A DNA stretch of 64,000 nt. Origin: Magnetococcales bacterium. GTDB lineage: Bacteria > Pseudomonadota > Magnetococcia > Magnetococcales > JADGCH01. This document shows positions 1-64,000 of the stretch, one piece after another (the first letter of the stretch is position 1; each line of letters begins with the position of its first letter). The position numbers were made by a program, and so were the translations under genes. Below the pieces are notes generated by a model that saw only the letters and a list, made by a program, of their open reading frames with translations, did not search any database and was not told where the DNA came from. The stretch spans positions 1 through 64,000 of the forward strand of contig JADGCH010000010.1 of NCBI GenBank assembly GCA_015229115.1. The letters are read 5' to 3'.

Positions 1-55
1 CCCTCATCATAATCGGAGAGTTGTGCCGATGGCAACGTTTCAGAAATTTCTCCCC
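1..55. repeat. 55-bp exact inverted copy of the bamE start region
   Basis: Bases 1-55 are the exact reverse complement of 2038-2092, which covers the ribosome binding site and first nine or so codons of bamE. The match ends sharply at 55/56. The copy carries the bamE start codon at position 29-31 but reads on into unrelated sequence, so it is not a functional gene. Its length and its position at the very first base of the window make an assembly-graph overlap as likely as a true rearrangement. Confidence 0.9.
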
Positions 56-486
56 AAGGCAGGACGCATCATGGCAAGGTCGATGCCACACGCAGCACCA
101 CCTCCAAATCACGTTCGCCATAACAGGGCCATTCCACGGTCGTTCCGTTGGGTAAACCAATCCGACACGTTACAGAGGTAACCGCCTGCGGTGCTACAAC
201 CACCCTCCTGAACCGATTGTAGGGCTGTCTCTTGCTACTGAACAACCGATCCTCAGTCAGCTTCTTCTTCCAGGAGTAGAAAGCCGATAAAACCAGCCCA
301 TGGCTGGATACATAATCCTCAATCGTGCCAGAAAACGTCTCACAACGCTGTAAATGGTCAAGCCAGAACCTCTGCTCGTCACCTAAACCCTTCGTTTCCC
401 GTTGGTCCATGTCATCCCTCCCGAAATCTGTTGTTTCGTGAAAGAATAACAGCTCCTCAAACAGGCCTAAACCCTGGGGAGAAATG
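56..486 (-). mobile_element. Remnant of an IS66-family insertion sequence
   Basis: The stretch between the inverted bamE fragment (1-55) and the ispF remnant (from 487) holds only the first gene of an IS66-type element, tnpA. The next gene, tnpB, appears to begin in the usual overlapping way at the tnpA stop (ATGATG around 68-73, read on minus) with codons M-M-R-P-A, but is cut after about five codons where the bamE-derived sequence begins. No tnpC and no recognisable terminal inverted repeats are in the window. The right border at 486/487 is inferred from where ispF homology starts. Confidence 0.55.
69..410 (-). CDS. tnpA: IS66-type accessory protein TnpA (element truncated)
   Basis: A 113-residue protein with the pattern of IS66 TnpA: an N-terminal helix-turn-helix-like segment (FWLDHLQRC ... 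YVSSHGLVLSAFYSWKKKL) and a C-terminal part ending in LPNGTTVEWP. In IS66 elements TnpA is a small DNA-binding accessory protein needed with TnpB and TnpC for transposition. The open frame could extend to 572, but the start at 410 is preferred because it has a good ribosome binding site (GGGAGG six bases upstream) and gives the normal family length. The upstream extension would read antisense into ispF remnants. Since tnpB is cut off and tnpC is absent here, the element looks immobile unless it continues outside the window. Confidence 0.7.
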   Translation of the reverse strand: MDQRETKGLGDEQRFWLDHLQRCETFSGTIEDYVSSHGLVLSAFYSWKKKLTEDRLFSSKRQPYNRFRRVVVAPQAVTSVTCRIGLPNGTTVEWPCYGERDLEVVLRVASTLP

Positions 487-704
487 GACGCTGACGCCCT
501 GTTGCACGCCATCTGTGATGCCTGCTGGGAGCAGCGGCATTGGGCGATATCGGTCATCATTTTCCCGACCATGACCCCGCTTATCGCGGTATGGATAGCA
601 ACCTGCTGCTGGATCGGGTCGTCAAGGCTACCACCACCGAGCAGCTGGGATTTGTTGGTAGAGAAGAGGGGTTGGTGGCCATGGCAACGGTGTTGTTAGG
701 ATAG
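487..704 (+). pseudogene. ispF: Remnant of ispF (MEcPP synthase), frameshifted and internally deleted
   Basis: Two pieces of 2-C-methyl-D-erythritol 2,4-cyclodiphosphate synthase are readable. Bases 487-522 give DADALLHAICDA. After loss of one base (about 520-522) the frame shifts and 522-623 gives LLGAAALGDIGHHFPDHDP and the following helix to DRVV. From 624 the text jumps to KATTTEQLGFVGREEG and the C-terminus, stop at 702-704. Compared with the roughly 160-residue family, the first 37 or so residues are missing, replaced by the IS66 remnant, and about 50 residues between the DRVV helix and KATTTE are deleted. The enzyme acts in the MEP isoprenoid pathway; this copy cannot work. An intact ispF would have to exist elsewhere. 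Recognition rests on the HSDAD/DIGHHFPD/KATTTEKLGF family motifs. Confidence 0.85.
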
Positions 705-733
705 ATAAAATGCTCACCATATCAACATCGTGG

Positions 734-1438
734 TCATAGATAATTTTCATACAGCTTCCCGATCACCTGCCGCAGCAAGTCCCCATTGGCCCGTACCTGT
801 GCCCGGAATGAGTCGTAGCTGAGCGGCTGGTCGTCGATGCCGTTGGCCAGATTATCGACCAGACAGAGTGCAGCATAGGCGATGCCCAGTTCACCAGCCA
901 GCAGGCACTCGGAGGCAATGGTCATGCCGACAATATCGGCATAAGGCTGATGGAAACGGATCTCGGCTGCTGTCTCAAAACGGGGACCGGTGGTCTGCCA
1001 GTAGACTCCCCGTTCCAGGGCCGGTGGTAGCTGACAGCGATGCCAGACCTCGATGAGGCGCTGACGCCAAGCCGGGTCAAAGGCCAGCAGACGGTGACCA
1101 CGGGCATCATCAAAAAAGGAGTCGGTCACCTGTGGCGCTAGCAGGTCGTCCGGAATGACAAAACGGCCCGGGCTAATGTCGCGCTGCAGGCTGCCGACCG
1201 AACCAATAGCCAGGATACGGTGGACTCCCAGCTGCTGCAATGCCGTCAGGTGGGCCTTGTGGTGGATGCGATGGGGTGGAGTGTAGCCGTCTAGGCCATG
1301 ACGCTGGAGAACATAGCAATGCTCGGTGTGCAGCAGCGTGACCGGACCATACGGCGTAGAGACGGCCACCCTTTCGGCCTGCTGGAACAGGGACGATTCC
1401 AGCAGACTGGTGCCACCGATCAGGGCCGCCGTGGTCAT
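734..1438 (-). CDS. mtnP: 5'-methylthioadenosine / S-methyl-5'-thioinosine phosphorylase family
   Basis: A 234-residue member of the PNP/MTAP nucleoside phosphorylase superfamily. It has the N-terminal phosphate loop IGGTSLLESSLF, the segment QRHG-YTPPHRIHHKA, the TGPRFET motif and the C-terminal VGMT-ASE region. These enzymes split methylthio-nucleosides left over from polyamine or quorum-signal synthesis into base and methylthioribose-1-phosphate. The loop DNLANGI near residue 200 resembles the NNLAxGI pattern associated with S-methyl-5'-thioinosine phosphorylases rather than the TDYDCW pattern of classical MTA phosphorylases, so methylthioinosine is the more likely substrate. The start codon overlaps the bamE stop by four bases (ATGA), indicating translational coupling with the gene upstream. 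Confidence 0.85.
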   Translation of the reverse strand: MTTAALIGGTSLLESSLFQQAERVAVSTPYGPVTLLHTEHCYVLQRHGLDGYTPPHRIHHKAHLTALQQLGVHRILAIGSVGSLQRDISPGRFVIPDDLLAPQVTDSFFDDARGHRLLAFDPAWRQRLIEVWHRCQLPPALERGVYWQTTGPRFETAAEIRFHQPYADIVGMTIASECLLAGELGIAYAALCLVDNLANGIDDQPLSYDSFRAQVRANGDLLRQVIGKLYENYL

Positions 1439-2064
1439 GGTTGCTGGTCTTTGGCCGGATCACGATCCCAAATGGTGCGCCACCAACCTGACTGCTCCGG
1501 CGGCAGATCTTCCTGCTCCGGCATGACTGGCTTGGGACGCCAGAGAATACGTCCCAGCCGATGCCACCAGCGCTCTTCCTGGGAGGAGAGATCGCCCGTG
1601 GTTGTTTTGGCTAGTGGCGTTGGCACATCAAAACCGAACGAGGCCTGTCCCTCTTTGGGTGTCACGTCGGTGCCACCGGGGTTGCTGAGCCGCTTCCAGG
1701 AGAGAAAATCGAACAGGGCGGTGTCCTGGGATAATTGTTCCGGATTCCACAACTGGTCGCCAAAATTGCGCTGGATGTCGCGCACGATGCCCTGCTTGTC
1801 AAAAACGATCTCCAGCCGGTTGACGGTGCGATAAGATTCGTAGTGGCTTTCTTGCAGATAGATCCACCGTTCCTGGCGGAAGCTGTTGACGAAAGTCGGC
1901 GAACCGAGCAGTTCCATCACTTGGCGCTGATGGGTCTGGCCAACCTGGAGGCGGCCAACAGCGACCGGATCAATGATGTTACCCCGTTCGTAGACAACGG
2001 GGGTGCAGGCTGTCAACAGGACCAGGATGGCCGCAAGGGGGAGAAATTTCTGAAACGTTGCCAT
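1435..2064 (-). CDS. bamE: Outer membrane assembly lipoprotein BamE with long C-terminal extension
   Basis: A 209-residue lipoprotein. It starts MATFQKFLPL, has a hydrophobic signal segment ending in a lipobox LTAC (residues 17-20), then the SmpA/OmlA (BamE) domain: GNIIDP, VGRLQVGQTHQRQVMELLGSP and a following beta-rich part to about residue 115. BamE is a subunit of the beta-barrel assembly machine and sits on the inner face of the outer membrane. The start at 2064 is chosen over the longer frame to 2109 because it creates the signal peptide and has GGAGAG eight bases upstream. Typical BamE proteins end near 110-120 residues; the extra 90 or so, proline/tryptophan-rich residues are unusual and of unknown role. 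It is followed with ATGA overlap by the phosphorylase gene. Confidence 0.9.
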   Translation of the reverse strand: MATFQKFLPLAAILVLLTACTPVVYERGNIIDPVAVGRLQVGQTHQRQVMELLGSPTFVNSFRQERWIYLQESHYESYRTVNRLEIVFDKQGIVRDIQRNFGDQLWNPEQLSQDTALFDFLSWKRLSNPGGTDVTPKEGQASFGFDVPTPLAKTTTGDLSSQEERWWHRLGRILWRPKPVMPEQEDLPPEQSGWWRTIWDRDPAKDQQP

Positions 2065-2092
2065 CGGCACAACTCTCCGATTATGATGAGGG
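2038..2092. repeat. Partner of the 55-bp inverted repeat at 1-55
   Basis: This is the in-place copy: it contains the 5' end of bamE (start codon on the minus strand at 2062-2064) and its upstream ribosome binding site. The other copy, in opposite orientation, occupies 1-55. Confidence 0.9.
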
Positions 2093-2142
2093 GCAGGAAT
2101 TGCACCCATTATGACATGCTTACCGCACGGAGCAAAGTTCCC

Positions 2143-2679
2143 ATGATATGGATCAACCGGTTACTGCGTCGCTGGCAGGATTGGCATCAGACCAGCGATG
2201 ATCCGATCCACCAGGAGATGCTGCTGCTGCACGACCGGCTGGTCGACCGTACCCTGGATCTGACCAGCAACGGTGTGCTCGATCTGCCCGATGATTTTTC
2301 GCTGCGCTTCGAGGTGCTGGTGTTTCTGGTAGCGGTGGCTCTGCATCACTTCAGGCAGCATGTCGCGTCCAACCCTCTTCACCAGCAGCGGGCGCAGCAG
2401 CTGTGGGAAATCACCTTTGAGGGGTTTGACCATGGCTTGCGGCAGAAGGGCGTGTCCGATATCCGCATGTCGGCCCGCATGCACAAGCTGCTGCAGCAGG
2501 CTACCGGTCGCCGCAACGCCTATCTGACCGCTCTGGAGCAAGGGGACGAGCTGTTGTTGCGTCAGGCAATCAGCCGTAATATACTCAACCAGCCCGATGC
2601 CGTTACCGTGGTGGATCCACGCGTAGAGCGGCTGCTGGAACGGTTGCACACACTTACACAGGAGCTTGCCCATGAATAA
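2143..2679 (+). CDS. Ubiquinol-cytochrome c chaperone (CBP3-like) protein
   Basis: A 178-residue protein matching the CBP3/UQCC1 family: [17 protein letters not shown], then [25 protein letters not shown] with the typical spacing, then YLTALEQGD and AISRNI. Relatives assist assembly of cytochrome b / the bc1 complex in mitochondria and alphaproteobacteria. The start at 2143 has GGAG ten bases upstream; a longer frame back to 1735 runs antisense through bamE and is rejected. The 78 bases to bamE must hold divergent promoters. The stop overlaps the pgk start by eight bases. No bc1 genes are in this window. Confidence 0.8.
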
Positions 2680-3862
2680 ACGTACCCTTCAGGATGTCGA
2701 TTTGCGTGGTAAAAGGGTCTTCATGCGCGTCGACTTCAACGTTCCCATCGACGCTAAAACTGGTCAGGTGCGTGAAGATACCCGCATCCGGGCCGCCTTG
2801 CCGACCATTCATCGGGCGATTGAGCAGGGTGCCAAGGTGATTCTGGCCTCCCATCTGGGACGTCCGGATGGTCAGCCCAACCCGAAATACTCGCTGAAAC
2901 CGGTCGCTGAGCGGTTGTCGGCGCTGCTGCAGCGTCCCATTCCTCTGGCACCCGACTGCATCGGAGAGCAGGTCCAGGCCATGGTGGCGGCCATGCAGCC
3001 GGGGGACATCCTGTTGCTGGAGAATGTCCGGTTTCATGCTGGCGAAGAGAAGAACGATCCTGAACTGGCACGTCAGTTTGCCGCACTGGCCGACGTCGTG
3101 GTTAACGACGCCTTTGGCACCGCCCACCGCGCCCATGCCTCCAACAACGGTATTGCCCAGCTGGTCAAGCCGGTGGTTGCCGGTCTGCTTATGGCCGAGG
3201 AGATCAATTATTTCAACCGTGTCATGACCCAGCCGCAGCGGCCGTTGGTGGCCATCCTGGGTGGGGCCAAGGTTTCCAGCAAGATTGGCATCATCGAATC
3301 ACTGCTGGATAAGGTCGATAAAATCATCATCGGTGGTGGTATGGCCTTCACCTTTTTGCGCAGCATGGGTCACGCGGTCGGCAACTCCTTGGTTGAAAAC
3401 GACATGATCGCGGTGGCCCGCTCCGCTCTGGATAAGGCAGCGGCCAAAGGCGTGGCGCTGATTCTGCCGATCGACGCTGTCATAGCCCAAAAGGCAGAAG
3501 CGGGTGTTGAGGTGAAGGTGGTACCATCGGAGTCGATTCCGGAGGGCTGGATGGGACTCGATATTGGACCGGCCACGGCTGGGCAGTTTGCCGGGGCCTT
3601 GACCGGAGCGCGTACTATTGTCTGGAACGGTCCTATGGGCATGTTTGAAATCCCGGAATTTGCTCGGGGTACCTTGGTGCTGGCTCGTGCTGTGGCCGAA
3701 ATCGATGCTGTCTCGGTGCTCGGTGGCGGGGATACCGATGCGGCGGTGCGTCAGGCCGGTGTCGCCGATCGGGTTTCCTACATCTCGACCGGTGGCGGGG
3801 CCTTTCTGGAAATGCTGGAAGGACGCGAATTGCCTGGGGTAACAGCCTTAGATGATGCGTAA
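2672..3862 (+). CDS. pgk: Phosphoglycerate kinase
   Basis: A 396-residue phosphoglycerate kinase, normal family length. It transfers phosphate between 1,3-bisphosphoglycerate and ADP in glycolysis or the reverse in gluconeogenesis and carbon fixation; cytoplasmic. Visible hallmarks: RVDFNVP near the N-terminus, [57 protein letters not shown] and GGGDT near the C-terminus. The ATG at 2672 has AGGAG seven bases upstream; a TTG at 2666 is in frame but worse placed. It lies between the CBP3-like gene (8-base overlap) and the glycosyltransferase gene (11-base overlap), an unusual operon setting, since gap or fba are the common neighbours. Confidence 0.97.
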
Positions 3863-4679
3863 TGGCCTGTCGGTCATCATGATCGGACGCAACGAGGAGC
3901 TGTTTCTGCCACGCACCTTGCCGCCGTTGCGGCGCGTGGCCAACGAGATCGTCTTCGTCGATACCGGGTCGGATGACCGTACCTGCGAGATTGCGGCGTC
4001 GTTTCAGTGCCGGCTGTTTCACTTGCCCTGGCAACACGATTTCTCACAGCCGAAGAACTTTGCCATTGAGCAGGCCCAATATCGCTGGATCCTCAGCGTC
4101 GATTGTGACGAGGAACTGGATGTCAGCAGTCAGGGTGTGGCGGCCCTGCGGCGTTGTTGTCGTTCGACCAAAGATCCGCTGTTTCTGGTGGCTATCGACA
4201 ACCTGCAGGCCGATGGCGGGGTTACACGCCACGAGGCGATGCGGCTGTTTCGCAACGATCCACGCATCCGCTTCAACAATCCAGTGCACGAATCGATCTG
4301 CGATGCCATTTACCAGCACTGGCCTCAGCATCATTCTCAGCCGGCCCAGGTCCGGCTGATCCATCATGGCTACAGCAGTGGTGACAATCGCACCAAGCTG
4401 GAGCGCAATATGGATATTCTACGTCGCTGGGTCGATCGGGAGCCGGATAACCTTTATGCTTGCTATAAACTTGGCATGAACCTCTATTTCCGCCAGCAGA
4501 TGGAGCAGAGTCTGCCCCTGCTGCAACGGGCTTTCCAGTTGCTCGATCAGGCTACCGATCGCCACAGTTACCCATTTCTCAACCCATTGGTGAGCCATTA
4601 TCTCGATCTGCTGCAGCAGCAGGGTGATACCGAACAGCTGGCTCAGGCCAAGGCTCGCATAGCCTTGTGGGGTCCATGA
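3852..4679 (+). CDS. Family 2 glycosyltransferase (WaaE/KdtX-like) with TPR-like tail
   Basis: A 275-residue GT-A fold glycosyltransferase. It opens with [11 protein letters not shown], then [13 protein letters not shown] (nucleotide-sugar binding) and the DXD-type motif SVDCDEELD, followed by [19 protein letters not shown], as in LPS-core beta-glucosyltransferases of the WaaE/KdtX group. The last 80 residues ([16 protein letters not shown]...) look like a single TPR-type helical repeat, as in SunS-like enzymes. The acceptor cannot be told from sequence. ATG at 3852 or 3855 are both possible. The stop is fused by ATGA overlap to the next gene. Confidence 0.85.
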
Positions 4680-6673
4680 TCCGTTTCGAACAGGTCAGCA
4701 AGTCATTCGGTGCCCAAACCATCCTGATGCAGGTGGACTGGGAGATGGTGCCCGGGGAGCGCATCGGTCTTATCGGTGCCAACGGCGTGGGCAAGACCAC
4801 CCTGTTGCGGTTGATTCTGGGCGATCTGGAAGTCGATAGCGGCAATGTCACTCGCCCGCCCCAGCAGCGTCTGGGCGTGGTGCGGCAGGAGATTATTGCC
4901 TCCAGTCGCTCTCTGATCGAGGAAACCCTGCAGGGTCATGAAGAGCTGGTGCGGCTGCGTCAGCAACGCCAGCAATTGCGTCACCACCTGACCGACCATA
5001 GCGATGATGCGGCGGCCGTTACGACGTTGGGAGAGGTCGAGTGTCGATTGGAGACGCTCGGCACTTACGACGCCGAAGCACGTGCCGGGGCTATTTTGCT
5101 GGGGCTGGGCTTTGCCCCAGCGCTGTTACAGCAGCCAGTGACCGCCTGTTCCGGTGGTTGGCGCATGCGTCTGGCCTTGGCCCAGGCACTGTTTGCCCAA
5201 CCCGATCTGCTGCTGCTGGACGAACCGACCAACCATCTCGATCTGGAATCGGTTACCTGGCTGGAGGAGCACTTGGCCCAGTGGCCACGGGCGCTGATGA
5301 TCATCTCGCACAACCGCTCTTTTCTCGATCGTACCGTGACCGCTTTGGTGGAGCTGGAATCGGGCCAGCTGACCCGCTATCCCGCCCCTTTTGAACGCTA
5401 TGTGGCCCGCAAGGCGGAGCGCTTGCGTGGTCTGGTCAAGGCAGCGGCAGAACAGCAGCGCCGCATGGCGGCTCTGGAGCGCTTTATCGACCGTTTTCGT
5501 GCCAAGGCCACCAAGGCGCGTCAGGTGCAAAGCCGCATCAAGATGGTCGAGCGCATGGAAGCGATCGACGTCATCGACCCACAGCAGCGGCCGCCGCGCA
5601 TTCAACTACCGGTGCCCGGTTCCTGTCCACGTGAGTTGTGCATCCTGCATCAGGTGCGTTGCTGCTATGGCGATCATACCGTGCTGGCTAACGTCAGTCT
5701 CAACCTGTTGCGTGGTGACAAGATCGGGCTGCTGGGCGTCAACGGGGCGGGCAAGAGCACCTTGCTCAAGCTGTGTGCCGGACTGTTGCCGGCTGCCAGT
5801 GGCAGTGTGAAGCGATCCGCCGGAGTGCGTCCGGCCTGGTTTGCCCAGCATGCCATGGAGACGCTGGATCCGCAGGATACGGTGCTGGTATCGGCCGAAG
5901 CGGCGCAACCGGCTATGGCGCAGTCGGCAGTGCGGCAGTTGCTGGGGGGCTTTCTCTTTTCCGGTGATGAGGTGTTCAAGCGGGTGTCGGTGTTGTCGGG
6001 CGGGGAACGGGCCCGTCTGGCGCTGGTGCGGTTGTTTCTATCCGGAGCCAACCTGTTGCTGCTGGATGAACCGACCAACCACCTCGACATGGAGGCCCGT
6101 GCCGCCCTGACCGAAGCGCTGGAGGCCTATCAGGGCACCCTGATCCTGATCTCCCACGATCGTGATCTGCTGGAGAGTGTTTGCGATACTTACTGGCTGG
6201 TGGCTGATGGTCAGGCCACCGTCTGGCCGCATACGTTGGATGATTATCTGCAGCAGAGTCTCAACCAGCGTAACAGCCGCACCACCGCGGCGGTGACAGG
6301 CGCGGGTGGTAGCCGCCGTGACCTGCGCCGTCAGAGTGCCGAACTGCGTGAACAATTGTCTCGTGCTACGGCACCGTTACGACAGCAGCGTGACCGGCTG
6401 GAACAGCAGATCAACACCGTAGAACAGCAACAGCAGCAACTGGATCAGTGGCTGGCAGAACCGGAACGTTACAGCGAGGCCAACAAGGAACAGCTGACCA
6501 CCCAGCTGATCCGGCGTCAGCAACTGACCACGCTGCTGGAACAGGCCATGGCCGACTGGGAGGCAGTATCGTATCAGATTGAACGGCAGGAACAGCAGAC
6601 TCAGGAGGCCATCGCAGCCTTGAGCAGCAGTTCAGATGTTTCGGCCAATGGTAATCCGACTACGCCGCTGTAG
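4676..6673 (+). CDS. ABC-F family ATPase (YheS/Uup-like)
   Basis: A 665-residue soluble protein with two ABC ATPase domains and no membrane segments, the ABC-F architecture linked to ribosome-associated translation factors. Domain 1: Walker A GANGVGKTT near residue 36, signature CSGGWRMRLALAQ and Walker B LLLLDEPTNHLD. Then the charged interdomain linker around residues 235-300 (FIDRFRAKATKARQ). Domain 2: Walker A GVNGAGKST near 355, signature LSGGERARLALV and a second LLLLDEPTNHLD. The last 110 residues form a glutamine-rich coiled coil, as in Uup and YheS. The linker sequence suggests YheS rather than EttA. Start at 4676 overlaps the preceding stop. Its last 73 bases overlap the convergent maf gene. 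Confidence 0.93.
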   Translation: MIRFEQVSKSFGAQTILMQVDWEMVPGERIGLIGANGVGKTTLLRLILGDLEVDSGNVTRPPQQRLGVVRQEIIASSRSLIEETLQGHEELVRLRQQRQQLRHHLTDHSDDAAAVTTLGEVECRLETLGTYDAEARAGAILLGLGFAPALLQQPVTACSGGWRMRLALAQALFAQPDLLLLDEPTNHLDLESVTWLEEHLAQWPRALMIISHNRSFLDRTVTALVELESGQLTRYPAPFERYVARKAERLRGLVKAAAEQQRRMAALERFIDRFRAKATKARQVQSRIKMVERMEAIDVIDPQQRPPRIQLPVPGSCPRELCILHQVRCCYGDHTVLANVSLNLLRGDKIGLLGVNGAGKSTLLKLCAGLLPAASGSVKRSAGVRPAWFAQHAMETLDPQDTVLVSAEAAQPAMAQSAVRQLLGGFLFSGDEVFKRVSVLSGGERARLALVRLFLSGANLLLLDEPTNHLDMEARAALTEALEAYQGTLILISHDRDLLESVCDTYWLVADGQATVWPHTLDDYLQQSLNQRNSRTTAAVTGAGGSRRDLRRQSAELREQLSRATAPLRQQRDRLEQQINTVEQQQQQLDQWLAEPERYSEANKEQLTTQLIRRQQLTTLLEQAMADWEAVSYQIERQEQQTQEAIAALSSSSDVSANGNPTTPL

Positions 6674-7239
6674 GAACCATGTAGACGGGTGACAAAACAG
6701 GCTGCCAACCCTTGAATGGCATAGGCACCGGCCTTGTCGAGCGGTTCACCCGAGGCGACATAGGCGACAATTTCGCTTGGCTGGAGCGGGCGTATGTGGA
6801 CGTGGGAAATCACCAGTTTTTGCCAGCACAGCAGCGGATCGCGACGACAGACTGCCACGGCCGTCATGACCTGATGCCATCGGCCGGAAAGCTGTTGCAA
6901 TATGGCCACTGCCTGTTGTGGTCCGTCGGGTTTGCCCAGCAGCTGATCCTGGACCACCACCACCGTGTCAGCGGCAATGACCCGATCCTCTGGCAGACCT
7001 AGCGGCGCCATTTCCAGCAGCCGATGCGCCTTGGTCAGGGCCATGCGGTGAACAAAGTCGATGATGCTTTCTTGGGGCAGCCGGCTTTCGTCAATCGCTG
7101 TGGGCACGACGATCGGTTCGATACCGATCTGGCGCAGCAACGCTAATCGTCGTGGCGAGGCCGATGCTAGAAAGATGGCAGGCGGCTTTTCTCCTAGTCG
7201 CGCGGCGCTGTTCTGTGTTAGAGTAACGGTCGGTATCAT
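6601..7239 (-). CDS. maf: Maf-family nucleotide pyrophosphatase (dTTP/UTP type)
   Basis: A 212-residue Maf protein: FLASASPRRLALLRQIG (the signature that binds nucleotide), VVPTAIDES, ADTVVVVQDQLLGKP, and GSYSGVVGLPL at the end. Maf proteins hydrolyse non-canonical or canonical nucleoside triphosphates; the YhdE subtype cleaves dTTP, UTP and modified pyrimidine nucleotides and is cytoplasmic. The start has GGAGG about seven bases upstream. The N-terminal 18 or so residues before the conserved core are an extension. The stop lies 73 bases inside the convergent ABC-F gene. Start codons of maf and the divergent ispB are only 28 bases apart, so their promoters must overlap coding sequence. Confidence 0.92.
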   Translation of the reverse strand: MIPTVTLTQNSAARLGEKPPAIFLASASPRRLALLRQIGIEPIVVPTAIDESRLPQESIIDFVHRMALTKAHRLLEMAPLGLPEDRVIAADTVVVVQDQLLGKPDGPQQAVAILQQLSGRWHQVMTAVAVCRRDPLLCWQKLVISHVHIRPLQPSEIVAYVASGEPLDKAGAYAIQGLAACFVTRLHGSYSGVVGLPLAETSELLLKAAMAS

Positions 7240-7267
7240 TGTTTAACCTCCGGCCATCGGATTCACC

Positions 7268-8260
7268 ATGACCTCATCCTCGTCATCCGTACTTGAACGA
7301 CTCCATGCGCTGATTGCCCCTGATCTTGAACTGACCAACAGCCTGATCAAACAGCATCTCAATGCCGAAGTGGAACTCATCCCAACCCTGGGAACTCACC
7401 TGATCAACAGCGGTGGCAAGCGGTTGCGTCCGATCCTGTTGCTGGTAGCGGCCAAAATGTGCGGTTACCAAGGGCAACAACAAGCCCTGCTGGCCGCTGT
7501 GATTGAGTTCATCCATACTGCCACGCTGTTGCACGACGATGTCATCGATCGTTCCACCACCCGTCGTGGCCAAGCTACCGCCAACGCCCTGTGGGGTGAT
7601 AAGGCTCCCATCCTGGTGGGCGACTTTCTGTTTTCACGCGCCTTCCAGCTGCTGGTGGGCCATGGCGATCTGCATGTGCTGCAGATTGTTGCCGATACCT
7701 GTGCCACCATTTCCGAAGGAGAGGTGCTGCAACTGGTGGTCAGTGCCAATCTTGACACCACCGAGCAGCAATACATGCAGGTGGTAGCCAGCAAAACGGC
7801 CTCGCTGTTCTCCGCTGCGGCCCAGTTGGGCGCCGTTCTGAGCCAGAGATCGGCTGCGGAGCAGCAGCAGCTGGCCCGTTACGGCCTGTTACTGGGTACG
7901 GCCTATCAGGTGGTCGATGATGCGCTGGATTACTCCACCACCCGTGAGACCCTTGGTAAGACCATTGGCGACGATTTTCAGGAGGGTAAAATTACCCTGC
8001 CACTGATCCATGCCTACAGCCAAGGCAGCGAGCAAGAGCGGACTTTCTGGCGCCAGAGCATTGAGCAGAACCAGAAAACAGCGGACAGCCTAGCGCGGGC
8101 CATTGAGTTGATCCGCAGTCGTGGCTCACTGCATTATGCCATGGAACGAGCTAAGCAACTGACCCAGCAGGCCCAGCAGGCCTTGGCGATTTTTCCCGAT
8201 TCACCCGAAAAAGAGGCGTTATGGTTGCTGGCCGGCTTTGCCGTTGACCGCAGCTATTAA
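7268..8260 (+). CDS. ispB: Long-chain polyprenyl diphosphate synthase (octaprenyl type)
   Basis: A 330-residue trans-prenyltransferase. The first aspartate-rich motif is in LLHDDVIDRSTTRRG and the second in YQVVDDALDY; GGKRLRP near residue 57 binds the allylic or isopentenyl diphosphate. Such enzymes make the C40-C50 side chain of ubiquinone or menaquinone. Small residues before the first DDxxD (HTATLLHDD) are typical of long-chain producers, but exact chain length cannot be read. The last 42 bases overlap the convergent trpC. Confidence 0.93.
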   Translation: MTSSSSSVLERLHALIAPDLELTNSLIKQHLNAEVELIPTLGTHLINSGGKRLRPILLLVAAKMCGYQGQQQALLAAVIEFIHTATLLHDDVIDRSTTRRGQATANALWGDKAPILVGDFLFSRAFQLLVGHGDLHVLQIVADTCATISEGEVLQLVVSANLDTTEQQYMQVVASKTASLFSAAAQLGAVLSQRSAAEQQQLARYGLLLGTAYQVVDDALDYSTTRETLGKTIGDDFQEGKITLPLIHAYSQGSEQERTFWRQSIEQNQKTADSLARAIELIRSRGSLHYAMERAKQLTQQAQQALAIFPDSPEKEALWLLAGFAVDRSY

Positions 8261-9055
8261 CGTCGCTAGCGCCTGACCGGGATCGTCGTGGCGCATGAAG
8301 GTCTCACCGATCAGAAAGGCATGCAGCCCGGACGCCCGCAACTGACGCAGGTCATCGGCGCTATGGATGCCGCTTTCTGCCACCAGCAGCCGATCGGTTG
8401 CAGCACGACCGGCCAGACGTGTAGAGGTCGTCAGGGTGGTCTCAAAGGTGCGCAGGTTGCGGTTATTGATGCCAATCAGGGGTGACGACAGCTCGTGGGC
8501 TGCATCCAGTTCCGCTTCATCATGGACTTCGATCAGAACCTCTAGTCCCAGTTCGTGCGCAGCGGCTTCCAGCTCGGCGGCTTGCTGGCGTGACAGTACG
8601 GCCAGGATCAGCAGGATGGCATCGGCCCCTAGGGCGCGCGTCTCGATCACCTGATAAGGATCGTAGATAAACTCCTTGCGCAGCAGCGGCAACGCCACCT
8701 GATCACCGATCTGCACCACAAAATCATCATCACCCTGAAAAAAATCACGATCGGTGAGGCAGGAGAGGCAGGTCGCCCCATGATCGGCGTAGCCACGGGC
8801 GATGGCAACGGCATCAAAAGGACCATCACCCGGATGGATCCGCCCTTTGGAGGGAGAAGCGCGCTTGATCTCGGCGATGATGGCCGGCTGCTGTTGGGTG
8901 ACCCGGTCCGCCAGGGCGTCATGAAACGATCGTGGTGGACGCTGCTGCCTGACGCGATCAAGAAGATGGGTCTCTGAGACGCGTTGGCGCCGTTCGGCCA
9001 CCTCTTCGCGCTTGCGGGCCATGATGCGGTCAAGGATGGTGCCGGTAGAGCTCAT
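8219..9055 (-). CDS. trpC: Indole-3-glycerol-phosphate synthase
   Basis: A 278-residue TIM-barrel enzyme that closes the indole ring from CdRP in tryptophan synthesis. Key motifs: ILDRIMARKREEV at the N-terminus, AEIKRASPSKG (catalytic lysine), FFQGDDDF, LRKEFIYDPYQV, GINNRNLRTFE, LLVAESGIHS and GLHAFLIGETFMR. Start codon overlaps the trpD stop (ATGA), so trpG-trpD-trpC is one minus-strand operon. The 3' end overlaps ispB by 42 bases. Confidence 0.97.
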   Translation of the reverse strand: MSSTGTILDRIMARKREEVAERRQRVSETHLLDRVRQQRPPRSFHDALADRVTQQQPAIIAEIKRASPSKGRIHPGDGPFDAVAIARGYADHGATCLSCLTDRDFFQGDDDFVVQIGDQVALPLLRKEFIYDPYQVIETRALGADAILLILAVLSRQQAAELEAAAHELGLEVLIEVHDEAELDAAHELSSPLIGINNRNLRTFETTLTTSTRLAGRAATDRLLVAESGIHSADDLRQLRASGLHAFLIGETFMRHDDPGQALATLIAAVNGKAGQQP

Positions 9056-10122
9056 GGCCGTTCGATCGCCTCACCCTGTTCGACTGGATGAGTCGAGTAG
9101 TAACGCAGGGCGTTGAGCTTCTCACGGGCCTGGCCACTGGCGATGGCTTGGCGTGCCAGTTCGATACCGGCGGCGATGCTGTCGCTACGGCCGCTGATAT
9201 AGAGGGCCGCACCAGCGTTGAGCAGCACAATATCCTGTTCCGGACCGGGGGTATTGTTCATGACGCGGTAAAAAGCGGTGGTGTTGTCAATGACGCTGGT
9301 GGTTGCCAGCCGTTCGGCGGCAACTCTTGTCAGGCCGAATTGTTCCGGTGTCAGGGTGCTGCAGGTGACCCGACCATCGGCATGCAACTCGGCTACCCGG
9401 GTGGCTGCGGCGGTGGTAATTTCATCCATGCCATCCTCGCCATGGACTACCAGGGCACGGTGCGATCCCAGACGGCCCAGTACTTGCGCCAGCGGCTCGA
9501 CCCATGCGGCATCGAACACACCGATCAGATGATGATTGGCCCCGGCCGGATTGGTCAGCGGCCCCAGTAAATTAAACAGGGTTCGGATGCCCATTTCGCG
9601 TCGTGGACCAATGGCGTGACGCATGGCTCTGTGGTAGTGCGGCGCGTAGAGAAAGCCGATACCGGCCTGTTGCAGACAGTGGCGCATGGTCTGGAGATTG
9701 GCTTCGATGTTGACGCCAATGGCATTGAGCAGATCGGCTGAACCACAATGGGACGAAACGCCATGGTTGCCGTGTTTGGCCACTGTGACACCACAGGAAG
9801 CGACCACGAAGGCGACGCTGGTGGAGATGTTGAAGGTACTGAGCCCATCGCCACCGGTACCGCAGGTATCCAGAATGGTCCGGGTTGCCGTCGACAACGA
9901 CAGCAGGGTGGCCTGGTCCCGCATCGCTTGGGCCGATCCGGTGATTTCCTCGATGGTTTCTCCCTTCATACGCAGGGCCATCAGGTAGGCTCCGATCTGT
10001 GCCGGTGTCATGGCTCCGGTCATGATCTGCTCCATGATGGATCGGGCTTCTTCCTGCGAAAGATTGTTGCGTCCGATCAATTTTGACAGGACGTGGTTAA
10101 TTGTCAGGGTGTCATGGGTCAT
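9052..10122 (-). CDS. trpD: Anthranilate phosphoribosyltransferase
   Basis: A 356-residue enzyme joining anthranilate to PRPP. It shows DTCGTGGDG and FNISTSVAFVVA (PRPP binding), AKHGNHGVSSHCGSADLL, the FLYAPHYHRAMRH anthranilate site and RTLFNLLGPLTNPA. Length and motifs are normal. It lies 28 bases after trpG and overlaps trpC. The genes for anthranilate synthase component I (trpE) and for later steps are not in the window. Confidence 0.97.
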   Translation of the reverse strand: MTHDTLTINHVLSKLIGRNNLSQEEARSIMEQIMTGAMTPAQIGAYLMALRMKGETIEEITGSAQAMRDQATLLSLSTATRTILDTCGTGGDGLSTFNISTSVAFVVASCGVTVAKHGNHGVSSHCGSADLLNAIGVNIEANLQTMRHCLQQAGIGFLYAPHYHRAMRHAIGPRREMGIRTLFNLLGPLTNPAGANHHLIGVFDAAWVEPLAQVLGRLGSHRALVVHGEDGMDEITTAAATRVAELHADGRVTCSTLTPEQFGLTRVAAERLATTSVIDNTTAFYRVMNNTPGPEQDIVLLNAGAALYISGRSDSIAAGIELARQAIASGQAREKLNALRYYSTHPVEQGEAIERP

Positions 10123-10150
10123 GGTGCTCGTCTTTTTGGTAGGGTGTTGC

Positions 10151-10717
10151 TCAACAAGGGTTCAGGAAGTTGGCCAACAGCGCATGGCCACTTTCGGTCA
10201 GAATGGACTCCGGATGAAACTGTACCCCCTCAATGGGCAAGGTGTTGTGGCGCAGTCCCATGATCAGTCCATCTTCTGTCCAGGCTGTGATGGATAGACA
10301 GGACGGTAGAGTCTCCCTGGCTACCACCAGCGAATGATAGCGTGTAGCAGCAAAAGGCTGGGGCAGGCCACGAAAAACGCCTTCACCGCGGTGGTGAATG
10401 GCAGAGGTCTTGCCGTGCATTACCTGGGGAGCACGAACCACCTGACCGCCAAAAGCCTGACCGATAGCCTGGTGCCCCAGGCATACCCCGAGGATGGGCA
10501 TGACACCGCCAAAACGGCGCAGCACATCCAGGGTGATACCGGCTTGGTCCGGTGTACAGGGTCCGGGTGACAGGACAACGTGATGCGGATTAAGCTGCTC
10601 GATATCAGCCAGTGTTATGGCATCGTTACGGACTACCACCACCTCGGTACCCAATTCACCCAAATACTGGACCAGGTTATAGGTGAACGAGTCGTAGTTA
10701 TCGATCATCAACAGCAT
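10151..10717 (-). CDS. trpG: Anthranilate synthase component II (glutamine amidotransferase)
   Basis: A 188-residue class I glutamine amidotransferase that feeds ammonia to TrpE (and may also serve PabB). [20 protein letters not shown] is the family start; the nucleophile cysteine is in [10 protein letters not shown] and the His-Glu pair in QFHPESILT near the end. The frame is open to 10756, but the start at 10717 is chosen because it matches the conserved N-terminus; no strong ribosome binding site marks either choice. First gene of trpGDC. Upstream sequence holds a short inverted repeat at 10812-10829 shared with yebC. Confidence 0.94.
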
Positions 10718-10811
10718 GGTGTCATCGGGCTCCAGATTAAATGAAATCACGGACATGATGTTATTGGATTATATGGAAAAAAGCTAGACATTTCCATTTT
10801 TTTCAGTAAAA

Positions 10812-10829
10812 ATCTGGAAAAATCCAGAT
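10812..10829. promoter_or_regulatory. Perfect 7-bp inverted repeat between trpG and yebC
   Basis: ATCTGGA and TCCAGAT flank an AAAA spacer in an AT-rich, 150-base divergent intergenic region. It may be an operator for one of the two divergent genes; the spacing to either start (about 95 bases to trpG, 40 to yebC) allows both. It could also be chance in AT-rich DNA. Confidence 0.35.
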
Positions 10830-10869
10830 CAGTTCATTCATGGCATGGCAACAGGAACCGAGTGACATT

Positions 10870-11616
10870 ATGGCAGGACATAGCAAATGGGCCAACATCA
10901 AGCATCGCAAGGATGCCCAGGACGTCAAGCGCGGCAAGATTTTTACCAAGCTGATCCGTGAGATCACCGTAGCGGCCCGTATTGGCGGGGAGGACATCAG
11001 TGCTAACCCACGGTTGCGTACAGCGGTACAGGCTGCCCGATCCCAGAGCATGCCCAAAGATACCATCGACAAGGCCATCAAACGCGGCGCAGGTAATCTG
11101 GAGGGGGTCAATTACAGTGAGGTGCGTTTTGAGGGCTATGGTCCGGCTGGTGTGGCGGTGATCGTCGATACCCTGACGGACAACAACAACCGTACCGTGG
11201 CCGATGTGCGCCATATTTTCAGTCGTTGTGGAGGCAATCTGGGTACCAGCGGCTGTGTAGCCTATTTGTTTGAGCAGAAAGGACAGATCCTGTTCCAGGG
11301 TGTCGATGAGGACGCCCTGATGGAAGCGGCCCTGTCGGCTGGAGCCGATGATATACAGGTCGATGAGGGCACGCTGGAAGTTCTGACGACTCCGGAACGA
11401 CTGGAGGAGGTGCGTGAGGCTTTGGCTCATGCCGGTTTTGATCAGCCTGTTGCGGTCGAGATAGCGATGATTCCTCAGGATAGCGTGACGATTAACGATC
11501 TCAAAAAAGCCGAAAGTCTGCTCAAGATGATGGACCTGCTGGAAGATTACGACGATGTCCAGAAGGTTTACGCCAATTTTGATCTGCCCCCTGACATCAT
11601 GGCCCAGCTAGGATAA
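10870..11616 (+). CDS. yebC: YebC/TACO1 family protein
   Basis: A 248-residue YebC-type protein, starting MAGHSKWANIKHRK, the near-invariant family N-terminus, with KGKIFTKL-like segment KRGKIFTKLIREI, GYGP-GVA and the C-terminal KVYANFDLP. YebC was first described as a transcription regulator; more recent work links the family to translation of proline-rich stretches, as for mitochondrial TACO1. The longer frame from 10840 is rejected since it only adds residues outside the family. Its location directly upstream of ruvC is a widely conserved arrangement. Confidence 0.96.
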   Translation: MAGHSKWANIKHRKDAQDVKRGKIFTKLIREITVAARIGGEDISANPRLRTAVQAARSQSMPKDTIDKAIKRGAGNLEGVNYSEVRFEGYGPAGVAVIVDTLTDNNNRTVADVRHIFSRCGGNLGTSGCVAYLFEQKGQILFQGVDEDALMEAALSAGADDIQVDEGTLEVLTTPERLEEVREALAHAGFDQPVAVEIAMIPQDSVTINDLKKAESLLKMMDLLEDYDDVQKVYANFDLPPDIMAQLG

Positions 11617-11620
11617 TCGC

Positions 11621-12115
11621 TTGCGCGTGCTGGGGGTCGATCCTGGTTTGACCGTTACGGGCTGGGGCGTGGTTGAAACAGACGGCTCCCGTCTGCGTGC
11701 GATCGGCTACGGTACACTGACCAGTGATGCCCACACGCCGCTGCCGTTGCGGTTGTCCGCCATTTTTCACCGGTTGGTGCAGGTTGTTGGCGAACACCGG
11801 CCTGGGGTGGCTGCCGTCGAGGAGGTCTTCATGGCCCGCAATGCGGCCAGTGCCCTGAAGCTGGGACAGGCGCGTGGTGCAGCCATGGTTGCAGTGAGCT
11901 CCTGTGGTTTGGTGGTGCACGAGTACTCCGCTCTGCTGATCAAGAAATCGGTCGTGGGTTATGGTCGTGCCGAAAAACAGCAGGTCCAGGCTATGATGCG
12001 ACTGTTGCTCTCCATGGCCGAGCTGCCTCCAGCTGATGCTGCTGATGCTTTGGCAGCAGCCGTTTGTCATATTCATCACGCCGCTACGATGCAAAAACTG
12101 GAGGCCCTGTCATGA
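11621..12115 (+). CDS. ruvC: Crossover junction endodeoxyribonuclease RuvC
   Basis: A 164-residue Holliday junction resolvase. Acidic catalytic residues are in GVDPG (residue 7), AAVEEVF and the DAADALAAA segment near residue 140. The start codon is TTG at 11621, four bases after the yebC stop, with AGGA eight bases before it; no ATG fits the conserved N-terminus RVLGVDPGL. Coupled by ATGA overlap to ruvA. Confidence 0.96.
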   Translation: MRVLGVDPGLTVTGWGVVETDGSRLRAIGYGTLTSDAHTPLPLRLSAIFHRLVQVVGEHRPGVAAVEEVFMARNAASALKLGQARGAAMVAVSSCGLVVHEYSALLIKKSVVGYGRAEKQQVQAMMRLLLSMAELPPADAADALAAAVCHIHHAATMQKLEALS

Positions 12116-12723
12116 TTGCCTGGTTGAGTGGCCTTCTCATCGATAAGAAGCCAGATTTCCTGGTATTGAATGTGTCTGGGGTGGGTTACCGGGTCTTTAT
12201 TGCTCTGACCACTTACGCCGCTTTGCCAGAGGTGGGTGCATCGGTCACGCTCCACATCGTTACCCAAGTGCGTGAAGATGCTATTCATCTCTATGGTTTT
12301 AACCGGCCGGAAGAGCGCGAGCTGTTCAACCTGCTCAACAGCGTGACCGGTGTCGGCAACAAGCTGGCCCTGTCAGCGCTGTCCTGTTATACCTCTGAGG
12401 CGTTGACGGCGGCCATCGCCCAAGGTGATGTCACAGCGTTGGCGCGCATTCCGGGTGTCGGTCGGCGTATTGGTCAGCGCTTGGCTCTGGAGCTGAAAGA
12501 ACGGGTTATGGCCCTTCCTTCGGTTTCGAGTGCTCCCCGAACCACGACACCGGCGGTCGCTGCCATCACGGCTGTATCGCTCCACGATGATGTGCTGTCA
12601 GCCCTGGTCAACCTGGGTTATCGTCGCCAGGAAGCTGATGCTGCCGTGAGCAGAACCTTTGCGTCAGGCAGCCACACCTTTGACTCAGCGATCCGCATGG
12701 CCCTGAAAATCCTGACCCCGTAA
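12112..12723 (+). CDS. ruvA: Holliday junction branch migration protein RuvA
   Basis: A 203-residue RuvA. It has the N-terminal OB domain (MIAWLSGLLI...VSGVGYRVFI), two helix-hairpin-helix motifs (VTGVGNKLALSALS and IPGVGRRIGQRLALELK) and a C-terminal RuvB-contact domain (LVNLGYRRQEADAAV). RuvA holds the junction while RuvB pulls DNA. GGAG ten bases upstream supports the start at 12112. The expected ruvB is not next: the following gene is a DHH phosphoesterase. Confidence 0.97.
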   Translation: MIAWLSGLLIDKKPDFLVLNVSGVGYRVFIALTTYAALPEVGASVTLHIVTQVREDAIHLYGFNRPEERELFNLLNSVTGVGNKLALSALSCYTSEALTAAIAQGDVTALARIPGVGRRIGQRLALELKERVMALPSVSSAPRTTTPAVAAITAVSLHDDVLSALVNLGYRRQEADAAVSRTFASGSHTFDSAIRMALKILTP

Positions 12724-12738
12724 CCGGAGGAGTTTCCC

Positions 12739-13839
12739 ATGGCACGTGAAATCCGCGATAAACTGGTGGAAGAGTTGGTCGATCTGCTGCAGAAGCGCGA
12801 CGGGGAACGACAGGCTATCGTGCTACAGGATTTTCCTGATCCGGATGCCATTTCTTGTGCTTTTGCCTATCGTACCATTGCCGAAGCCTTTGGTATCGAA
12901 AGCGATATTCTCTATGCAGGCCGTATCAGTCATCAGGAGAATATCGCCCTGATTCACCTGCTCGGGATCGATCTGCTGTGGTGGGATCGTGATAAACCGA
13001 TTCCAAGAGGGCGCTATCAGTCGGCCGTCTGTGTTGATAACCAGGGCACCACCTCGGCTTTGACCGAATTGATCGAAGCTGCTGAGGTGCCCTTCCTGGT
13101 GGTGATTGACCACCACGCTGATCAGGAGCGGCTGCATCCGGTTTTCATGGATGTACGCCCGGCTATCGGTTCCTGTGCTGCCATTCTGAGCTATTATCTG
13201 GCAGAAGGGGCCCTACCGCTGAAGATGGCCAAACCGGAACACCGCAAGCTGGCGACAGCATTGATGCACGGCATTGTTTCCGATACCGGTTCCATGATCC
13301 ATGCCTCTGCGCTTGATTTTGCGTCGGCGGCTTATCTGCAACCCTTTGTCTATCCGGATATGCTGGTTGAAATCCTGCACCAGCAGCGCAGCCACAAGGT
13401 GATGGAGGTCATTCAGGTGGCCCTTGCCAATCGCATTGTCCGTGAGAATTTCTGTTTTTCCGGTGTTGGTTATCTACGCGCTGATGAACGGGATGCCATT
13501 CCCCAAGCCGCTGATTTCCTGCTGACCGAAGAGACGGTCCATACGGTGGTGGTCTATGGTATCGTCATTAATGCCGATGGCGACGAAACCATTCATGGTT
13601 CGCTCCGTACCACCAAAAACACGTTATCCCCCGATGTTTTCCTGAAAGAGGTGTTGGGACGATCGGAAGATGGGGGCTACTATGGCGGCGGCAAGGCCAT
13701 GGCCGGTGGTTTTGAAATCAGGCTGGGTTTTCTCTCCGGACATGATGATTCCGAACTGGCGTCGATCAAGTGGGAAACCTTCGACCGTAAGATCCGCAGG
13801 AAATTTTTTGCCAAGATAGGTATCGATGAGGAAGGCTAG
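12739..13839 (+). CDS. DHH/DHHA1 family phosphoesterase (NrnA-like)
   Basis: A 366-residue cytoplasmic phosphoesterase. The DHH part shows FPDPDAISCAFA (metal ligands), VDNQG and VVIDHHADQ; GIVSDTGSM is another metal-site segment. The DHHA1 part near residue 310 carries GGGKAMAGGFEIRL, where the usual GGGH is GGGK. Relatives degrade nanoRNAs and 3'-phosphoadenosine-5'-phosphate, or hydrolyse cyclic dinucleotides; substrate cannot be decided here. GGAGGAG ahead of the ATG. It sits between ruvA and lipA, which tells little about function. Confidence 0.8.
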   Translation: MAREIRDKLVEELVDLLQKRDGERQAIVLQDFPDPDAISCAFAYRTIAEAFGIESDILYAGRISHQENIALIHLLGIDLLWWDRDKPIPRGRYQSAVCVDNQGTTSALTELIEAAEVPFLVVIDHHADQERLHPVFMDVRPAIGSCAAILSYYLAEGALPLKMAKPEHRKLATALMHGIVSDTGSMIHASALDFASAAYLQPFVYPDMLVEILHQQRSHKVMEVIQVALANRIVRENFCFSGVGYLRADERDAIPQAADFLLTEETVHTVVVYGIVINADGDETIHGSLRTTKNTLSPDVFLKEVLGRSEDGGYYGGGKAMAGGFEIRLGFLSGHDDSELASIKWETFDRKIRRKFFAKIGIDEEG

Positions 13840-13845
13840 CGCACT

Positions 13846-14703
13846 ATGACCGGTAAACCAGCCTGGTTGAAGGTTCGACCTGCCACCTCACCGCAATTTC
13901 TTGCCTTGCAGCGTCGTTTCCGCCAGCATCAGCTGCATACCGTTTGCGAGGAGGCGCTGTGTCCCAACCGTGACCAGTGCTGGCGTGATGGTGAAGCGGC
14001 TTTCATGATTCTGGGGCCTATCTGCACCAGGCGTTGTGCCTTTTGTAACGTTCAGACCGGACGACCCCAGCCGCCCGATGCTGATGAGCCGTACCGACTG
14101 GCCCAAACAGTACAGCAGCTGGCCTTGCGCCATGTTGTCGTGACTTCGGTCGATCGTGATGATCTGCCTGATGGTGGAGCCGGGCAGTTTGTCGCTTCCA
14201 TCGAGGCAATCAGGACGGCCGTTCCCGCTGCCACCATCGAGGTGCTGGTGCCCGACTTTCGTGACAAGCCGGGAGCGCTGGAGTCGGTGCTTCAGGCGGC
14301 ACCGGATGTATTCAATCATAACATCGAAACCGTACCCCGTCTTTACAGCACCGTTCGTCCCGCCGCTGACTATCAGCACTCGTTGCGGGTGTTGCAGCGG
14401 GCAGCGCAGTTCCATTCGGGTCGGACCGTCGTTAAATCGGGCTTGATGGTGGGTCTGGGAGAGCAATGGCAGGAGGTGGTGGCCGTATTGGACGATCTTT
14501 ATCAGGCCGGTGTCACACGGCTGACAGTTGGACAATACCTGCGCCCATCGTTGCGCCATCATCCAGTCGTCCGCTACTGGCCACCACAGGAGTTTGAACA
14601 GCTTCATGATCAGGCGCTATCGACAGGATTCCAGCGGGTGGCGATCCACCCGCTGGCGCGTTCGTCATTAAGAGCGCAGCAACTACTCCACGACGGGAAC
14701 TGA
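13846..14703 (+). CDS. lipA: Lipoyl synthase
   Basis: A 285-residue radical SAM enzyme that inserts two sulfurs into protein-bound octanoate. The auxiliary cluster motif CX4CX5C is [12 protein letters not shown], the radical SAM motif CX3CX2C is CTRRCAFC, and the C-terminal serine ligand motif is RSS (residues near 274), here followed by L instead of the usual [16 protein letters not shown] and [13 protein letters not shown] are strongly conserved. Slightly short at the N-terminus compared with 300-320-residue relatives. lipB is not adjacent. The last 21 bases overlap a convergent gene. Confidence 0.95.
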
Positions 14704-15378
14704 ACTTAAACCAAGGGTATGCGCTGCTGCCAGGATGATGCGCACCGCCTGTTCCAACGTAAACAGATCAGAATTGATCAATAGATCGTAGTGGGTGCGT
14801 TGGGTCGGAAATTTGCGATAGAGCTGTGCAACAAAGGCGTCGCGCTCAGCATTGGTCTTTTCAATCAGTTGTCTGGCCTTGGCAGGCTTGATTGCCATCC
14901 GTGCTGCCAGACGCTTGCTGCAGACATCAAGGGAACCTTCAATGCGTACCCGCAACACCGGTTGCTGTTCCGGAATCAGCAGATGAGCTCCCCGACCGAC
15001 GATGACACCGCCCGTCTTGCAGATGCTGAGGATGACCTTGGTCATATAACGAAAAAACAGATCTTTAGGGACACTTTTTTTGCTGAACAGGGATTGGAGC
15101 ACATCATCCATGACACCAGTCACCTTCTCATCGATTTGCTCCATGAGATGGCGATTGGCCTTGAGCTCCTTGACAATCTTCTGCAACAGCTCACGATCAT
15201 AACAGGCCACCCCCAGAGCCGCAGCTACCCTGCGGGCCACCTCGGTGCCATCGGAACCACAGGAACGCGACACGGTAATCAGTGGCCTGGGACCTGCTGA
15301 TAAAGACCTGTCGGGATGGTCAACATAATGGCTGGCTTGGATAATGGCCTGAATCGTTTCCAGGGAGGATCGGCTCAT
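14683..15378 (-). CDS. Cytidylate kinase-like protein
   Basis: A 231-residue P-loop-type protein of the cytidylate-kinase-like (AAK6/CK2) group. It shows [17 protein letters not shown] in place of a classical Walker A, a [10 protein letters not shown] segment, [11 protein letters not shown] and [19 protein letters not shown] (arginine-rich LID). The family is widespread but its substrate is generally unknown; real CMP kinase (cmk) is a different, essential gene. It follows the PPK2 gene by three bases on the same strand and is almost certainly co-transcribed with it, so a link to nucleotide/polyphosphate metabolism is possible. Confidence 0.75.
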
Positions 15379-15381
15379 GGA

Positions 15382-16347
15382 TCAGTCAACACCGATCTCT
15401 TCATGAACAGTCCGGATGATTTTCTTGTCATAGTCAAGCAAACCTTTGTTCTTGTTGGGATAATCAACCTGACTCAGGAAAAACTTAATACAGTTGATAC
15501 GGGCCCGTTTCTTGTCATTGGACTTGATAATCGTCCAGGGAGCTTCTGTCGTTGAGGTGTAGAAGAAGGTATCTTCCTTAGCCTTGGTATAGGCGTCCCA
15601 TTTATCCTGCGACTCGCGATCAACCGGGCTCAGCTTCCACTGTTTCAGGGGATCGTCAGCACGGCTGGAGAAGCGGCGCTGCTGCTCTTCCTTGCTCACC
15701 GAGAAGTAGAACTTGAACAGGATCACGCCGGCATTGACCAGCATGCGCTCAAATTGCGGCACACTGCGCAGATACTCGCGCACCTGGTCCTCGGAGCAGA
15801 ACCCCATCACCCGCTCAACGCCCGAGCGGTTATACCAGCTGCGATCGAAGAAGACAATTTCGCCTCCTGCTGGCAGATGGATGACGTAACGCTGGAAGTA
15901 CCATTGCGACCGTTCCTTGTCGGTCGGCTTGTCCAGGGCTACCACGCGATAGCCACGGGGATTGAGATGTTCGATGAAGCGCTTGATGGTACCACCCTTG
16001 CCCGAGGCATCGCGCCCTTCATAGAGGGCAAGAATCTTGATGCCGTTATCCTTGACCCAATTCTGCATTTTAACCAGCTCGATATGAAGAGGCTCCATGA
16101 TCTTGAGGTACTCTTCTTCGGACAGTTTTTTGTATTTGGGCTGTTCGCTACTATCTCTTTTGGCATGCTTGCTACCGGCTCCCAAAACGATATTGGTAGC
16201 GGCATCCTTGCCTTTTCCTGATCTGGCAGATCCCTTGGCTGGAGCAGCGGTCGGTGTTGTGACAGGAGCTGGAGGCGCTTCAGCCTTTTTGGTTGGCTTT
16301 GGTTCTGCTTCGGTGGTAGCTTCGCCCAGATTGATCGTATTGCCCAT
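15382..16347 (-). CDS. ppk2: Polyphosphate kinase 2
   Basis: A 321-residue PPK2-family enzyme, which moves phosphate between polyphosphate and nucleoside di- or monophosphates. Walker A is EGRDASGKGGT near residue 110, Walker B FFDRSWYNRSGVE, and the lid module includes RFSSRADDPLKQWKLS. It looks like the single-domain class that phosphorylates nucleoside diphosphates. The first 75 residues are a low-complexity Ala/Pro/Lys/Thr tail absent in many relatives. Ribosome binding site GGGAGA about nine bases upstream. Divergent from a CHAD-domain gene at 16574, a domain known to bind polyphosphate, which supports a shared role. Confidence 0.93.
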   Translation of the reverse strand: MGNTINLGEATTEAEPKPTKKAEAPPAPVTTPTAAPAKGSARSGKGKDAATNIVLGAGSKHAKRDSSEQPKYKKLSEEEYLKIMEPLHIELVKMQNWVKDNGIKILALYEGRDASGKGGTIKRFIEHLNPRGYRVVALDKPTDKERSQWYFQRYVIHLPAGGEIVFFDRSWYNRSGVERVMGFCSEDQVREYLRSVPQFERMLVNAGVILFKFYFSVSKEEQQRRFSSRADDPLKQWKLSPVDRESQDKWDAYTKAKEDTFFYTSTTEAPWTIIKSNDKKRARINCIKFFLSQVDYPNKNKGLLDYDKKIIRTVHEEIGVD

Positions 16348-16573
16348 AATTCATTTTCTCCCAGGATTTCAGATCGGTCTTTGTGTGGTTCCATATTTTT
16401 ATTGAGAACAAGACTCAGCATCGGCAACGTCTAACCGAGCTATCATAAACCATTCGCACATGATCTGCCAGGATTATTTCGTATAATTGCAGGGACGCTT
16501 CAAATTATGTTGCGTTTGGTGTATCATGACCGCGCAACGTTGACACAGAACCAAATGAGGTAAATGCAGAGCT

Positions 16574-17506
16574 ATGGGCAAACGATCAACTAACAAGGCG
16601 ATACCGGAAGAGAGTCCTGAAAGTACGGAATCGGTCTTTGTCTCGATTTTACAACAGAATTTTACTGAACTGCTCAAGTGGGAGCCTGTTGCCCTGGCTG
16701 GTGAGGATATCGAAGGGGTGCACCAGATGAGGGTCATTCTGCGGCGCATGCGCTCGGCTGTCATCATCTTTCGTAAAGCCATCCCGCGCCAAGCGACCGA
16801 TACCATCAGCGATGAAATGCGCTGGGCCGCCAGCGAGCTGGGACCAGCCCGCGATCTCGACGTCTTCATCGACGAGGGGCTCAAGGCTATGGCAGGGCGG
16901 ATGCCGCTCGCCCAGGGTGAAACAGGCATGCGCGAACTAGCTTGGCAGCACCGCCAGACGGCCTATCAGCAGGTGCGGGACATGATCGGTAGTGACCGGT
17001 TTCGTCAGTTCAAGGAAACCTTGCCGGGCTGGCTGGCGGAACGGCCATGGCGGCAGGGGGTGACGGATGAAAAAGGTACGCTCCGGTTGCGGCAAAATAT
17101 CAAAATTTACGCCACCCGAATGTTGAACGATCGCTTATTACAGGTATTGCAAACGGGTGAACAACTGGACAAAAAAAGTGCTGAAGAGCTACATCTGCTG
17201 CGTATTGAGTGTAAGAAACTGCGTTATGCCACCGAATTCTTCTCCTCTTTCTACGGTCGTGACAGCATGGCGGGGTTTGTTTCGGCCTTGCGTAGCCTGC
17301 AGGGAACGTTAGGGGTCATGAACGATGTCGCGGTCATGCCCTACTTGCTGGATGGCCTGCTGCAGGGATGTAACGACCGCGAATTGATCACCTATGCCGG
17401 AGCTATCATCGGCTGGCGTTCGCGTCAGTATGAGGAGGTACGGGGACGGTTGCCGTCACAGTGGGAACAGTTCGCCAAGATGGCGTTACCCTGGTCGCGT
17501 GGCTAG
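16574..17506 (+). CDS. CHAD domain protein
   Basis: A 310-residue protein with a full CHAD domain: EGVHQMRVILRRMRSAV, ELGPARDLDVFI, a second half with LHLLRIECKKLRYATEFF and LQGTLGVMNDVAV. The family is a helical bundle whose conserved, positively charged His/Arg/Lys surface binds inorganic polyphosphate, and it is found on polyphosphate granules. No CYTH domain is attached, so it is likely a binding protein and not a triphosphatase. It is transcribed away from ppk2 across a 226-base gap. The 3' end overlaps etfA by 21 bases. Confidence 0.9.
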   Translation: MGKRSTNKAIPEESPESTESVFVSILQQNFTELLKWEPVALAGEDIEGVHQMRVILRRMRSAVIIFRKAIPRQATDTISDEMRWAASELGPARDLDVFIDEGLKAMAGRMPLAQGETGMRELAWQHRQTAYQQVRDMIGSDRFRQFKETLPGWLAERPWRQGVTDEKGTLRLRQNIKIYATRMLNDRLLQVLQTGEQLDKKSAEELHLLRIECKKLRYATEFFSSFYGRDSMAGFVSALRSLQGTLGVMNDVAVMPYLLDGLLQGCNDRELITYAGAIIGWRSRQYEEVRGRLPSQWEQFAKMALPWSRG

Positions 17507-18478
17507 TTGTTTCAGGGTGGTCATCAGGGCCGGGATGGCCTGAAACAGGTCGGCTACCAGCGAAAAATCGGCGATAGCATGGATGGGTGCCTGTGGATCG
17601 TGGTTGATAGCGACAATGGTCCCGGCATCCTTGATGCCGGCCAGATGCTGTAACGATCCCGATATACCGGCGGCGATGTAGAGTTTGGGGGCAATGATCT
17701 TGCCTGTCTGACCGATCTGCCAGTCACTGGCGGCAACGCCGGCATCAACGGCGCTGCGGGTGGCCCCAACGGCTCCACCCAGCTGGCGCGCTAGTTCTTC
17801 GATAATGGCAAAGCTGCCGCAGGAAGCTACCCCCTGTCCACCGGCAACGACAATGGCGGCCGAGCGCAGATCGGCCTGGGCGTTGGAGTGGCTGGCCTGG
17901 AACGAGGTCGGCCGCAGTCTCCAGCTTTCGGTAGCCTGCGTCGGCATAGTTAGGGTAGGCAGAGTGATGACGGTAGCCGAGCGGTGTTCCTGTTCAGCCG
18001 CAGCGGTGAAACTGCTGGCAGTGACAGTCATCAGACGTGGCGAACGCATCAAGTGTCGTGTCACCAGAACAGCACCGGCGTGGATCGGTTTGGTCACGCT
18101 GTCCGGAGCGTTGATGGCCATGACGTTGGTGACCAGTGAACCGTCGAGCAGGGCGGTCAGTCGTGGCAACAGGGCGTGACCAAAGGGGGTTGCTGCTGCG
18201 ACGATCTGCTCAACGGTATCCAGATGGTCGACTGCCATCCACTGGACAATCTGTTGCGCCAGCCGTTCTGGCAGAGGGTCCGTCGTTGTGTCGTCGGGTA
18301 GCAACAGGACGGTGGTGACACCGGTCAGCCGGGCGGCTGTTTTTGCGGCCTGCTGGCCACGGCTGCCACCAATCAGAAGGGTCACACTCCCGCCGAGTTG
18401 GCGGGCAGCGGTGACGATATGCGGCACAGTGGATGCCAGGATACCTTGGCGCTGTTCGGCGAGGACCAGTGTTGTCAT
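17486..18478 (-). CDS. etfA: Electron transfer flavoprotein alpha subunit
   Basis: A 330-residue EtfA. The FAD-binding C-terminal domain carries VAGGQGVAS, GATRSAVDAGV, QIGQTGKIIAPKLYIA, AGISGSLQHLAG and AINHDPQAPI, all typical. With EtfB it forms a soluble FAD/AMP heterodimer that passes electrons from acyl-CoA and other dehydrogenases to ETF-quinone oxidoreductase. Start overlaps the etfB stop by four bases. Confidence 0.95.
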   Translation of the reverse strand: MTTLVLAEQRQGILASTVPHIVTAARQLGGSVTLLIGGSRGQQAAKTAARLTGVTTVLLLPDDTTTDPLPERLAQQIVQWMAVDHLDTVEQIVAAATPFGHALLPRLTALLDGSLVTNVMAINAPDSVTKPIHAGAVLVTRHLMRSPRLMTVTASSFTAAAEQEHRSATVITLPTLTMPTQATESWRLRPTSFQASHSNAQADLRSAAIVVAGGQGVASCGSFAIIEELARQLGGAVGATRSAVDAGVAASDWQIGQTGKIIAPKLYIAAGISGSLQHLAGIKDAGTIVAINHDPQAPIHAIADFSLVADLFQAIPALMTTLKQLATRPG

Positions 18479-19254
18479 GGCAGAATCCGGCGTGCTACGA
18501 GCATCTCGGCCAGTTCGGTGGCGCTGTTAAGTCGTTGGCCGGGAGCGGTGCTCCTCAGTTTGGGCCGGCGATAACCAGCTAAGCTGGTGTGTGGGCTGAG
18601 GTCGATAGCTAGGCTGTTGATGTCCAGCTGTTCGATCGGCATGCGGCGGGTACGCAGGATGTTGGGCAAGCTGGCGTAGCGGGGCTGATTAAGGTGCAGA
18701 TCAACAGTCATCACGGCAGGGCAGGGCAGGGCCATGGTCAGCAGCCCGCCATCGACGGAGCAGGTAACGCTTAACGCCTCGTCGGGCGATGAGGGTACGG
18801 TCACAGCGGCCACGGCAGTGGCTTGATTCCAGCCCAGTAAACCAGCCAGCATCGGTCCGGTTTGACCGTCATCGCTGTCGGGGGCCTGTTTCCCCATGAT
18901 CACCAGATCCGGCTGCTGTTGTTGACAGACAGCATGCAGAGCACGGGCTACCAAGAGCGGTTCCAGTGTCTGGGATACGTCTGTTGTCACCAACAGAGCC
19001 CGATCGGCTCCCATGGCCAACGCCGTACGCAGGATCGCTTCTCCCTCCAGCGCTGGCGCGATACTAACAGCCAGGATGTCGGTGCCCGCTCCCCAGCCGC
19101 TTTCCCGCAGACGTAACGCAGCCTCCAGGGCAACCTCATCGAATGGATTGACGACGGTAGGGATACCATCCAGGTCGATTTCGCGGCCATCAAGTCTGAG
19201 ATGAACCGGAATGGTCGGGTCCGGAACAGGCTTGATGGCAACGACAATCTTCAT
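18475..19254 (-). CDS. etfB: Electron transfer flavoprotein beta subunit
   Basis: A 259-residue EtfB starting MKIVVAIKPVPDP. VVNPFDEVALEAALRL, MGADRALLV and the EtfB loop MGKQAPDSDDGQTGPMLAGLL are present, and the C-terminal signature PRYASLPNILR is close to the family form. It holds AMP in the heterodimer. The start at 19254 follows the dsbA stop by five bases and matches the family N-terminus, whereas the longer frame to 19308 does not. Confidence 0.95.
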   Translation of the reverse strand: MKIVVAIKPVPDPTIPVHLRLDGREIDLDGIPTVVNPFDEVALEAALRLRESGWGAGTDILAVSIAPALEGEAILRTALAMGADRALLVTTDVSQTLEPLLVARALHAVCQQQQPDLVIMGKQAPDSDDGQTGPMLAGLLGWNQATAVAAVTVPSSPDEALSVTCSVDGGLLTMALPCPAVMTVDLHLNQPRYASLPNILRTRRMPIEQLDINSLAIDLSPHTSLAGYRRPKLRSTAPGQRLNSATELAEMLVARRILP

Positions 19255-19259
19255 CGAGA

Positions 19260-19880
19260 TTACGGCATGGTCATCAGGGCCTCGGCAATCACAAACAGGC
19301 GTGGCCAATTACCGGCGGCGTGGCGTGCCTGCAGGCGGTAACGGCCATTGACGATCAGGGTCGGTGTGCCGGTCACGCCATGTTCCTTCTTGAACTGTAG
19401 GGCCTGGGCCACCTGGGTTGAGATACCGAAGTCACGCAGCTTGGCCTGAAACTGTTTATTATCCAGTCCAATTTCTTCCGCGATAAACATCAGATCGCTT
19501 TCCGACTCGATGTTGGCATTCTGGTCAAAATGGGCCTTGAACAGCGCCATCTGCATCTCAGCCTCTTTACCCATCGCTTGGGCGACAAAAAAAGCCCGTG
19601 CCGGCAGATCGGTCTGCTCGCCCCAGAAGATGGGCAGGGAGCGAAAACTGAACCGATCCTTGTTTTTCTTGACCCATTCTTTCAGTTCGCGGTGCAGGGT
19701 GTAGCAGTGCGGGCACTTGAAATTAAAGACTTCGACCACTTCCGGACGGTCCATGCGGGCCGTTGTCGCCGGTGTGATCAGATCGTAATGAACCCCGGCC
19801 TGCAACACTTCCGAGGCCATGGCAGAGACGGCTAACAGCAGGCCTAACAGGGGTGCCAGCACAGCAACAATGAATTTCAT
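19260..19880 (-). CDS. dsbA: Thiol:disulfide interchange protein DsbA
   Basis: A 206-residue periplasmic oxidase. It has a signal peptide (MKFIVAVLAPLLGLLLAVSA-MAS), the thioredoxin-fold active site CPHC in FKCPHCYTLH, and the cis-proline loop GVTGTPTLIVNGRYR. The CPHC dipeptide equals that of E. coli DsbA, so it should introduce disulfides into exported proteins. A longer frame to 20003 overlaps osmC and lacks the signal peptide. Its place between osmC and etfB suggests co-transcription rather than shared function. dsbB is not nearby. Confidence 0.93.
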   Translation of the reverse strand: MKFIVAVLAPLLGLLLAVSAMASEVLQAGVHYDLITPATTARMDRPEVVEVFNFKCPHCYTLHRELKEWVKKNKDRFSFRSLPIFWGEQTDLPARAFFVAQAMGKEAEMQMALFKAHFDQNANIESESDLMFIAEEIGLDNKQFQAKLRDFGISTQVAQALQFKKEHGVTGTPTLIVNGRYRLQARHAAGNWPRLFVIAEALMTMP

Positions 19881-19899
19881 GACGCAGGTCTCTCGTTGG

Positions 19900-20325
19900 T
19901 CAAAGTTGACGTATTTCATAACTGTTATGAATGCGGGCCGTTCGACCCAGCATGATCGACGCCGAGCAATACTTCTCTTCCGAGAGCTTGATGGCCCGTT
20001 CAACAGCAGCGGTAGGCAGTTCGCTACCGGTCAGAATGTAATGAACATCAATTTCGACCAGCACCTTGGGATCCTCACTGGCCCGCACTCCTTTCAGAAG
20101 GACTTCACAGTCGGTGACACGATGCCTGCCCTTGCGCAGTATGGTCAGTATGTCGATGGACGTGCACCCACCCATGCCGATCAGCAGCAGCTCCATGGGG
20201 CGAACTCCCATGTTGCGCCCCCCAACACTCTCGGCAGCGTCCATCACCACCGTATGACCGGAACCTGATTCACCCAGCAGCTGTAGACCATCGATCAGTT
20301 TGATACGCGCAGTAATTTCTGACAT
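19900..20325 (-). CDS. OsmC family protein
   Basis: A 141-residue OsmC/Ohr-superfamily protein, close to the YhfA group: GVRPMELLLIGMGGCTSIDIL contains the first conserved cysteine, and EEKYCSASIML the second. Such proteins reduce organic hydroperoxides or handle sulfur species using the paired cysteines. AGAGGG sits ahead of the start. First gene of the minus operon osmC-dsbA-etfB-etfA. Confidence 0.88.
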   Translation of the reverse strand: MSEITARIKLIDGLQLLGESGSGHTVVMDAAESVGGRNMGVRPMELLLIGMGGCTSIDILTILRKGRHRVTDCEVLLKGVRASEDPKVLVEIDVHYILTGSELPTAAVERAIKLSEEKYCSASIMLGRTARIHNSYEIRQL

Positions 20326-20522
20326 GACAACCCTCTAAACGCCATCAAGAGCAGCATAAAACCTGGGTACCATGCTACTACGCCGGCCGGTCCATGTCCA
20401 GATATGATCGATGGTAATCGGCCTACCTGTTGTTATTATGATTGACCCTATACACACGTATCAGTTATAACCCATATTTCAGGTCGGTAGACAACGGGAT
20501 CAATGGCTATTGAGCGTGAACC

Positions 20523-22691
20523 ATGAAAGAAAATAGAATTATTGCGTTTTTATCGGTCCTGTTGGTTGCGGTGCTTGCACTCCTTTTTTATCGATTGCAA
20601 AGTCATAACTTCCTGCCTTCATCGCAACCAGACAGCACACTGGCTGTGCCACGTGTTCAACAGCTGCGCTTGGGAGTCAATATACCACCCGGAACGGCCC
20701 TCCATGCTGCCGCAGAACGGTTTGCCCAACGCGTGTCTGAAGGGAGTCGCCAGTCGATTCGCGTCTCGGTCTACCCTAATCAGCAGCTGGGCAACGATAG
20801 TCAGATGCTGGAAATGGCCAGGCGTGGTGAGCTGGACCTGGTATTGATCCCTACCGCCAAGTTCAGTACCGACCTACCAGAGATGCAGGTGTTCGATCTG
20901 CCCTTTTTCTTCCCGTCGCGGCAGCTGCTCTACCAGGCCTTGGATGGGCAATTGGGTACCACGCTGCTGGAACGGTTGGATGGCATTGGTTTGAAGGGTC
21001 TTGCCTTCTGGGAAAATGGTTTCAAACAATTGACAGCCAATCGTCCCTTGCTCGTGCCGACCGATTTCAAGGGTCTCAAAATGCGGGTGATGAACAGCCC
21101 CATTCTCCAGGATCAGTTTGAATCCCTGGGAGCTACCACCATTCCCATTGATTTTCATGCCACCCGCAAGGCGTTGGCCGATGGTGTGGTGGATGGACAG
21201 GAAAATCCTCTGGTGGCCATTGTCAGCATGAAATTTCACGAAGTCCAGTCACACATGACCATCAGCAACCACGCCTATCTTGGCTATGTCTTTGCCATGA
21301 GCAAAAACAGTTTCGACCGCCTGTCCAGCAAGGACCAGCACCTTATTGTGACGACAGCCCAGGCCTTGACCGCATGGGAACGCGACGAGACCAAACGCTA
21401 TGAAGAACAGTTCATGGACACTGCACGTCAAGCCGGCATGACGATTGACACACTCTCACCGGCTGAGTTGAAGACGTTTCAACAGGTACTGGATTACCTG
21501 CCGCGCAAGTTTGAGCAGACCATCGGAGCAGACATTATTTCCCAGGCGCAAGAGGTGATCGTTCAATATCTGGCCAGTCAGACACAGGCGCCAGAGATCC
21601 TGATTGGTCTTGATGCCGATCTTTCTGCCCAAAGCGCACGGGTTGGTTTGGCCTTCAAGCAGGGTATTCAGCTGGCCATCCATACCATCAATCAGCAAGG
21701 CGGCCTGCTGGGCCGTCCATTGCGCTTGATGGCCAGGGATCATCAGGGCGTGCCAGAACGTGGTCGCGCCAACATCCGTTTCTTTGCTGAACAACCCAAT
21801 CTGGTTGCCATTGTGGGCGGTAAGGACAGTACGGTGGTGCTGGAGGAGTTGGATCTGATCCACCAGTATCAGGTTCCGTACCTGATTCCATGGGCTGCCG
21901 CCAGCGAACTGACAGAAAACGGTCAACAACCCAATTTCGTCTTTCGTGTTAGCCTGAATGACCGTCTCGTGGTCCCATTTTTAACCGAAACGGCGGTACA
22001 GCGTGGCCATCCCATCGCCATTGTTTTTGAGAACAATGCCTGGGGACGACAGAACAACATGCGCATTCAGGCCTACCTGAGTCAACTGGGTCAACAACCA
22101 GCCGGTTCATGGCGTTTTCCACCCGGAGAGAAAAATTTTCAGGATACCATCACGCACATCGTGAGTACTCAGGCCAAATCAGTCTTGTTAATTGCTTCAC
22201 CTAAGAGTAGTCTGTCCTTTATCAAAGCGTTATCGAGTGCTGTACCGCACATGCCAATCCTATCCCATTGGGGACTGATTGGAGATGCCATGACGGCAGA
22301 AGAGATCAACCTGTTAGCCGACAAGAAAGTCGTTTTTCCACAAACCGTTTTGCTGTATCCTCCCGATACCGACCGGGTACAACGGCTACTGAGCGAATAC
22401 CGCAGCTATTTTCAGACGGATAGCCATGAATTAATCCGTTTTGGTGCTGGCTTTGTGCACGCCTACGACCTGATCCACTTGTTGGCGCAGGCTATTGTTG
22501 CAGGGAACAGTCTCGATCGGCAGGTGATACGCGCTGCATTGGAGCAGTTGCACGCTTATGAGGGTATCGTCAAAACCTATCACCAACCTTTTACCGCCGA
22601 GCGTCATGATGCTTTGGGGTTGGATGAATATCGCCTGGCTCAATTCCTGAAGACCGGCCACATCGTCTTAGTTGACCGTGTGGATCCATAG
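20523..22691 (+). CDS. Fusion of DctP-type and LivJ-type periplasmic binding domains
   Basis: A 722-residue exported protein with two solute-binding domains from unrelated transporter classes. Residues 7-24 form a signal anchor. Residues about 49-343 are a TRAP-transporter DctP domain: [17 protein letters not shown], the conserved ligand arginine in [10 protein letters not shown], and [11 protein letters not shown]. Residues about 358-715 are a Peripla_BP_6 (LivJ-like) domain: [38 protein letters not shown] and PYLIPWAAA. No TRAP permease (DctQM) or LivHMGF genes are near; instead a membrane sensor kinase starts eight bases after the stop. Inference: it is a ligand-sensing partner of that kinase. 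Ligands may be carboxylates and amino-acid-like molecules. Confidence 0.85.
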
Positions 22692-22698
22692 AAATGCC

Positions 22699-25600
22699 AT
22701 GCTGAGATCACAAAAAAAACTCAAAAACAGGCTAGTCATCCAGTTTTCTGTCTTCGTCAGCATTACCCTGCTGTTGGTGGTGAGTCTGATGACCTTGCGC
22801 ATGGCTCAGATGACCAGGGATCAGGTAATTTCCATCCACCGGGAACATGGTGCCGCCAAGCTCGTGCGGCTGAATGAACATGTGGATCATTTGGTTCAGA
22901 ATGTCAAACGGTTGGCGGGCAACAGCCTGGTCATCAATGCCATGGTCGATCGTGCCGGACGCAACCAGTATTTGCCTCAGCTGGTGGAGAATTTTGCTGA
23001 GGATCGCGAAATAGCAGCCCTGATGCTGGTCGATTATAACGGTAAACAGATTTTTATCAGCCGTGACGATGCACAACGTGACAACGACGCCAAATTTTTG
23101 CGCGAGACTTTGGGTATGAACCGCTCGGCTGTGCTTCTGAACGAAGATAAAACCAAGTTGGTCGTCAGTTATCCCATCAAGTTTTATGACACCACTCAGG
23201 GTGCTGTGGTGGTTTATTTCGATCTGGCAAAAGTGCTGCAGCGTATTTTCTCCGCCAGTGATAGTACGCATCAACTGTTTGACCGCGATACGCTGTTATT
23301 CACCCAACCAGGCCATGTCAGCCAGGATCCAATCTTCCTCAAAATTCAACCAGCTGTTCAGGATTACTGGACCCAGAAGCTCCAGCTTCATTTGGGTATT
23401 ACCATTGATCGAGCCACAATCCTTGGGCCGGTCTACAGCATTATTTTAGACACCGCGTTACTGGGCCTAGCGATCCTGATCAGTGCCATTCTACTGGCCT
23501 TCCGTATCGGTGGCAACATCGCCGATCCCATTCTGTTGCTCTGGCGCAAAATACACGATAGTGACGGTCGCAACACCGCTCTGCAGCTCTGTCCGGTCGG
23601 CACGGGTGACGAGCTGGAAGATCTGGCGGAGGCCTTTGAAAGAAGAACCAGAGAACTGTGGACTACCCAGCAGGAGCTGGAGCATCTGGTCGAACAAAAA
23701 AGCATCTCCCTGGCCCAGGTCAGCCAAAATCTGGCTCAGACTGAATCGCTGCTGGTAACGGCACTGGAGACCGTCGAAGATGGTTTTGCCATTTTTGATG
23801 ACCAGGATCGGCTCTACCTATGGAACAATGCCTTTCAACGGATCAATAAGGAGATTTCTGACTTTGCTGTCGCCGGTGTTTCTTACGAACAGATCTTGCG
23901 GACGGCCATCGATCGAGGACTGCTGCCAGAGGCTACGGGTCGTGAAGAGGACTGGTTGGCTCAACGCATGTCCGTGCATCGATCACCACGGGAGGCGTTT
24001 ATTGAGCAGAGGAATGATGATCAATGGCTGAGGATTGCTGAAAGCTCGATAGAACAGGGCTGGACCGTGGCCATTCTGTCGGACATCACGCAACAGCAAA
24101 GGTTAAAAGCCAGCCTGATGGAAGCTAAGGTGGTGGCAGAGTCGGCCGTTAAGGCCAAAAGTGTTTTTCTGGCCAACATGAGCCATGAAATTCGTACTCC
24201 CATGAATGCCATTATCGGTCTGAGCCACTTGTGTTTGCAGACCCAGTTAACCAACAAACAAAAAGACTATCTCTTCAAGATCCATAATTCTGGTACGGCG
24301 CTGCTGCGGATTATCAACGACATCCTCGATTTCTCCAAAATTGAGGCCGGTCGTCTCGATATGGAATCGGTCGAATTTTCCCTGGAGCAGGTGCTGAGTC
24401 AAACAGCCACCTTCATCTCCATGAAGGCGCATGAAAAACAACTGGAACTGGTGATCGAAACAGCCAGGAATGTACCCCTGTACCTGGTGGGTGATCCATT
24501 GCGATTGGGACAGATCCTGACCAACCTCGCCAACAATGCCGTTAAATTTACCGACCAGGGTGAGGTGGTTATTATCACAGAACAACTGGAACGTCGCAGC
24601 GAACAGGTACAGCTCCAGTTTACCGTGCGTGATAGTGGTATCGGCATGACATCCGCGCAACGGGCCCTGCTGTTTCAGGCCTTCAATCAGGCTGACTCAT
24701 CGACGAGCCGCAAATATGGTGGTACCGGTCTGGGCCTGACCATTTCCAAACGTCTGATTGAGATGATGGGCGGATCGGTGCGGGTTAACAGTGAGCCGGG
24801 AGTCGGATCAGAATTTATTTTTGATGTCTGGCTTGATGTGGCCCATGTCACGGTGGAACAACCCTTGTTACCCGATCGTCAGCTGCGTGATAGGAGGGTA
24901 CTGGTTGTCGATGACAACGACAGCGCCCGCAGAGTGATGGTAGATTTTCTGACCTCGCTGGACTTTAGGGTCAGCTCAGTCAAGAATGGTCAAGAGGCCA
25001 TGATTGCCGTTCAGGAAGCCGACACGGCTCACGATCCCTTTCATCTGGTGATGATGGATTACAGGATGCCAGAGCTGGATGGTATCGATACTACCCGCCG
25101 CATCAAACAGGATTTAGGCCTGAGCCAGGTCCCATCGGTCCTTATGGTCGCCGATTATGGTGATGAAAGTATTGTCAAACAGGCATCACAAGCGGCACAA
25201 GTGGATGGATTTCTGGTCAAACCCATCCATCAGAGTTCCCTGATGGAATCGATCATGGAGCTTTTTGGTCAAGTCAGAAAAGGTCACACACCTGATATCA
25301 AAACGCAGGAGAGTCAACAAACGGCTATGGCCGCATTGTCAGGAGCGCGGATTTTACTGGTCGAGGACAACGAGATCAATCAGCAGGTGGCGCAAGAGTT
25401 ACTGGAACAAGTCGGCATAACGATCACGATGGCCAATAACGGTCAGGAAGCCATTGATTTGATGATCATTAATGACTACGATGGTGTGCTGATGGATGTG
25501 CATATGCCAGTCATGGATGGCATGGAGGCCACCCGGGCCATTCGTCAGGATGGTCGTTGGGCCCACCTGCCTATTATCGCCATGACAGCCAATGCCATGG

Positions 25601-26418
25601 CGAGCGATCGCGATCAATGTCTGGCTGTTGGCATGCAGGATCATATCTCCAAGCCCGTCAACCCGTCAGATCTGTTTATCACGTTGTCCAGGTGGGTCAC
25701 GCCCGCCACACCACAGCTCATGCCAGTACTCCAGATCTCATCGCATGCTCCAGCCCAGTCGGATCAGGAGTCTGTACCGGTGATCCCAGGCCTGGATACG
25801 CAAGGTGGGCTGCGTCGTATGGCTGGTAACGTCAGCGGCTATCGGGCCCTGCTGACCAAATTCCGTACCAACCAGGGCCAGGCTGATCAGGCCATTCGGG
25901 CAGCATTGGTCGACAATGACCAAAATAGGGCGGCCATCCTGGCGCACACCTTAAAGGGTGTTGCTGCTACGGTGGGTGCCGAGGCACTACAGGCTGAAGC
26001 CTACGTGCTGGAACAGGGCATCAAAACGGGTTGGGCTGATCAGGCCGGATTACTGGGGTTGTTGGCAGGGGTATCAGCGCAATTGCAGCAAGTCTGCCAA
26101 GCCATTGATCGGGCCCTGCCCACGACTACCATGCCAGCCGTGCCGGACAGGGATGAATCCCAAGCCGAGATGGAGGACAAATCGGCCGAACGCAGCGCAC
26201 TACTGCGACAGATGGCCAGGCAACTGGCTATTTTTGATGCTGAGGTCGATGACACTATGGAATCGTTGCATCGTATCTCGACCACCTCCCGGACGTGGTT
26301 GGACTGGATCGGCAAAATGGAGCAGCTGCTGGCTGCTTATGACTTTGATGCAGCGATGGATTGTCTGACACAATTTGCTCATTCCATGAATATCGACTTA
26401 GGTATAACCGATGAATAA
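22699..26418 (+). CDS. Membrane-bound hybrid sensor histidine kinase with two REC and HPt domains
   Basis: A 1239-residue BarA/ArcB-style kinase. In order: TM1 (about 12-34), a periplasmic sensor domain of some 210 residues, TM2 (about 244-270), HAMP-like linker and coiled coil, PAS (about 350-460), HisKA with the phospho-His in [12 protein letters not shown] (near 496), HATPase with NNAVKF, DSGIGM and GGTGLGL, receiver 1 (VLVVDDND, acceptor in MMDYRMPE), receiver 2 (LLVEDNE, acceptor in LMDVHMPV), HPt with AHTLKG (near 1082), and a 75-residue helical tail. All phosphorelay residues are present. The in-frame ATG at 22699 is used; no good ribosome binding site is seen, so translation may depend on the upstream gene. 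Its stop overlaps the next gene by eight bases. Confidence 0.9.
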
Positions 26419-28843
26419 GGCCGTTGATAAACCATCCATACTCATTGTCGATGATTCTCCCGAGAACATTGACGTATTAAAAACAATACTGATCAGTGAC
26501 TATAGGGTACGGCCAGCTGTTAATGGTTCGTTGGCGTTGCGCATGGCCAGAATGGACCCCAAGCCCGATCTGATTCTGCTGGATATTGTCATGCCAGACA
26601 TGGATGGTCACCAAGTGTGTCGTTTGTTAAAAAGTGATCCGGAGACTCAGGACATCCCGGTGATCTTTGTGACTTCACGAGGTAATCAGTCCGATGAACT
26701 GGAAGGACTGCAACTGGGTGCGGTCGATTATATAACCAAGCCAATTAATCCGGCCATTGTCCAGCTCCGTGTCAGAACGCAACTAGAGCTGCGCGGCATT
26801 CACAGGGAACTGGCAGAGAAAAACCGCCGGTTGTACGAAATCAACGAGAAGTTGGCCGATAGCATGGAACAGCTTTCTGCCTCTGAGGATCGATTCCGTA
26901 GCCTGGTACAGACCATACCCGACATTGTCTATAAAATTGATGCTGAAGGACGGTTCACCTTCCTGAATAAGTCCATCGAACGTCTGGGCTATCACCAGTC
27001 GGATCTGATTGGACATCATTTTTCTGAAATGATCTACGATGCAGACGTTAAAACATCCAGTTTGGTCAATGTGATCGGTACCATTGGTGCTGGCACGGCC
27101 AACCCGGAACAGAAATTGTTCGATGAGAGACGTACCGGGCCACGCATGACGATGGGACTGGAGATTCGCCTGAGGACCAAGAGCGGTCAACCTGCTGAAT
27201 TTGTTGAGATAAAAAATATGGACGCTCCATCCATGGTCAATGTTGAGGTCAATTGTACCGGTCTTTATGGCGAGGTTGGTCTGGAGACCTCCTCCCGAAC
27301 ACGACAATACATCGGAACAGTCGGTGTCATTCGTGATATTACCGATCGGCAGAAAGCCCATCAATCCTTGCTGGAGGAGCGCAAGTTACTGCGACAACTC
27401 ATCAACGCCACACCCTTACCGATTTTTTTTATCGATGCTGCGGGAACACTGGTGTTTTGTAACCAAGCCTTTCTCAATTTCATGGCCATCGACAAAACAG
27501 GCGTAGAGCTGGGTAACCTGCAGCAGCTCTTTAACGCCGAGACCACTCAGCATCTTGATCGCCTGATTCGTGATGTATTGATTATGGAAGACGAAACACT
27601 GGTCAGTAATGAGCTGGAGATCGAGGACCGGGCTGGTACGGGCCACTTCGTCAAGGTTATTCTGACTCGGTTTCAGCATGGACAGGCCGCAACGTCCAAT
27701 GTCATTGGCGTGCTGGTCGATATAACCGAACAGAAAATCTCGGTGCGCGAGTTGACACGTGCCCGCAAAACGGCTGAGAAAATGGCCAGGAAGGCTGAAG
27801 AAGCCAGTCGTACCAAGGGAGATTTCATATCCAATATTAACCATGAAATTCGCACGCCTCTTAATGCTATTGTTGGTCTCACCTACCTTTGTTTGCAGAC
27901 GCAGCTAACCCCTCAACAACAGGATTATCTGTCATGTGTTCATAAGAATGCCAACGACTTGCTACACATCGTGAACAATGTGCTTGATTTTTCATCCTTT
28001 GATGAGGATCAATTGACGCTGGAAAAGGCCAAATTTATACTAGAGGATATATTTAAGATCCTTATCAAAAAATTTAGTGCTAAAAGTCAGAAAAAAGGCC
28101 TTCAACTGTTGGTGGATACCAAGGACAGCGTTGCCTGTCATTTGTACGGTGATGCCCACCGTCTGGAACAGGTATTGACCAATCTCATGAGTAACGCGGT
28201 TAAATTTACCTCATCCGGACAGGTCACCCTGCAGGCTGAAAAAGTGGCTGAAACAGAACAGGAGGCACAATTCCAGTTTGTTGTAAGCGATACCGGTATT
28301 GGTATGACGCAGCAGCAACTCGGTAACCTGTTCAGCGAATTTTTCCAGGGTGATCCCTCTGTCAATCGTGCGTATAATGGGGTTGGGCTCAGCTTGGCGC
28401 TCAGCAAGCGGCTGGTGGAGTTAATGGGTGGCACCCTTCACGTCGAAAGTAGTCCTGGACAGGGTAGCCGGTTCACCTTGACCAGTCGTTTTGAAAAAGT
28501 GGTTGAGTCATCGTCGGATCCGGCTGACCCGGTGGCCGAATCGGCTGAGTTGTCACCAGACGGCAGCGACCTAACTCCGACCGATCATTACGACTATTGT
28601 GCCATACAGGAACTGGGACCGCTGTTGCAGCAGGCCGCCCAGTTGTTGCTGCGTTTTGATGCTGGTGTCGACCAGGTTATGATGCAGATTGTGCCCCTGG
28701 TCCGGAGTGGGCCGCAGCGGCGCCATTTAGCCTGCGTGCAGCAGTCACTCAGAGACTACGATTATGACACCAGTCTGACAGCCTTGTGTCAGTGGGCAGC
28801 AGAAGAAGGGGTAACGATCGACCTGTCTGGAGAAACAACATGA
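26411..28843 (+). CDS. Soluble REC-PAS-PAS hybrid histidine kinase
   Basis: An 810-residue kinase without membrane segments. Receiver at residues 10-125 (LIVDDSPEN, acceptor in [11 protein letters not shown]), coiled coil, PAS 1 (about 160-310, with an insertion), PAS 2 (about 322-430), HisKA with [12 protein letters not shown] (near 477), and HATPase ([15 protein letters not shown]). The glycine-rich G2 box reads GVGLSLAL, not the usual GTGLGL, so catalysis may be altered. It has no C-terminal receiver or HPt, but ends with a tail resembling that of the kinase before it (both with FDA-VD, an YDYD/YDFD element and a final DL). Likely takes phosphate from the upstream kinase's HPt on its N-terminal receiver. 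Confidence 0.88.
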
Positions 28844-29940
28844 GCCAGCCCCTACCAGATAAACCCACCATCCTGATCGTCGACGATACGCCAGAAAATC
28901 TCAGTATTCTAAAGGGGGCCCTATCCGACGATTATGCCGTCCGGCTGGCCACCAATGGCCACATTGCCCTGCGGGCTGTCTCCATCACGCCCCAGCCCGA
29001 TCTGATCCTGCTAGACATCATGATGCCGGGTATCGATGGCTATGAGATCTGTCGCAGACTGAAGGCCGATCCATCTACGCAGCATATTCCGGTCATCTTT
29101 GTCACAGCCATGAGCAAGGATACCGATGAACTGATGGGATTGAGGACTGGTGCCATCGATTACATCACCAAACCCTTCAGCATTCCCATTGTACAGGCTC
29201 GTGTTAAAACACATATCCTGCTCAATAACCAGAAGAGACTGCTGGAAAATCAGGTAGCCGAACGCACCGAACAGCTACAGAAGCGTAACCGGGAACTGGA
29301 TGAGCGCACCGAGCAGTTGCAAAGACGTAACCGGGAACTGGAAGAGACCCGCTTGGAGATGATACGCCAGCTCGGGCGGGCGGCCGAATATCGGGACAAC
29401 GAGACCGGCATGCATGTCATCCGCATGAGTCATTATGTCCGACTGCTGGCCATCGAGTCGGGTTATGGCCCGGCTGATGCCGAGCAACTGATGTATGCCG
29501 CCATGATGCACGATATCGGTAAAATCGGCATTCCCGATCACACTCTGCTTAAACCGGGCAAACTGACTGACGAAGAGTTCGAGATCATCAAGACTCACCC
29601 GGAAATCGGCTATCAGATTATTGGGCAACAGAGTTCCGAGCTGTTACAGAAGGCCGCCACCATTGCCTATACCCATCATGAAAAATGGAATGGTCGCGGC
29701 TATCCGCAGGGACTGTGCGGCGCTGAAATTCCCATCGAGGGCCGGATGACCGCTATTGCCGACGTCTTCGACGCTTTAACCTGCAAGCGCCCCTACAAGG
29801 AGCCCTGGCCGGTTGATCGCGCCCTGGAACTGATTGCCAACGAGACGGGCGAGCATTTTGATCCAATACTGGCCCCTTTGTTCATACAGCTGAAACCGGC
29901 CCTGATGACCATCATGGAGCAGCATCAGGATGGGGAGTAA
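28840..29940 (+). CDS. Response regulator with HD-GYP phosphodiesterase domain
   Basis: A 366-residue RpfG-type protein. Receiver (LIVDDTPEN, acceptor Asp in LLDIMMPGIDG, Lys in YITKPF), a coiled-coil linker (about 135-172) and an HD-GYP domain: RAAEYRDNETGMHV, MHDIGKIGIPD, HPEIGYQI, HHEKWNGRGYPQGL and DVFDAL. The metal ligands and the GYP motif are intact, so it should hydrolyse cyclic di-GMP to pGpG or GMP. The ATG overlaps the kinase stop (ATGA) with GGAG ten bases upstream. As the last gene of the chain it is the probable output: ligand sensing would lower c-di-GMP, favouring motility. Confidence 0.93.
   Translation: MSQPLPDKPTILIVDDTPENLSILKGALSDDYAVRLATNGHIALRAVSITPQPDLILLDIMMPGIDGYEICRRLKADPSTQHIPVIFVTAMSKDTDELMGLRTGAIDYITKPFSIPIVQARVKTHILLNNQKRLLENQVAERTEQLQKRNRELDERTEQLQRRNRELEETRLEMIRQLGRAAEYRDNETGMHVIRMSHYVRLLAIESGYGPADAEQLMYAAMMHDIGKIGIPDHTLLKPGKLTDEEFEIIKTHPEIGYQIIGQQSSELLQKAATIAYTHHEKWNGRGYPQGLCGAEIPIEGRMTAIADVFDALTCKRPYKEPWPVDRALELIANETGEHFDPILAPLFIQLKPALMTIMEQHQDGE
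29260..29343 (+). repeat. Two tandem 42-bp units in the coiled-coil linker of the HD-GYP protein
   Basis: Units 29260-29301 and 29302-29343 encode ERTEQLQKRNRELD and ERTEQLQRRNRELE, two nearly identical 14-residue (two-heptad) stretches. The DNA units differ at a few mostly silent sites. This lengthens the signalling helix between receiver and HD-GYP by exactly two heptads, keeping phase. Confidence 0.85.
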
Positions 29941-29942
29941 CA

Positions 29943-30326
29943 TCATGATGATTGCCAAAGAGTCAGTGGACTCAGAATGGTCAATCCGTGGATCCATTTG
30001 AAATCTTCAACGTTTGCGGTTGCCAATACCAAACGATGTTCCATTGCGGTAGCGGCAATCAGGGAATCACCTAGCGATAGTCTGCGCTGCTGGCGCAATT
30101 GGATAGCCTTTTCAAACGTGATCGTTGTTGGGTAGATGATTTTCAGGCAGTCTAGAACGATTTGGATGGCTTGGTGTTCCGCACCTATCAGTCGATGAAA
30201 GCCGAGAGACTCGACCCGGCTGATCACAGAGTAGTAGGCGGGCTGTTGTTGAATCAGCCAGCTTCGTAGGGGAGCGTAAGCGGGTCGTACGGCGTAAACA
30301 ATCAGGTTGGTGTCGACCAGCACCAA
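29943..30326 (-). CDS. vapC: PIN-domain ribonuclease (VapC-like toxin)
   Basis: A 127-residue PIN domain protein. Acidic residues typical of the fold are at LVDTNLIVYA (first Asp), SRVESLGF (Glu), LSLGDSLIAATA (Asp) and TANVEDFKWI (Asp). VapC toxins cut tRNA or rRNA. The start is TTG at 30326, directly after the antitoxin stop, with a GTG one codon later as alternative. Paired with the upstream antitoxin gene; tail-to-tail with the HD-GYP gene, two bases apart. Confidence 0.82.
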   Translation of the reverse strand: MVLVDTNLIVYAVRPAYAPLRSWLIQQQPAYYSVISRVESLGFHRLIGAEHQAIQIVLDCLKIIYPTTITFEKAIQLRQQRRLSLGDSLIAATAMEHRLVLATANVEDFKWIHGLTILSPLTLWQSS

Positions 30327-30611
30327 TCAATCATCCCTGCCTGGTAATGGGCGATCTTGGCGAATCTCCCTCTGCCACGCGACAGGGTCCGAGATGTCAC
30401 GAAACGGATTCAGACGGACGGCAGCTTCCAACGCCTTTGCCAGCACGTCTCTGCGGTGCGCTATAGCTTCCTCGCTTTCCGCAGTTTCTATAGAGGGGTT
30501 GATTGCTGTAGACTGTTTTTGGTCGAGAAACATGGCGAAGTGTAACACCTCAATCTGCAAGGCTTCTGGCAACCGTGCGGCATGTTGGGTGATATGTTCC
30601 AATGTGGTCAT
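30327..30611 (-). CDS. Antitoxin of a VapBC-like pair (DUF2281-like)
   Basis: A 94-residue protein starting MTTLEHITQHAARLPEALQ. The segment LPEALQIEVLHFAMFLDQK resembles the short helical DNA-binding/dimerisation part of DUF2281-type antitoxins, and the C-terminal tail (WQREIRQDRPLPGRDD) is charged, as expected for the toxin-wrapping part. AGGAGG lies ten bases before the ATG at 30611. The stop abuts the toxin start, as usual in such operons. Confidence rests more on position than on sequence. Confidence 0.68.
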   Translation of the reverse strand: MTTLEHITQHAARLPEALQIEVLHFAMFLDQKQSTAINPSIETAESEEAIAHRRDVLAKALEAAVRLNPFRDISDPVAWQREIRQDRPLPGRDD

Positions 30612-30640
30612 TGATGATATCTTTCCTCCTGAGTCATCGC

Positions 30641-31912
30641 TTAAAACCGATGACTCCAACTGATTTCAAATTCATTTTGGTACATAGCCAGCGAGCCAGT
30701 TTGAAATGGGGTATTAGGATTGACACCATAGACTCGTTTATCGAAAGCGTGGCCGAAAGCCATGTTAACGCTGTTGTGTGTATCAACGGTCCAGCTGGCA
30801 CCAAAAGTAATATGTTGAGTAACCGTTGCAGGAGCAAGAATATTAAACAGGGCCTGTCGACTTGGTATGACCTGATTGGCTACGCTGTAACCGGTACGAA
30901 GTGTCCATTCATCGCTGGCCTGCCACTGTAAGCCCAACTTGTAAACGGTCATATCTTTCCAGCCAAATCCCAATCCATTCTCTGGACCAAGAGCACCAGG
31001 AGCCATGGGCACATCGTTGCTGTTGGCGACAGACTTGATATCACCAAACATCAATTTCTGTACATCAAAAGCAACGGTCCATGCTGGCGTTGGTTTGATG
31101 GCAAAGCCAACTTGAATAACAGGGGGGATATCAAAATCACCTTCATCCGCAAACAGTCCCTTATATTTTTCGAAGGGAGTCATGTACAGGCGACTTTGGT
31201 ACGATGCTCCAACAGCCAATAGGTCATTGGGGGTCCAGTACCAGCCTAATTTCAGTCCTCCACCATACGAGTAACTATAATTATTATTGGTGACTGATTC
31301 AGGATGTGAGGAGACTCCCATGAAAGGCTGCAGCCCTGTAGCCTTGAAACGTTGCCCAGCGAGAATGGGTGCTATTCCAAGGGTATGTTCCGGGGTAATC
31401 CTGTTGGCATAGGTAATACCTATAAACATCTGCGACAAATCAATGCCGGTTGGAGTCGTCGTCATACCAGGCGGTGCAAAGTTACCAAATACGGGTATAT
31501 CATATTTAGTATTCATGCCTCCGTTGCCACCGATGCTGACACCAAGGCTGCTGGTGCTGTCCAGCATCTTGTTCCACCCGAAATGAGGAATAAGAAAGAA
31601 GTCATCGTCTTTTTCATAGGTTCCCGGTGGAATAAAAGGTGCCAGGAGAGAAGAGGGTGTATCGGCGGTAAACCCACGTACAGGGGAAAATAGGGCCACG
31701 CCCATATCCATGCGATTACCCATGTGCGCCATCAATGCTGGATTGATGGCCGTCGCCATGGTATCTGTGGGAACTGCCACTCCAGCCCCGGCCATACCCT
31801 TGTTGGCTGTACCAAAACCATGGGAAAAATAGCCATTACTGGCGTATGCCGGTGCGACAGACAACACTGTTATGGTCAACAACGACAAAAAACCGATTTT
31901 TTGAACCTTCAT
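30641..31912 (-). CDS. FadL/OmpP1-type outer membrane transport protein
   Basis: A 423-residue outer membrane beta-barrel. After a signal peptide (MKVQKIGFLSLLTITVLSVA-PAYA) comes SNGYFSHGFGTANKGMAGAGVAVPTDTMATAINPA, the characteristic N-terminal plug region of FadL/TodX proteins, followed by alternating strands and a terminal aromatic (SHRF). The family takes up long-chain fatty acids or other hydrophobic compounds across the outer membrane. GGGGA six bases upstream supports this start. A hairpin at 31968-32015 separates it from the VOC gene upstream. Confidence 0.88.
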   Translation of the reverse strand: MKVQKIGFLSLLTITVLSVAPAYASNGYFSHGFGTANKGMAGAGVAVPTDTMATAINPALMAHMGNRMDMGVALFSPVRGFTADTPSSLLAPFIPPGTYEKDDDFFLIPHFGWNKMLDSTSSLGVSIGGNGGMNTKYDIPVFGNFAPPGMTTTPTGIDLSQMFIGITYANRITPEHTLGIAPILAGQRFKATGLQPFMGVSSHPESVTNNNYSYSYGGGLKLGWYWTPNDLLAVGASYQSRLYMTPFEKYKGLFADEGDFDIPPVIQVGFAIKPTPAWTVAFDVQKLMFGDIKSVANSNDVPMAPGALGPENGLGFGWKDMTVYKLGLQWQASDEWTLRTGYSVANQVIPSRQALFNILAPATVTQHITFGASWTVDTHNSVNMAFGHAFDKRVYGVNPNTPFQTGSLAMYQNEFEISWSHRF

Positions 31913-31967
31913 GCTGTTCCCCACTCAAGGCAAAAAAGATGAAACGTACTCAGTCAGCTTATTCTAT

Positions 31968-32015
31968 AACACTTAAAACAAAGATTCGACTTTTTCGGTA
32001 GAATCTTGAAGTGTT
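31968..32015 (-). terminator. Nested hairpin between VOC gene and fadL-like gene
   Basis: Two nested perfect arms, AACACTT (31968-31974)/AAGTGTT (32009-32015) and AAGATTC (31981-31987)/GAATCTT (32001-32007), fold around a 13-base loop. Read on minus, the inner stem is followed by TGTTTT. It is AT-rich and thus a weak terminator for the VOC transcript, or a regulatory fold in the fadL leader. The whole 31913-32130 gap is AT-rich with no open reading frame I would support. Confidence 0.4.
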
Positions 32016-32130
32016 TTAACAATCTTTTTATCCGAATATTTACAATTTCTTGGATAACCTTTATCATAAAAAGCTTATACAAGGGATGAAGTTAATCATT
32101 GACATAACTGTCAAAATAATATGTTAATAT

Positions 32131-32511
32131 TTATAAATAATTTGATATTTCGATTAGATTCATATCTGGATCTCTGAAATAAAATGAGTTGATTGCTCCT
32201 GTAGCACCAGTTCTTACTACGGGCCCCTCTAGGATGGTGATTCCTTGACTAATAACATGATGGATGGCTTCATTCAGAGGAGTTTCAGTGATAAAACATA
32301 AGTCTGCGGAACCTGGTGTTGAGTTAGTTGCTTTGGGCTCGAACTCTTTACCTACTTGGTGCAGATTGATTTTCTGGTTGCCATACTTGATGGATACTCT
32401 CCCTGTACCAAATACTTCTTTTTTCATACCAAGTACGGAGACGTAGAACTGAACGGTTGTTTCGATGTCCATGACGGTCAGTACCAAGTGGTCAAGTCGA
32501 TGGATATTCAT
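32131..32511 (-). CDS. VOC (glyoxalase/bleomycin resistance) superfamily protein
   Basis: A 126-residue VOC fold protein with the two beta-alpha-beta-beta-beta modules: RLDHLVLTVMDIETTVQFY, LGMKKEVF, KINLHQVG, then DLCFITETPL, SFYFRDPDMNLIEISNY. The metal-site residues (His in LDHLV, His in INLHQ, Glu in LIEIS) are present, so it may be a metal-dependent dioxygenase, glyoxalase or fosfomycin-type enzyme; substrate unknown. Base use is clearly more AT-rich than its neighbours, suggesting later acquisition. Start seven bases after the ABC permease stop. Confidence 0.82.
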   Translation of the reverse strand: MNIHRLDHLVLTVMDIETTVQFYVSVLGMKKEVFGTGRVSIKYGNQKINLHQVGKEFEPKATNSTPGSADLCFITETPLNEAIHHVISQGITILEGPVVRTGATGAINSFYFRDPDMNLIEISNYL

Positions 32512-32518
32512 ACGATCT

Positions 32519-33301
32519 TCAACTCTTTTCAACACGATTAACGCGCCACAGAGCCAGCAGAAAACACCCCCCAGCCCATAGCAGCGTCACAGTCCAGGCG
32601 ATCAGATAAGACCCGTTCTGAAACAGCAGCAGCGGATCAGAATGATAAAACGGCAAGCGGATCAGGGTCAGGGCATGACTGACCGGATTGACCATCATCA
32701 ACCACCATAGCCAGCCGGGAGCCTGATCGATCGGGAACAGGGCACCGGACAGCATCCACAATGGCATCAGGAACACCGACATGATGGCATGATAGCCGGC
32801 GCTGCTTTCCATGTTCCAGGCGATGAGAAAACCGAGCGTGGTAAAGCCGAGTGCCGTCAGGATCAGGCCAGCCAGCACCATCACCAGCTGGAGCAGGGAC
32901 GGTACCAGTCCGAGCAGCGGGGCGGCCAGCAGCAACACGATGGTTTGCAATAGGGCTACCACCATGGCCCCGATCACCTTGCCGAGCACCAGGCTGCTGC
33001 GCGGGATGGGTGCCACCAGTACTTCCTGCAACAACCCCTGCTGACGGTCTTCGATAATGGTGATGGTGGAGAAGATGCTGGCAAACAGTGCCAGCATCAG
33101 CAGAATACCCGGGTAGAAATATTCCAGGTAAGATATTTGCTCCATACCAGGAGCACGAAATGAAGCGGCAAAACCACTGCCCAGCAGCAACCAGATCAGC
33201 AGTGGCTGGGCCAGCGAACCAACCACGCGGTGGGGTTGGCGGAAGAATCGTACCCATTCGCGCTGGGCTAGGGCAGCCACCGGGCCGGATGGCAGATTCA
33301 T
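32519..33301 (-). CDS. ABC-2 type transporter permease
   Basis: A 260-residue inner membrane permease with six predicted membrane segments (for example PLLIWLLLGSGFA, YPGILLMLALFASIFSTITI, VVALLQTIVLLLAAPLLGLV, AIMSVFLMPLWMLSGALFPI, LIAWTVTLLWAGGCFLLALW) and the ABC-2 signature EDRQQGLLQEVLVAPIPRSS. It pairs with the ATPase encoded upstream (ATGA overlap) to form an exporter. Substrate unknown; NodJ/DrrB-like. It is divergent from and next to the cox operon. Confidence 0.88.
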   Translation of the reverse strand: MNLPSGPVAALAQREWVRFFRQPHRVVGSLAQPLLIWLLLGSGFAASFRAPGMEQISYLEYFYPGILLMLALFASIFSTITIIEDRQQGLLQEVLVAPIPRSSLVLGKVIGAMVVALLQTIVLLLAAPLLGLVPSLLQLVMVLAGLILTALGFTTLGFLIAWNMESSAGYHAIMSVFLMPLWMLSGALFPIDQAPGWLWWLMMVNPVSHALTLIRLPFYHSDPLLLFQNGSYLIAWTVTLLWAGGCFLLALWRVNRVEKS

Positions 33302-34242
33302 CGCTGTTGCTCCTCATGCGATCGGGTGACGTGAACGAAGACATCTTCCAGAGTGGGACGCCGGAACGACAGGCTGGTGATGAACTGGCGATGGTGTTGC
33401 AGCAGATCGTACAGCATTTCAGGCAACTGGGCGTGTTCACACCATAATTCGGTCGGGCTGTGACGTTGCAGTACCACGCCAGGACGGCGTTTCAGATCTT
33501 GCCAGATGTGATCGCTCTGGTCAGGGTGTTCCGATTGTACGGCCACCATTTCCGGGCCAATGGTGGCACGCAGACGGTCGGGGGTATCGTGGGCCAGCAG
33601 TTGTCCCTGGTGGAGAATAGCCATACGGTCGGCGGCTTCGGCTTCTTCAAACAGATGACTGGTCATCAACACCGTCATCTGGTGCTGTTGCTGCAGTCGA
33701 CGTACCGCCTGCAGGAACTCACGCCGGCTGATTGGGTCCAGACCGGTGGTAGGTTCATCCATCAACAGGCAGCGTGGACGGTGCAACAGCGACTTGACCA
33801 GTTCCACTTGGCGGGCCATGCCGCCGGAAAGGGTCTTGACCGGCTGATGCAGGCGGTCGGCGACCGAGGTCCAGCTCAGGTCCTCCTGCAACCGTTGCTG
33901 TAGCTGCTGCCTGCTCATGCCGTAGAGGGCGGCGTGAATGGCGCAGTTCTCGAAGATGGAGAGGTGACTATCGAGGGCTGGTTTCTGGAACACGATGCCA
34001 TACGACTGGCGCGCCCGTTGGGGGTGCTGCAACAGGTCGACCCCATGGATCGTCACCGTGCCCCTGCTGGGCTGCAACAGACCACAGAGAATGCGGAACA
34101 GGGTTGATTTGCCGCTGCCGTTCGGGCCGGTCAATACAACAAACTCGCCAGAGTCAATCGTTAAATTAATTTTATCAAGTGCAACTATATGAGGTAACGA
34201 TTTATTTCTGTATGAATAGCTTATGGATTCAATTTTTATCAT
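33298..34242 (-). CDS. ABC transporter ATP-binding protein (exporter type)
   Basis: A 314-residue ATPase of the ABC-2 exporter class: Walker A GPNGSGKST near residue 40, Q-loop in GIVFQKPALD, signature LSGGMARQVELVKSLLH, Walker B CLLMDEPTTGLD, H-loop MTSHLFEEAE, and a C-terminal regulatory extension ending in RPTLEDVFVHVT. Forms a heteromer with the downstream permease. The first 30 or so codons (34242 down to about 34150) are strikingly AT-rich compared with the rest of the gene. Confidence 0.92.
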   Translation of the reverse strand: MIKIESISYSYRNKSLPHIVALDKINLTIDSGEFVVLTGPNGSGKSTLFRILCGLLQPSRGTVTIHGVDLLQHPQRARQSYGIVFQKPALDSHLSIFENCAIHAALYGMSRQQLQQRLQEDLSWTSVADRLHQPVKTLSGGMARQVELVKSLLHRPRCLLMDEPTTGLDPISRREFLQAVRRLQQQHQMTVLMTSHLFEEAEAADRMAILHQGQLLAHDTPDRLRATIGPEMVAVQSEHPDQSDHIWQDLKRRPGVVLQRHSPTELWCEHAQLPEMLYDLLQHHRQFITSLSFRRPTLEDVFVHVTRSHEEQQR

Positions 34243-34286
34243 ATGGGTTAGCTTGTCTTAATCAGGATTAAAATAACTGTTTTTTC

Positions 34287-34314
34287 TTGACATCGATCAA
34301 TGAGCCCTTATAAT
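34287..34314 (+). promoter_or_regulatory. Consensus sigma-70 promoter of the cox operon
   Basis: TTGACA (34287-34292) and TATAAT (34309-34314), both perfect, are separated by 16 bases and point toward coxC, leaving a leader of some 110 bases. A partial inverted repeat GGTATGAT/ATCATATACC follows at about 34334-34363 and may be a binding site for a regulator. Such a strong promoter suggests high, housekeeping expression of the oxidase. Confidence 0.75.
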
Positions 34315-34432
34315 CACTCCCTGGTTGCCTGGGGTATGATATCACGCGCACATCATATACCAAACAAGGTTTCTTGTCTAAACATCAGTATTCTATTCAG
34401 TCATTCAGTCATGTTGGGGTAGGGGGATTGAT

Positions 34433-35200
34433 ATGGCGCAGTCTGCAGCAGCACATACGCATGTTCATCATTGGGAGACCAGCTGGGCTCCGATGGCGGT
34501 CGTCTTTGGTGTGCTTTTCCTGGTTGTTTTTGGGTTCTCGTCCTATTTTGTCTATAAGAATCTGGCGGGCACCATTTTCTGTGCCGGTCTCGGCACACCC
34601 TTGTTGCTGGTCGGTGTTGCCAAGTGGGTCGACGAGGGGCTGACGCACAAACCGTTGATTGCCAATGTGGCCAGCGTGGCGCTGCCGATTTTTATCGTCT
34701 CGGAGGTATTCATCTTCCTGGGGCTGTTCACCGCTTACTGGACCATGAGGCTTTCTGCCGAGGTGTGGCCGCCAGCGGGTACCCCAACGGATATCAACCT
34801 GATCCTGCCCATGATCATGACCGTCATTCTGGTAGCCTCCAGCATCACTTTCCATGTGGCCGAAGAAAAGTTTGAACATGAGGATCTGCCAGGGTTTCGC
34901 CAGTGGCTGGTGATTACCATCCTGTTGGGCCTGTTGTTCCTGGGTTGTACCATCTATGAGTATAATCATCTCCTGCATGCTGGCTTCAAGCCATCGACCA
35001 ACGCCTACAGTACGGCATTTTTCTCAATTACCGGCTTTCATGCTTCGCACGTTCTGGTCGGGTTGGGCGTTTTCCTGGCCGTGTTGTTGCCGGCCTTTGG
35101 TCGCAAGGTAAACAAGACCTTTACCTACTGCGCCGGGGTCTACTGGCATTTCGTCGATATCGTCTGGTTCTTTGTGGTATCGCAAATTTACTATTGGTAG
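34433..35200 (+). CDS. coxC: Cytochrome c oxidase subunit III
   Basis: A 255-residue membrane protein with seven predicted helices. SEVFIFLGLFTAYWTMR contains the conserved helix-III glutamate, and SITGFHASHVLVG and YWHFVDIVWFFV are the usual subunit III signatures. It stabilises subunit I and its proton uptake. GGGGGA precedes the ATG. First gene of coxC-sco-coxB-coxA-ctaB, an unusual order because subunit III normally comes last. Confidence 0.95.
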   Translation: MAQSAAAHTHVHHWETSWAPMAVVFGVLFLVVFGFSSYFVYKNLAGTIFCAGLGTPLLLVGVAKWVDEGLTHKPLIANVASVALPIFIVSEVFIFLGLFTAYWTMRLSAEVWPPAGTPTDINLILPMIMTVILVASSITFHVAEEKFEHEDLPGFRQWLVITILLGLLFLGCTIYEYNHLLHAGFKPSTNAYSTAFFSITGFHASHVLVGLGVFLAVLLPAFGRKVNKTFTYCAGVYWHFVDIVWFFVVSQIYYW

Positions 35201-36054
35201 GCCAGACTGGAGTGGTCGGGCATCGTTGGTGTTGGCTGTGGGGACTGGTCCTGACCCTATTGGTCGGGGTTATGTCGGTGGGAGCGGCACAGGCCAAGGT
35301 GCAGACTGACTCAGAGGTGGACCCGGCCCTGTTCCGCATTGATGAGCAGAAATTCCTGGGGGTCAAAATGCCACCGGATTTGCGCCTCGTCGATGCCTCT
35401 GGGCGCCCTTTTCTGTTTCAGGAGCTGACCGGTCAGCCGGTTGTGCTGGTTTTTTCCTACTATACCTGTGATGGCAGCTGTTCCACGGTCAACGACATGG
35501 TGCGAGGTCTGGTTGAGCAGCAATCGGAACAGCGTATCGGGCAGGACTTCAAGGTACTGACTGTGTCCTTTGATCGGCACGATACGCTGGCGACGATGCA
35601 GGCCTTTCGTCAGCGTTTTCAGGTGCCTGAGTCGTGGCAACCATCAGCGTGGACCTTTGCCATGCTGGATAATAGCGGGCAGATCAAGGAGATAACGGAC
35701 CGATTTGGGTTCAAATTTTTCTGGTCCTCCCTTGACCGAACTTTTTTTCATCCGAATATGGCGATTATCCTGTCAGCGGATGGCCGGGCTGCTCGTTATC
35801 TGAACATGCAGGCCACCATAACGGCTCAGGATCTGAAACTGTCGCTCATGGATGCGCGTGAGGGCAAGTTCCAGCTCAGTGAGACGATGCAATATCTGGT
35901 CAGTCTTTGTTACAGTTATAATTTCAAGGAGGGGAGTTATCAATATAACTTTCCCATGTTCATTGGTTTTAGTTCGTTGCTTTTCGGTGTTGGCATGTTG
36001 GCGCTATCTGTTCTGATTTATCGCAGAATGCGGGGGTTCAAAGGAGGCAATTAA
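35194..36054 (+). CDS. SCO1/SenC-type copper chaperone for CuA
   Basis: About 280 residues: N-terminal membrane segment/signal (LWGLVLTLLVGVMSVGAAQA), a thioredoxin-fold SCO domain with the copper ligands CX3C in YYTCDGSCSTVN and a histidine in FFHPNMAII, then a C-terminal membrane helix (FPMFIGFSSLLFGVGMLALSVLIY) not present in most SCO proteins. SCO delivers copper to the CuA site of subunit II, which is encoded next. The start is uncertain: TTG at 35194, overlapping the coxC stop, or GTG at 35212; neither has a clear ribosome binding site, and both retain the signal segment. Confidence 0.9.
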   Translation: MVGQTGVVGHRWCWLWGLVLTLLVGVMSVGAAQAKVQTDSEVDPALFRIDEQKFLGVKMPPDLRLVDASGRPFLFQELTGQPVVLVFSYYTCDGSCSTVNDMVRGLVEQQSEQRIGQDFKVLTVSFDRHDTLATMQAFRQRFQVPESWQPSAWTFAMLDNSGQIKEITDRFGFKFFWSSLDRTFFHPNMAIILSADGRAARYLNMQATITAQDLKLSLMDAREGKFQLSETMQYLVSLCYSYNFKEGSYQYNFPMFIGFSSLLFGVGMLALSVLIYRRMRGFKGGN

Positions 36055-36057
36055 ATT

Positions 36058-36789
36058 ATGTCACATAGGGTAAAACGGCTAGGGGCGGCCTTGGCCATGC
36101 TGATGGTTTCAGGAGCGGGAGCAGCACTGGCTGCGGAGGTGCCCGTGCGTGATCCGGCAGCCAGTGTCGATCATCTGTGGTATGAGCTGCTCATCGATAT
36201 CACACTGATCGGGCTGGTATTTTTGGTACTTGGTTTTTATTGGGTCTATAAATATCGCGCTAAAAGCGAGGATGAGGTTGGGACGGCTCCACAGCTAAGC
36301 TCATTGCAGTCGATTGCCTGGATTCTGGTGCCTTCTTTCCTGTTCATGGCCGATGACTTTTTTCTGGCCGCCAAGGGCTGGACGGTGTGGAATATTTTCC
36401 GTCAGGTACCGGCCAACGCCATGGAAGTCAAGGTCACCGGTAGCATGTGGAACTGGCAGTTCCAGTACGACAACGGGGCCACTTCAACTTACGAGGTCGA
36501 TTCCAAGGATGGGGATGGGCTGGTGGTACCCGTTGGACGTCCCGTGGTGTTGCGCATGACATCGACCGATGTCGTTCATTCATTTTCGTTACCGGAGTAT
36601 CGGGTTAAGGAAGATCTGATGCCAGGTCGCGTCACCTATCTCTGGTTCTATCCCAAGAAAGAGACCAAGACGCTGGTGACCTGCACCGAGTATTGCGGCA
36701 ATCGCCATTCCTACATGTATGCGCCAGTCAAGGTGGTTCCCCAGGCTGAATTTGATACCTGGATGGCCAGTAAGAAACAGGCGACTTAA
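36058..36789 (+). CDS. coxB: Cytochrome c oxidase subunit II
   Basis: A 243-residue subunit II. A cleavable signal peptide (LGAALAMLMVSGAGAALA), two membrane helices (about 45-65 and 80-100) and a periplasmic cupredoxin domain with the CuA site: His in DVVHSFSLPEYRVKED and CTEYCGNRHSYM, which supplies both cysteines, the glutamate, second histidine and methionine. No fused cytochrome c domain, so electrons come from a separate cytochrome c or quinol-independent donor. AGGAGG precedes the ATG. Confidence 0.95.
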   Translation: MSHRVKRLGAALAMLMVSGAGAALAAEVPVRDPAASVDHLWYELLIDITLIGLVFLVLGFYWVYKYRAKSEDEVGTAPQLSSLQSIAWILVPSFLFMADDFFLAAKGWTVWNIFRQVPANAMEVKVTGSMWNWQFQYDNGATSTYEVDSKDGDGLVVPVGRPVVLRMTSTDVVHSFSLPEYRVKEDLMPGRVTYLWFYPKKETKTLVTCTEYCGNRHSYMYAPVKVVPQAEFDTWMASKKQAT

Positions 36790-36822
36790 CTGCCGCAGTC
36801 TTAACAAGAGGAGTTGAACGAA

Positions 36823-38436
36823 ATGGGTAGCTACCATTCTCATTCCACCGGGTTTAACCTGAAAGAGTGGATCTTTACGACCGATCATAAACGGATCGGG
36901 GTTCTTTATCTGATTGGTTCCATTGCCGCCTTTGCCGTTGCTGGTATCATGGCCTTGCTGATTCGTCTGGAGCAGTCCCACATGGGTCCGACCATCGTGG
37001 CCGATGCCTTTACCGGTGGTGATCAGTACAACGTCTGGCTCTATTTCCATGGCGCCGCCATGATCCTGGCCTTCCTGATTCCGGGCTTGACCGGCTTTGC
37101 CGCCAACTACTTTCTGCCCTTGATGATTGGGGCCAAGGATGTGGCTTTTCCACGCATCAACGCCCTGAGTGTCTGGCTCTTTTTTGCTGGCATCATTGTG
37201 GCACTGCTGACCTTTGTCATCCCGGACAAGCCGGATGTCATGTGGACCGGTTATCCCCCTTATTCGGTACAGACCTCCGGTAATACCGCTTTTTATGTCT
37301 TTACCGTTCACCTGCTTGGCTTCTCGTCCATTCTGGGTGCGGTCAACTTTCTGGTGACCGTGATCTACATGCGGGCGCCCGGCATGACTTGGTTCAAGCT
37401 GAACATGTTCGTCTGGAGCACCGTGACAGCCTTCGTGATCCAGCTCATTTTTGTTCCGGTGTTGGCCGCTGCGGTGACCATGCTGCTGTTCGACAAATAT
37501 CTTGGTACCCACTTCTTCGACCCGGCCCAGGGTGGTGATGTGCTGCTCTACCAGAACCTGTTCTGGTTCTATTCCCATCCGGCTGTTTACGTTATCTTCC
37601 TGCCGGCGATGGGCATTTTCTATGAAATCATGGCCACCATGACCAAAAACCGCATCTTCAACTATAAGGCAGCTGTCTATGGCATGATCGGTATCGTGCT
37701 GGTCAGTGGCGAGGTATGGGTCCATCATCTCTACTATTCCGGTATGCCGGACTGGATCCGTATCGGTCAGATGGTGACCACTCTGTTGATCTCGGTGCCG
37801 GTTGGGCTGATGACCATCTCCTTCTTCGGTACGCTGTACAAGGGGGCCATCACCTTCAATACCGCCATGTACTACACGGTGGCATCTCTCTATCTGTTGA
37901 TTGTGGGTGGTTTGACCGGCATTCCGCTGGCCATGACGGTGTTATCGATCAAACTGGGTGAGACGTCGTTTGTCCATGCCCATTTCCACTTCATCATGGG
38001 TATGTTTGCCGCCTTTGCCGTGTTTGCTGGGGTTGATTACTGGTTCCCGAAAATCAGCGGCAAGATCCTGAACGAAAAGCAGGGCCGTCTCGGCTTCTGG
38101 TTCAACTTTATCGGTGTGAATATCACCTTCTGGCCTTTGTTCATCATCGGTGTTGAAGGTATGCCACGGCGTTATTGGGACTACACCCAGTTCCCCCAGT
38201 TTGAGCCTTATCACAAGCTGGCAACGGTTGGGGCCTTTATCGTGGCGATTGGTATGGCGATTACCATTAGCAACTGGGTGCGCAGTGCCCTGTATGGGGC
38301 ACCGTCTCCAGCTAACCCATGGCGTTCGAAGTCACTGGAGTGGACCCATACGCCCAATCCTCCTGGACCAGGTAACTTTGCCCAGGACATCGTAGTGGGT
38401 CCGGATTGGACGCCATATAACTACGATCGGCGTTAA
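36823..38436 (+). CDS. coxA: Cytochrome c oxidase subunit I, A2-type
   Basis: A 537-residue haem-copper oxidase subunit with twelve helices. Ligands are visible in YLYFHGAAM-like segment WLYFHGAAMIL (low-spin haem), WFYSHPAVYVIFLP (CuB His and the cross-linked Tyr), VHHLY (CuB) and VHAHFHFIMG (both haems). The helix VI motif is YSHPAV, not GHPEV, so the D-channel glutamate of A1 enzymes is missing and the Tyr-Ser pair of the A2 subfamily takes its place. GGAG nine bases upstream supports the ATG at 36823. It reduces oxygen to water and pumps protons. Confidence 0.96.
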   Translation: MGSYHSHSTGFNLKEWIFTTDHKRIGVLYLIGSIAAFAVAGIMALLIRLEQSHMGPTIVADAFTGGDQYNVWLYFHGAAMILAFLIPGLTGFAANYFLPLMIGAKDVAFPRINALSVWLFFAGIIVALLTFVIPDKPDVMWTGYPPYSVQTSGNTAFYVFTVHLLGFSSILGAVNFLVTVIYMRAPGMTWFKLNMFVWSTVTAFVIQLIFVPVLAAAVTMLLFDKYLGTHFFDPAQGGDVLLYQNLFWFYSHPAVYVIFLPAMGIFYEIMATMTKNRIFNYKAAVYGMIGIVLVSGEVWVHHLYYSGMPDWIRIGQMVTTLLISVPVGLMTISFFGTLYKGAITFNTAMYYTVASLYLLIVGGLTGIPLAMTVLSIKLGETSFVHAHFHFIMGMFAAFAVFAGVDYWFPKISGKILNEKQGRLGFWFNFIGVNITFWPLFIIGVEGMPRRYWDYTQFPQFEPYHKLATVGAFIVAIGMAITISNWVRSALYGAPSPANPWRSKSLEWTHTPNPPGPGNFAQDIVVGPDWTPYNYDRR

Positions 38437-38467
38437 CTGTCCTACCTGGAACGATAGGTCACAACCC

Positions 38468-39325
38468 ATGCCTTTCAAAAGCTATATCGAACTGCTGAAG
38501 TTACGTATTGGCGGCATGATTGCTTTGACGGCGGTTGTGGCCTATCTGGCCATGGCAGAGCAGGTTGGCATCTGGCATCTGGCCGGTTTGGTGGTAGTGA
38601 TGTTGTTGGGAGCCTCCAGCTCGGCGGTTTTCAACCATTACTACGACCGCGACATCGACCGGCAGATGGCACGTACTTCCCACAGGCCGCTGGCCTGCGA
38701 TCTGTTGGCTTCTCCACGGCGGGTGCTCTGGCTGGCAGCGGCCCTGTTGCTGTCAGGGATGACGTTGGCTATCTGGTTCTTTAACCCCATGGTAGCCATG
38801 CACCTGTTCTTCGGTGCTTTCTTCTATGGGGTGGTCTATACGGTCTGGTTGAAACGGCGTAGCTGGCTCAACATCGTTCTGGGAGGATTGGCAGGTAGCT
38901 TTGCCGTGTTGGCTGGCGCCGCTTCGGTACGTCCAGAGTGGTGCACCTTGCCGCTGCTGCTGGCTCTGGTGCTGTTCTTCTGGACTCCCTCTCATTTCTG
39001 GAGCCTCGCCATCTATCTCAAAGAAGAATACAGCAAGGTTGGCATACCAATGTTGCCGGTGTTGGTGGGCGAGCAGAGGGCTGCTTGGTATATTTTTCTC
39101 AATACAGTTCTGTTGGTCGGTTCTTCACTGTTACCGTGGCTCATGGGTGAACTGGGTACGCCGTATGCTGTCGGAGCCGTGATAGCCGGGGCGCTGTTTC
39201 TGTTCGGTAACTGGCGCATGATCCAGCAGCCAACCCGTGAAATGGGCTGGAAAAATTTCACCGGATCGATGCGTTACCTTGGCATCCTATTCCTGGCTAT
39301 TGTGTTCGACAGCCGCCTGTTCTGA
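38468..39325 (+). CDS. ctaB: Protohaem IX farnesyltransferase (haem O synthase)
   Basis: A 285-residue UbiA-type prenyltransferase with about eight helices. The two aspartate-rich motifs are NHYYDRDIDRQM and the loop YTVWLKRRSWLNIVLGG; FFWTPSHFWSLAI is typical of CtaB/CyoE. It attaches a farnesyl chain to haem B to give haem O for the oxidase encoded just upstream. ctaA (haem A synthase) and ctaG/cox11 are not in this window. The 3' end overlaps a convergent small gene by 39 bases. Confidence 0.95.
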   Translation: MPFKSYIELLKLRIGGMIALTAVVAYLAMAEQVGIWHLAGLVVVMLLGASSSAVFNHYYDRDIDRQMARTSHRPLACDLLASPRRVLWLAAALLLSGMTLAIWFFNPMVAMHLFFGAFFYGVVYTVWLKRRSWLNIVLGGLAGSFAVLAGAASVRPEWCTLPLLLALVLFFWTPSHFWSLAIYLKEEYSKVGIPMLPVLVGEQRAAWYIFLNTVLLVGSSLLPWLMGELGTPYAVGAVIAGALFLFGNWRMIQQPTREMGWKNFTGSMRYLGILFLAIVFDSRLF

Positions 39326-39535
39326 AAACAGGTCGGGCTGCTCGTGGCGCAACAACAACAGTGCCGTGGCAATCACATACTCATCAACCCACTTCATGCG
39401 ACCAATCTTCCGGATAATTTGATCCCGGATCAGGCCTTGCTGTGCCGGACTGACACGACCCGCTTCGGCATGGACGTGGCGATCCACCCTTTGAGTCAAT
39501 TCGGCTAGGTGCTGTTGCATCACCGCACTTACCAT
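39287..39535 (-). CDS. Hypothetical 82-residue protein
   Basis: Not recognised. A mostly helical, charged protein (QQHLAELTQRVDRHVHAEA, IIRKIGRMKWVDEYVIATALLLL) with no signal peptide. It is last in the minus run beginning at rnhA; its start overlaps the stop of the preceding small gene, supporting translation. Ends inside the convergent ctaB. It might not be a gene of importance, but coupling and clean reading frame favour it. Confidence 0.5.
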   Translation of the reverse strand: MVSAVMQQHLAELTQRVDRHVHAEAGRVSPAQQGLIRDQIIRKIGRMKWVDEYVIATALLLLRHEQPDLFSEQAAVEHNSQE

Positions 39536-39816
39536 GGCTTACCCCCCTGTTTATCCCGATCCTGGCTGCGGTAACGGGTGGTATTGTAATCGGTGTGGCA
39601 ATACTGACCCCCTTTGGGACCGTAGCAGTTGCGTGCCTCACTACAGGGACACCACTCGGCATCCGCCATGGTAGGCGGTTTGCCTGGTTGTGCTGACCAA
39701 CCCGGTTTTTCTGGCCGTGGCACCTTGATGGGCTGTTGCTGTGGCTGCGTTGCATCAGCCACGGCAGTACCGTGGGCCATCAAAACCACCATCACGATCC
39801 AGAGGATGCGACTCAT
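39529..39816 (-). CDS. Small exported protein with clustered cysteines
   Basis: A 95-residue protein. Signal peptide MSRILWIVMVVLMAHGTAVA, then a proline-rich stretch (QPQQQPIKVPRPEKPGW) and a cluster of four cysteines within WCPCSEARNCYGPKGGQYC, close to the C-terminus. Not recognised. The cysteine pattern could be two disulfides or a metal site in the periplasm. Both its start and its stop overlap the neighbouring small genes, so the three are translated as a unit after clpA. Confidence 0.6.
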   Translation of the reverse strand: MSRILWIVMVVLMAHGTAVADATQPQQQPIKVPRPEKPGWSAQPGKPPTMADAEWCPCSEARNCYGPKGGQYCHTDYNTTRYRSQDRDKQGGKPW

Positions 39817-40307
39817 GGCGATGCAACCTCCCTGGTAGCGGAGCATTTGCCAGCACGAACGGTGGTACGCTCTGAAGCGGGGCTCTGATTGATATGGAAG
39901 CAACTGTGTCGTCGAACCTGCTTCTTCTCGCCCTGATGAGCCATTTCAATACCCTGGCCATGAATGGCGGTAATCTGTGGTCCACTGGCCAGTGTCTCCC
40001 CTAACGCGATGCGCTTGATGGGTTGATCGGACTCGTTGACGTTGATCACGGCTCTGGGTGGGTTGGCGGTGACGATTACAGCAGGCGTCACAGTGGGCCA
40101 CTGGACCACAGAAGGCTTGCTGCTGCCATCGCGCTCGGCCTGATCATCAGCTGTGGCAGAGTTGCGATAGAAATCCGGTTTGGTTGGATCAGACAGTATG
40201 TCTTGCTTGGTGGGCTTGTCAACCGTTCCAGTAGCCGTTGCTAAAGCCGGCACCGCCATACAGCACTGCAGCGATAGGATCATACCATATCCCAATGACC
40301 TCATCAT
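39813..40307 (-). CDS. Hypothetical exported protein downstream of clpA
   Basis: A 164-residue protein. A signal peptide ([23 protein letters not shown]) precedes a mature domain with no pattern I recognise; it contains PAVIVTANPPRAVINVNESD and a late pair of cysteines (SCFHIN ... AGKCS). ATG codons at 40307 and 40304 are both possible and overlap the clpA stop. The frame is open further upstream to 40385 but that is inside clpA and lacks the signal peptide. Confidence 0.55.
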   Translation of the reverse strand: MMRSLGYGMILSLQCCMAVPALATATGTVDKPTKQDILSDPTKPDFYRNSATADDQAERDGSSKPSVVQWPTVTPAVIVTANPPRAVINVNESDQPIKRIALGETLASGPQITAIHGQGIEMAHQGEKKQVRRHSCFHINQSPASERTTVRAGKCSATREVASP

Positions 40308-42586
40308 GCGACAGCACCCTGATAGTGCAAGGATAGGGAACCTTCGTCTGCGTGCAGCGTAACTGTGCCTCCCTGGGACAGGCAACCGAACAACAGTTCG
40401 ACCGCAACCGGTTTGCGGATCTGGTCGCGGATGAGCCGATCCATCGGTCGGGCGCCATGAGCAGGGTCATGACCGTGGTCAGCCAACCACACACGGGCAT
40501 TTTCCCTGACTTCAAGGGTGACTTTCTTGACCTGTAACTGCTGCTGCAGCAACAGCAGAAACTTGTCCACTACCTTGAGCAGACTGTCACGGGACAACGG
40601 GCTGAACGGGATAATGGCATCCAGACGGTTGCGAAACTCGGGAGCAAAAAATCGTTTGATTTCCTTCATCTCATCTCCACGGCGGTTTTGAGCGATAAAA
40701 CCAACGTCTGGTCGGTCGAGATCGGCGGCACCAGCATTGGTGGTCATGATCAGAATGACGGTACGAAAATCAGCCTGACGACCATTATTATCGGTCAATT
40801 TGCCATGATCCATAACCTGTAACAGCAGGTTGAACAGGTCGGGGTGGGCCTTCTCGATTTCATCCAGCAGCAGCACGGCGTGGGGATTCTTGACGATGGC
40901 CTCGGTCAGCAGCCCGCCCTGATCGAAACCAACATAGCCGGGTGGGGCGCCGATCAGGCGCGATACGGTGTGCCGTTCCATGTATTCGCTCATGTCAAAA
41001 CGCAACAGCTTGATGCCAAGCTCCTGAGCCAACAGGCGGGCTAACTCGGTTTTACCAACACCTGTTGGACCGGAAAAGAGGAACGACCCGATCGGTTTTT
41101 CCGGATGTCCCAGGCCAGCCCGTGCCAAACGCAGGGTATCACACATCTGGTCAATGGCTTGATCCTGCCCAAACAGCGACTGACGTAAATTTTGAGGCAA
41201 GCGCTGCAAGGCAGAGCGGTCATCCTGGGACACGGAACGGGGTGGTATGCGGGCGATGCGGGCGATGACCGTTTCGATCTCGTGCTGGGTCACCAGTTTT
41301 CTGCTGCGTGATCCACGTCGGGTCGTTGACGGCAGCAGCTGCAGTGCGGCACCTGCTTCATCAATGACATCGATGGCAGAATCGGGATGGCGACGATCGG
41401 TGATATGTCGACTCGATAGCTCGGTAGCGGCCTGCAACGCTTCATCACTATAGCGCACATGGTGGTGTTGTTCGTAATGCTTTTTCAACCCCTTCAGGAT
41501 GGCCAGAGTTTCTTCCTGGGAGGTCTCCTGGATGTCGATTTTCTGGAACCGGCGGTTGAGGGCCTGATCTTTCTGGAAAATACCACGGTATTCCTCATGG
41601 GTGGTCGATCCGATACAACGCAGACGACCCGATGCCAGGATTGGTTTGAGCAGATTGGAGGCGTCGAGACTGCCACCATTGGTTGCTCCAGCTCCTATGA
41701 TGGTATGAATCTCATCGATAAAGAGGATACTGTTAGGTTCTTCCTGCAGTCGCTTGAGAACATGTTTTAACCGTGCTTCAAAGTCGCCACGAAAACGGCT
41801 GCCAGCCAGCAGTGCTCCCATGTCCAAGGCAAACAGGGTATGATTCTTGAGCACTTCCGGTACCTTGCCGCCAACAATCTGCAGGGCCAGCCCTTCAGCC
41901 AGGTGAGTTTTACCGACACCGGCATCTCCTACCAGCAGGGGATTGTTCTTGCGTCGGCGACAGAGAATCTGCATCACCCGCGTCATCTCCTCTTCACGGC
42001 CGATCAGGGGATCGATCTCACCCGCCTGAGCCCGATCGTTAAGATTGACGGTGAACAGGGCCAAAGGATCGGTCCGGCCGGTGTCGTTGGGACGGACCTC
42101 TTCTGCTGTATCGCCTGTCTCGGCGCTGTCCTTCTTGTGCTCGGCAGCATGGGCCTGCGATAGACTGTGCGACATGGCCATCTGCACATTTAATCGGGTA
42201 ATATTCTGGCGTCTGAGCGAGTAAACGGCGTGGGATTCCTTTTCACTGAACAGGGCCACCAGCACATGTCCGCTGGTGATTTCTTCCTTGCCTGCTGAAT
42301 GAGTCTGCAAATAGGCCTGATGCATGACACGCTGAAAAGCTGAGGTGGTGGTGACGTCAAAATCGTCACTGCCGTTTTTGACAACCGGGACATGCTGGGC
42401 GATATGCTGCTCCACCTCCTGACATAACTGCTCAAGATTGCAGCCGCACAGTTTTAGCAGTCCAGCCGCCTCGACATCTTCTGTCAAACTGAGCAGCAGG
42501 TGTTCTACCGTGGCGTAGATATGTTTCTGCCGATAGGCATGCAACAAGGCACGGCGGATACAGGCTTCAACTTCCTTGCTGATCAT
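40304..42586 (-). CDS. clpA: ATP-dependent Clp protease ATP-binding subunit ClpA
   Basis: A 760-residue AAA+ unfoldase that feeds proteins to ClpP. N-terminal repeat domain ([24 protein letters not shown]), first AAA module with [13 protein letters not shown] and [14 protein letters not shown], second with [29 protein letters not shown] and the sensor regions. Middle-domain shortness versus ClpB and the presence of clpS upstream identify ClpA. AGGAGA precedes the start. clpP is not in the window. Confidence 0.96.
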
Positions 42587-42612
42587 GCAAAATTCTCCTG
42601 TTTCATGGCTGG

Positions 42613-42942
42613 TCAGTTCTGCTCCATGAAGCCCTGTAGCGGGTGTCCATGCTGACGTGCCTTTTGGTGCACCTGGGTCAATTTCATTTCGGCGATTTCG
42701 TGGGTGTAAACACCGCAGATAGCCATACCAGTATGGTGAATGGCCAGCATCAGCCTTGTTGCCTCCAACATCGACTTGTCAAAAAACTGCTGCAGGATGT
42801 CCACCACAAACTCCATTGGAGTAAAATCATCGTTGAGCAGCATCACACGGTAGAGGGGCGGCTGTGACAGTTCCTGATCAACGGTTGTTTCACTCAGGAC
42901 ATCGGTATCGTGGAATGGATGGTCAGAGTGGCGTGGTTTCAT
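42613..42942 (-). CDS. clpS: ClpS adaptor protein
   Basis: A 109-residue N-end rule adaptor that hands proteins with bulky N-terminal residues to ClpA. LYRVMLLNDDFTPMEFVVDIL and AIHHTGMAICGVYTHEIAEMK include the conserved Asn-Asp pair and the substrate-pocket Met/His residues. The N-terminal 30 residues are the flexible tail. Lies 26 bases before clpA. Confidence 0.96.
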   Translation of the reverse strand: MKPRHSDHPFHDTDVLSETTVDQELSQPPLYRVMLLNDDFTPMEFVVDILQQFFDKSMLEATRLMLAIHHTGMAICGVYTHEIAEMKLTQVHQKARQHGHPLQGFMEQN

Positions 42943-42947
42943 GATCG

Positions 42948-43376
42948 TTATGCCCGGTGCAAGGCAGGGTTGTAAAACGCCCGGGCCGGCACGGATCGCT
43001 CTGACCCGATGCGTTGTGTCGGTGGATCAGGCAGGGTCAGCACAGCGGCTGCGGCAGAACGGAAAAAGTCGTGTACTGCGCCATGGCTGCAGAGGCCATC
43101 CAGCATGGCCTGGATCAAAGGCGACTCGCCTTGCCACGACAGCAGGGCAGCAGCACTGGCCTCAATCAGGCCGGAGCCGATCATGGGGCGTCGTGATGTT
43201 TGGGTTTCGATCGGCTGCTCGCGAATTTCAACGCGGAACCAGCCCACGCCAGCGCCGGTCTGATCGGGAAATTGCCACCGATGCAAATGAACGGTCAACT
43301 CCAGTCCCGGCCGATCCTCATAGCCATCGTACAGCTGTTCAATGTGATGAATCTGATGATTAAAGTAAATTTTCAT
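42948..43376 (-). CDS. Hypothetical protein between recN and clpS
   Basis: A 142-residue protein, not recognised. It begins MKIYFNHQIHHIEQLYDGYE and has a central segment (IGSGLIEASAAALLSWQGESPLIQ) that may be helical; no signal peptide or membrane segment. Start overlaps the recN stop (ATGA) and its stop is five bases before clpS, so it is part of the operon. Lineage-specific function is possible. Confidence 0.65.
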   Translation of the reverse strand: MKIYFNHQIHHIEQLYDGYEDRPGLELTVHLHRWQFPDQTGAGVGWFRVEIREQPIETQTSRRPMIGSGLIEASAAALLSWQGESPLIQAMLDGLCSHGAVHDFFRSAAAAVLTLPDPPTQRIGSERSVPARAFYNPALHRA

Positions 43377-45046
43377 AGTCCTGCCTGTGACAACAGTTCC
43401 TGGGCGTTGTGGCGTGCCGAATCGGTGATTTGATCTCCAGCCAGCAGACGCGCCACCTCCTCAACCCGTTCTTGTCGGTTGAGCTGCTGTACATCGATGT
43501 AACTCCGTTGCTGCTGTAGCTGTTTAACAACCTTGAGGTGATGGTGTCCCCACACAGCGACCTGAGGCAAATGGGTAATAGCGATGACCTGACGACGATG
43601 GGTGCCGATGCCACGCAGTTTTTCTCCGGCAGCACTGGCTACCCGACCGCTGATACCACTGTCGATCTCATCAAAAATCAGGGTGTTGACCATGGAGGCA
43701 TCCGCCAGAACGCTTTTGAGAGCCAACATGATACGGGCTATTTCACCACCCGAGGCGATCTGTTTCAAGGGCTTGACCGGTTCGCCCGGATTGGCGCTCA
43801 TGAGCAATTCCACCTCCTCCTGTCCGGATGGTCGTGGAGACCCTGCCACCGGGGTGATCTGCACATCGAGATGTGTGGCGGTCATGTACAGATCCTGCAA
43901 CTGTTGTGTGACCTCCGTGATCAGCCGTTCTGCAGCGCGATGGCGTGACAGGGTCAGCTGGTCGGCCGTCTGTTGATACTGTTGTAGGCTGGAGGCAAGG
44001 CGCTGTTCCAGTTGTTGCTCCTGTTCTTCCGCCTGTTCCAGTTGTTGTAACTCCTGATGCCAACCATGGGCCAGCTCAGCCAGTTCATGAGCTTCGCGTC
44101 GGTGTTTGCGACACAACTGATGAATGAGATCCAGTCGTTGCTCAAGGCTATCCATGGCCTCGGTATCGACATGAAGGGCTCGTTGGTAATGGGACAGATC
44201 GGCGCCAATGGATTCAATTTCATACTGGATGGCGCGGGCACGTTCAGCCAATGGCAAAAGCTGGCCATCTACCTTGGCACAATGTTCCAGTTCACTGCCA
44301 CTGCGATGTAGACGTTCGACGGCGTTCTTCTCACCGTGAACCATCCAGGTCAAGGCCTGTTCAATGCCTTGCTGCAGACGGGCTCCATGCTGTAGCAGGT
44401 GTTTCTGTTGCTTGAGCTGTTCCAGCTCCCCGGGCTGGACGTTGGCACGATCCAGTTCTTCCAGCTGGAACACCAGAAAAGCACGCCGTTCCGCCGCGGT
44501 AGCCAACTGATGGCGCAGCGCATCCAGTTGCTGACGATCGGTGCGCCATTGTTGATAGCAGTCGGTCACTGCTGTCAATAGGGTTTCGTGACCGGCAAAG
44601 GCGTCCAGAATCGCCAGATGGGTGCTGCTCTGTAGCAGCGACTGATGATCATGCTGACCATGAACATCGACCAGCACCGTGCCGAGACGCTCCAGCGCAC
44701 TCAACGGTACAGCCGTTTCATTGATGAAGGCACGACTGCGACCGTTGGCTGTTACAACTCGACGCAGAAAAATTTCCTCTCCAACCTGTTCCAGGGCCTG
44801 TTCCCGTATCCAGAGATGAGCGGGATGAGCGGCTGGAAGATTAAAACGGGCGGTTACCACCGCTTTGTCCGTTCCATCACGTACCAGCGTCGTATCAGCC
44901 CGCATCCCCAATACCAGGCCCAGTGCATCCAGCAGGATCGATTTTCCGGCACCGGTTTCACCCGTGATAACGGTCAAGCCATCCGACAGCTCCAGATCCA
45001 GACGGTTGATCAGAGCAATGTTATCGATGGTGAGTTGTGCCAGCAC
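43373..45046 (-). CDS. recN: DNA repair protein RecN
   Basis: A 557-residue SMC-like ATPase for double-strand break repair. Walker A GETGAGKSILLDAL at residues 28-41, a long coiled coil in the middle third, then signature and Walker B regions (ASGGEIARIMLALKS, TLIFDEIDSGISG) and HLPQVA near the end. The start is GTG at 45046 with GGGAG five bases upstream. Other RecN proteins have similar length. Confidence 0.95.
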   Translation of the reverse strand: MLAQLTIDNIALINRLDLELSDGLTVITGETGAGKSILLDALGLVLGMRADTTLVRDGTDKAVVTARFNLPAAHPAHLWIREQALEQVGEEIFLRRVVTANGRSRAFINETAVPLSALERLGTVLVDVHGQHDHQSLLQSSTHLAILDAFAGHETLLTAVTDCYQQWRTDRQQLDALRHQLATAAERRAFLVFQLEELDRANVQPGELEQLKQQKHLLQHGARLQQGIEQALTWMVHGEKNAVERLHRSGSELEHCAKVDGQLLPLAERARAIQYEIESIGADLSHYQRALHVDTEAMDSLEQRLDLIHQLCRKHRREAHELAELAHGWHQELQQLEQAEEQEQQLEQRLASSLQQYQQTADQLTLSRHRAAERLITEVTQQLQDLYMTATHLDVQITPVAGSPRPSGQEEVELLMSANPGEPVKPLKQIASGGEIARIMLALKSVLADASMVNTLIFDEIDSGISGRVASAAGEKLRGIGTHRRQVIAITHLPQVAVWGHHHLKVVKQLQQQRSYIDVQQLNRQERVEEVARLLAGDQITDSARHNAQELLSQAGL

Positions 45047-45054
45047 GCCGCTCC

Positions 45055-45273
45055 CTATTTCTGGCCGGAGGTATGTTTGTTAAGAATGGCGGCCAATTGA
45101 TCCTTGAGGAGCAGTTTCTCTTTCTTCATCCGTTCAACGCTGTAGTCGCCGCGCGAACCTGAACCCAGCTCTTCAATCTTCTGCTTCAGCTGCTGGTGCT
45201 TGTCGTACAGATCCTTGAAAGCCTTGTTGGTTGCCAGTAGTTCATGAACGGCCTGAAGTTGATCTTCGAACAT
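45055..45273 (-). CDS. YdcH-like DUF465 protein
   Basis: A 72-residue helical protein: a first helix ending FKDLYDKHQQLKQKIEELG, a turn (SGSRGDYSVERMKKEK) and a second helix LLLKDQLAAILN. This two-helix pattern is the DUF465/YdcH family, of unknown function. GAGGAG is well placed before the ATG. Lies eight bases upstream of recN. Confidence 0.82.
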   Translation of the reverse strand: MFEDQLQAVHELLATNKAFKDLYDKHQQLKQKIEELGSGSRGDYSVERMKKEKLLLKDQLAAILNKHTSGQK

Positions 45274-45321
45274 GGTTTCTCCTCTTCATGTGTTGATTAG
45301 GCAGGGATTTCACGACCGGTG

Positions 45322-45792
45322 CTATGCCGGCGGGTCAGGAGCAATCAGTTGACGCACACCCAGCTCAATGGCACTGCGCGCCAGGGTATCCACTCTGGTG
45401 TTCCCTTCATGGCCGCTATGCCCTTTGACCCACTCCCAGTGGATCTGGTGCTGATGGGATAGATGATCCAGTTGTTGCCACAGATCGATATTCAGCACCG
45501 GTTTGCCATCTGATTTGCGCCATTGACGCTGCTTCCAGCCGTGAATCCATTGGGTAATACCATCCTTGACGTAAATGGAATCGGTCGTCAGACGAATTTG
45601 ACAAGGACGCAACAGGATTGCCAGCGATCGAATGACAGCCGTCAATTCCATGCGGTTGTTGGTTGTTTCAGGACAAAAACCGGACAGGGCATACTCACAG
45701 GCGCCGACCTGAATCAAGGCACCCCAGCCACCAGGGCCTGGGTTGTGGCGACAGGCCCCATCCGTATGGATATGAACGGATTCAACGGTCAT
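45322..45792 (-). CDS. rnhA: Ribonuclease HI
   Basis: A 156-residue RNase H that removes RNA from RNA-DNA hybrids. Catalytic acids lie in HTDGACRHNPGPGGWG, NNRMELTAV, TTDSIYV and GNTRVDTLAR, in standard spacing; the basic handle WIHGWKQRQWRKSDGKPV is present. Its start abuts the stop of the membrane protein gene upstream. Confidence 0.97.
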   Translation of the reverse strand: MTVESVHIHTDGACRHNPGPGGWGALIQVGACEYALSGFCPETTNNRMELTAVIRSLAILLRPCQIRLTTDSIYVKDGITQWIHGWKQRQWRKSDGKPVLNIDLWQQLDHLSHQHQIHWEWVKGHSGHEGNTRVDTLARSAIELGVRQLIAPDPPA

Positions 45793-46179
45793 CTAGGCAC
45801 TGGTCTGGGTCATGCGGAGCGTGTAGACAATGCCTGGACGGATCACCACTTCGCCCCGCTGGGGAAATTCAATACCATAACACTCCTCTGGCAGGGACGT
45901 CCCGAAGATGCCGGCGTAGTCTGCCTGACGTCCATCCGGTAAGCGGATCCACGCCGGAATGATCTGGTTGCGAAACAGCCCCAGCGACTCTCCCTGCGCA
46001 CTCGGCTGCCACGGTGAGGCGTGATAGACCAGTTGTTCCGTGCGGGTTTGAAATGTCGCTGCAGCATCGCCCTGGTGAAACAGGCGCGCCAACTGGGTAC
46101 CGAACCAGGCCAGCACACCGATGGACAGCAGGAACAGGGTAACCTGAAAAGCAGAAACAGAATGAAGCAAGTCCGACAT
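45793..46179 (-). CDS. Hypothetical membrane-anchored protein
   Basis: A 128-residue protein with one N-terminal membrane helix (VTLFLLSIGVLAWFGTQLA) and a soluble part (SPWQPSAQGESLGLFRNQIIPAW) with no recognised family. The ATG at 46179 is used, with GGTGG upstream; GTG at 46194 is an alternative. First gene of the long minus run to 39287. Confidence 0.6.
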   Translation of the reverse strand: MSDLLHSVSAFQVTLFLLSIGVLAWFGTQLARLFHQGDAAATFQTRTEQLVYHASPWQPSAQGESLGLFRNQIIPAWIRLPDGRQADYAGIFGTSLPEECYGIEFPQRGEVVIRPGIVYTLRMTQTSA

Positions 46180-46296
46180 GATGCCACCACTCACATTGGA
46201 ACAGTCAATGACGATTATGACAATCCAACATTAAACTCCAAATACAACTCTTTTGCAAGTCCGTTCCATGAGAATCGATCGGTTTTCCGATACTGC

Positions 46297-46326
46297 TTGA
46301 CAAAAACGGCAGGAAATTGTTACCGT
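46297..46326 (+). promoter_or_regulatory. Candidate promoter of glyQS
   Basis: A perfect -35 TTGACA at 46297-46302 is followed after 18 bases by TACCGT at 46321-46326, a poor -10. It is the best promoter-like element in the 193 bases between the divergent membrane-protein gene and glyQ. The rest of the gap shows no gene. Confidence 0.3.
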
Positions 46327-46372
46327 TCAAAAGCGCGACACAGATTGAAACCAGTGGATGGAGTGACGGACG

Positions 46373-47263
46373 GTGACTTTTCAGGATCTTATCCTGGCCC
46401 TGCAACTTTACTGGGCCCGACAGGGATGTATTGTCCAGCAGCCCTACGATATGGAGATGGGAGCGGGTACCTTCCATCCGTCGACTTTCCTGCGGGTGCT
46501 TGGGCCGGAGCCTTGGCATACGGCCTATGTGCAGCCGTCCAGACGACCGACCGATGGGCGCTATGGTGATAATCCCAACCGGTTGCAGCACTACTACCAG
46601 TTCCAGGTGATTTTGAAGCCATCACCGGACGATATCCAGGAACTCTATCTGCAATCGCTACGAGCCATTGGCATCATGCCGGAACAACACGACATCCGTT
46701 TTGTCGAGGATGACTGGGAAAGCCCTACGCTGGGTGCCTGGGGGCTAGGATGGGAGGTGTGGCTGGATGGTATGGAGGTGACCCAGTTTACCTATTTCCA
46801 GCAGGTGGGGGGACTGGAGCTGCATCCGGTTGCCGGTGAAATTACCTACGGACTGGAACGTCTGGCGATGTACATCCAGAGTGTTGAAAACGTCTTTGAT
46901 GTTCAGTGGACGCCGACCATCCGCTATGGTGAGGTCTTCCATCATAATGAGGTCGAGTATTCGCGCTATAACTTCGATGTGGCGGATAGTGACATGCTGT
47001 TTGACCTGTTTAATCGTCACGAGAAGGAGGCGGATCGGCTGGCACAACAGCAGTTGCCTTTGCCTGCCTATGACCAAGTCATCAAGAGTTCACACCTTTT
47101 CAATCTGCTCGATGCACGGGGAGCCATCAGTGTAGCCGAGCGGGCGGGCTATATTGGTCGGGTACGGGCCATTGCACGGCAGAGTGCTGAGGCTTGGCTG
47201 GAGCAGCGGCGTATGCTGGGGTTTCCGTTGCTGCGGCAGCAAGCCGGGGAGCCGTCATCATGA
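46373..47263 (+). CDS. glyQ: Glycyl-tRNA synthetase alpha subunit
   Basis: A 296-residue catalytic subunit of the bacterial-type tetrameric Gly[49 protein letters not shown] and [19 protein letters not shown] are near invariant. The start is GTG at 46373. ATGA overlap with glyS. Confidence 0.97.
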
Positions 47264-49401
47264 GCCAGTCGATCAATCCAGGGCATGACCAGGGTCACGA
47301 GTTTTTATGGGAGATCGGGTGCGAGGAAATTCCGGCGCGTATGCTGGCCGATGCCATTGTAACGCTGCGTGAACGGATGGGTCTTGCCCTTCAGGAAGCT
47401 GGCATCCATTTTGGTGCGGTCGATAGTCACGGTACGCCCCGACGGTTGGCCGTTTACGTGACCGGCTTGGCTGGTTGTCAACAACAGCGTGAGGAGCTGT
47501 TGCGTGGGCCGGCGTTAGCCCGGGCCTTCGATGCCGATGGCCATCCCACGGCGGCCGCTTTGGGTTTTGCCCGCAGCCACGGTGTTGCCGTGACCGATCT
47601 GGAACAGCTGGATAGCGACAAGGGACGTTACCTGATGTTGCGCCAGCGGTTGCCAGGGCAACCAACCCTGGAGTTGTTGCCACAGATCATGACCACGCTG
47701 TTGAAGCAGTTTCCATGGCCCAAGTCCATGCGCTGGGGTAGCGGTAGCAGCCGTTTTGTCCGTCCGATTCAACGCATCTTGGCGTTGTTTGACGGTCAGG
47801 TGGTGCCTTTTACCACACCGGAGGGTGTCACGGCATCCTATACCGTCGTTGGGCATCGTTTCATGGCACCGACGCCACAGACCGTGACCACGATTGCCAG
47901 TTATCGGACTGCTTTGCAGGCCAATCGGGTGGTTTTGGACTTGGCCGAACGTTGCCGAATCATTCGTGAGGCGGCTCAGCAACAGGCCGAGCGTGTTAAC
48001 GGTCAAGTGGTCATGGATGAGGGATTGCTGGCTGAAAATGGTGCCTTGGTGGAGTGGCCTGTCGCTTTGCTGGGGCAATTTCCAGCCCATTACCTCGATA
48101 TTCCGTCCGAGGTGCTGACCACCTCCATGAAGGCGCACCAGAAATATTTTTCGGTTGTCGATGGTGAAGGCCGGTTGCTGCCCTATTTCGTTGCCATTGC
48201 CAATATGGAACTGACCGATCCATCGGTGTTGGTACGTGGCTATGAACGTGTGTTACGCGCCAGGCTGGCCGATGCGGCTTTTTATTGGCAGGAGGATCGT
48301 CGTACCGGTCTGCGGCAGCGGCTGGATGACCTGGAGCAGGTCGTGTTCCAAAATCGTCTTGGCACCATGCGTCAGAAAGCTGAACGACTGGCCCGCCTGA
48401 CGGCCCTGGTGGCACAGATCCTGAATGAGCCTGCCCTGGTTGCGGCGGCAGAGCAGGCTGGGCGTTACGCCAAATGCGACCTGGTAACCGGTATGGTGGC
48501 GGAATTTCCCGAGCTGCAGGGCATCATGGGGGGCTACTACTACCCGTCGTCAGACCATTCGGATCAGGAACAGCTGGTGGCGCGAGCCATTCGCGAGCAT
48601 TACCAGCCCCAGGGTGCCGGTGATTCGTTACCACTGTCATCTCTGGGCGCTATGCTGGCCCTGGCAGACCGGGTAGATACGCTGGTGGGTTATTTTGGTA
48701 TGGGTCTGGTGCCGACTGGTGCCAAGGATCCTTATGCTCTGCGTCGTGCCGCCTTGGGGGTGATTCGCATCCTTATCAATGACCGTACGTCGTGGCATGT
48801 GCCGTTGCGTCCCCTGCTGGAGCAGGCTTATGACCTTTATGGTGAGGAGGTGCTGGCTGGTCGTAACCGGGACAGCACCATCACGGCGCTGTTGCAGTTT
48901 TTCTATGGCCGGTTGGCAGCGCACCTGAAATTGAATGGCTTCTCCTATGACTTGATTGACGCGGTGCAAGCGTTGATGCTGGATGATCTGACCGATGTGT
49001 GGCACCGGGTCATGGCCTTGAACCGATTCAAGCAACAACCCGACTACGAATCCTTGGTCATGCTCAATAAACGTATTGCCAATATTCTGGAAAAATCAGA
49101 TGTGTTGGCAAGGCCGCTGGGTCCGGTTGATCCATCCTTGTTGTACGAGCCAGCAGAACAGGATCTTTATCGTGCTGTGGAAGGAGTGGAAGTGATCGTC
49201 AAGCAGGCCGTTGCACAGCGTGATTACGATCAGGCGTTGCTGTCTCTCACGGGTCTGCGTACTGTTGTGGACCGGTTTTTTGTTGAGATATTGGTCATGG
49301 CTGAACAGGAGGATAGGCGTCACAATCGTTTTGCGTTATTGACACGGGTGCGTCAGGCGTTTCGTCGTGTTGCTGATGTGAGTTGTCTGGTATTTTTATA
49401 G
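47260..49401 (+). CDS. glyS: Glycyl-tRNA synthetase beta subunit
   Basis: A 713-residue beta subunit, which binds tRNA-Gly. [15 protein letters not shown] opens the conserved part, [54 protein letters not shown] and [11 protein letters not shown] are typical. ATG at 47260 gives the conserved N-terminus; the longer frame to 47194 runs through glyQ. Confidence 0.97.
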
Positions 49402-49447
49402 AGATTAATGGACTTCTTCTAGAAGAGAGATTGTGTGGGGGGTAATT

Positions 49448-52138
49448 ATGGGACGTATGACATCGCAGAATAAACTGGTCTTTTTCTTTGGTGGCGGTAT
49501 TGCTGAGGGAGATGCTTCCATGAAGGATCTTCTGGGCGGCAAAGGGGCCAACCTGGCTGAGATGACCCGTATCGGCATACCAGTGCCAGCTGGTTTTACC
49601 ATTTGTACCGAGGTCTGCAACGAATTCTTCAAGAGTGGTGGTAAGCACCCGGAAAATCTGCAATGGCGCGTCGAGGCGGCCCTTGGTCAGGTTGAAAAGG
49701 CGATGGAGGCCAAGTTTGGCGACACCAAAAAGCCTTTGCTGCTGTCCGTTCGCTCTGGCGCCCGTGCCTCCATGCCTGGCATGATGGATACCATTCTCAA
49801 CATTGGCCTGAACGACCAGACCATTGAAGGCGTGATTAAAAAATCAGGCGACCCCCGCTTTGCTTACGATTGTTATCGCCGTTTTGTGCAGATGTATGCC
49901 AACGTGGTGCTGGGTGTTTCCGGTGACCATTTTGAGAACCTGATTCAGCAGAAGAAGCGTTCTCTGGACGTTGAACTCGATACGGAGCTGGCGGCTGAGG
50001 ATTGGGAAGAACTGGTAGGCGCCTTCAAGGCCAAGGTCAGGGAGATTACCGGCAAGGATTTCCCGGACGATCCTCACCAGCAGTTGTGGGGCGCCATTGA
50101 CGCCGTGTTTAACTCTTGGATGAAGCCGCGTGCCGTGACCTACCGTCGTCTCAACGATATTCCGGATGATTGGGGCACGGCTGTCAATGTGCAAGCCATG
50201 GTATTTGGCAATATGGGTGATGACAGTGCTACCGGCGTTGCTTTTACCCGTAATCCGGCCACGGGCGAGCGCCATTTTTATGGTGAATTCCTCGTCAATG
50301 CCCAGGGCGAGGATGTGGTGGCCGGTATCCGCACCCCGCAGCAGGTGACGCTGGAGGGCAAGCGGCGCATCGGTTCCCACCTGCCATCCATGGAAGAGAT
50401 CATGCCGAAGCTCTACAACAAGATGGTCAAGATCTACCAGAAGTTGGAGCAGCACTACCGCGATATGCAGGATATTGAGTTTACCATTCAGAAGGGGCAC
50501 CTCTGGATCCTGCAGACCCGTTCTGGCAAACGTACCGCCAAGGCAGCCCTGAAAATTGCTGTGGATATGGTCATGGAAGGTGTGATCTCCAAGGAGGAGG
50601 CTGTACAGCGCGTCGATGCCCGCAGTCTGGATCAGCTGTTGCATCCCACCCTTGATCCAGAGGCGCAGCAGCGGGCTCATGTGCTGGCAACCGGCTTGCC
50701 GGCTTCTCCGGGTGCTGGGTCGGGCCAGGTCGTGTTCGATGCCGACACCGCTGAGGCCTGGAATAATGAGGGCAAGGACGTGATTTTGGTGCGTGACGAA
50801 ACCTGTCCCGAAGACATCCACGGCATGCATGCCGCTAAGGCCATCCTGACAGCTCGTGGTGGTATGACGTCTCACGCCGCAGTTGTGGCACGTGGTATGG
50901 GGAGACCCTGCGTCTGTGGCTGTCACGATCTGGAAATCGACTTTGCGGCCCAGCAGATGACGGTTGGCGGTGTGACACTGGCCAAAGGGGACTGGATCAC
51001 CCTTGATGGAGCCAGTGGTCAAGTGATGGAGGGTCAGGTGGCCACCGTCGATTCGACGCTTTCGGGCGATTTTGCTGCCTTCATGCAGTGGACCGATGAG
51101 ATCCGCACCATGAAGATCCGCACCAATGCCGATACTCCGGAAGATGCGGTTGTGGCGCGCAAATTTGGTGCTGAGGGCATTGGCCTGTGCCGCACCGAGC
51201 ATATGTTCTTCGAGGAGGATCGCATTGTCGCCATGCGTGAGATGATTCTCGCCGAAAATGAGCAGGACCGGCGCCAGGCCTTGGCCAAGATTCTACCGAT
51301 TCAGCGGCGCGATTTCGAAGGGATCTTTCGTGCCATGAAGGGATTTCCGGTGACGATCCGGTTGCTGGATCCCCCCCTGCATGAGTTCATTCCACACGAC
51401 CTCAAGGGGCAGCAGGATGTGGCCCTGTCGTTGGGAACCCCGGTTTCCGAGGTCAAGCGTCGGGTGGAAGAGCTGCGTGAGTCTAACCCGATGCTGGGCC
51501 ATCGTGGCTGCCGTCTCGGGGTGACTTATCCGGAAATTTACGAAATGCAGGTGCGTGCCATCATGGAAGCGGCCTGTCATCTGATCAAAAGGGAGCATTT
51601 TACCATCGTTCCCGAGATCATGATTCCGTTGGTAGCGCATGCCAAGGAGATGCGGGTACTGAAGGAACTCTGTGTCGCCACCTGTGAGCAGGTGATGGCA
51701 GAGCAGGGGGTTGTGGTACAGTTCATGGTGGGTACCATGATTGAGCTGCCCCGTGCTGCACTCATTGCGGATCAATTGGCACAGGAGGTCGATTTCTTCT
51801 CCTTTGGCACCAACGATCTGACCCAAACCACCCTGGGGATCTCGCGCGATGACTCCGGCTCCTTCCTCAAGGAATATGTCAACAAACGGCTGTTGGAAAA
51901 GGATCCGTTTGTTTCGATCGATCAGGAGGGCGTAGGTCAACTGGTGATGATGGGGGTCAAGAAAGGGCGTCATGTCCGTGCCAACCTTAAGGTGGGTATC
52001 TGTGGCGAACATGGCGGCGATCCGAGCTCAATCCTGTTCTTTCAGCAGGCTGGTCTGGACTATGTCTCCTGCTCGCCCTACCGGGTTCCCGTTGCCCGTC
52101 TCGCCGCAGCCCAGGCAGCTCTGGCCTCTGCCAAGTAA
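49448..52138 (+). CDS. ppdK: Pyruvate phosphate dikinase
   Basis: An 896-residue PPDK, interconverting pyruvate, ATP and phosphate with PEP, AMP and diphosphate. N-terminal ATP-grasp part (LLGGKGANLAEM, SVRSGARASMPGMMDTILN), central phosphohistidine loop GGMTSHAAVVARGMG with the catalytic His and the regulatory Thr, and C-terminal PEP/pyruvate barrel (GLCRTEHMFF, NPMLGHRGCRLG, FFSFGTNDLTQ, CGEHGGDP). ATG at 49448 follows a G-rich ribosome site; 49457 is also possible. With pgk it points to gluconeogenic or reversible glycolytic flux. No ppdK regulatory protein gene is adjacent. Confidence 0.97.
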   Translation: MGRMTSQNKLVFFFGGGIAEGDASMKDLLGGKGANLAEMTRIGIPVPAGFTICTEVCNEFFKSGGKHPENLQWRVEAALGQVEKAMEAKFGDTKKPLLLSVRSGARASMPGMMDTILNIGLNDQTIEGVIKKSGDPRFAYDCYRRFVQMYANVVLGVSGDHFENLIQQKKRSLDVELDTELAAEDWEELVGAFKAKVREITGKDFPDDPHQQLWGAIDAVFNSWMKPRAVTYRRLNDIPDDWGTAVNVQAMVFGNMGDDSATGVAFTRNPATGERHFYGEFLVNAQGEDVVAGIRTPQQVTLEGKRRIGSHLPSMEEIMPKLYNKMVKIYQKLEQHYRDMQDIEFTIQKGHLWILQTRSGKRTAKAALKIAVDMVMEGVISKEEAVQRVDARSLDQLLHPTLDPEAQQRAHVLATGLPASPGAGSGQVVFDADTAEAWNNEGKDVILVRDETCPEDIHGMHAAKAILTARGGMTSHAAVVARGMGRPCVCGCHDLEIDFAAQQMTVGGVTLAKGDWITLDGASGQVMEGQVATVDSTLSGDFAAFMQWTDEIRTMKIRTNADTPEDAVVARKFGAEGIGLCRTEHMFFEEDRIVAMREMILAENEQDRRQALAKILPIQRRDFEGIFRAMKGFPVTIRLLDPPLHEFIPHDLKGQQDVALSLGTPVSEVKRRVEELRESNPMLGHRGCRLGVTYPEIYEMQVRAIMEAACHLIKREHFTIVPEIMIPLVAHAKEMRVLKELCVATCEQVMAEQGVVVQFMVGTMIELPRAALIADQLAQEVDFFSFGTNDLTQTTLGISRDDSGSFLKEYVNKRLLEKDPFVSIDQEGVGQLVMMGVKKGRHVRANLKVGICGEHGGDPSSILFFQQAGLDYVSCSPYRVPVARLAAAQAALASAK

Positions 52139-52160
52139 TTTTTTCGGTTTTCCCCCCTCA

Positions 52161-52207
52161 CCCCCCCGCCTTACCCTCTCCCAAGGGGAGAGGGTAAGGC
52201 GGGGGGG
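52161..52207. repeat. Perfect 22-bp palindromic hairpin (REP-like) after ppdK
   Basis: Arms at 52161-52182 and 52186-52207 are perfect complements around a 3-base loop (AAG). The core reads CCTTACCCTCTCCC on one arm. It is not followed by a T run, so it is not a simple intrinsic terminator, though it could still stop or protect the ppdK transcript. The CCCTCTCCC/GGGAGAGGG core resembles short palindromes found in many copies between proteobacterial genes. Confidence 0.8.
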
Positions 52208-52280
52208 TAGCGGATGGGAAGGCTGAAGGCTTTCCTCGTTCCTGCTCTATATCCCGCCTGACCCAATTAGGAGTGATTTC

Positions 52281-54437
52281 ATGGATATACTGCATCGTAT
52301 CAGACTGAGAACCAAATTCATCATCATATTGTTATTGCCCTTATTGGGATTGGTGCTATTTGGTGTTGAGAGTGTACTGGAAAAACACCGCTTGGCCACC
52401 ACCATGCAGACCATGCAGTCTCTGGTTGATCTGGCCGTGCGAGTGGGTGCCATGGTGCACGAGATGCAGAAGGAACGCGGCATGACAGCGGGTTTCCTTG
52501 GCAGCAAGGGTAACCAGTTTCGCACTGAGTTGACACAACAGCGTGATGGGGTCGATCAGAAGATCACCAATGTGCGCCAGTTTGTGCAGCACGCTCTCGG
52601 TGGCATAGGCGATACCTCCGGTACTGCCCTGGCCAGTGGCCTGGCTGAAGCTGAACGCCACCTTGACCGTTTGAAGGAGATCCGACAGCGGGTCGATCGT
52701 CTGGATATCGTGCCAGCGGATGCCACCGGCTATTATACCCAGGGCATCGGTCTGTTTTTGACCAGTATGGCGGCCATCGGCAAGATGGCTGTCGGTGAGT
52801 TGTCTCCCATGGCCAATGGCTATCTCTATTTTCTGCTTGGCAAGGAGCGAGCCGGTATTGAGCGAGCTACACTGGCCAATGCCTTTTCACAGAACATTTT
52901 CCCCCCTGGCCTGTTTCAGCGTTTTGTCGCCATCATCAGTGAGCAGGATCTCTACCTGAACCTGTTCAAATCCCTGTCTCCGGCGGTGCAAACCAGTTTT
53001 TATCAGGATAAAATGCGTGACAGTGCGGTCCAGGAGGCGCAGCAGATGCGGGCTACGGCCCTTGCCAAAGGTGCCATGACGCTGAAACACAATCTGTTGC
53101 TTGAATTGCAGGGCCTAGTCGGATCATTCCGTGCTGGCCTGACCCCGGCCGCCGTTACGGAGCTGCATAACAAAGGGTTGGCAGTGGTCGAGAAATTGCT
53201 AACCCAGCAGGATGTGTCAGCCGACGACAAGCAGCGATTACAGACCCTACAAGGCTGGTTACAGCAGTCTGCTGCCACCGATACGGCGCCACTCGCCGAA
53301 GCCATGCAGGGATTGCAGCGTTCCTTTGCAGCGGGTCATTTTGGTATTGAGGCTCCAGTCTGGTTCAAGACGGTCACGCGCAAAATCGATCTGATGAAAG
53401 AGGTGGAGGATCTCATTGCTGGTGATCTGAAGGCACAGGCTGGCCATATGGAGAGTCAGGCTGCACGGGCTTTCTGGTTCTACCTGATTATGACTGCCCT
53501 GACAATTTGCGTTTCATTGCTGGCAGGTGTCGTCATGGTGCGCCAGATTCTGACACAGATTGGTGGTGAACCTGCCGACGTGATGGCCATTGCTGATCAA
53601 GTGGCTCGTGGTGATCTTTCGGTGCAGTTCGAATCGGGACGAGTGTCATCGGGTATTTATGGCTCCATCAAGAACATGGTGGAGCGGCTGCATGATACCA
53701 TCTCGGCGGTAGTCCAGATCAGCGAATTGGTGGTGGGGCAGGGTAACCAGCTCAATGGTACAGCCTTGATCGTTTCTGAAGGGGCCACCGAGCAGGCCGC
53801 GGCCATTGAGGAAACTTCATCGGCCATGGAGCAGATGAGTGGCAACATTGCTCAGACAACCGATAATGCCCAGTCCACCCAAACCATTGCCGCAGCCGCA
53901 GCGCGCGAGGCCATCGCCAGTGGTGAGGCGGTGCGTGAGGCGGTGCAGGCTATGACCCAAATTGCCGAGAAGATTGGCATCATTGAGGAAATCGCCCGTC
54001 AGACCAATCTGTTGGCACTCAATGCCGCCATTGAGGCAGCCCGGGCTGGGGAACACGGCAAGGGTTTTGCGGTCGTTGCGGCCGAAGTGCGCAAATTGGC
54101 TGAACGCAGTCAGACGGCAGCGCGTGAGATCAACACCATTTCTGGCAACAGCGTCGATGTCGCCAGTCGGGCAGGTGACCTGTTGGCTAAGCTGGTGCCG
54201 AATATCCAGCGCACCGCCCAGTTGATCCAGGAAATTGCTGTTGCTTCGCAGGAGCAGAGTCAGGGTGCCGAGCAGGTCAATCTGGCGATTCAGCAGCTGG
54301 ATCAGGTGATTCAGCGCAATGCCGCCTCGGCAGAGCAGATGTCTGCTTCAGCGGAGGATCTGTCGGGTCAGGCCAATCAATTGCAGCAACTGATGGCCTA
54401 TTTTCAGCTTGAATCGGGTCGTGGTCGTCGGACATGA
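52281..54437 (+). CDS. Methyl-accepting chemotaxis protein with NIT sensor domain
   Basis: A 718-residue chemoreceptor. TM1 ([15 protein letters not shown], residues 14-28), a periplasmic nitrate/nitrite-sensing (NIT) domain of about 350 residues with [21 protein letters not shown]2 (about 396-420, [19 protein letters not shown]), HAMP (about 421-475) and a cytoplasmic signalling domain whose tip [33 protein letters not shown] is canonical. No NWETF-like CheR pentapeptide at the end. It should direct swimming in response to nitrate, nitrite or another anion. ATGA overlap with the next gene is unusual for an MCP. Confidence 0.92.
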
Positions 54438-56404
54438 ACAACCTTTGGAGTGATCAGGAAGCCAGTCTGTGGCCGGGTGCTGTTGGGCAGCGTGTCTACA
54501 GTTCACGCCTGCTGGGTCGGGATAAGTCGCTGGTGTTGCACGGCGGAGGCAATACTTCGGTCAAGGCCAGTGTCAGGGATGTTTTTGGAGAGGAAACGGA
54601 AATCCTGTACGTCAAAGGCAGTGGCTGGGATCTGGAACGGATCGAAGCAGCTGGTTTTGCGCCTGTGCAACTGGCACATCTCAAACAGCTGGCCCAGCTA
54701 CCAGAGCTTGCCGACCCGGTGATGGTCAATGAACTGGTGACCCATACCGTCCAGGCTGGGGCGCCTGTTCCTTCCATCGAAGCGATCCTTCATGCCATCC
54801 TGCCTTATACCTACGTCGATCATACCCATGCCGATGCCATTGTGGCCATCACCAATACGGCAGACGGCGAGGCCAGAATCCGCGACCTTTATGGCGATGA
54901 GGTGGTCGTGATTCCTTATGTCATGCCTGGCTTTGATCTGGCACGGTTGTGTGGGCGGCTTTTTGCACGTCAGGCAGGGCCGCAGACCATTGGTATGGTG
55001 CTGATGAACCATGGCATTTTTTCTTTTGGGGCAACGGCCCAGCAGTCCTATGAACGGATGATCGATCTGGTTGGTCGTGCCGAGGCCTATCTACAGCGTC
55101 ATCATGCTTGGCAGGTGGTTTGCCCAGAGTCACCTCCTGTTGCTGTAGATCGTGTGACCATCGCCGATTTGCGTCGACAGATTTCTGATGTGGCCGGCTT
55201 TCCGATGATCATGGCACGGCATAGCGATGCCGATTCCCTGGCTTTTGCCCGGCGTTTGGATGTGGCGGTGGTGGCACAACAGGGACCGGCAACGCCCGAT
55301 CATGTGATTCGCACCAAGCGGCTGCCCATGATTGGGCGTGATGTAGCGGCCTACGCAGCAGCCTATCGCAATTATTCCGCTGCCCATGAGCCACTGGCCA
55401 AAGAGCGCAAGACCATGCTGGATGCCGCGCCACGGGTTGTGCTGGATCCTGATCTGGGTCTGTGTGCCCTGGGCAGGTCGGCCAAAGAGGCGGCCATCGT
55501 GGCTGACATCTACCACCACACCATGGAGATCATCAGCCGTTCTGAGAGGTTGGGAGGTTATCGGGCCTTGTCAGCCCAGCAGATTTTCGAGGTCGAATAC
55601 TGGGATCTGGAACAGGCTAAATTACGCAAGTCAGGGAAGTTGCCGCCGTTGTCTGGTGAGGTGGCGCTCGTCACTGGTGCAGCGTCCGGAATCGGCAAGG
55701 CCTGTGTAGCTTCCCTGCTGGCGCGGGGGGCCGCCGTGGTAGGATTGGACATCAATCCATCGGTGGTGAGCTTGCACCAGAGACCGGATTACCTGGGTCT
55801 GGTCTGTGATGTCACCGCTGAGCAGCAGCTTCAGCAGGCGTTGTCGGCAACCACTGACGCCTTCGGTGGTCTTGACATGCTGATCCTGAATGCCGGCATC
55901 TTTCCTGGCGGCTGTCGTATTGAGAACACCCGTATGGAGGAGTGGCATCAAGTCATGCAAATCAACCTCCATGCCAATCTGTTGTTGATGCGGGAGACCT
56001 ATCCGCTGTTGAAGCTGGCGCCACGTCATGGCCGGGTGGTGATCATTGGCTCGAAAAATGTGCCTGCCCCAGGTCCTGGGGCGGCGTCCTATTCGGCTTC
56101 CAAGGCAGCGTTGAATCAGCTGGCACGGGTGGCAGCCTTGGAGTGGGGAGGAGAGGGAATCCGTATCAATTCGCTGCACCCGAATGCCGTCTTCGACACG
56201 GCCATCTGGAGCGAACAGGTGTTGCAGTCGCGAGCCAGTCATTATGGCTTGACCGTTGATACCTACAAGAAGAATAATGTCTTAAAAGTCGAGGTGACCA
56301 GTCACGATGTTGCTGAACTGGCGGCTGAAATGTGTGGACCCCTGTTTGCCAAGACGACAGGGGCGCAACTGGCCGTCGATGGCGGCAATGACCGGGTGAT
56401 TTAG
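54434..56404 (+). CDS. Bifunctional class II aldolase / short-chain dehydrogenase
   Basis: A 656-residue two-domain protein. The N-terminal half (1-370) is a zinc class II aldolase/adducin domain with [18 protein letters not shown] (metal His pair) and MNHGIFSFG. The C-terminal half (about 410-656) is an SDR with TGAASGIG (NAD site), LNAGIFPGG and [13 protein letters not shown] (catalytic Tyr-Lys). This is the RhaD/RhaL-YuxG fusion type, in which rhamnulose-1-phosphate or a similar sugar phosphate is cleaved and lactaldehyde oxidised. No kinase or isomerase for such a pathway is near; the substrate is therefore open. Translationally coupled to the chemoreceptor gene. Confidence 0.88.
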
Positions 56405-56444
56405 CCATTGCCTACGTGGTCGTTGTCTTGTTGATGGGTTGGTA

Positions 56445-59372
56445 ATGCTGCCTGAACACCCGCATCGCGAGCGGTTCCTGCCCTTGTTTGATCATGTGCG
56501 CTGTTTTGGTGACCTGGAGCAGCGTATTACCCTGCTACCCAGTGTTACTGACCAGCAAGCTGCTTTTGAAATCTTTTTCATGGCTTTTTGTGCTGTTCAA
56601 CGTGTGCGGTTGGTGAAGGATGTCTGGCCCCTGACGTTGGCACCGACCTCGATACGGCAACGGTTGCCAGAGGCCTTTGCTGCCGATCTACCTATACAGT
56701 GTGTGTGGGAGTTGCCGGGCGGGTCGCTGGGGGTGGGCTGGTTGTCATTCCGACCGCACCGCGAGGCTTTGGGGCGCAAGGAAGCGCAAGTCTTCCTAGC
56801 AGCAACCCAGTTATGGCCGCAGCGGGCCTGTTGGACCAATAGTGACACATTGCCATCCATGCTGGAGCGCCAGCACGATTTGTGGATGCTGCGTGGCAGC
56901 GATTTTGACCGCCTTGATGAGCGTGATCTAAAGCAGATGCGGCGCTGGTTGTCCGGAGCTGGGTTGCTGACAGACCGCTTGGTGTTATCGCGACAGCAAC
57001 AGTCGCTGTGTCACCAGGTCATGGCGCCACTCAAAAAAGATGGACGCGTGACGGTAGTCCCTGCAGTTGGTATGGATTTCCATGCCTGTTTGTTGCATCT
57101 GTTGGAATTGATGGGATCGCAGCAGTCGATCCTTTGTCTGTTACCCTCTCATGGACATATTCAGCAGTTATTGTGGTACTGGAATCGGCATGCCTCTTGG
57201 TCGGCCCTGTCGGTCATGGTGTGCCAGCTGGACGGGACGCCCCGTCACAGTTGTGAGATGCCGGTGATACGGGAGCTGTCTTTGGCAGGAGAGCGACTGA
57301 CGCGTTTTCTGCAAGGTAAATTTCATGGTCACCGGGTCGTGATGACCACAATGAGATCCCTGACAGAGCTGATGACGGGGTTACAGGAATTGATGCCCGA
57401 TTTTGTCTTCGACTGGTCGGTTGCCTGCCAAGCTGAGCAGTTGCTGGGCGGGCGCGAGCATAACGCTGCCGCCGAGCTTTTCCTTTCTTCGTCACAGTTG
57501 TCGAAACGGCTGATAGAGTCTGGTATCCTGCGTCACCACGACTGGAGTGGCTACATGCGTTCGCAGCGTAACGAGCCGAAGGTCGTGTTCGATTGCAGCG
57601 ATCAGGAGCGCTATGGCCCCATAGTGCGGTTGACGGCCGACCGGTTACGATCGATCCGGGTTGTTCTGGTGCTGATGACTCCGGACAGGTTATCCCATCC
57701 TGATGTTGGTTTACGACAAGTCGGATGGCAGGTCATGGGTCATGCCATGCGCCGTTACCAAGTACAAAGGCTGGTGGTCTTGAGTGATCAGGAACCGACC
57801 GCAGGGCCGGATGACGTAGCCTCACGGACACAGATGGTGGTGGACACGCGCGATCGTGCTAGCGTGCGTCAAACGGTTTTTGAGCGGTTCAGTCAAACCA
57901 GTGGACCGGTATTGCTCTGGATTCATGGTCGAGTTGGTCAGGCTATCGATTTTTTGCTGACACCGGTCGAAGCCGATATGGTGGTTGTGTTGCAACAGAA
58001 TCCGGATCAGCACGATCTGATGGCAGCAACCCAGCTGCTGGCTAGACCTTCGGTCCAACCTGCCCATGCGGATAGTGGGGCAGGGGCAGCTTGGTTGCTG
58101 ATACCGGTTCTGGTGCAAAAACAGGCTGGTATAGCGACACGTGATGGATTGGAGCAGGCTGACTTCACGCCTTTCTGGCAGGCTTTGGCGGTACTGGTTG
58201 AGCAGGATGAGAGTTTACGAAACATCATTCTGTCACAACGCGTGGACATGGGACGTACGGGTCAAAGCGACAAGCGGTTGTTATTGGAGCGTATTCGTCT
58301 ATTGGCACAGCCAGAATGGGCTGGCATTTTGCCGGAGTGGATGACCGATCAGTGTATTGCCCGTTTCAGTACCGCTTGGGAACACCATTTCGGTCTGTTG
58401 CAGCGTTTCCATCAGCAGCATGGCCATTGCCATGTGTCGCTGATGCAGGATGAGCAGGCCACCATTCTGGCAGACTGGCTTCAGGAGCAGCGCCAAAAGG
58501 CCTTACGGGGACGGTTGCCGGATGATCAGAAACAACAGCTGTCATCGATGGGTGTGGCCATGGATAGCCGGATGGCCGAGTGGGAGGCCATGCTTTGGCG
58601 TCTGACTGCTTTTTACCATCAACATCAGCATGTGGTTGTACCGAAGAATTGGCCAGATGATAGCCTGTTACCGTTCTGGATCGAAACCCAGCGCCGTTTG
58701 CGCAAAAGGGGGCAGCTCAGTGAGCAACAGATAGCCCGTCTTGACCAGTTGGGTTTTTTGTGGGACACTCAGGACGTTTACTGGGAGGAGATGTTTGGGA
58801 CTTTAGCCGAATTCAGGGCCTTGCAAGGGCACTGCAATGTGCCTGACAGTTGGTCGGGTCATCCCGATTTAGCTTGGTGGGTGACGGCTCAGCGCAAAGC
58901 CAAAGCCAGCGGCGCACTTGATCCGGAACGGGCTAGGCGGCTGGGTCAGCTTGGTATGATCTGGGATGGAGACGAGGCTTTCTGGCTGCAGATGGTGGCC
59001 GATTTCCGTCAGTTTTACGGCCGTTTCAATCATGGCATGGTCCCAAAAGGATGGCACGAGAACCCGAAGCTAGCGCAGTGGCTGGCAGCGCAGCGGGCTG
59101 CCGTCAACAAGGGCCTGTTGTCGCAAGAGCGATTGGCCACTTTGCAGAGTTGCGGATTTGTCTCAGAACCTAAACAGGTATTGCTCGAAGAGATGTTCTA
59201 CGCCCTGGAACAGTTCCGCAGTCGTTTTGGTCATTGTGACGTGCCATTGCACTGGCCTGATAACCCGGAATTGGGCTTATGGGTGGCTAGTCAAAGACAG
59301 CGACGTATTCGCAATGAACTGGAGCCAGAACGGGTTGGCCGGCTTGATGCCATGGGGTTTAAGTGGGTGTGA
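56445..59372 (+). CDS. Helicase-like protein with degenerate motor and five helicase-associated (HA) repeats
   Basis: A 975-residue protein. Residues about 190-600 align in outline with SF2 DEAD/DEAH helicases of the HA-domain group: LSRQQQSLCHQVMAPLKKDG, VVPAVGMDF where AATGTGKT would be expected (near 205), ILCLLPSHGHIQQLLW, VVMTTMRSLTEL, and FVFDWSVACQAEQLLGG where the FDEAHR motif should be (near 320). The P-loop lysine and DEAH acids are absent. Residues 644-974 hold five HA repeats of about 65 residues, each with W-F-x(2)HGHC/VP and a WV/L-xxQR, later L-xxLGF-W pattern. The open frame is intact, so loss of ATPase appears tolerated or selected. Likely nucleic acid binding; role unknown. 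Confidence 0.75.
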   Translation: MLPEHPHRERFLPLFDHVRCFGDLEQRITLLPSVTDQQAAFEIFFMAFCAVQRVRLVKDVWPLTLAPTSIRQRLPEAFAADLPIQCVWELPGGSLGVGWLSFRPHREALGRKEAQVFLAATQLWPQRACWTNSDTLPSMLERQHDLWMLRGSDFDRLDERDLKQMRRWLSGAGLLTDRLVLSRQQQSLCHQVMAPLKKDGRVTVVPAVGMDFHACLLHLLELMGSQQSILCLLPSHGHIQQLLWYWNRHASWSALSVMVCQLDGTPRHSCEMPVIRELSLAGERLTRFLQGKFHGHRVVMTTMRSLTELMTGLQELMPDFVFDWSVACQAEQLLGGREHNAAAELFLSSSQLSKRLIESGILRHHDWSGYMRSQRNEPKVVFDCSDQERYGPIVRLTADRLRSIRVVLVLMTPDRLSHPDVGLRQVGWQVMGHAMRRYQVQRLVVLSDQEPTAGPDDVASRTQMVVDTRDRASVRQTVFERFSQTSGPVLLWIHGRVGQAIDFLLTPVEADMVVVLQQNPDQHDLMAATQLLARPSVQPAHADSGAGAAWLLIPVLVQKQAGIATRDGLEQADFTPFWQALAVLVEQDESLRNIILSQRVDMGRTGQSDKRLLLERIRLLAQPEWAGILPEWMTDQCIARFSTAWEHHFGLLQRFHQQHGHCHVSLMQDEQATILADWLQEQRQKALRGRLPDDQKQQLSSMGVAMDSRMAEWEAMLWRLTAFYHQHQHVVVPKNWPDDSLLPFWIETQRRLRKRGQLSEQQIARLDQLGFLWDTQDVYWEEMFGTLAEFRALQGHCNVPDSWSGHPDLAWWVTAQRKAKASGALDPERARRLGQLGMIWDGDEAFWLQMVADFRQFYGRFNHGMVPKGWHENPKLAQWLAAQRAAVNKGLLSQERLATLQSCGFVSEPKQVLLEEMFYALEQFRSRFGHCDVPLHWPDNPELGLWVASQRQRRIRNELEPERVGRLDAMGFKWV

Positions 59373-59397
59373 TGCTGATATTAAAAACTGGTGAATA

Positions 59398-60129
59398 ATG
59401 GATAATGTTAATATAGTAAAAATCTCTAACGGCATAAAAGATTTTGATTTCTTTTATAAACAGCTTGGTTCTCGTGCCGTATTGGGACATATTTTCAGTG
59501 GTGAGCCCTATCCTGTTCTGCCTTTTGTCAAAAAAGAGCATGTTAGGACAATAGTGGATATTGGTGCCCATATTGGGGAGGCGGCTTTTTTCTTTCATTT
59601 TATATATCCAGGAGCTAATATATTTTCATTCGAGCCAGATCCTGAGTCATTTGGTTTGTTAATGCGTAATGTTGGGCAATTGGGTAAAGTCCGTTCCTTT
59701 CACATGGGCTGTTTTGACTGTGATAAGGAAGTCGCTTTCTTTAAAAGCATGGAATTTGGGTCTGTAGGGAACTCCATTCATATCAAGCCCAATATGACGC
59801 CTTCATGTATGGTGCAGTTAAGAGATACAGCGACCGTTCTGAAAGAATTAGCTGTTCCACAGTCTGTTGATATCATGAAGATTGATACGGAGGGTTGTGA
59901 GGTAGCAGTACTGAATTCTCTGGTCAAGGGAGGGTATCGGTCCAGATTGGTTTATATTGAGCATCATTCGGAGCGGGACTGTCATGATATTCATAAAATC
60001 CTGTTTCCGACCCATGTTCTGTGGCAATCATCTTCTATAGGTTGTGATCATGGAGTGCCGGGAGAATTACTCTATATCGACCGTCAATATCTTTCAGATT
60101 TAGCTACCCATACCGACCAAGGTGGCTAG
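59398..60129 (+). CDS. FkbM family methyltransferase
   Basis: A 243-residue SAM-dependent methyltransferase: DIGAHIGEAAFFFHF (SAM motif I), FSFEPDPESF, and IMKIDTEGCEVAVL are the FkbM hallmarks. The family O-methylates sugars or other small molecules, often in glycan clusters. Base composition is clearly more AT-rich than the genes on either side, suggesting acquisition. Followed two bases later by a large glycosyltransferase gene, which supports a glycan-modifying role. Confidence 0.88.
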   Translation: MDNVNIVKISNGIKDFDFFYKQLGSRAVLGHIFSGEPYPVLPFVKKEHVRTIVDIGAHIGEAAFFFHFIYPGANIFSFEPDPESFGLLMRNVGQLGKVRSFHMGCFDCDKEVAFFKSMEFGSVGNSIHIKPNMTPSCMVQLRDTATVLKELAVPQSVDIMKIDTEGCEVAVLNSLVKGGYRSRLVYIEHHSERDCHDIHKILFPTHVLWQSSSIGCDHGVPGELLYIDRQYLSDLATHTDQGG

Positions 60130-60131
60130 GA

Positions 60132-63100
60132 GTGCAGTATCCGACCACAGAACAGCGCATTAAGGACGCATTGGCCCTAATGCAGCAGGATGTGCGATTT
60201 CCGGCTCCTGATGCTGTCCAAACCAATCAACCATCGGTTGTGCTTGATAAAAAGGTCATTATCAGCTGGCAGATCAGCCATATGTACGGTTGGGGTGTAT
60301 ATGGCTATCACTTGGCCATGACGCTATTGCGTCTGGGTGGGCAGCCAATTTTGTTGCATCCTCCTCATTATTTGATGGCTAATGCAGCCCAAGTTGCTGA
60401 TCTGAATCGTGTTGCAGCCCAGTCACAGCGTTATCTCGATTTTTTGCGCAATCATCCTGGGCAGGAACTTGATGCACCGGATGACATCCTGTTGATGTCC
60501 TGCGATTCCCTGTTTGACTTCAAAAACAACCGCATCAGAAGCGGACGCGATATAGGTATCGCTTTCTTCGACCGTATTCCCCTGCCACCGGAAAATGTGC
60601 GCAAGGCGCAGGATGTGCCGCTGATCATCACCGGTTCGGCTTGGAATGAGCGGGTTCTTAGAGACCGTTATCATCTTGCCAATGTCAAGACCATTATCCA
60701 GGGAGTAGATACAGCGATCTTCCATCCTGCAGAAAAAAAGAACCGGCTGTTGCCGGAACGGTTCGTCATTTTCAGTGGCTGCAAACTGGAATACCGCAAG
60801 GGTCAAGATATCGTCATGGAGGCGTTCAAACGGTTTCATGGCCGTCATCCGGATGCCTTTCTGTTAACGACATGGCATAATCACTGGATTAACGATCCAT
60901 CAAGCCGCGTTCAATACGCCTTTCCATCGGGCTATGTCACCGATTTGCCTGATGACACCGATATTAACCCGTGGCTCGGGCGCTACTTGCCGGCAGGTTC
61001 TTTTTATGATACCGGCATGATTCCCAATCCGGTGATCCCCCAGTTATTGCATGAATGTGACGCCGCCATTTTGCCCAGTCGTTGTGAAGGGGGCACCAAT
61101 CTGGTCGCCATGGAGTGCATGGCGGCAGGGGTACCCCTGATCCTGTCGGCCAATACTGGTCATCTCGACCTGATTGCACCTGATCGATGCTATCCTGTCA
61201 TGACACAAAAGCCGGTCAACGATCACCATGGTGTCTTGTTGCCAGACTGGGGTGAGTCGTCTGTCGATGAGATTGTAGAACGTTTGGAGGATATCTATCA
61301 AAATCGTGCCAGAGCCCGAGCCAAGGCTCAGAAGGGCTGGCAGTTTATCCGCCAGTTTTCATGGCATAATCAATGTACCGAGGTTTTGCAGGCAGTCCAT
61401 CATTCAGCTGTGACGCCACCAGTTTCTGCAACAGCTGTTGCGAAAGAGACGGCTCCCACTCCTACTGCTGCACAATGGCTGCTGCAGGGTGAACAGTTGG
61501 TGTCCCGTGGGGATCATGGGGCGGCCAGAAGTTGTTATCAGCGTGCTTTGGCGATCGACCAGCACTGCTCTGAAGCTTGGAATAACTTGGGGTTGCTGTT
61601 GATGTCGCAGCAGGACTTTAACGCTGCTGTGCCCTATTTTGAGCAGGCCATTGCGCTCAGGTTGTCTAATGTGTTGGCCCACAACAACTTGGCATCGGCT
61701 TTCGTCAAACTGGGGTTATTGCCCAAGGCCATTGTCGAATACGAATATGCGCTGGTGCTGCGTCCCGACCAAGCTATTCGCAATAACCTGATCCAGGCCC
61801 TGCTGGCGCTGGGCAATCGTTACCATGAGCAGGATCGCATTGAAGAGGCCGACCGGTGTTATCGTCGCACCGTGGCACTCAACCCGGATCATAGCGAGGC
61901 ACGCACCCAGCTGGGCATTCTGGCGTTGGCGGAGGGTCGTCTTACCGAGGCAGCCGATCACTGTCGTGTAGCGGCCCAGTCATTCGGTCTGACTGCGGCC
62001 GATCTGCAACGGCGCGGCGTTGAAAGTTATCATCAGGGACGGATACTGGAAGCAACGGCTTGGTTGATTCAGACGCTGGTCATGCAACCGCAGCATCCTG
62101 GCCACTACAATAATTTGGGACTCATCCTGGCACAGCTGGGCTACCATGGTCAGGCCGTCAAATATTACGAGCAGGCACTGCGTATCAAGCCAGAGAGCAA
62201 TAGTTACAATAATCTTGGCACTTCGTTGCACCGGTTGGGGCGGATGAGGGAGTCGGAAGCCTGTTTCAAGCAGGCCATCGCCATGCAGCCCGATTATGCC
62301 CAGGCCCATCACAACCTGGGATTTAATCTGGCGGCACAGTACCGTATTCCGGAATCAGCAGCCTCTTTTGCTGAAGCCTTTCGACTGGTTCCGGGTGACC
62401 ATACCGCCATGCTCTACCATATGCTGCAGGGCGATGCCTGGTTAGCAGAAGGGCGCTATCGGGAAGGCTGGAAGGAGCTGACTTGGTTTTGGTATCAGAG
62501 GCAGTACAGGAGATCGTTATTCTCGGATGATTTGATCGTCAACCAGGAGCCGTGGAATGGTACCGATGATCTTGCTGGCAAACACCTGCTGGTTGTGACG
62601 GGTTGGGAAGGGCTGGGAGATGCCATTCAGCTGGTCCGCTACGTGCCACAACTGGCCAAGGTGTGCGGTGCCGTCATCACGTTACTGTGTCAGCCGGTGT
62701 TGGTTCCCTTGTTTGCTACTGTCGCACAGGTCCATGCTGTCAAGCCGAGGGAAGAGTCCTGGCAGTCGATGTCCTTTGATGCCTACGTGCCTTTGATTGC
62801 GTTGCCGACCATTCTCGATATCCCCTTTCCGTTCCTGGACGTCGATCCTGTAACACGTGGCAAGCCTTATTTAACCGTTATGGCAGATGTACGGGAGCAC
62901 TGGCAACGCCGATTGCAGCCCTGTTTAGCAGAACCGGGCCTCAAGGTTGGCCTATGTTGGGCTGGTGGCGATAAGACGCCATGGGGACGTGCACGTCACA
63001 TCGAACATGTCGAGAAATTATGGCCTTTGTTTGGGGTATCCAACGTCAAGTTTTATAGTTTCCAGATGGATGCTGACGATCAAACGCTGCGACGATTCCC

Positions 63101-63413
63101 TCCTGGCAGGTTGCACTCGTTCGGTTCTGATCTGAAAGGATTTATGAACACGGCTGCCATTCTATCCCAGATGGACCTGCTAATCACCATCGACAGCGCC
63201 ATTACCCATTTGGCTGGCGCTATTGGATTTCCTACCTGGTTGTTGCTGCCAGCTGTAACCGACTACCGTTGGTTGTGTGATCGGGCTGATTCTCCTTGGT
63301 ACTCGTCACTGCGGCTATTCCGCCAGAGAGAAGCAGGGGACTGGGATGGGGTCATTGAGCGGGTTGTGGTGGCGTTACAGCAGATGGCATCAGCATCTGT
63401 TCAATCGATGTGA
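60132..63413 (+). CDS. Glycosyltransferase-TPR-glycosyltransferase fusion
   Basis: A 1093-residue protein in three parts. Residues about 38-430: a GT4-type (GT-B) glycosyltransferase with SGCKLEYRKGQDI and LPSRCEGGTNLVAMECMAAGVPLI. Residues about 445-790: TPR repeats (AWNNLGLLLMSQQDFNAAV, HYNNLGLILAQLGYHGQAV, SYNNLGTSLHRLGRMRESE and others). Residues about 820-1085: a second GT-B-like domain (GWEGLGDAIQLVRYVPQL, LLITIDSAITHLAGAIGFPTWLLLP) related to GT9/TPR-linked transferases. Likely acts on a protein or lipid glycan. The start is GTG at 60132 (no good ribosome site); ATG at 60180 is the alternative. Confidence 0.85.
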   Translation: MQYPTTEQRIKDALALMQQDVRFPAPDAVQTNQPSVVLDKKVIISWQISHMYGWGVYGYHLAMTLLRLGGQPILLHPPHYLMANAAQVADLNRVAAQSQRYLDFLRNHPGQELDAPDDILLMSCDSLFDFKNNRIRSGRDIGIAFFDRIPLPPENVRKAQDVPLIITGSAWNERVLRDRYHLANVKTIIQGVDTAIFHPAEKKNRLLPERFVIFSGCKLEYRKGQDIVMEAFKRFHGRHPDAFLLTTWHNHWINDPSSRVQYAFPSGYVTDLPDDTDINPWLGRYLPAGSFYDTGMIPNPVIPQLLHECDAAILPSRCEGGTNLVAMECMAAGVPLILSANTGHLDLIAPDRCYPVMTQKPVNDHHGVLLPDWGESSVDEIVERLEDIYQNRARARAKAQKGWQFIRQFSWHNQCTEVLQAVHHSAVTPPVSATAVAKETAPTPTAAQWLLQGEQLVSRGDHGAARSCYQRALAIDQHCSEAWNNLGLLLMSQQDFNAAVPYFEQAIALRLSNVLAHNNLASAFVKLGLLPKAIVEYEYALVLRPDQAIRNNLIQALLALGNRYHEQDRIEEADRCYRRTVALNPDHSEARTQLGILALAEGRLTEAADHCRVAAQSFGLTAADLQRRGVESYHQGRILEATAWLIQTLVMQPQHPGHYNNLGLILAQLGYHGQAVKYYEQALRIKPESNSYNNLGTSLHRLGRMRESEACFKQAIAMQPDYAQAHHNLGFNLAAQYRIPESAASFAEAFRLVPGDHTAMLYHMLQGDAWLAEGRYREGWKELTWFWYQRQYRRSLFSDDLIVNQEPWNGTDDLAGKHLLVVTGWEGLGDAIQLVRYVPQLAKVCGAVITLLCQPVLVPLFATVAQVHAVKPREESWQSMSFDAYVPLIALPTILDIPFPFLDVDPVTRGKPYLTVMADVREHWQRRLQPCLAEPGLKVGLCWAGGDKTPWGRARHIEHVEKLWPLFGVSNVKFYSFQMDADDQTLRRFPPGRLHSFGSDLKGFMNTAAILSQMDLLITIDSAITHLAGAIGFPTWLLLPAVTDYRWLCDRADSPWYSSLRLFRQREAGDWDGVIERVVVALQQMASASVQSM

Positions 63414-64000
63414 TTCTTTGTTGCAGCATCCGTTTCATGCTGTCAAGACGCTGCCTGGTAGCCGTGTCATCGGGTTTTAGCGTAGCAGCTCGTTGCAGGT
63501 ACTCAAGGGACTGATCCATCGCGACCCGGCCCTGCCGTCCTGCCATAACGCTGAGCAGGCCCCACAGCTCAACGGAGTTGGGATTACTGTCCAGGGCTCT
63601 GCGGCAATAGGCTTCCGCCTTGTCGTAAAGACCTTGGCTATAACAGAGAGCAACAAGACCCGTCTGTGCGTGGATGAATTGTGGATCGGTTGCAATGGCA
63701 CGTTCATAATGGTCAATGGCCGCCTCGAAGTGGCCCTGTGCAGCCATGATGGAGGCGATGCTGTTATAGGCACTGGTCATGTTTGGATCGATGCTCAGAG
63801 CATGACGATAACAGGCTAGGGCCTCGTCGATCTTGTTTTGCCTTTGCAGTGCTGTCGCCAAGTTATTGTAGACCAGGGCAGACATCAGTCCGGGTGTGTT
63901 GGCCAGAATGCGCCGATAGAAAAACGCAGCCTGATCGTTATGACCATGGGTGAGGCAAATCTGGGCCAGTGTCAGCTGGATAGGACTTGTTGCCAGCTTG
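63352..64000 (-). CDS. TPR repeat protein, partial (runs off the window)
   Basis: At least 215 residues, open to the window edge upstream. Repeats such as VYNNLATALQRQNKIDEALACYRHAL, AYNSIASIMAAQGHFEAAIDHYERAI and GLVALCYSQGLYDKAEAYCRRAL are classical TPRs of 34 residues; the part beyond 63885 (IQLTLAQICLTHGH..AFFYRRIL) adds another, so the ATG at 63885 is internal and the true start is outside. Function is protein binding or, like its neighbour, part of a glycosyltransferase. Its last 62 bases overlap the convergent fusion gene. Confidence 0.85.
   Translation of the reverse strand, partial: KLATSPIQLTLAQICLTHGHNDQAAFFYRRILANTPGLMSALVYNNLATALQRQNKIDEALACYRHALSIDPNMTSAYNSIASIMAAQGHFEAAIDHYERAIATDPQFIHAQTGLVALCYSQGLYDKAEAYCRRALDSNPNSVELWGLLSVMAGRQGRVAMDQSLEYLQRAATLKPDDTATRQRLDSMKRMLQQRITSIEQMLMPSAVTPPQPAQ

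Follow-up and report, generated by a model that had tools for sequence, protein, structure and literature searches.

A recurrent DctP-Peripla_BP_6 fusion encoded beside dCache transducers, a probable periplasmic co-receptor

The window analyzed here, a 64-kb stretch of DNA from a Magnetococcales bacterium, contains a gene in which the solute-binding domains of two transporter classes, DctP of the TRAP transporters and Peripla_BP_6, are encoded in one polypeptide directly before a sensor kinase gene. An earlier note, made from the sequence alone, had proposed a two-ligand receptor feeding that kinase. The locus thus raises the question of whether the fusion is genuine, whether it serves transport or signaling, and whether both of its domains bind a ligand. 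The features of the fusion gene are the following.

20523..22691 (+): DctP-Peripla_BP_6 fusion, 722 aa (single ORF, Pfam, AlphaFold2)
20535..20591 (+): N-terminal hydrophobic helix, residues 5-23 (hydropathy, model helix 2-28)
20679..21515 (+): DctP (TRAP solute-binding) domain, residues 53-331 (PF03480, 270 bits; PDB relatives)
21084..21086 (+): R188, carboxylate-binding residue equivalent to SiaP Arg147 (alignment)
21597..22574 (+): Peripla_BP_6 domain, residues 359-684 (PF13458, 133 bits)

The frame at 20523-22691 runs through 722 codons without interruption, and both Pfam domains are full length, DctP at residues 53-331 (270 bits against a cut-off of 23.4, E 3e-80) and Peripla_BP_6 at residues 359-684 (133 bits against 31.7, E 2e-38), which bears out the claim that the two are joined in one chain. 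An AlphaFold2 model made with 26 relatives as input was confident over nearly the full length (pLDDT 90.8, pTM 0.88). In the model, residues 2-28 form a helix and residues 29-42 a tether of low confidence; the DctP and Peripla_BP_6 folds follow, connected by a helix at 336-353. The best 50 structural matches of this model in the PDB were single DctP-type proteins covering the DctP half only. Hydropathy revealed one hydrophobic segment, at residues 5-23; as neither a cleavage site nor a lipobox was evident in it, the N-terminal helix is probably an uncleaved membrane anchor.

The concern, voiced in the earlier note itself, that two separate genes had been joined by a sequencing error proved unfounded. 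The same architecture in one frame was found at 56 distinct loci (57 records, L035 and L074 being one contig) in independent assemblies that include cultured isolates, so an assembly, frameshift or sequencing error could be ruled out, and at one fusion locus only (L053) is the frame broken into two that overlap. The fusion is present in 26 of 61 genomes, namely the window's own and relatives, all of one order. A scan of GTDB genomes found carriers in Magnetococcales, Zoogloea, Dechloromonas, Methylomonas, Methylobacter, Rhodoferax, Comamonadaceae, a SAR324 bacterium, Desulfobulbaceae and Sulfuricurvum; among the carriers are several cultured isolates (Dechloromonas, Zoogloea and Methylomonas). 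In a draw of 399 genomes from the phylum, no full fusion was found outside the order Magnetococcales, and the architecture is therefore sparse beyond that order. No all-in-one fusion that includes the kinase was seen in the genomes searched. A short version was observed on contig 79 of G008 (L087/L122), where a 562-aa fusion has an internal deletion in Peripla_BP_6 (model positions ~114-260 missing), with the DctP domain intact and the kinase pairing kept.

The gene that follows the fusion in the window encodes the partner kinase.

22672..26418 (+): partner hybrid histidine kinase, likely start ATG 22699, or TTG 22672 (Pfam, motifs)

Its layout is dCache, HAMP-like linker, PAS, HisKA, HATPase, REC, REC and Hpt, with two hydrophobic segments. 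The sensor region was predicted by AlphaFold2 to adopt a dCache fold, that is, a double PAS-like fold (pLDDT 84.8), and Foldseek matched the model to the dCache domains of DctB and of the chemoreceptor PctA; its Pfam dCache_1 score of 21 bits is under the cut-off of 45. At 54 of the 54 loci where the next gene could be read, that gene has the orientation of the fusion and codes for a transducer whose transmembrane sensor region is homologous, and at the two remaining loci of the 56 the fusion stands at a contig end. The commonest arrangement, found in 25 of 55 records, is a 4-base overlap between fusion stop and partner start, and 53 of the 55 have no more than 60 bases between the two genes. 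Among the 61 genomes, the sensor region occurs in 28, the fusion in 26 and both in 25; the single fusion genome without the sensor region has its fusion at a contig end. The sensor region is paired with a Peripla_BP_6-only gene in G011, and in G003 and G036 no binding-protein gene adjoins that of the sensor kinase, whose dCache domain may therefore be a sensor by itself.

The partner output is mostly a hybrid histidine kinase, with a PAS/GAF kinase in Desulfobulbaceae and a relative. In Sulfuricurvum (L063, 10094-12322, +) the partner is a dCache-GGDEF-EAL protein. The partners at L094-L100 consist of the dCache region and PAS domains with no recognizable kinase core, and a separate REC-HisKA-HATPase gene comes after them; their C-terminus is Hpt-like, and its phospho-accepting histidine seems, as read from the sequences, to be lost. 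The view that the fusion adjoins a kinase, and the suggestion that all matches might neighbor hybrid kinases, therefore hold only in part: a dCache transducer is next in 54/54, but the output is not always a hybrid kinase, as Sulfuricurvum and L094-L100 illustrate. Since the output varies while the pairing persists, the fixed unit is the fusion plus a dCache transducer, not the fusion plus a kinase. The divergences of the parts are correlated (r 0.77-0.91 overall). We discarded this correlation as proof of contact, because shared ancestry or plain co-inheritance alone yields the same.

A role in transport was examined with the DctM, DctQ and Liv permease sequences of the window's own genome as queries. 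Relatives of TRAP or Liv permeases were found neither at any fusion locus nor in the 64-kb window, in line with the statement that no permease of either class lies nearby; the other finding named as capable of overturning the proposal, a TRAP or ABC permease using the fusion, was likewise not encountered at these loci. As a positive control, the DctM query matched the free-DctP loci L065, L066, L069-L073 and L115; the Liv queries matched only the Liv operon of the own genome and are thus a weaker control. Three fusion-carrying genomes that are 97-100% complete (G004, G013 and G028) gave no DctM match at E 1e-30. The own genome encodes DctM and DctQ with no DctP gene adjoining (L114, contig 140, 5695-7832, -), one free DctP near the end of contig 96, and one Liv operon on contig 105, which includes a binding protein gene (L106), and none of them is near the fusion. 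Judged by genomic context, the fusion does not look like a TRAP transporter subunit, which works with DctQ/DctM, and it has neither the equivalog score nor the Liv permease neighbors of a LivJ protein. With the own permease queries finding no match at the fusion loci and the positive controls working, a TRAP or ABC transport role was discarded.

The DctP half scores 247 bits with TIGR00787 (cut-off 175), and its closest PDB relatives are 4ovs, 4p47 and 4xeq. Arg147 of SiaP is found in 98% of DctP proteins and is required for tight carboxylate binding (PMC4646407). Residue 186 of the fusion aligns with SiaP 145, which places 188 opposite 147 if the alignment is ungapped. R188 is conserved in all 36 main-clade fusions, the window protein included, so the DctP ligand contact appears intact, as first noticed; the ENP motif downstream is equally invariant (36/36). 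The DctP domain is also the most conserved part in this clade, with a mean distance of 0.39, compared with 0.58 in Peripla_BP_6 and 0.61 in the sensor. The divergent Magnetococcales groups L086-L093 and L094-L100 have lost the equivalent arginine in 14/14 members; the alignment of these groups has 25-41% identity, but their DctP domain is still recognized. Within L086-L092, DctP is the least conserved part (0.48 against 0.33 and 0.27). As the carboxylate-binding arginine is gone, these divergent groups are probably not two-ligand receptors, and the description "two-ligand" is unlikely to fit every member. The similarity in sequence to the C4-dicarboxylate DctP proteins PA0884, PA5167 and 4o94 suggests that the ligand of the DctP half is an organic acid, C4-dicarboxylate-like. 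The DctP halves of the fusions form one clade in a tree that has a small sample of free DctP proteins and some long branches, and we did not take this clade as establishing a single origin of the fusion.

For the other half, the term "LivJ-like" used in the earlier note is right at the level of the Peripla_BP_6 family but not beyond it, as LivJ and urea models gave 27-31 bits against cut-offs of ~480-495 (27 against 477 for the LivJ-type model PRK15404). This half scores 350-430 bits against single-domain proteins encoded directly upstream of dCache kinases (L101-L103, L116-L118), and 86 bits against the Liv-operon binding protein of its own genome. W457, W507, H582, W583 and Y626 are at or near the expected Peripla_BP_6 pocket, which we infer to be aromatic; the first four are mostly common to the fusions and the receptor-type single proteins, and the Liv-operon protein is without them. 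Because it is closer to the transducer-paired single proteins and shares these residues with them, the Peripla_BP_6 half belongs, by sequence, to a family of receptor type whose members also occur with no DctP domain. At L094-L100 the aromatic positions are largely changed as well. Of the DctP-less proteins related to the C-terminal half, seven of seven are encoded immediately upstream of a transducer whose sensor domain is homologous. The DctP domain looks like an addition to a receptor-type Peripla_BP_6 protein, though the pattern may reflect one gain or later losses of it; in the Peripla_BP_6 tree the DctP-less L103 falls within a weak group, so a loss of DctP in that lineage is possible.

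Two further arrangements were seen with this domain. At L121 (4566-8574, +) a Peripla_BP_6-only gene precedes one for a dCache-PAS-GGDEF protein; this variant lacks DctP and has a diguanylate cyclase output. On contig 167 of the own genome (L107, 1439-4621, -), a 1061-aa protein has the layout Peripla_BP_6-PAS-HisKA-HATPase-REC-Hpt, with no signal peptide or membrane segment evident by eye and a REC-HD-GYP-like gene following it; this may be a hybrid kinase carrying an AmiC-like binding domain located in the cytoplasm.

We consider it likely that the fusion is a membrane-tethered periplasmic co-receptor for signaling and not a transporter subunit. As a signaling gene adjoins it at 54/54 loci, it probably reports on outside solutes instead of importing them. 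The receptor-type Peripla_BP_6 domain would bind a small molecule, and the fused DctP domain probably binds one too. Ligand would close one or both domains of the tethered protein in the periplasm, and the dCache domain of the downstream transducer would detect the loaded fusion and alter the cytoplasmic output. We infer the contact between fusion and dCache domain, the identity of the ligands and the use of both sites. A more specific version, in which one receptor integrates an organic acid (DctP) with a chemically different external compound (Peripla_BP_6, aromatic pocket) as an AND/OR gate before the dCache transducer, one input having been lost in some Magnetococcales groups, is put forward tentatively, as we find it plausible and slightly doubtful at once.

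The Peripla_BP_6 domain could instead sense and contact the kinase by itself, with DctP being a spacer, a dimerization or structural part, or a leftover. The existence of Peripla_BP_6-only proteins paired with the same kind of transducer fits this model, as do the divergent members, which keep the pairing after losing the ligand arginine (14/14) and among which, in L086-L092, DctP is the part that varies most. Such a model is nevertheless unlikely, as invariant R188 and ENP residues in a DctP domain that is the best conserved part of the main clade would be unexpected for a spacer. We find it similarly improbable that the kinase dCache domain binds a ligand of its own, as in DctB-type sensors, and that the fusion merely modulates its response or buffers the periplasmic ligand. 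The dCache model does resemble the ligand-binding domains of DctB and chemoreceptors, and the kinases of G003 and G036 lack an adjacent binding protein. However, 25 of the 28 sensor-positive genomes carry the fusion, and G011 has the Peripla_BP_6-only gene; an optional helper would disappear more often.

That the fusion scavenges for the TRAP (DctQM, contig 140) or Liv (contig 105) transporter of its own genome, with the kinase regulating uptake, we regard as very improbable. A DctQM pair without an adjoining DctP gene and a Liv operon are indeed available in that genome, but so are a separate free DctP on contig 96 and, in the Liv operon, the binding protein L106. Moreover, no permease relative occurs at the fusion loci, near-complete fusion genomes have no DctM, and the pairing with a dCache transducer is invariant.

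At the window locus, two genes downstream of the kinase may extend the signaling chain.

26411..28843 (+): soluble REC-PAS-PAS-HisKA-HATPase protein (Pfam; no hydrophobic segment)
28786..29940 (+): REC-HD-GYP response regulator (Pfam; motifs HDIGK and HHEKWNGRGYP)

The gene at 26411-28843 overlaps the kinase gene and is the next one in a likely operon; the REC-HD-GYP protein is a probable c-di-GMP phosphodiesterase output. The putative phospho-sites of the kinase are H505 (in SHEIRTP) and H1092 of the Hpt domain. Phosphate would be predicted to pass from H505 to the receiver domains, to H1092 and on to the REC-HD-GYP protein, with the soluble REC-PAS-PAS kinase as a possible intermediate in the last step. 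Such a His-Asp-Hpt phosphorelay could end by lowering c-di-GMP. Because only 13 of the 57 fusion records have an HD-GYP gene nearby (within 8.5 kb), c-di-GMP as a universal output was dropped and is retained for the window locus and some others. Directly after the REC-HD-GYP gene, a small PIN-domain-like, toxin-like ORF was noticed by eye (29943-30326, -).

Co-sensing by binding proteins is known already. For the fused two-domain form, no description was found in the open-access literature, which agrees with the initial impression that the combination is not a described system; a term search of a survey that lists the binding proteins of model bacteria (PMC9602780) gave no mention of fused ones. 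Our results suggest that a signaling receptor conserved in several phyla was made by withdrawing binding proteins from two transporter classes and joining them. If both domains bind, this would be a natural two-input sensor upstream of a single transducer, and the natural variants without the DctP domain or without the ligand arginine make signal integration directly testable. There is also a risk for annotation, as the domains alone easily earn the fusion the label of a TRAP or ABC transport subunit.

In TorT-TorS and LuxP-LuxQ, a separate periplasmic binding protein with no transport role is read by a transmembrane hybrid kinase. The fusion system is similar in that the binding protein is encoded with a transmembrane hybrid kinase, and conservation of the binding protein beside a transmembrane transducer, typical of the TorT/LuxP type, was found at 54/54 loci. 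TorT and LuxP, however, each have a single binding domain, from a different family, and are read by other sensor domains, whereas the fusion is tethered and carries two unrelated domains. DctB of Bacillus subtilis belongs to the DctP family. This extracytoplasmic C4-dicarboxylate binding protein is a co-receptor of the kinase DctS (PMC6978683). The DctB-DctS-DctR system, which the Anoxybacillus locus L065 (DctP and an sCache kinase) resembles, has a single-domain binding protein, an sCache-type kinase and the transporter DctA in the sensor unit, whereas the fusion has a second binding domain and no transporter. In Bordetella, BctC, a solute-binding protein of a tripartite transporter, contacts the sensor kinase BctE (PMC5812351); BctC is of the TctC family and serves uptake too, whereas the fusion has no permease. 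TAXI-GltS of Bordetella pertussis is another case of a TRAP-type binding protein that has parted from TRAP permeases and gained a new, translationally coupled partner (PMC12344293), but that partner is a symporter, hence transport, and the partner of the fusion is a transducer. The loci L101-L103, L116-L118 and L121 share with the fusion system the homologous C-terminal half, the W457/W507/H582 signature and the homologous sensor, and differ in having no DctP domain. We found no experimental description of such a pair either, and a Peripla_BP_6-only gene with a dCache kinase or GGDEF partner appears to be a simpler form of the fusion system.

Follow-up and report, generated by a model that had tools for sequence, protein, structure and literature searches.

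A predicted catalytically dead Type ISP-like nuclease-translocase with HA repeats is conserved across the Magnetococcales

Introduction

Why would a bacterial lineage keep a helicase-like protein that appears to have lost its ATP site? The question is raised by a gene in a 64,000-nucleotide stretch of DNA from a Magnetococcales bacterium, referred to here as the window. An earlier sequence-only reading had taken the gene product for a pseudo-helicase and suggested that it acts as a nucleic-acid-binding scaffold or as the regulator of an active paralogue. Sequence comparison and structure prediction establish the descent of the protein, its predicted fold, the loss of catalytic residues in 33 of 33 aligned members, purifying selection on the gene, a single HA protein per genome and a conserved placement behind an aldolase/dehydrogenase gene. 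Each element has precedents, among pseudohelicases, Type ISP enzymes and HA helicases, but their combination here turned up in none of our searches.

Results

An intact frame with five HA repeats

The gene lies on the forward strand at 56445–59372 and encodes 975 amino acids in a frame that is open throughout its 975 codons. Its ATG at 56445 is the start position in nearly all orthologues, and the intact frame and the conserved start exclude a misplaced start or a frameshift. All five of the HA repeats (PF03457) first read from the sequence score above the curated Pfam cut-off, with E-values of 3e-13 to 3e-18 for the single repeats and 1.4e-77 for the whole protein. The Pfam matches and a structural model place them at 58368–58556, 58575–58757, 58773–58958, 58974–59159 and 59187–59360 (forward strand, as are all features of the gene below). 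In the model a helical linker (aa 565–641; 58137–58367) precedes the array. The number of repeats varies from 5 to 13 across the family; genomes in which the gene is complete carry 8–13, against just five in the window protein.

The N-terminal half resembles Type ISP restriction enzymes

Pfam and NCBIfam scans assigned no family to the N-terminal half of the window protein and found no methyltransferase family anywhere in it; beyond the dead core there are just the HA repeats. A search with the window's protein sequence alone returned nothing usable, and the kinship to Type ISP enzymes is visible solely through a family profile and a fold search. The profile of the family's N-terminal half matches residues 58–656 of LlaBIII, which comprise the nuclease and ATPase, with an E-value of 8e-36, and matches LlaGI with an E-value of 4e-35. 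An AlphaFold2 model built from the family alignment (pLDDT 86.9, pTM 0.89) contains tandem RecA-like folds. The best Foldseek match of this model is LlaBIII (PDB 4xqk; E 7.5e-25, TM 0.68 by query length). A VIA-align superposition of the two has a Z-score of 23.6 over 568 residues, covering model residues 17 to 641. LlaGI without its nuclease scores 21.0 in the same comparison, and other SF2 motors 17.6 and below. The profile and structure alignments thus make both the nuclease-like and the motor parts recognisable. None of the PADLOC defence models matches the window protein; the ATPase part of one orthologue (L040) matches a restriction-methyltransferase model with an E-value of 4.6e-18.

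The predicted protein opens with a helical part (aa 1–55; 56445–56609), delimited by the model and the alignment. It is followed by a degenerate Mrr-like nuclease domain (aa 56–172; 56610–56960), assigned by profile and structure alignment. The first RecA-like domain (aa 178–400; 56976–57644) is defined by the model, the structure alignment and the motif table, and the second (aa 401–560; 57645–58124) by the model, the motif table and sequence identity. The order and fold of the Mrr-like nuclease, the SF2 ATPase and the start of the helical coupler are as in LlaBIII and LlaGI (PDB 4xqk, 5ffj). Unlike these enzymes, the window protein has lost every nuclease and ATPase catalytic residue that we examined, and it carries HA repeats but neither a methyltransferase nor a target recognition domain.

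The presence of RecA-like folds agrees with the idea of a pseudo-helicase, as do the lost ATP site and the purifying selection described below. The earlier label of an HA-type SF2 helicase is incomplete, since the N-terminal half appears to be a dead Type ISP-like nuclease and translocase. Among solved structures, the protein is closest to the Type ISP enzyme LlaBIII and not to a DEAH helicase. Sequence and model together identify the window protein as a putative double-dead nuclease-translocase with HA repeats.

Catalytic residues are lost across the family

The degenerate P-loop and DEAH region reported from the sequence hold up on comparison with live relatives. The Walker A site reads PAVGMDF, with F212 at the Lys position, and the motif I remnant PAVGMDFH (aa 206–213; 57060–57083) lacks both the Lys and the Thr. 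The motif II site reads ACQAEQ, and in its remnant CQAE (aa 328–331; 57426–57437) C328, Q329 and E331 replace D, E and H. The string FVFDWSVACQ, first taken for the DEAH region, comprises the strand leading into motif II and the first two motif II positions. In the nuclease QxK motif S101 stands where the catalytic Lys is expected, and motif VI is gone from the second RecA-like domain, the least conserved part of the protein.

The same residues are missing throughout the alignment. The Lys of motif I (GxGK(T/S)), the first Asp of motif II (DExH/D) and the catalytic nuclease Lys are each found in 0 of 33 members, and the Gln and first Arg of motif VI (QxxGRxxR) in 1 of 33 each. Live relatives retain the motif I Lys, motif II Asp, motif VI Gln and Arg and nuclease Lys. 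Framework residues persist (numbered as in the live enzyme): W256 and D599 in 31/33, G218 and T322 in 29/33 and G414 in 25/25. Some members have visible DEAH remnants, TDAHKLA (L042) and PDAHRTV (L040), which show that the family descends from an active DEAH form. Judged from the alignment, catalytic loss at both the ATP site and the nuclease extends across the family.

Could the protein still be an enzyme that binds ATP or performs nuclease chemistry through relocated residues? Some ATP- or metal-dependent enzymes do act with shifted residues, and in this family the second motif II position is D or E in 24/33 members, as is the nuclease Asp position in 23/33. Against this, the Lys and Thr of motif I, the first acid of motif II, the Gln and Arg of motif VI and the nuclease Lys are gone and no consistent replacement is seen, and we regard residual catalysis as very improbable.

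The gene is found across the order and is under purifying selection

Orthologues are present in 43–44 of 48 Magnetococcales genomes, the window's own included. A protein search of 61 genomes found relatives in 44, all among the order's 48, and none in the 13 genomes of the same phylum outside the order. One weak match (G003; E 3.4e-11) was upheld by the family profile at an E-value of 1e-48, and two scans of genome contigs with single proteins gave no confirmed relatives. Outside the order, HA matches occurred in only 4 genomes in a wider draw of 398 from the phylum, and phage records yielded one. A link to magnetosome genes is unsupported: MamA scores above its cut-off in most genomes of the order, the window's among them, and it occurs in genomes both with and without the dead gene.

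Selection was measured as Nei–Gojobori dN/dS on eleven pairs. Ratios range from 0.07 to 0.27 for the dead half and from 0.07 to 0.22 for the HA half where computable, with synonymous sites saturated in the most distant pairs. The four closest pairs (dS 0.13–1.1) give 0.14–0.26 for the dead half and 0.08–0.19 for the HA half. These values are far below the ratio near 1 that would mark decay, and purifying selection on the dead protein is strong. The uninterrupted 975 codons and this selection support the earlier view that the frame is maintained. Decay of a former restriction-type gene would account for the vanished catalytic motifs and the variable number of HA repeats (5 to 13), but frames are intact across the order, dN/dS stays at 0.07–0.27 and the operon position is retained. 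The dN/dS values and the order-wide conservation rule decay out.

No active HA paralogue of the dead protein was found

The suggestion that the protein regulates an active HA paralogue is not supported by a search for one. The window's genome contains no second HA protein, and the HA matches listed for the order's genomes all fall on the dead gene or on its contig-split pieces.

A complete Type ISP-like enzyme of 1677 amino acids is encoded in the same genome on another contig (C140; L157, 1707–6737). Its nuclease, ATPase and methyltransferase parts are complete, with the motifs GTGKT, DEAH and QAK; it has no HA repeats, and a PADLOC restriction-methyltransferase model matches it along its entire length. 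A partial relative is present in another genome (G041). The dead protein might in principle regulate such an intact restriction enzyme. With four candidates scored per genome, intact or partial Type ISP relatives were seen in at least two genomes of the order, whereas the dead protein is present in nearly all. The live relative is consequently not a constant partner, none of the HA matches listed for the order points to an HA-bearing paralogue, and regulation of an active relative is highly improbable.

Conservation at both ends fits a proposed scaffold or adaptor role

Identity averaged over all pairs reaches 0.43 in the N-terminal helices, compared with 0.36 in the nuclease-like domain, 0.29 and 0.21 in the first and second RecA-like domains, and 0.37–0.58 in the HA repeats. 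This gradient indicates constraint at both ends of the protein, weakest in the former motor. On balance we favour a non-catalytic scaffold or adaptor derived from a Type ISP-like enzyme. The starting point would be an Mrr nuclease joined to an SF2 DNA translocase, with an HA array in the C-terminal half in place of the methyltransferase. The nuclease Lys and the ATP-site residues would have been lost in an ancestor of the magnetotactic cocci (Magnetococcales), after which the protein was presumably retained in a non-catalytic role. The former motor may now serve as a rigid body within the scaffold or adaptor. Its working surfaces may lie at the N-terminal domain and in the HA array, where conservation is highest.

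For such surfaces a protein is a plausible partner and DNA or RNA a possible one, and we rank protein slightly higher since the array no longer has the positive charge of most other HA arrays. Per 100 residues, the net charge of the family's HA arrays is −0.9 on average, compared with +0.6 to +6.8 in the six other HA proteins on which this contrast rests.

The main competing explanation is that the HA array and dead core sit on DNA or RNA as a non-catalytic nucleic-acid binder. The protein might, for example, control the operon to which it belongs, or serve on DNA as a structural component in the way of RecC or Deinococcus PriA. The nearest relatives are DNA translocases, HA repeats are joined to live DNA-helicase-like proteins on plasmids, and the motif Ib Thr is retained in 29/33 members. 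There are also precedents, in that the pseudohelicase PriA retains DNA binding (PMC4504706) and RecC uses its dead nuclease domain to guide single-stranded DNA (PMC1185551). Other features speak against it. Most other HA arrays are basic, whereas those of this family are acidic or close to neutral. Just 11/33 members have retained the Arg position of motif V, the counterpart of Arg564 on the DNA path in LlaBIII (PMC7049714). The model of the family's HA array predicts three-helix repeats (pLDDT 90.5) and clearly matches only the HA structure 2kta (Z 7.3, 70/74 residues), and fold comparison found no known nucleic-acid-binding repeat. The charge of the array and the poorly kept motif V Arg lean away from simple DNA binding, on few comparisons, and we consider this explanation rather unlikely.

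The dead gene follows an aldolase/dehydrogenase gene

The gene 40 bp upstream, at 54434–56404 on the same strand, encodes a bifunctional aldolase/short-chain dehydrogenase (NF006196), and this neighbour is kept across the order. It lies on the same strand within 300 bp upstream in 33 of 40 testable genomes, the window included, commonly at 30–60 bp; in the remainder it is within 2.5 kb in 4 and elsewhere in 3. The zinc-site and SDR residues of these enzymes are apparently intact in nearly all. An LsrF-type aldolase (NF006081) is likewise found upstream, at 21 loci. The two genes downstream in the window, for an FkbM-type methyltransferase (59398–60129, forward strand, 25 bp from the dead gene) and a TPR/glycosyltransferase protein (60132–63413, forward strand), are not kept neighbours. 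Promoter and terminator scans around the dead gene returned no more than chance. Adjacency over about 12 families supports a shared operon; gene order is no proof of shared function.

Tentatively, and with less assurance than the scaffold or adaptor role itself, we propose that an ancestor of the magnetotactic cocci domesticated a restriction-type nuclease-translocase, which became a non-catalytic scaffold, present in single copy and acting together with the sugar aldolase/dehydrogenase operon. The aldolase and the dead gene co-occur in most genomes, and two (G009, G010) have the aldolase without the dead gene. In the sole other genome of the same genus (G001) the dead gene stands behind gmhA, not the aldolase.

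In subfamily, the window's aldolase/dehydrogenase differs from the enzymes of the order's other families (NF006194 in L037). It clusters with a genome from outside the order and still occupies the same place before the dead gene. At one locus (L041, 10227–12670) a 147-aa HEPN-like protein and a 667-aa ParA-like ATPase, both named by eye, lie between the aldolase and the dead gene and are possibly an inserted module.

Comparison with known systems

A literature search, with most subscription journals outside its scope, found no description of a dead Type ISP-like protein with HA repeats and no paper joining the helicase associated domain with Magnetococcus. If our account is correct, a restriction-type motor was inactivated across a whole lineage and then kept for a long time, which would be a rare and clear case in which a defence-type enzyme became a non-catalytic housekeeping protein. 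The dead protein would also help to reveal what HA repeats do, as the array persists here without a working helicase.

Three proteins are partial parallels. RecC, with helicase folds of the SF1 type, works as part of a known complex and has no sequence relation to the dead protein. Like the dead protein, it has a dead nuclease domain, of the PD-(D/E)xK type, that is reused non-catalytically within RecBCD (PMC1185551). The Deinococcus radiodurans PriA helicase is inactive throughout a bacterial lineage and nonetheless retained, but it belongs to another helicase family, keeps its role in replication restart and interacts with DnaB (PMC4504706). Utp25 is helicase-like, has been reported as a pseudohelicase and has a structural role in a complex (PMC9539457); unlike the dead protein, it acts in eukaryotic ribosome assembly and has no HA repeats.

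Closest in layout are the plasmid and actinobacterial HA-domain DEAD/DEAH helicases (PF03457), in which an SF2 core of the same type is followed by HA repeats. Among those that we examined, four retain motifs I, II, III, V and VI, whereas the family described here is dead, and three of the four have no nuclease domain in the frames read, whereas the dead family has one. An HA protein from a Rhodococcus megaplasmid (L076, 3306–6413), annotated as a DEAD/DEAH helicase, is itself degenerate, with GTGRT, VEAS and no nuclease Lys; by its motifs it is a second, separate case of an apparently dead nuclease-motor-HA protein. On a Pseudomonas plasmid (L077, 3960–9189), a live HA helicase lies directly ahead of an AAA ATPase gene and a partition gene of the ParB type, a context which hints that active HA helicases may serve in plasmid maintenance.
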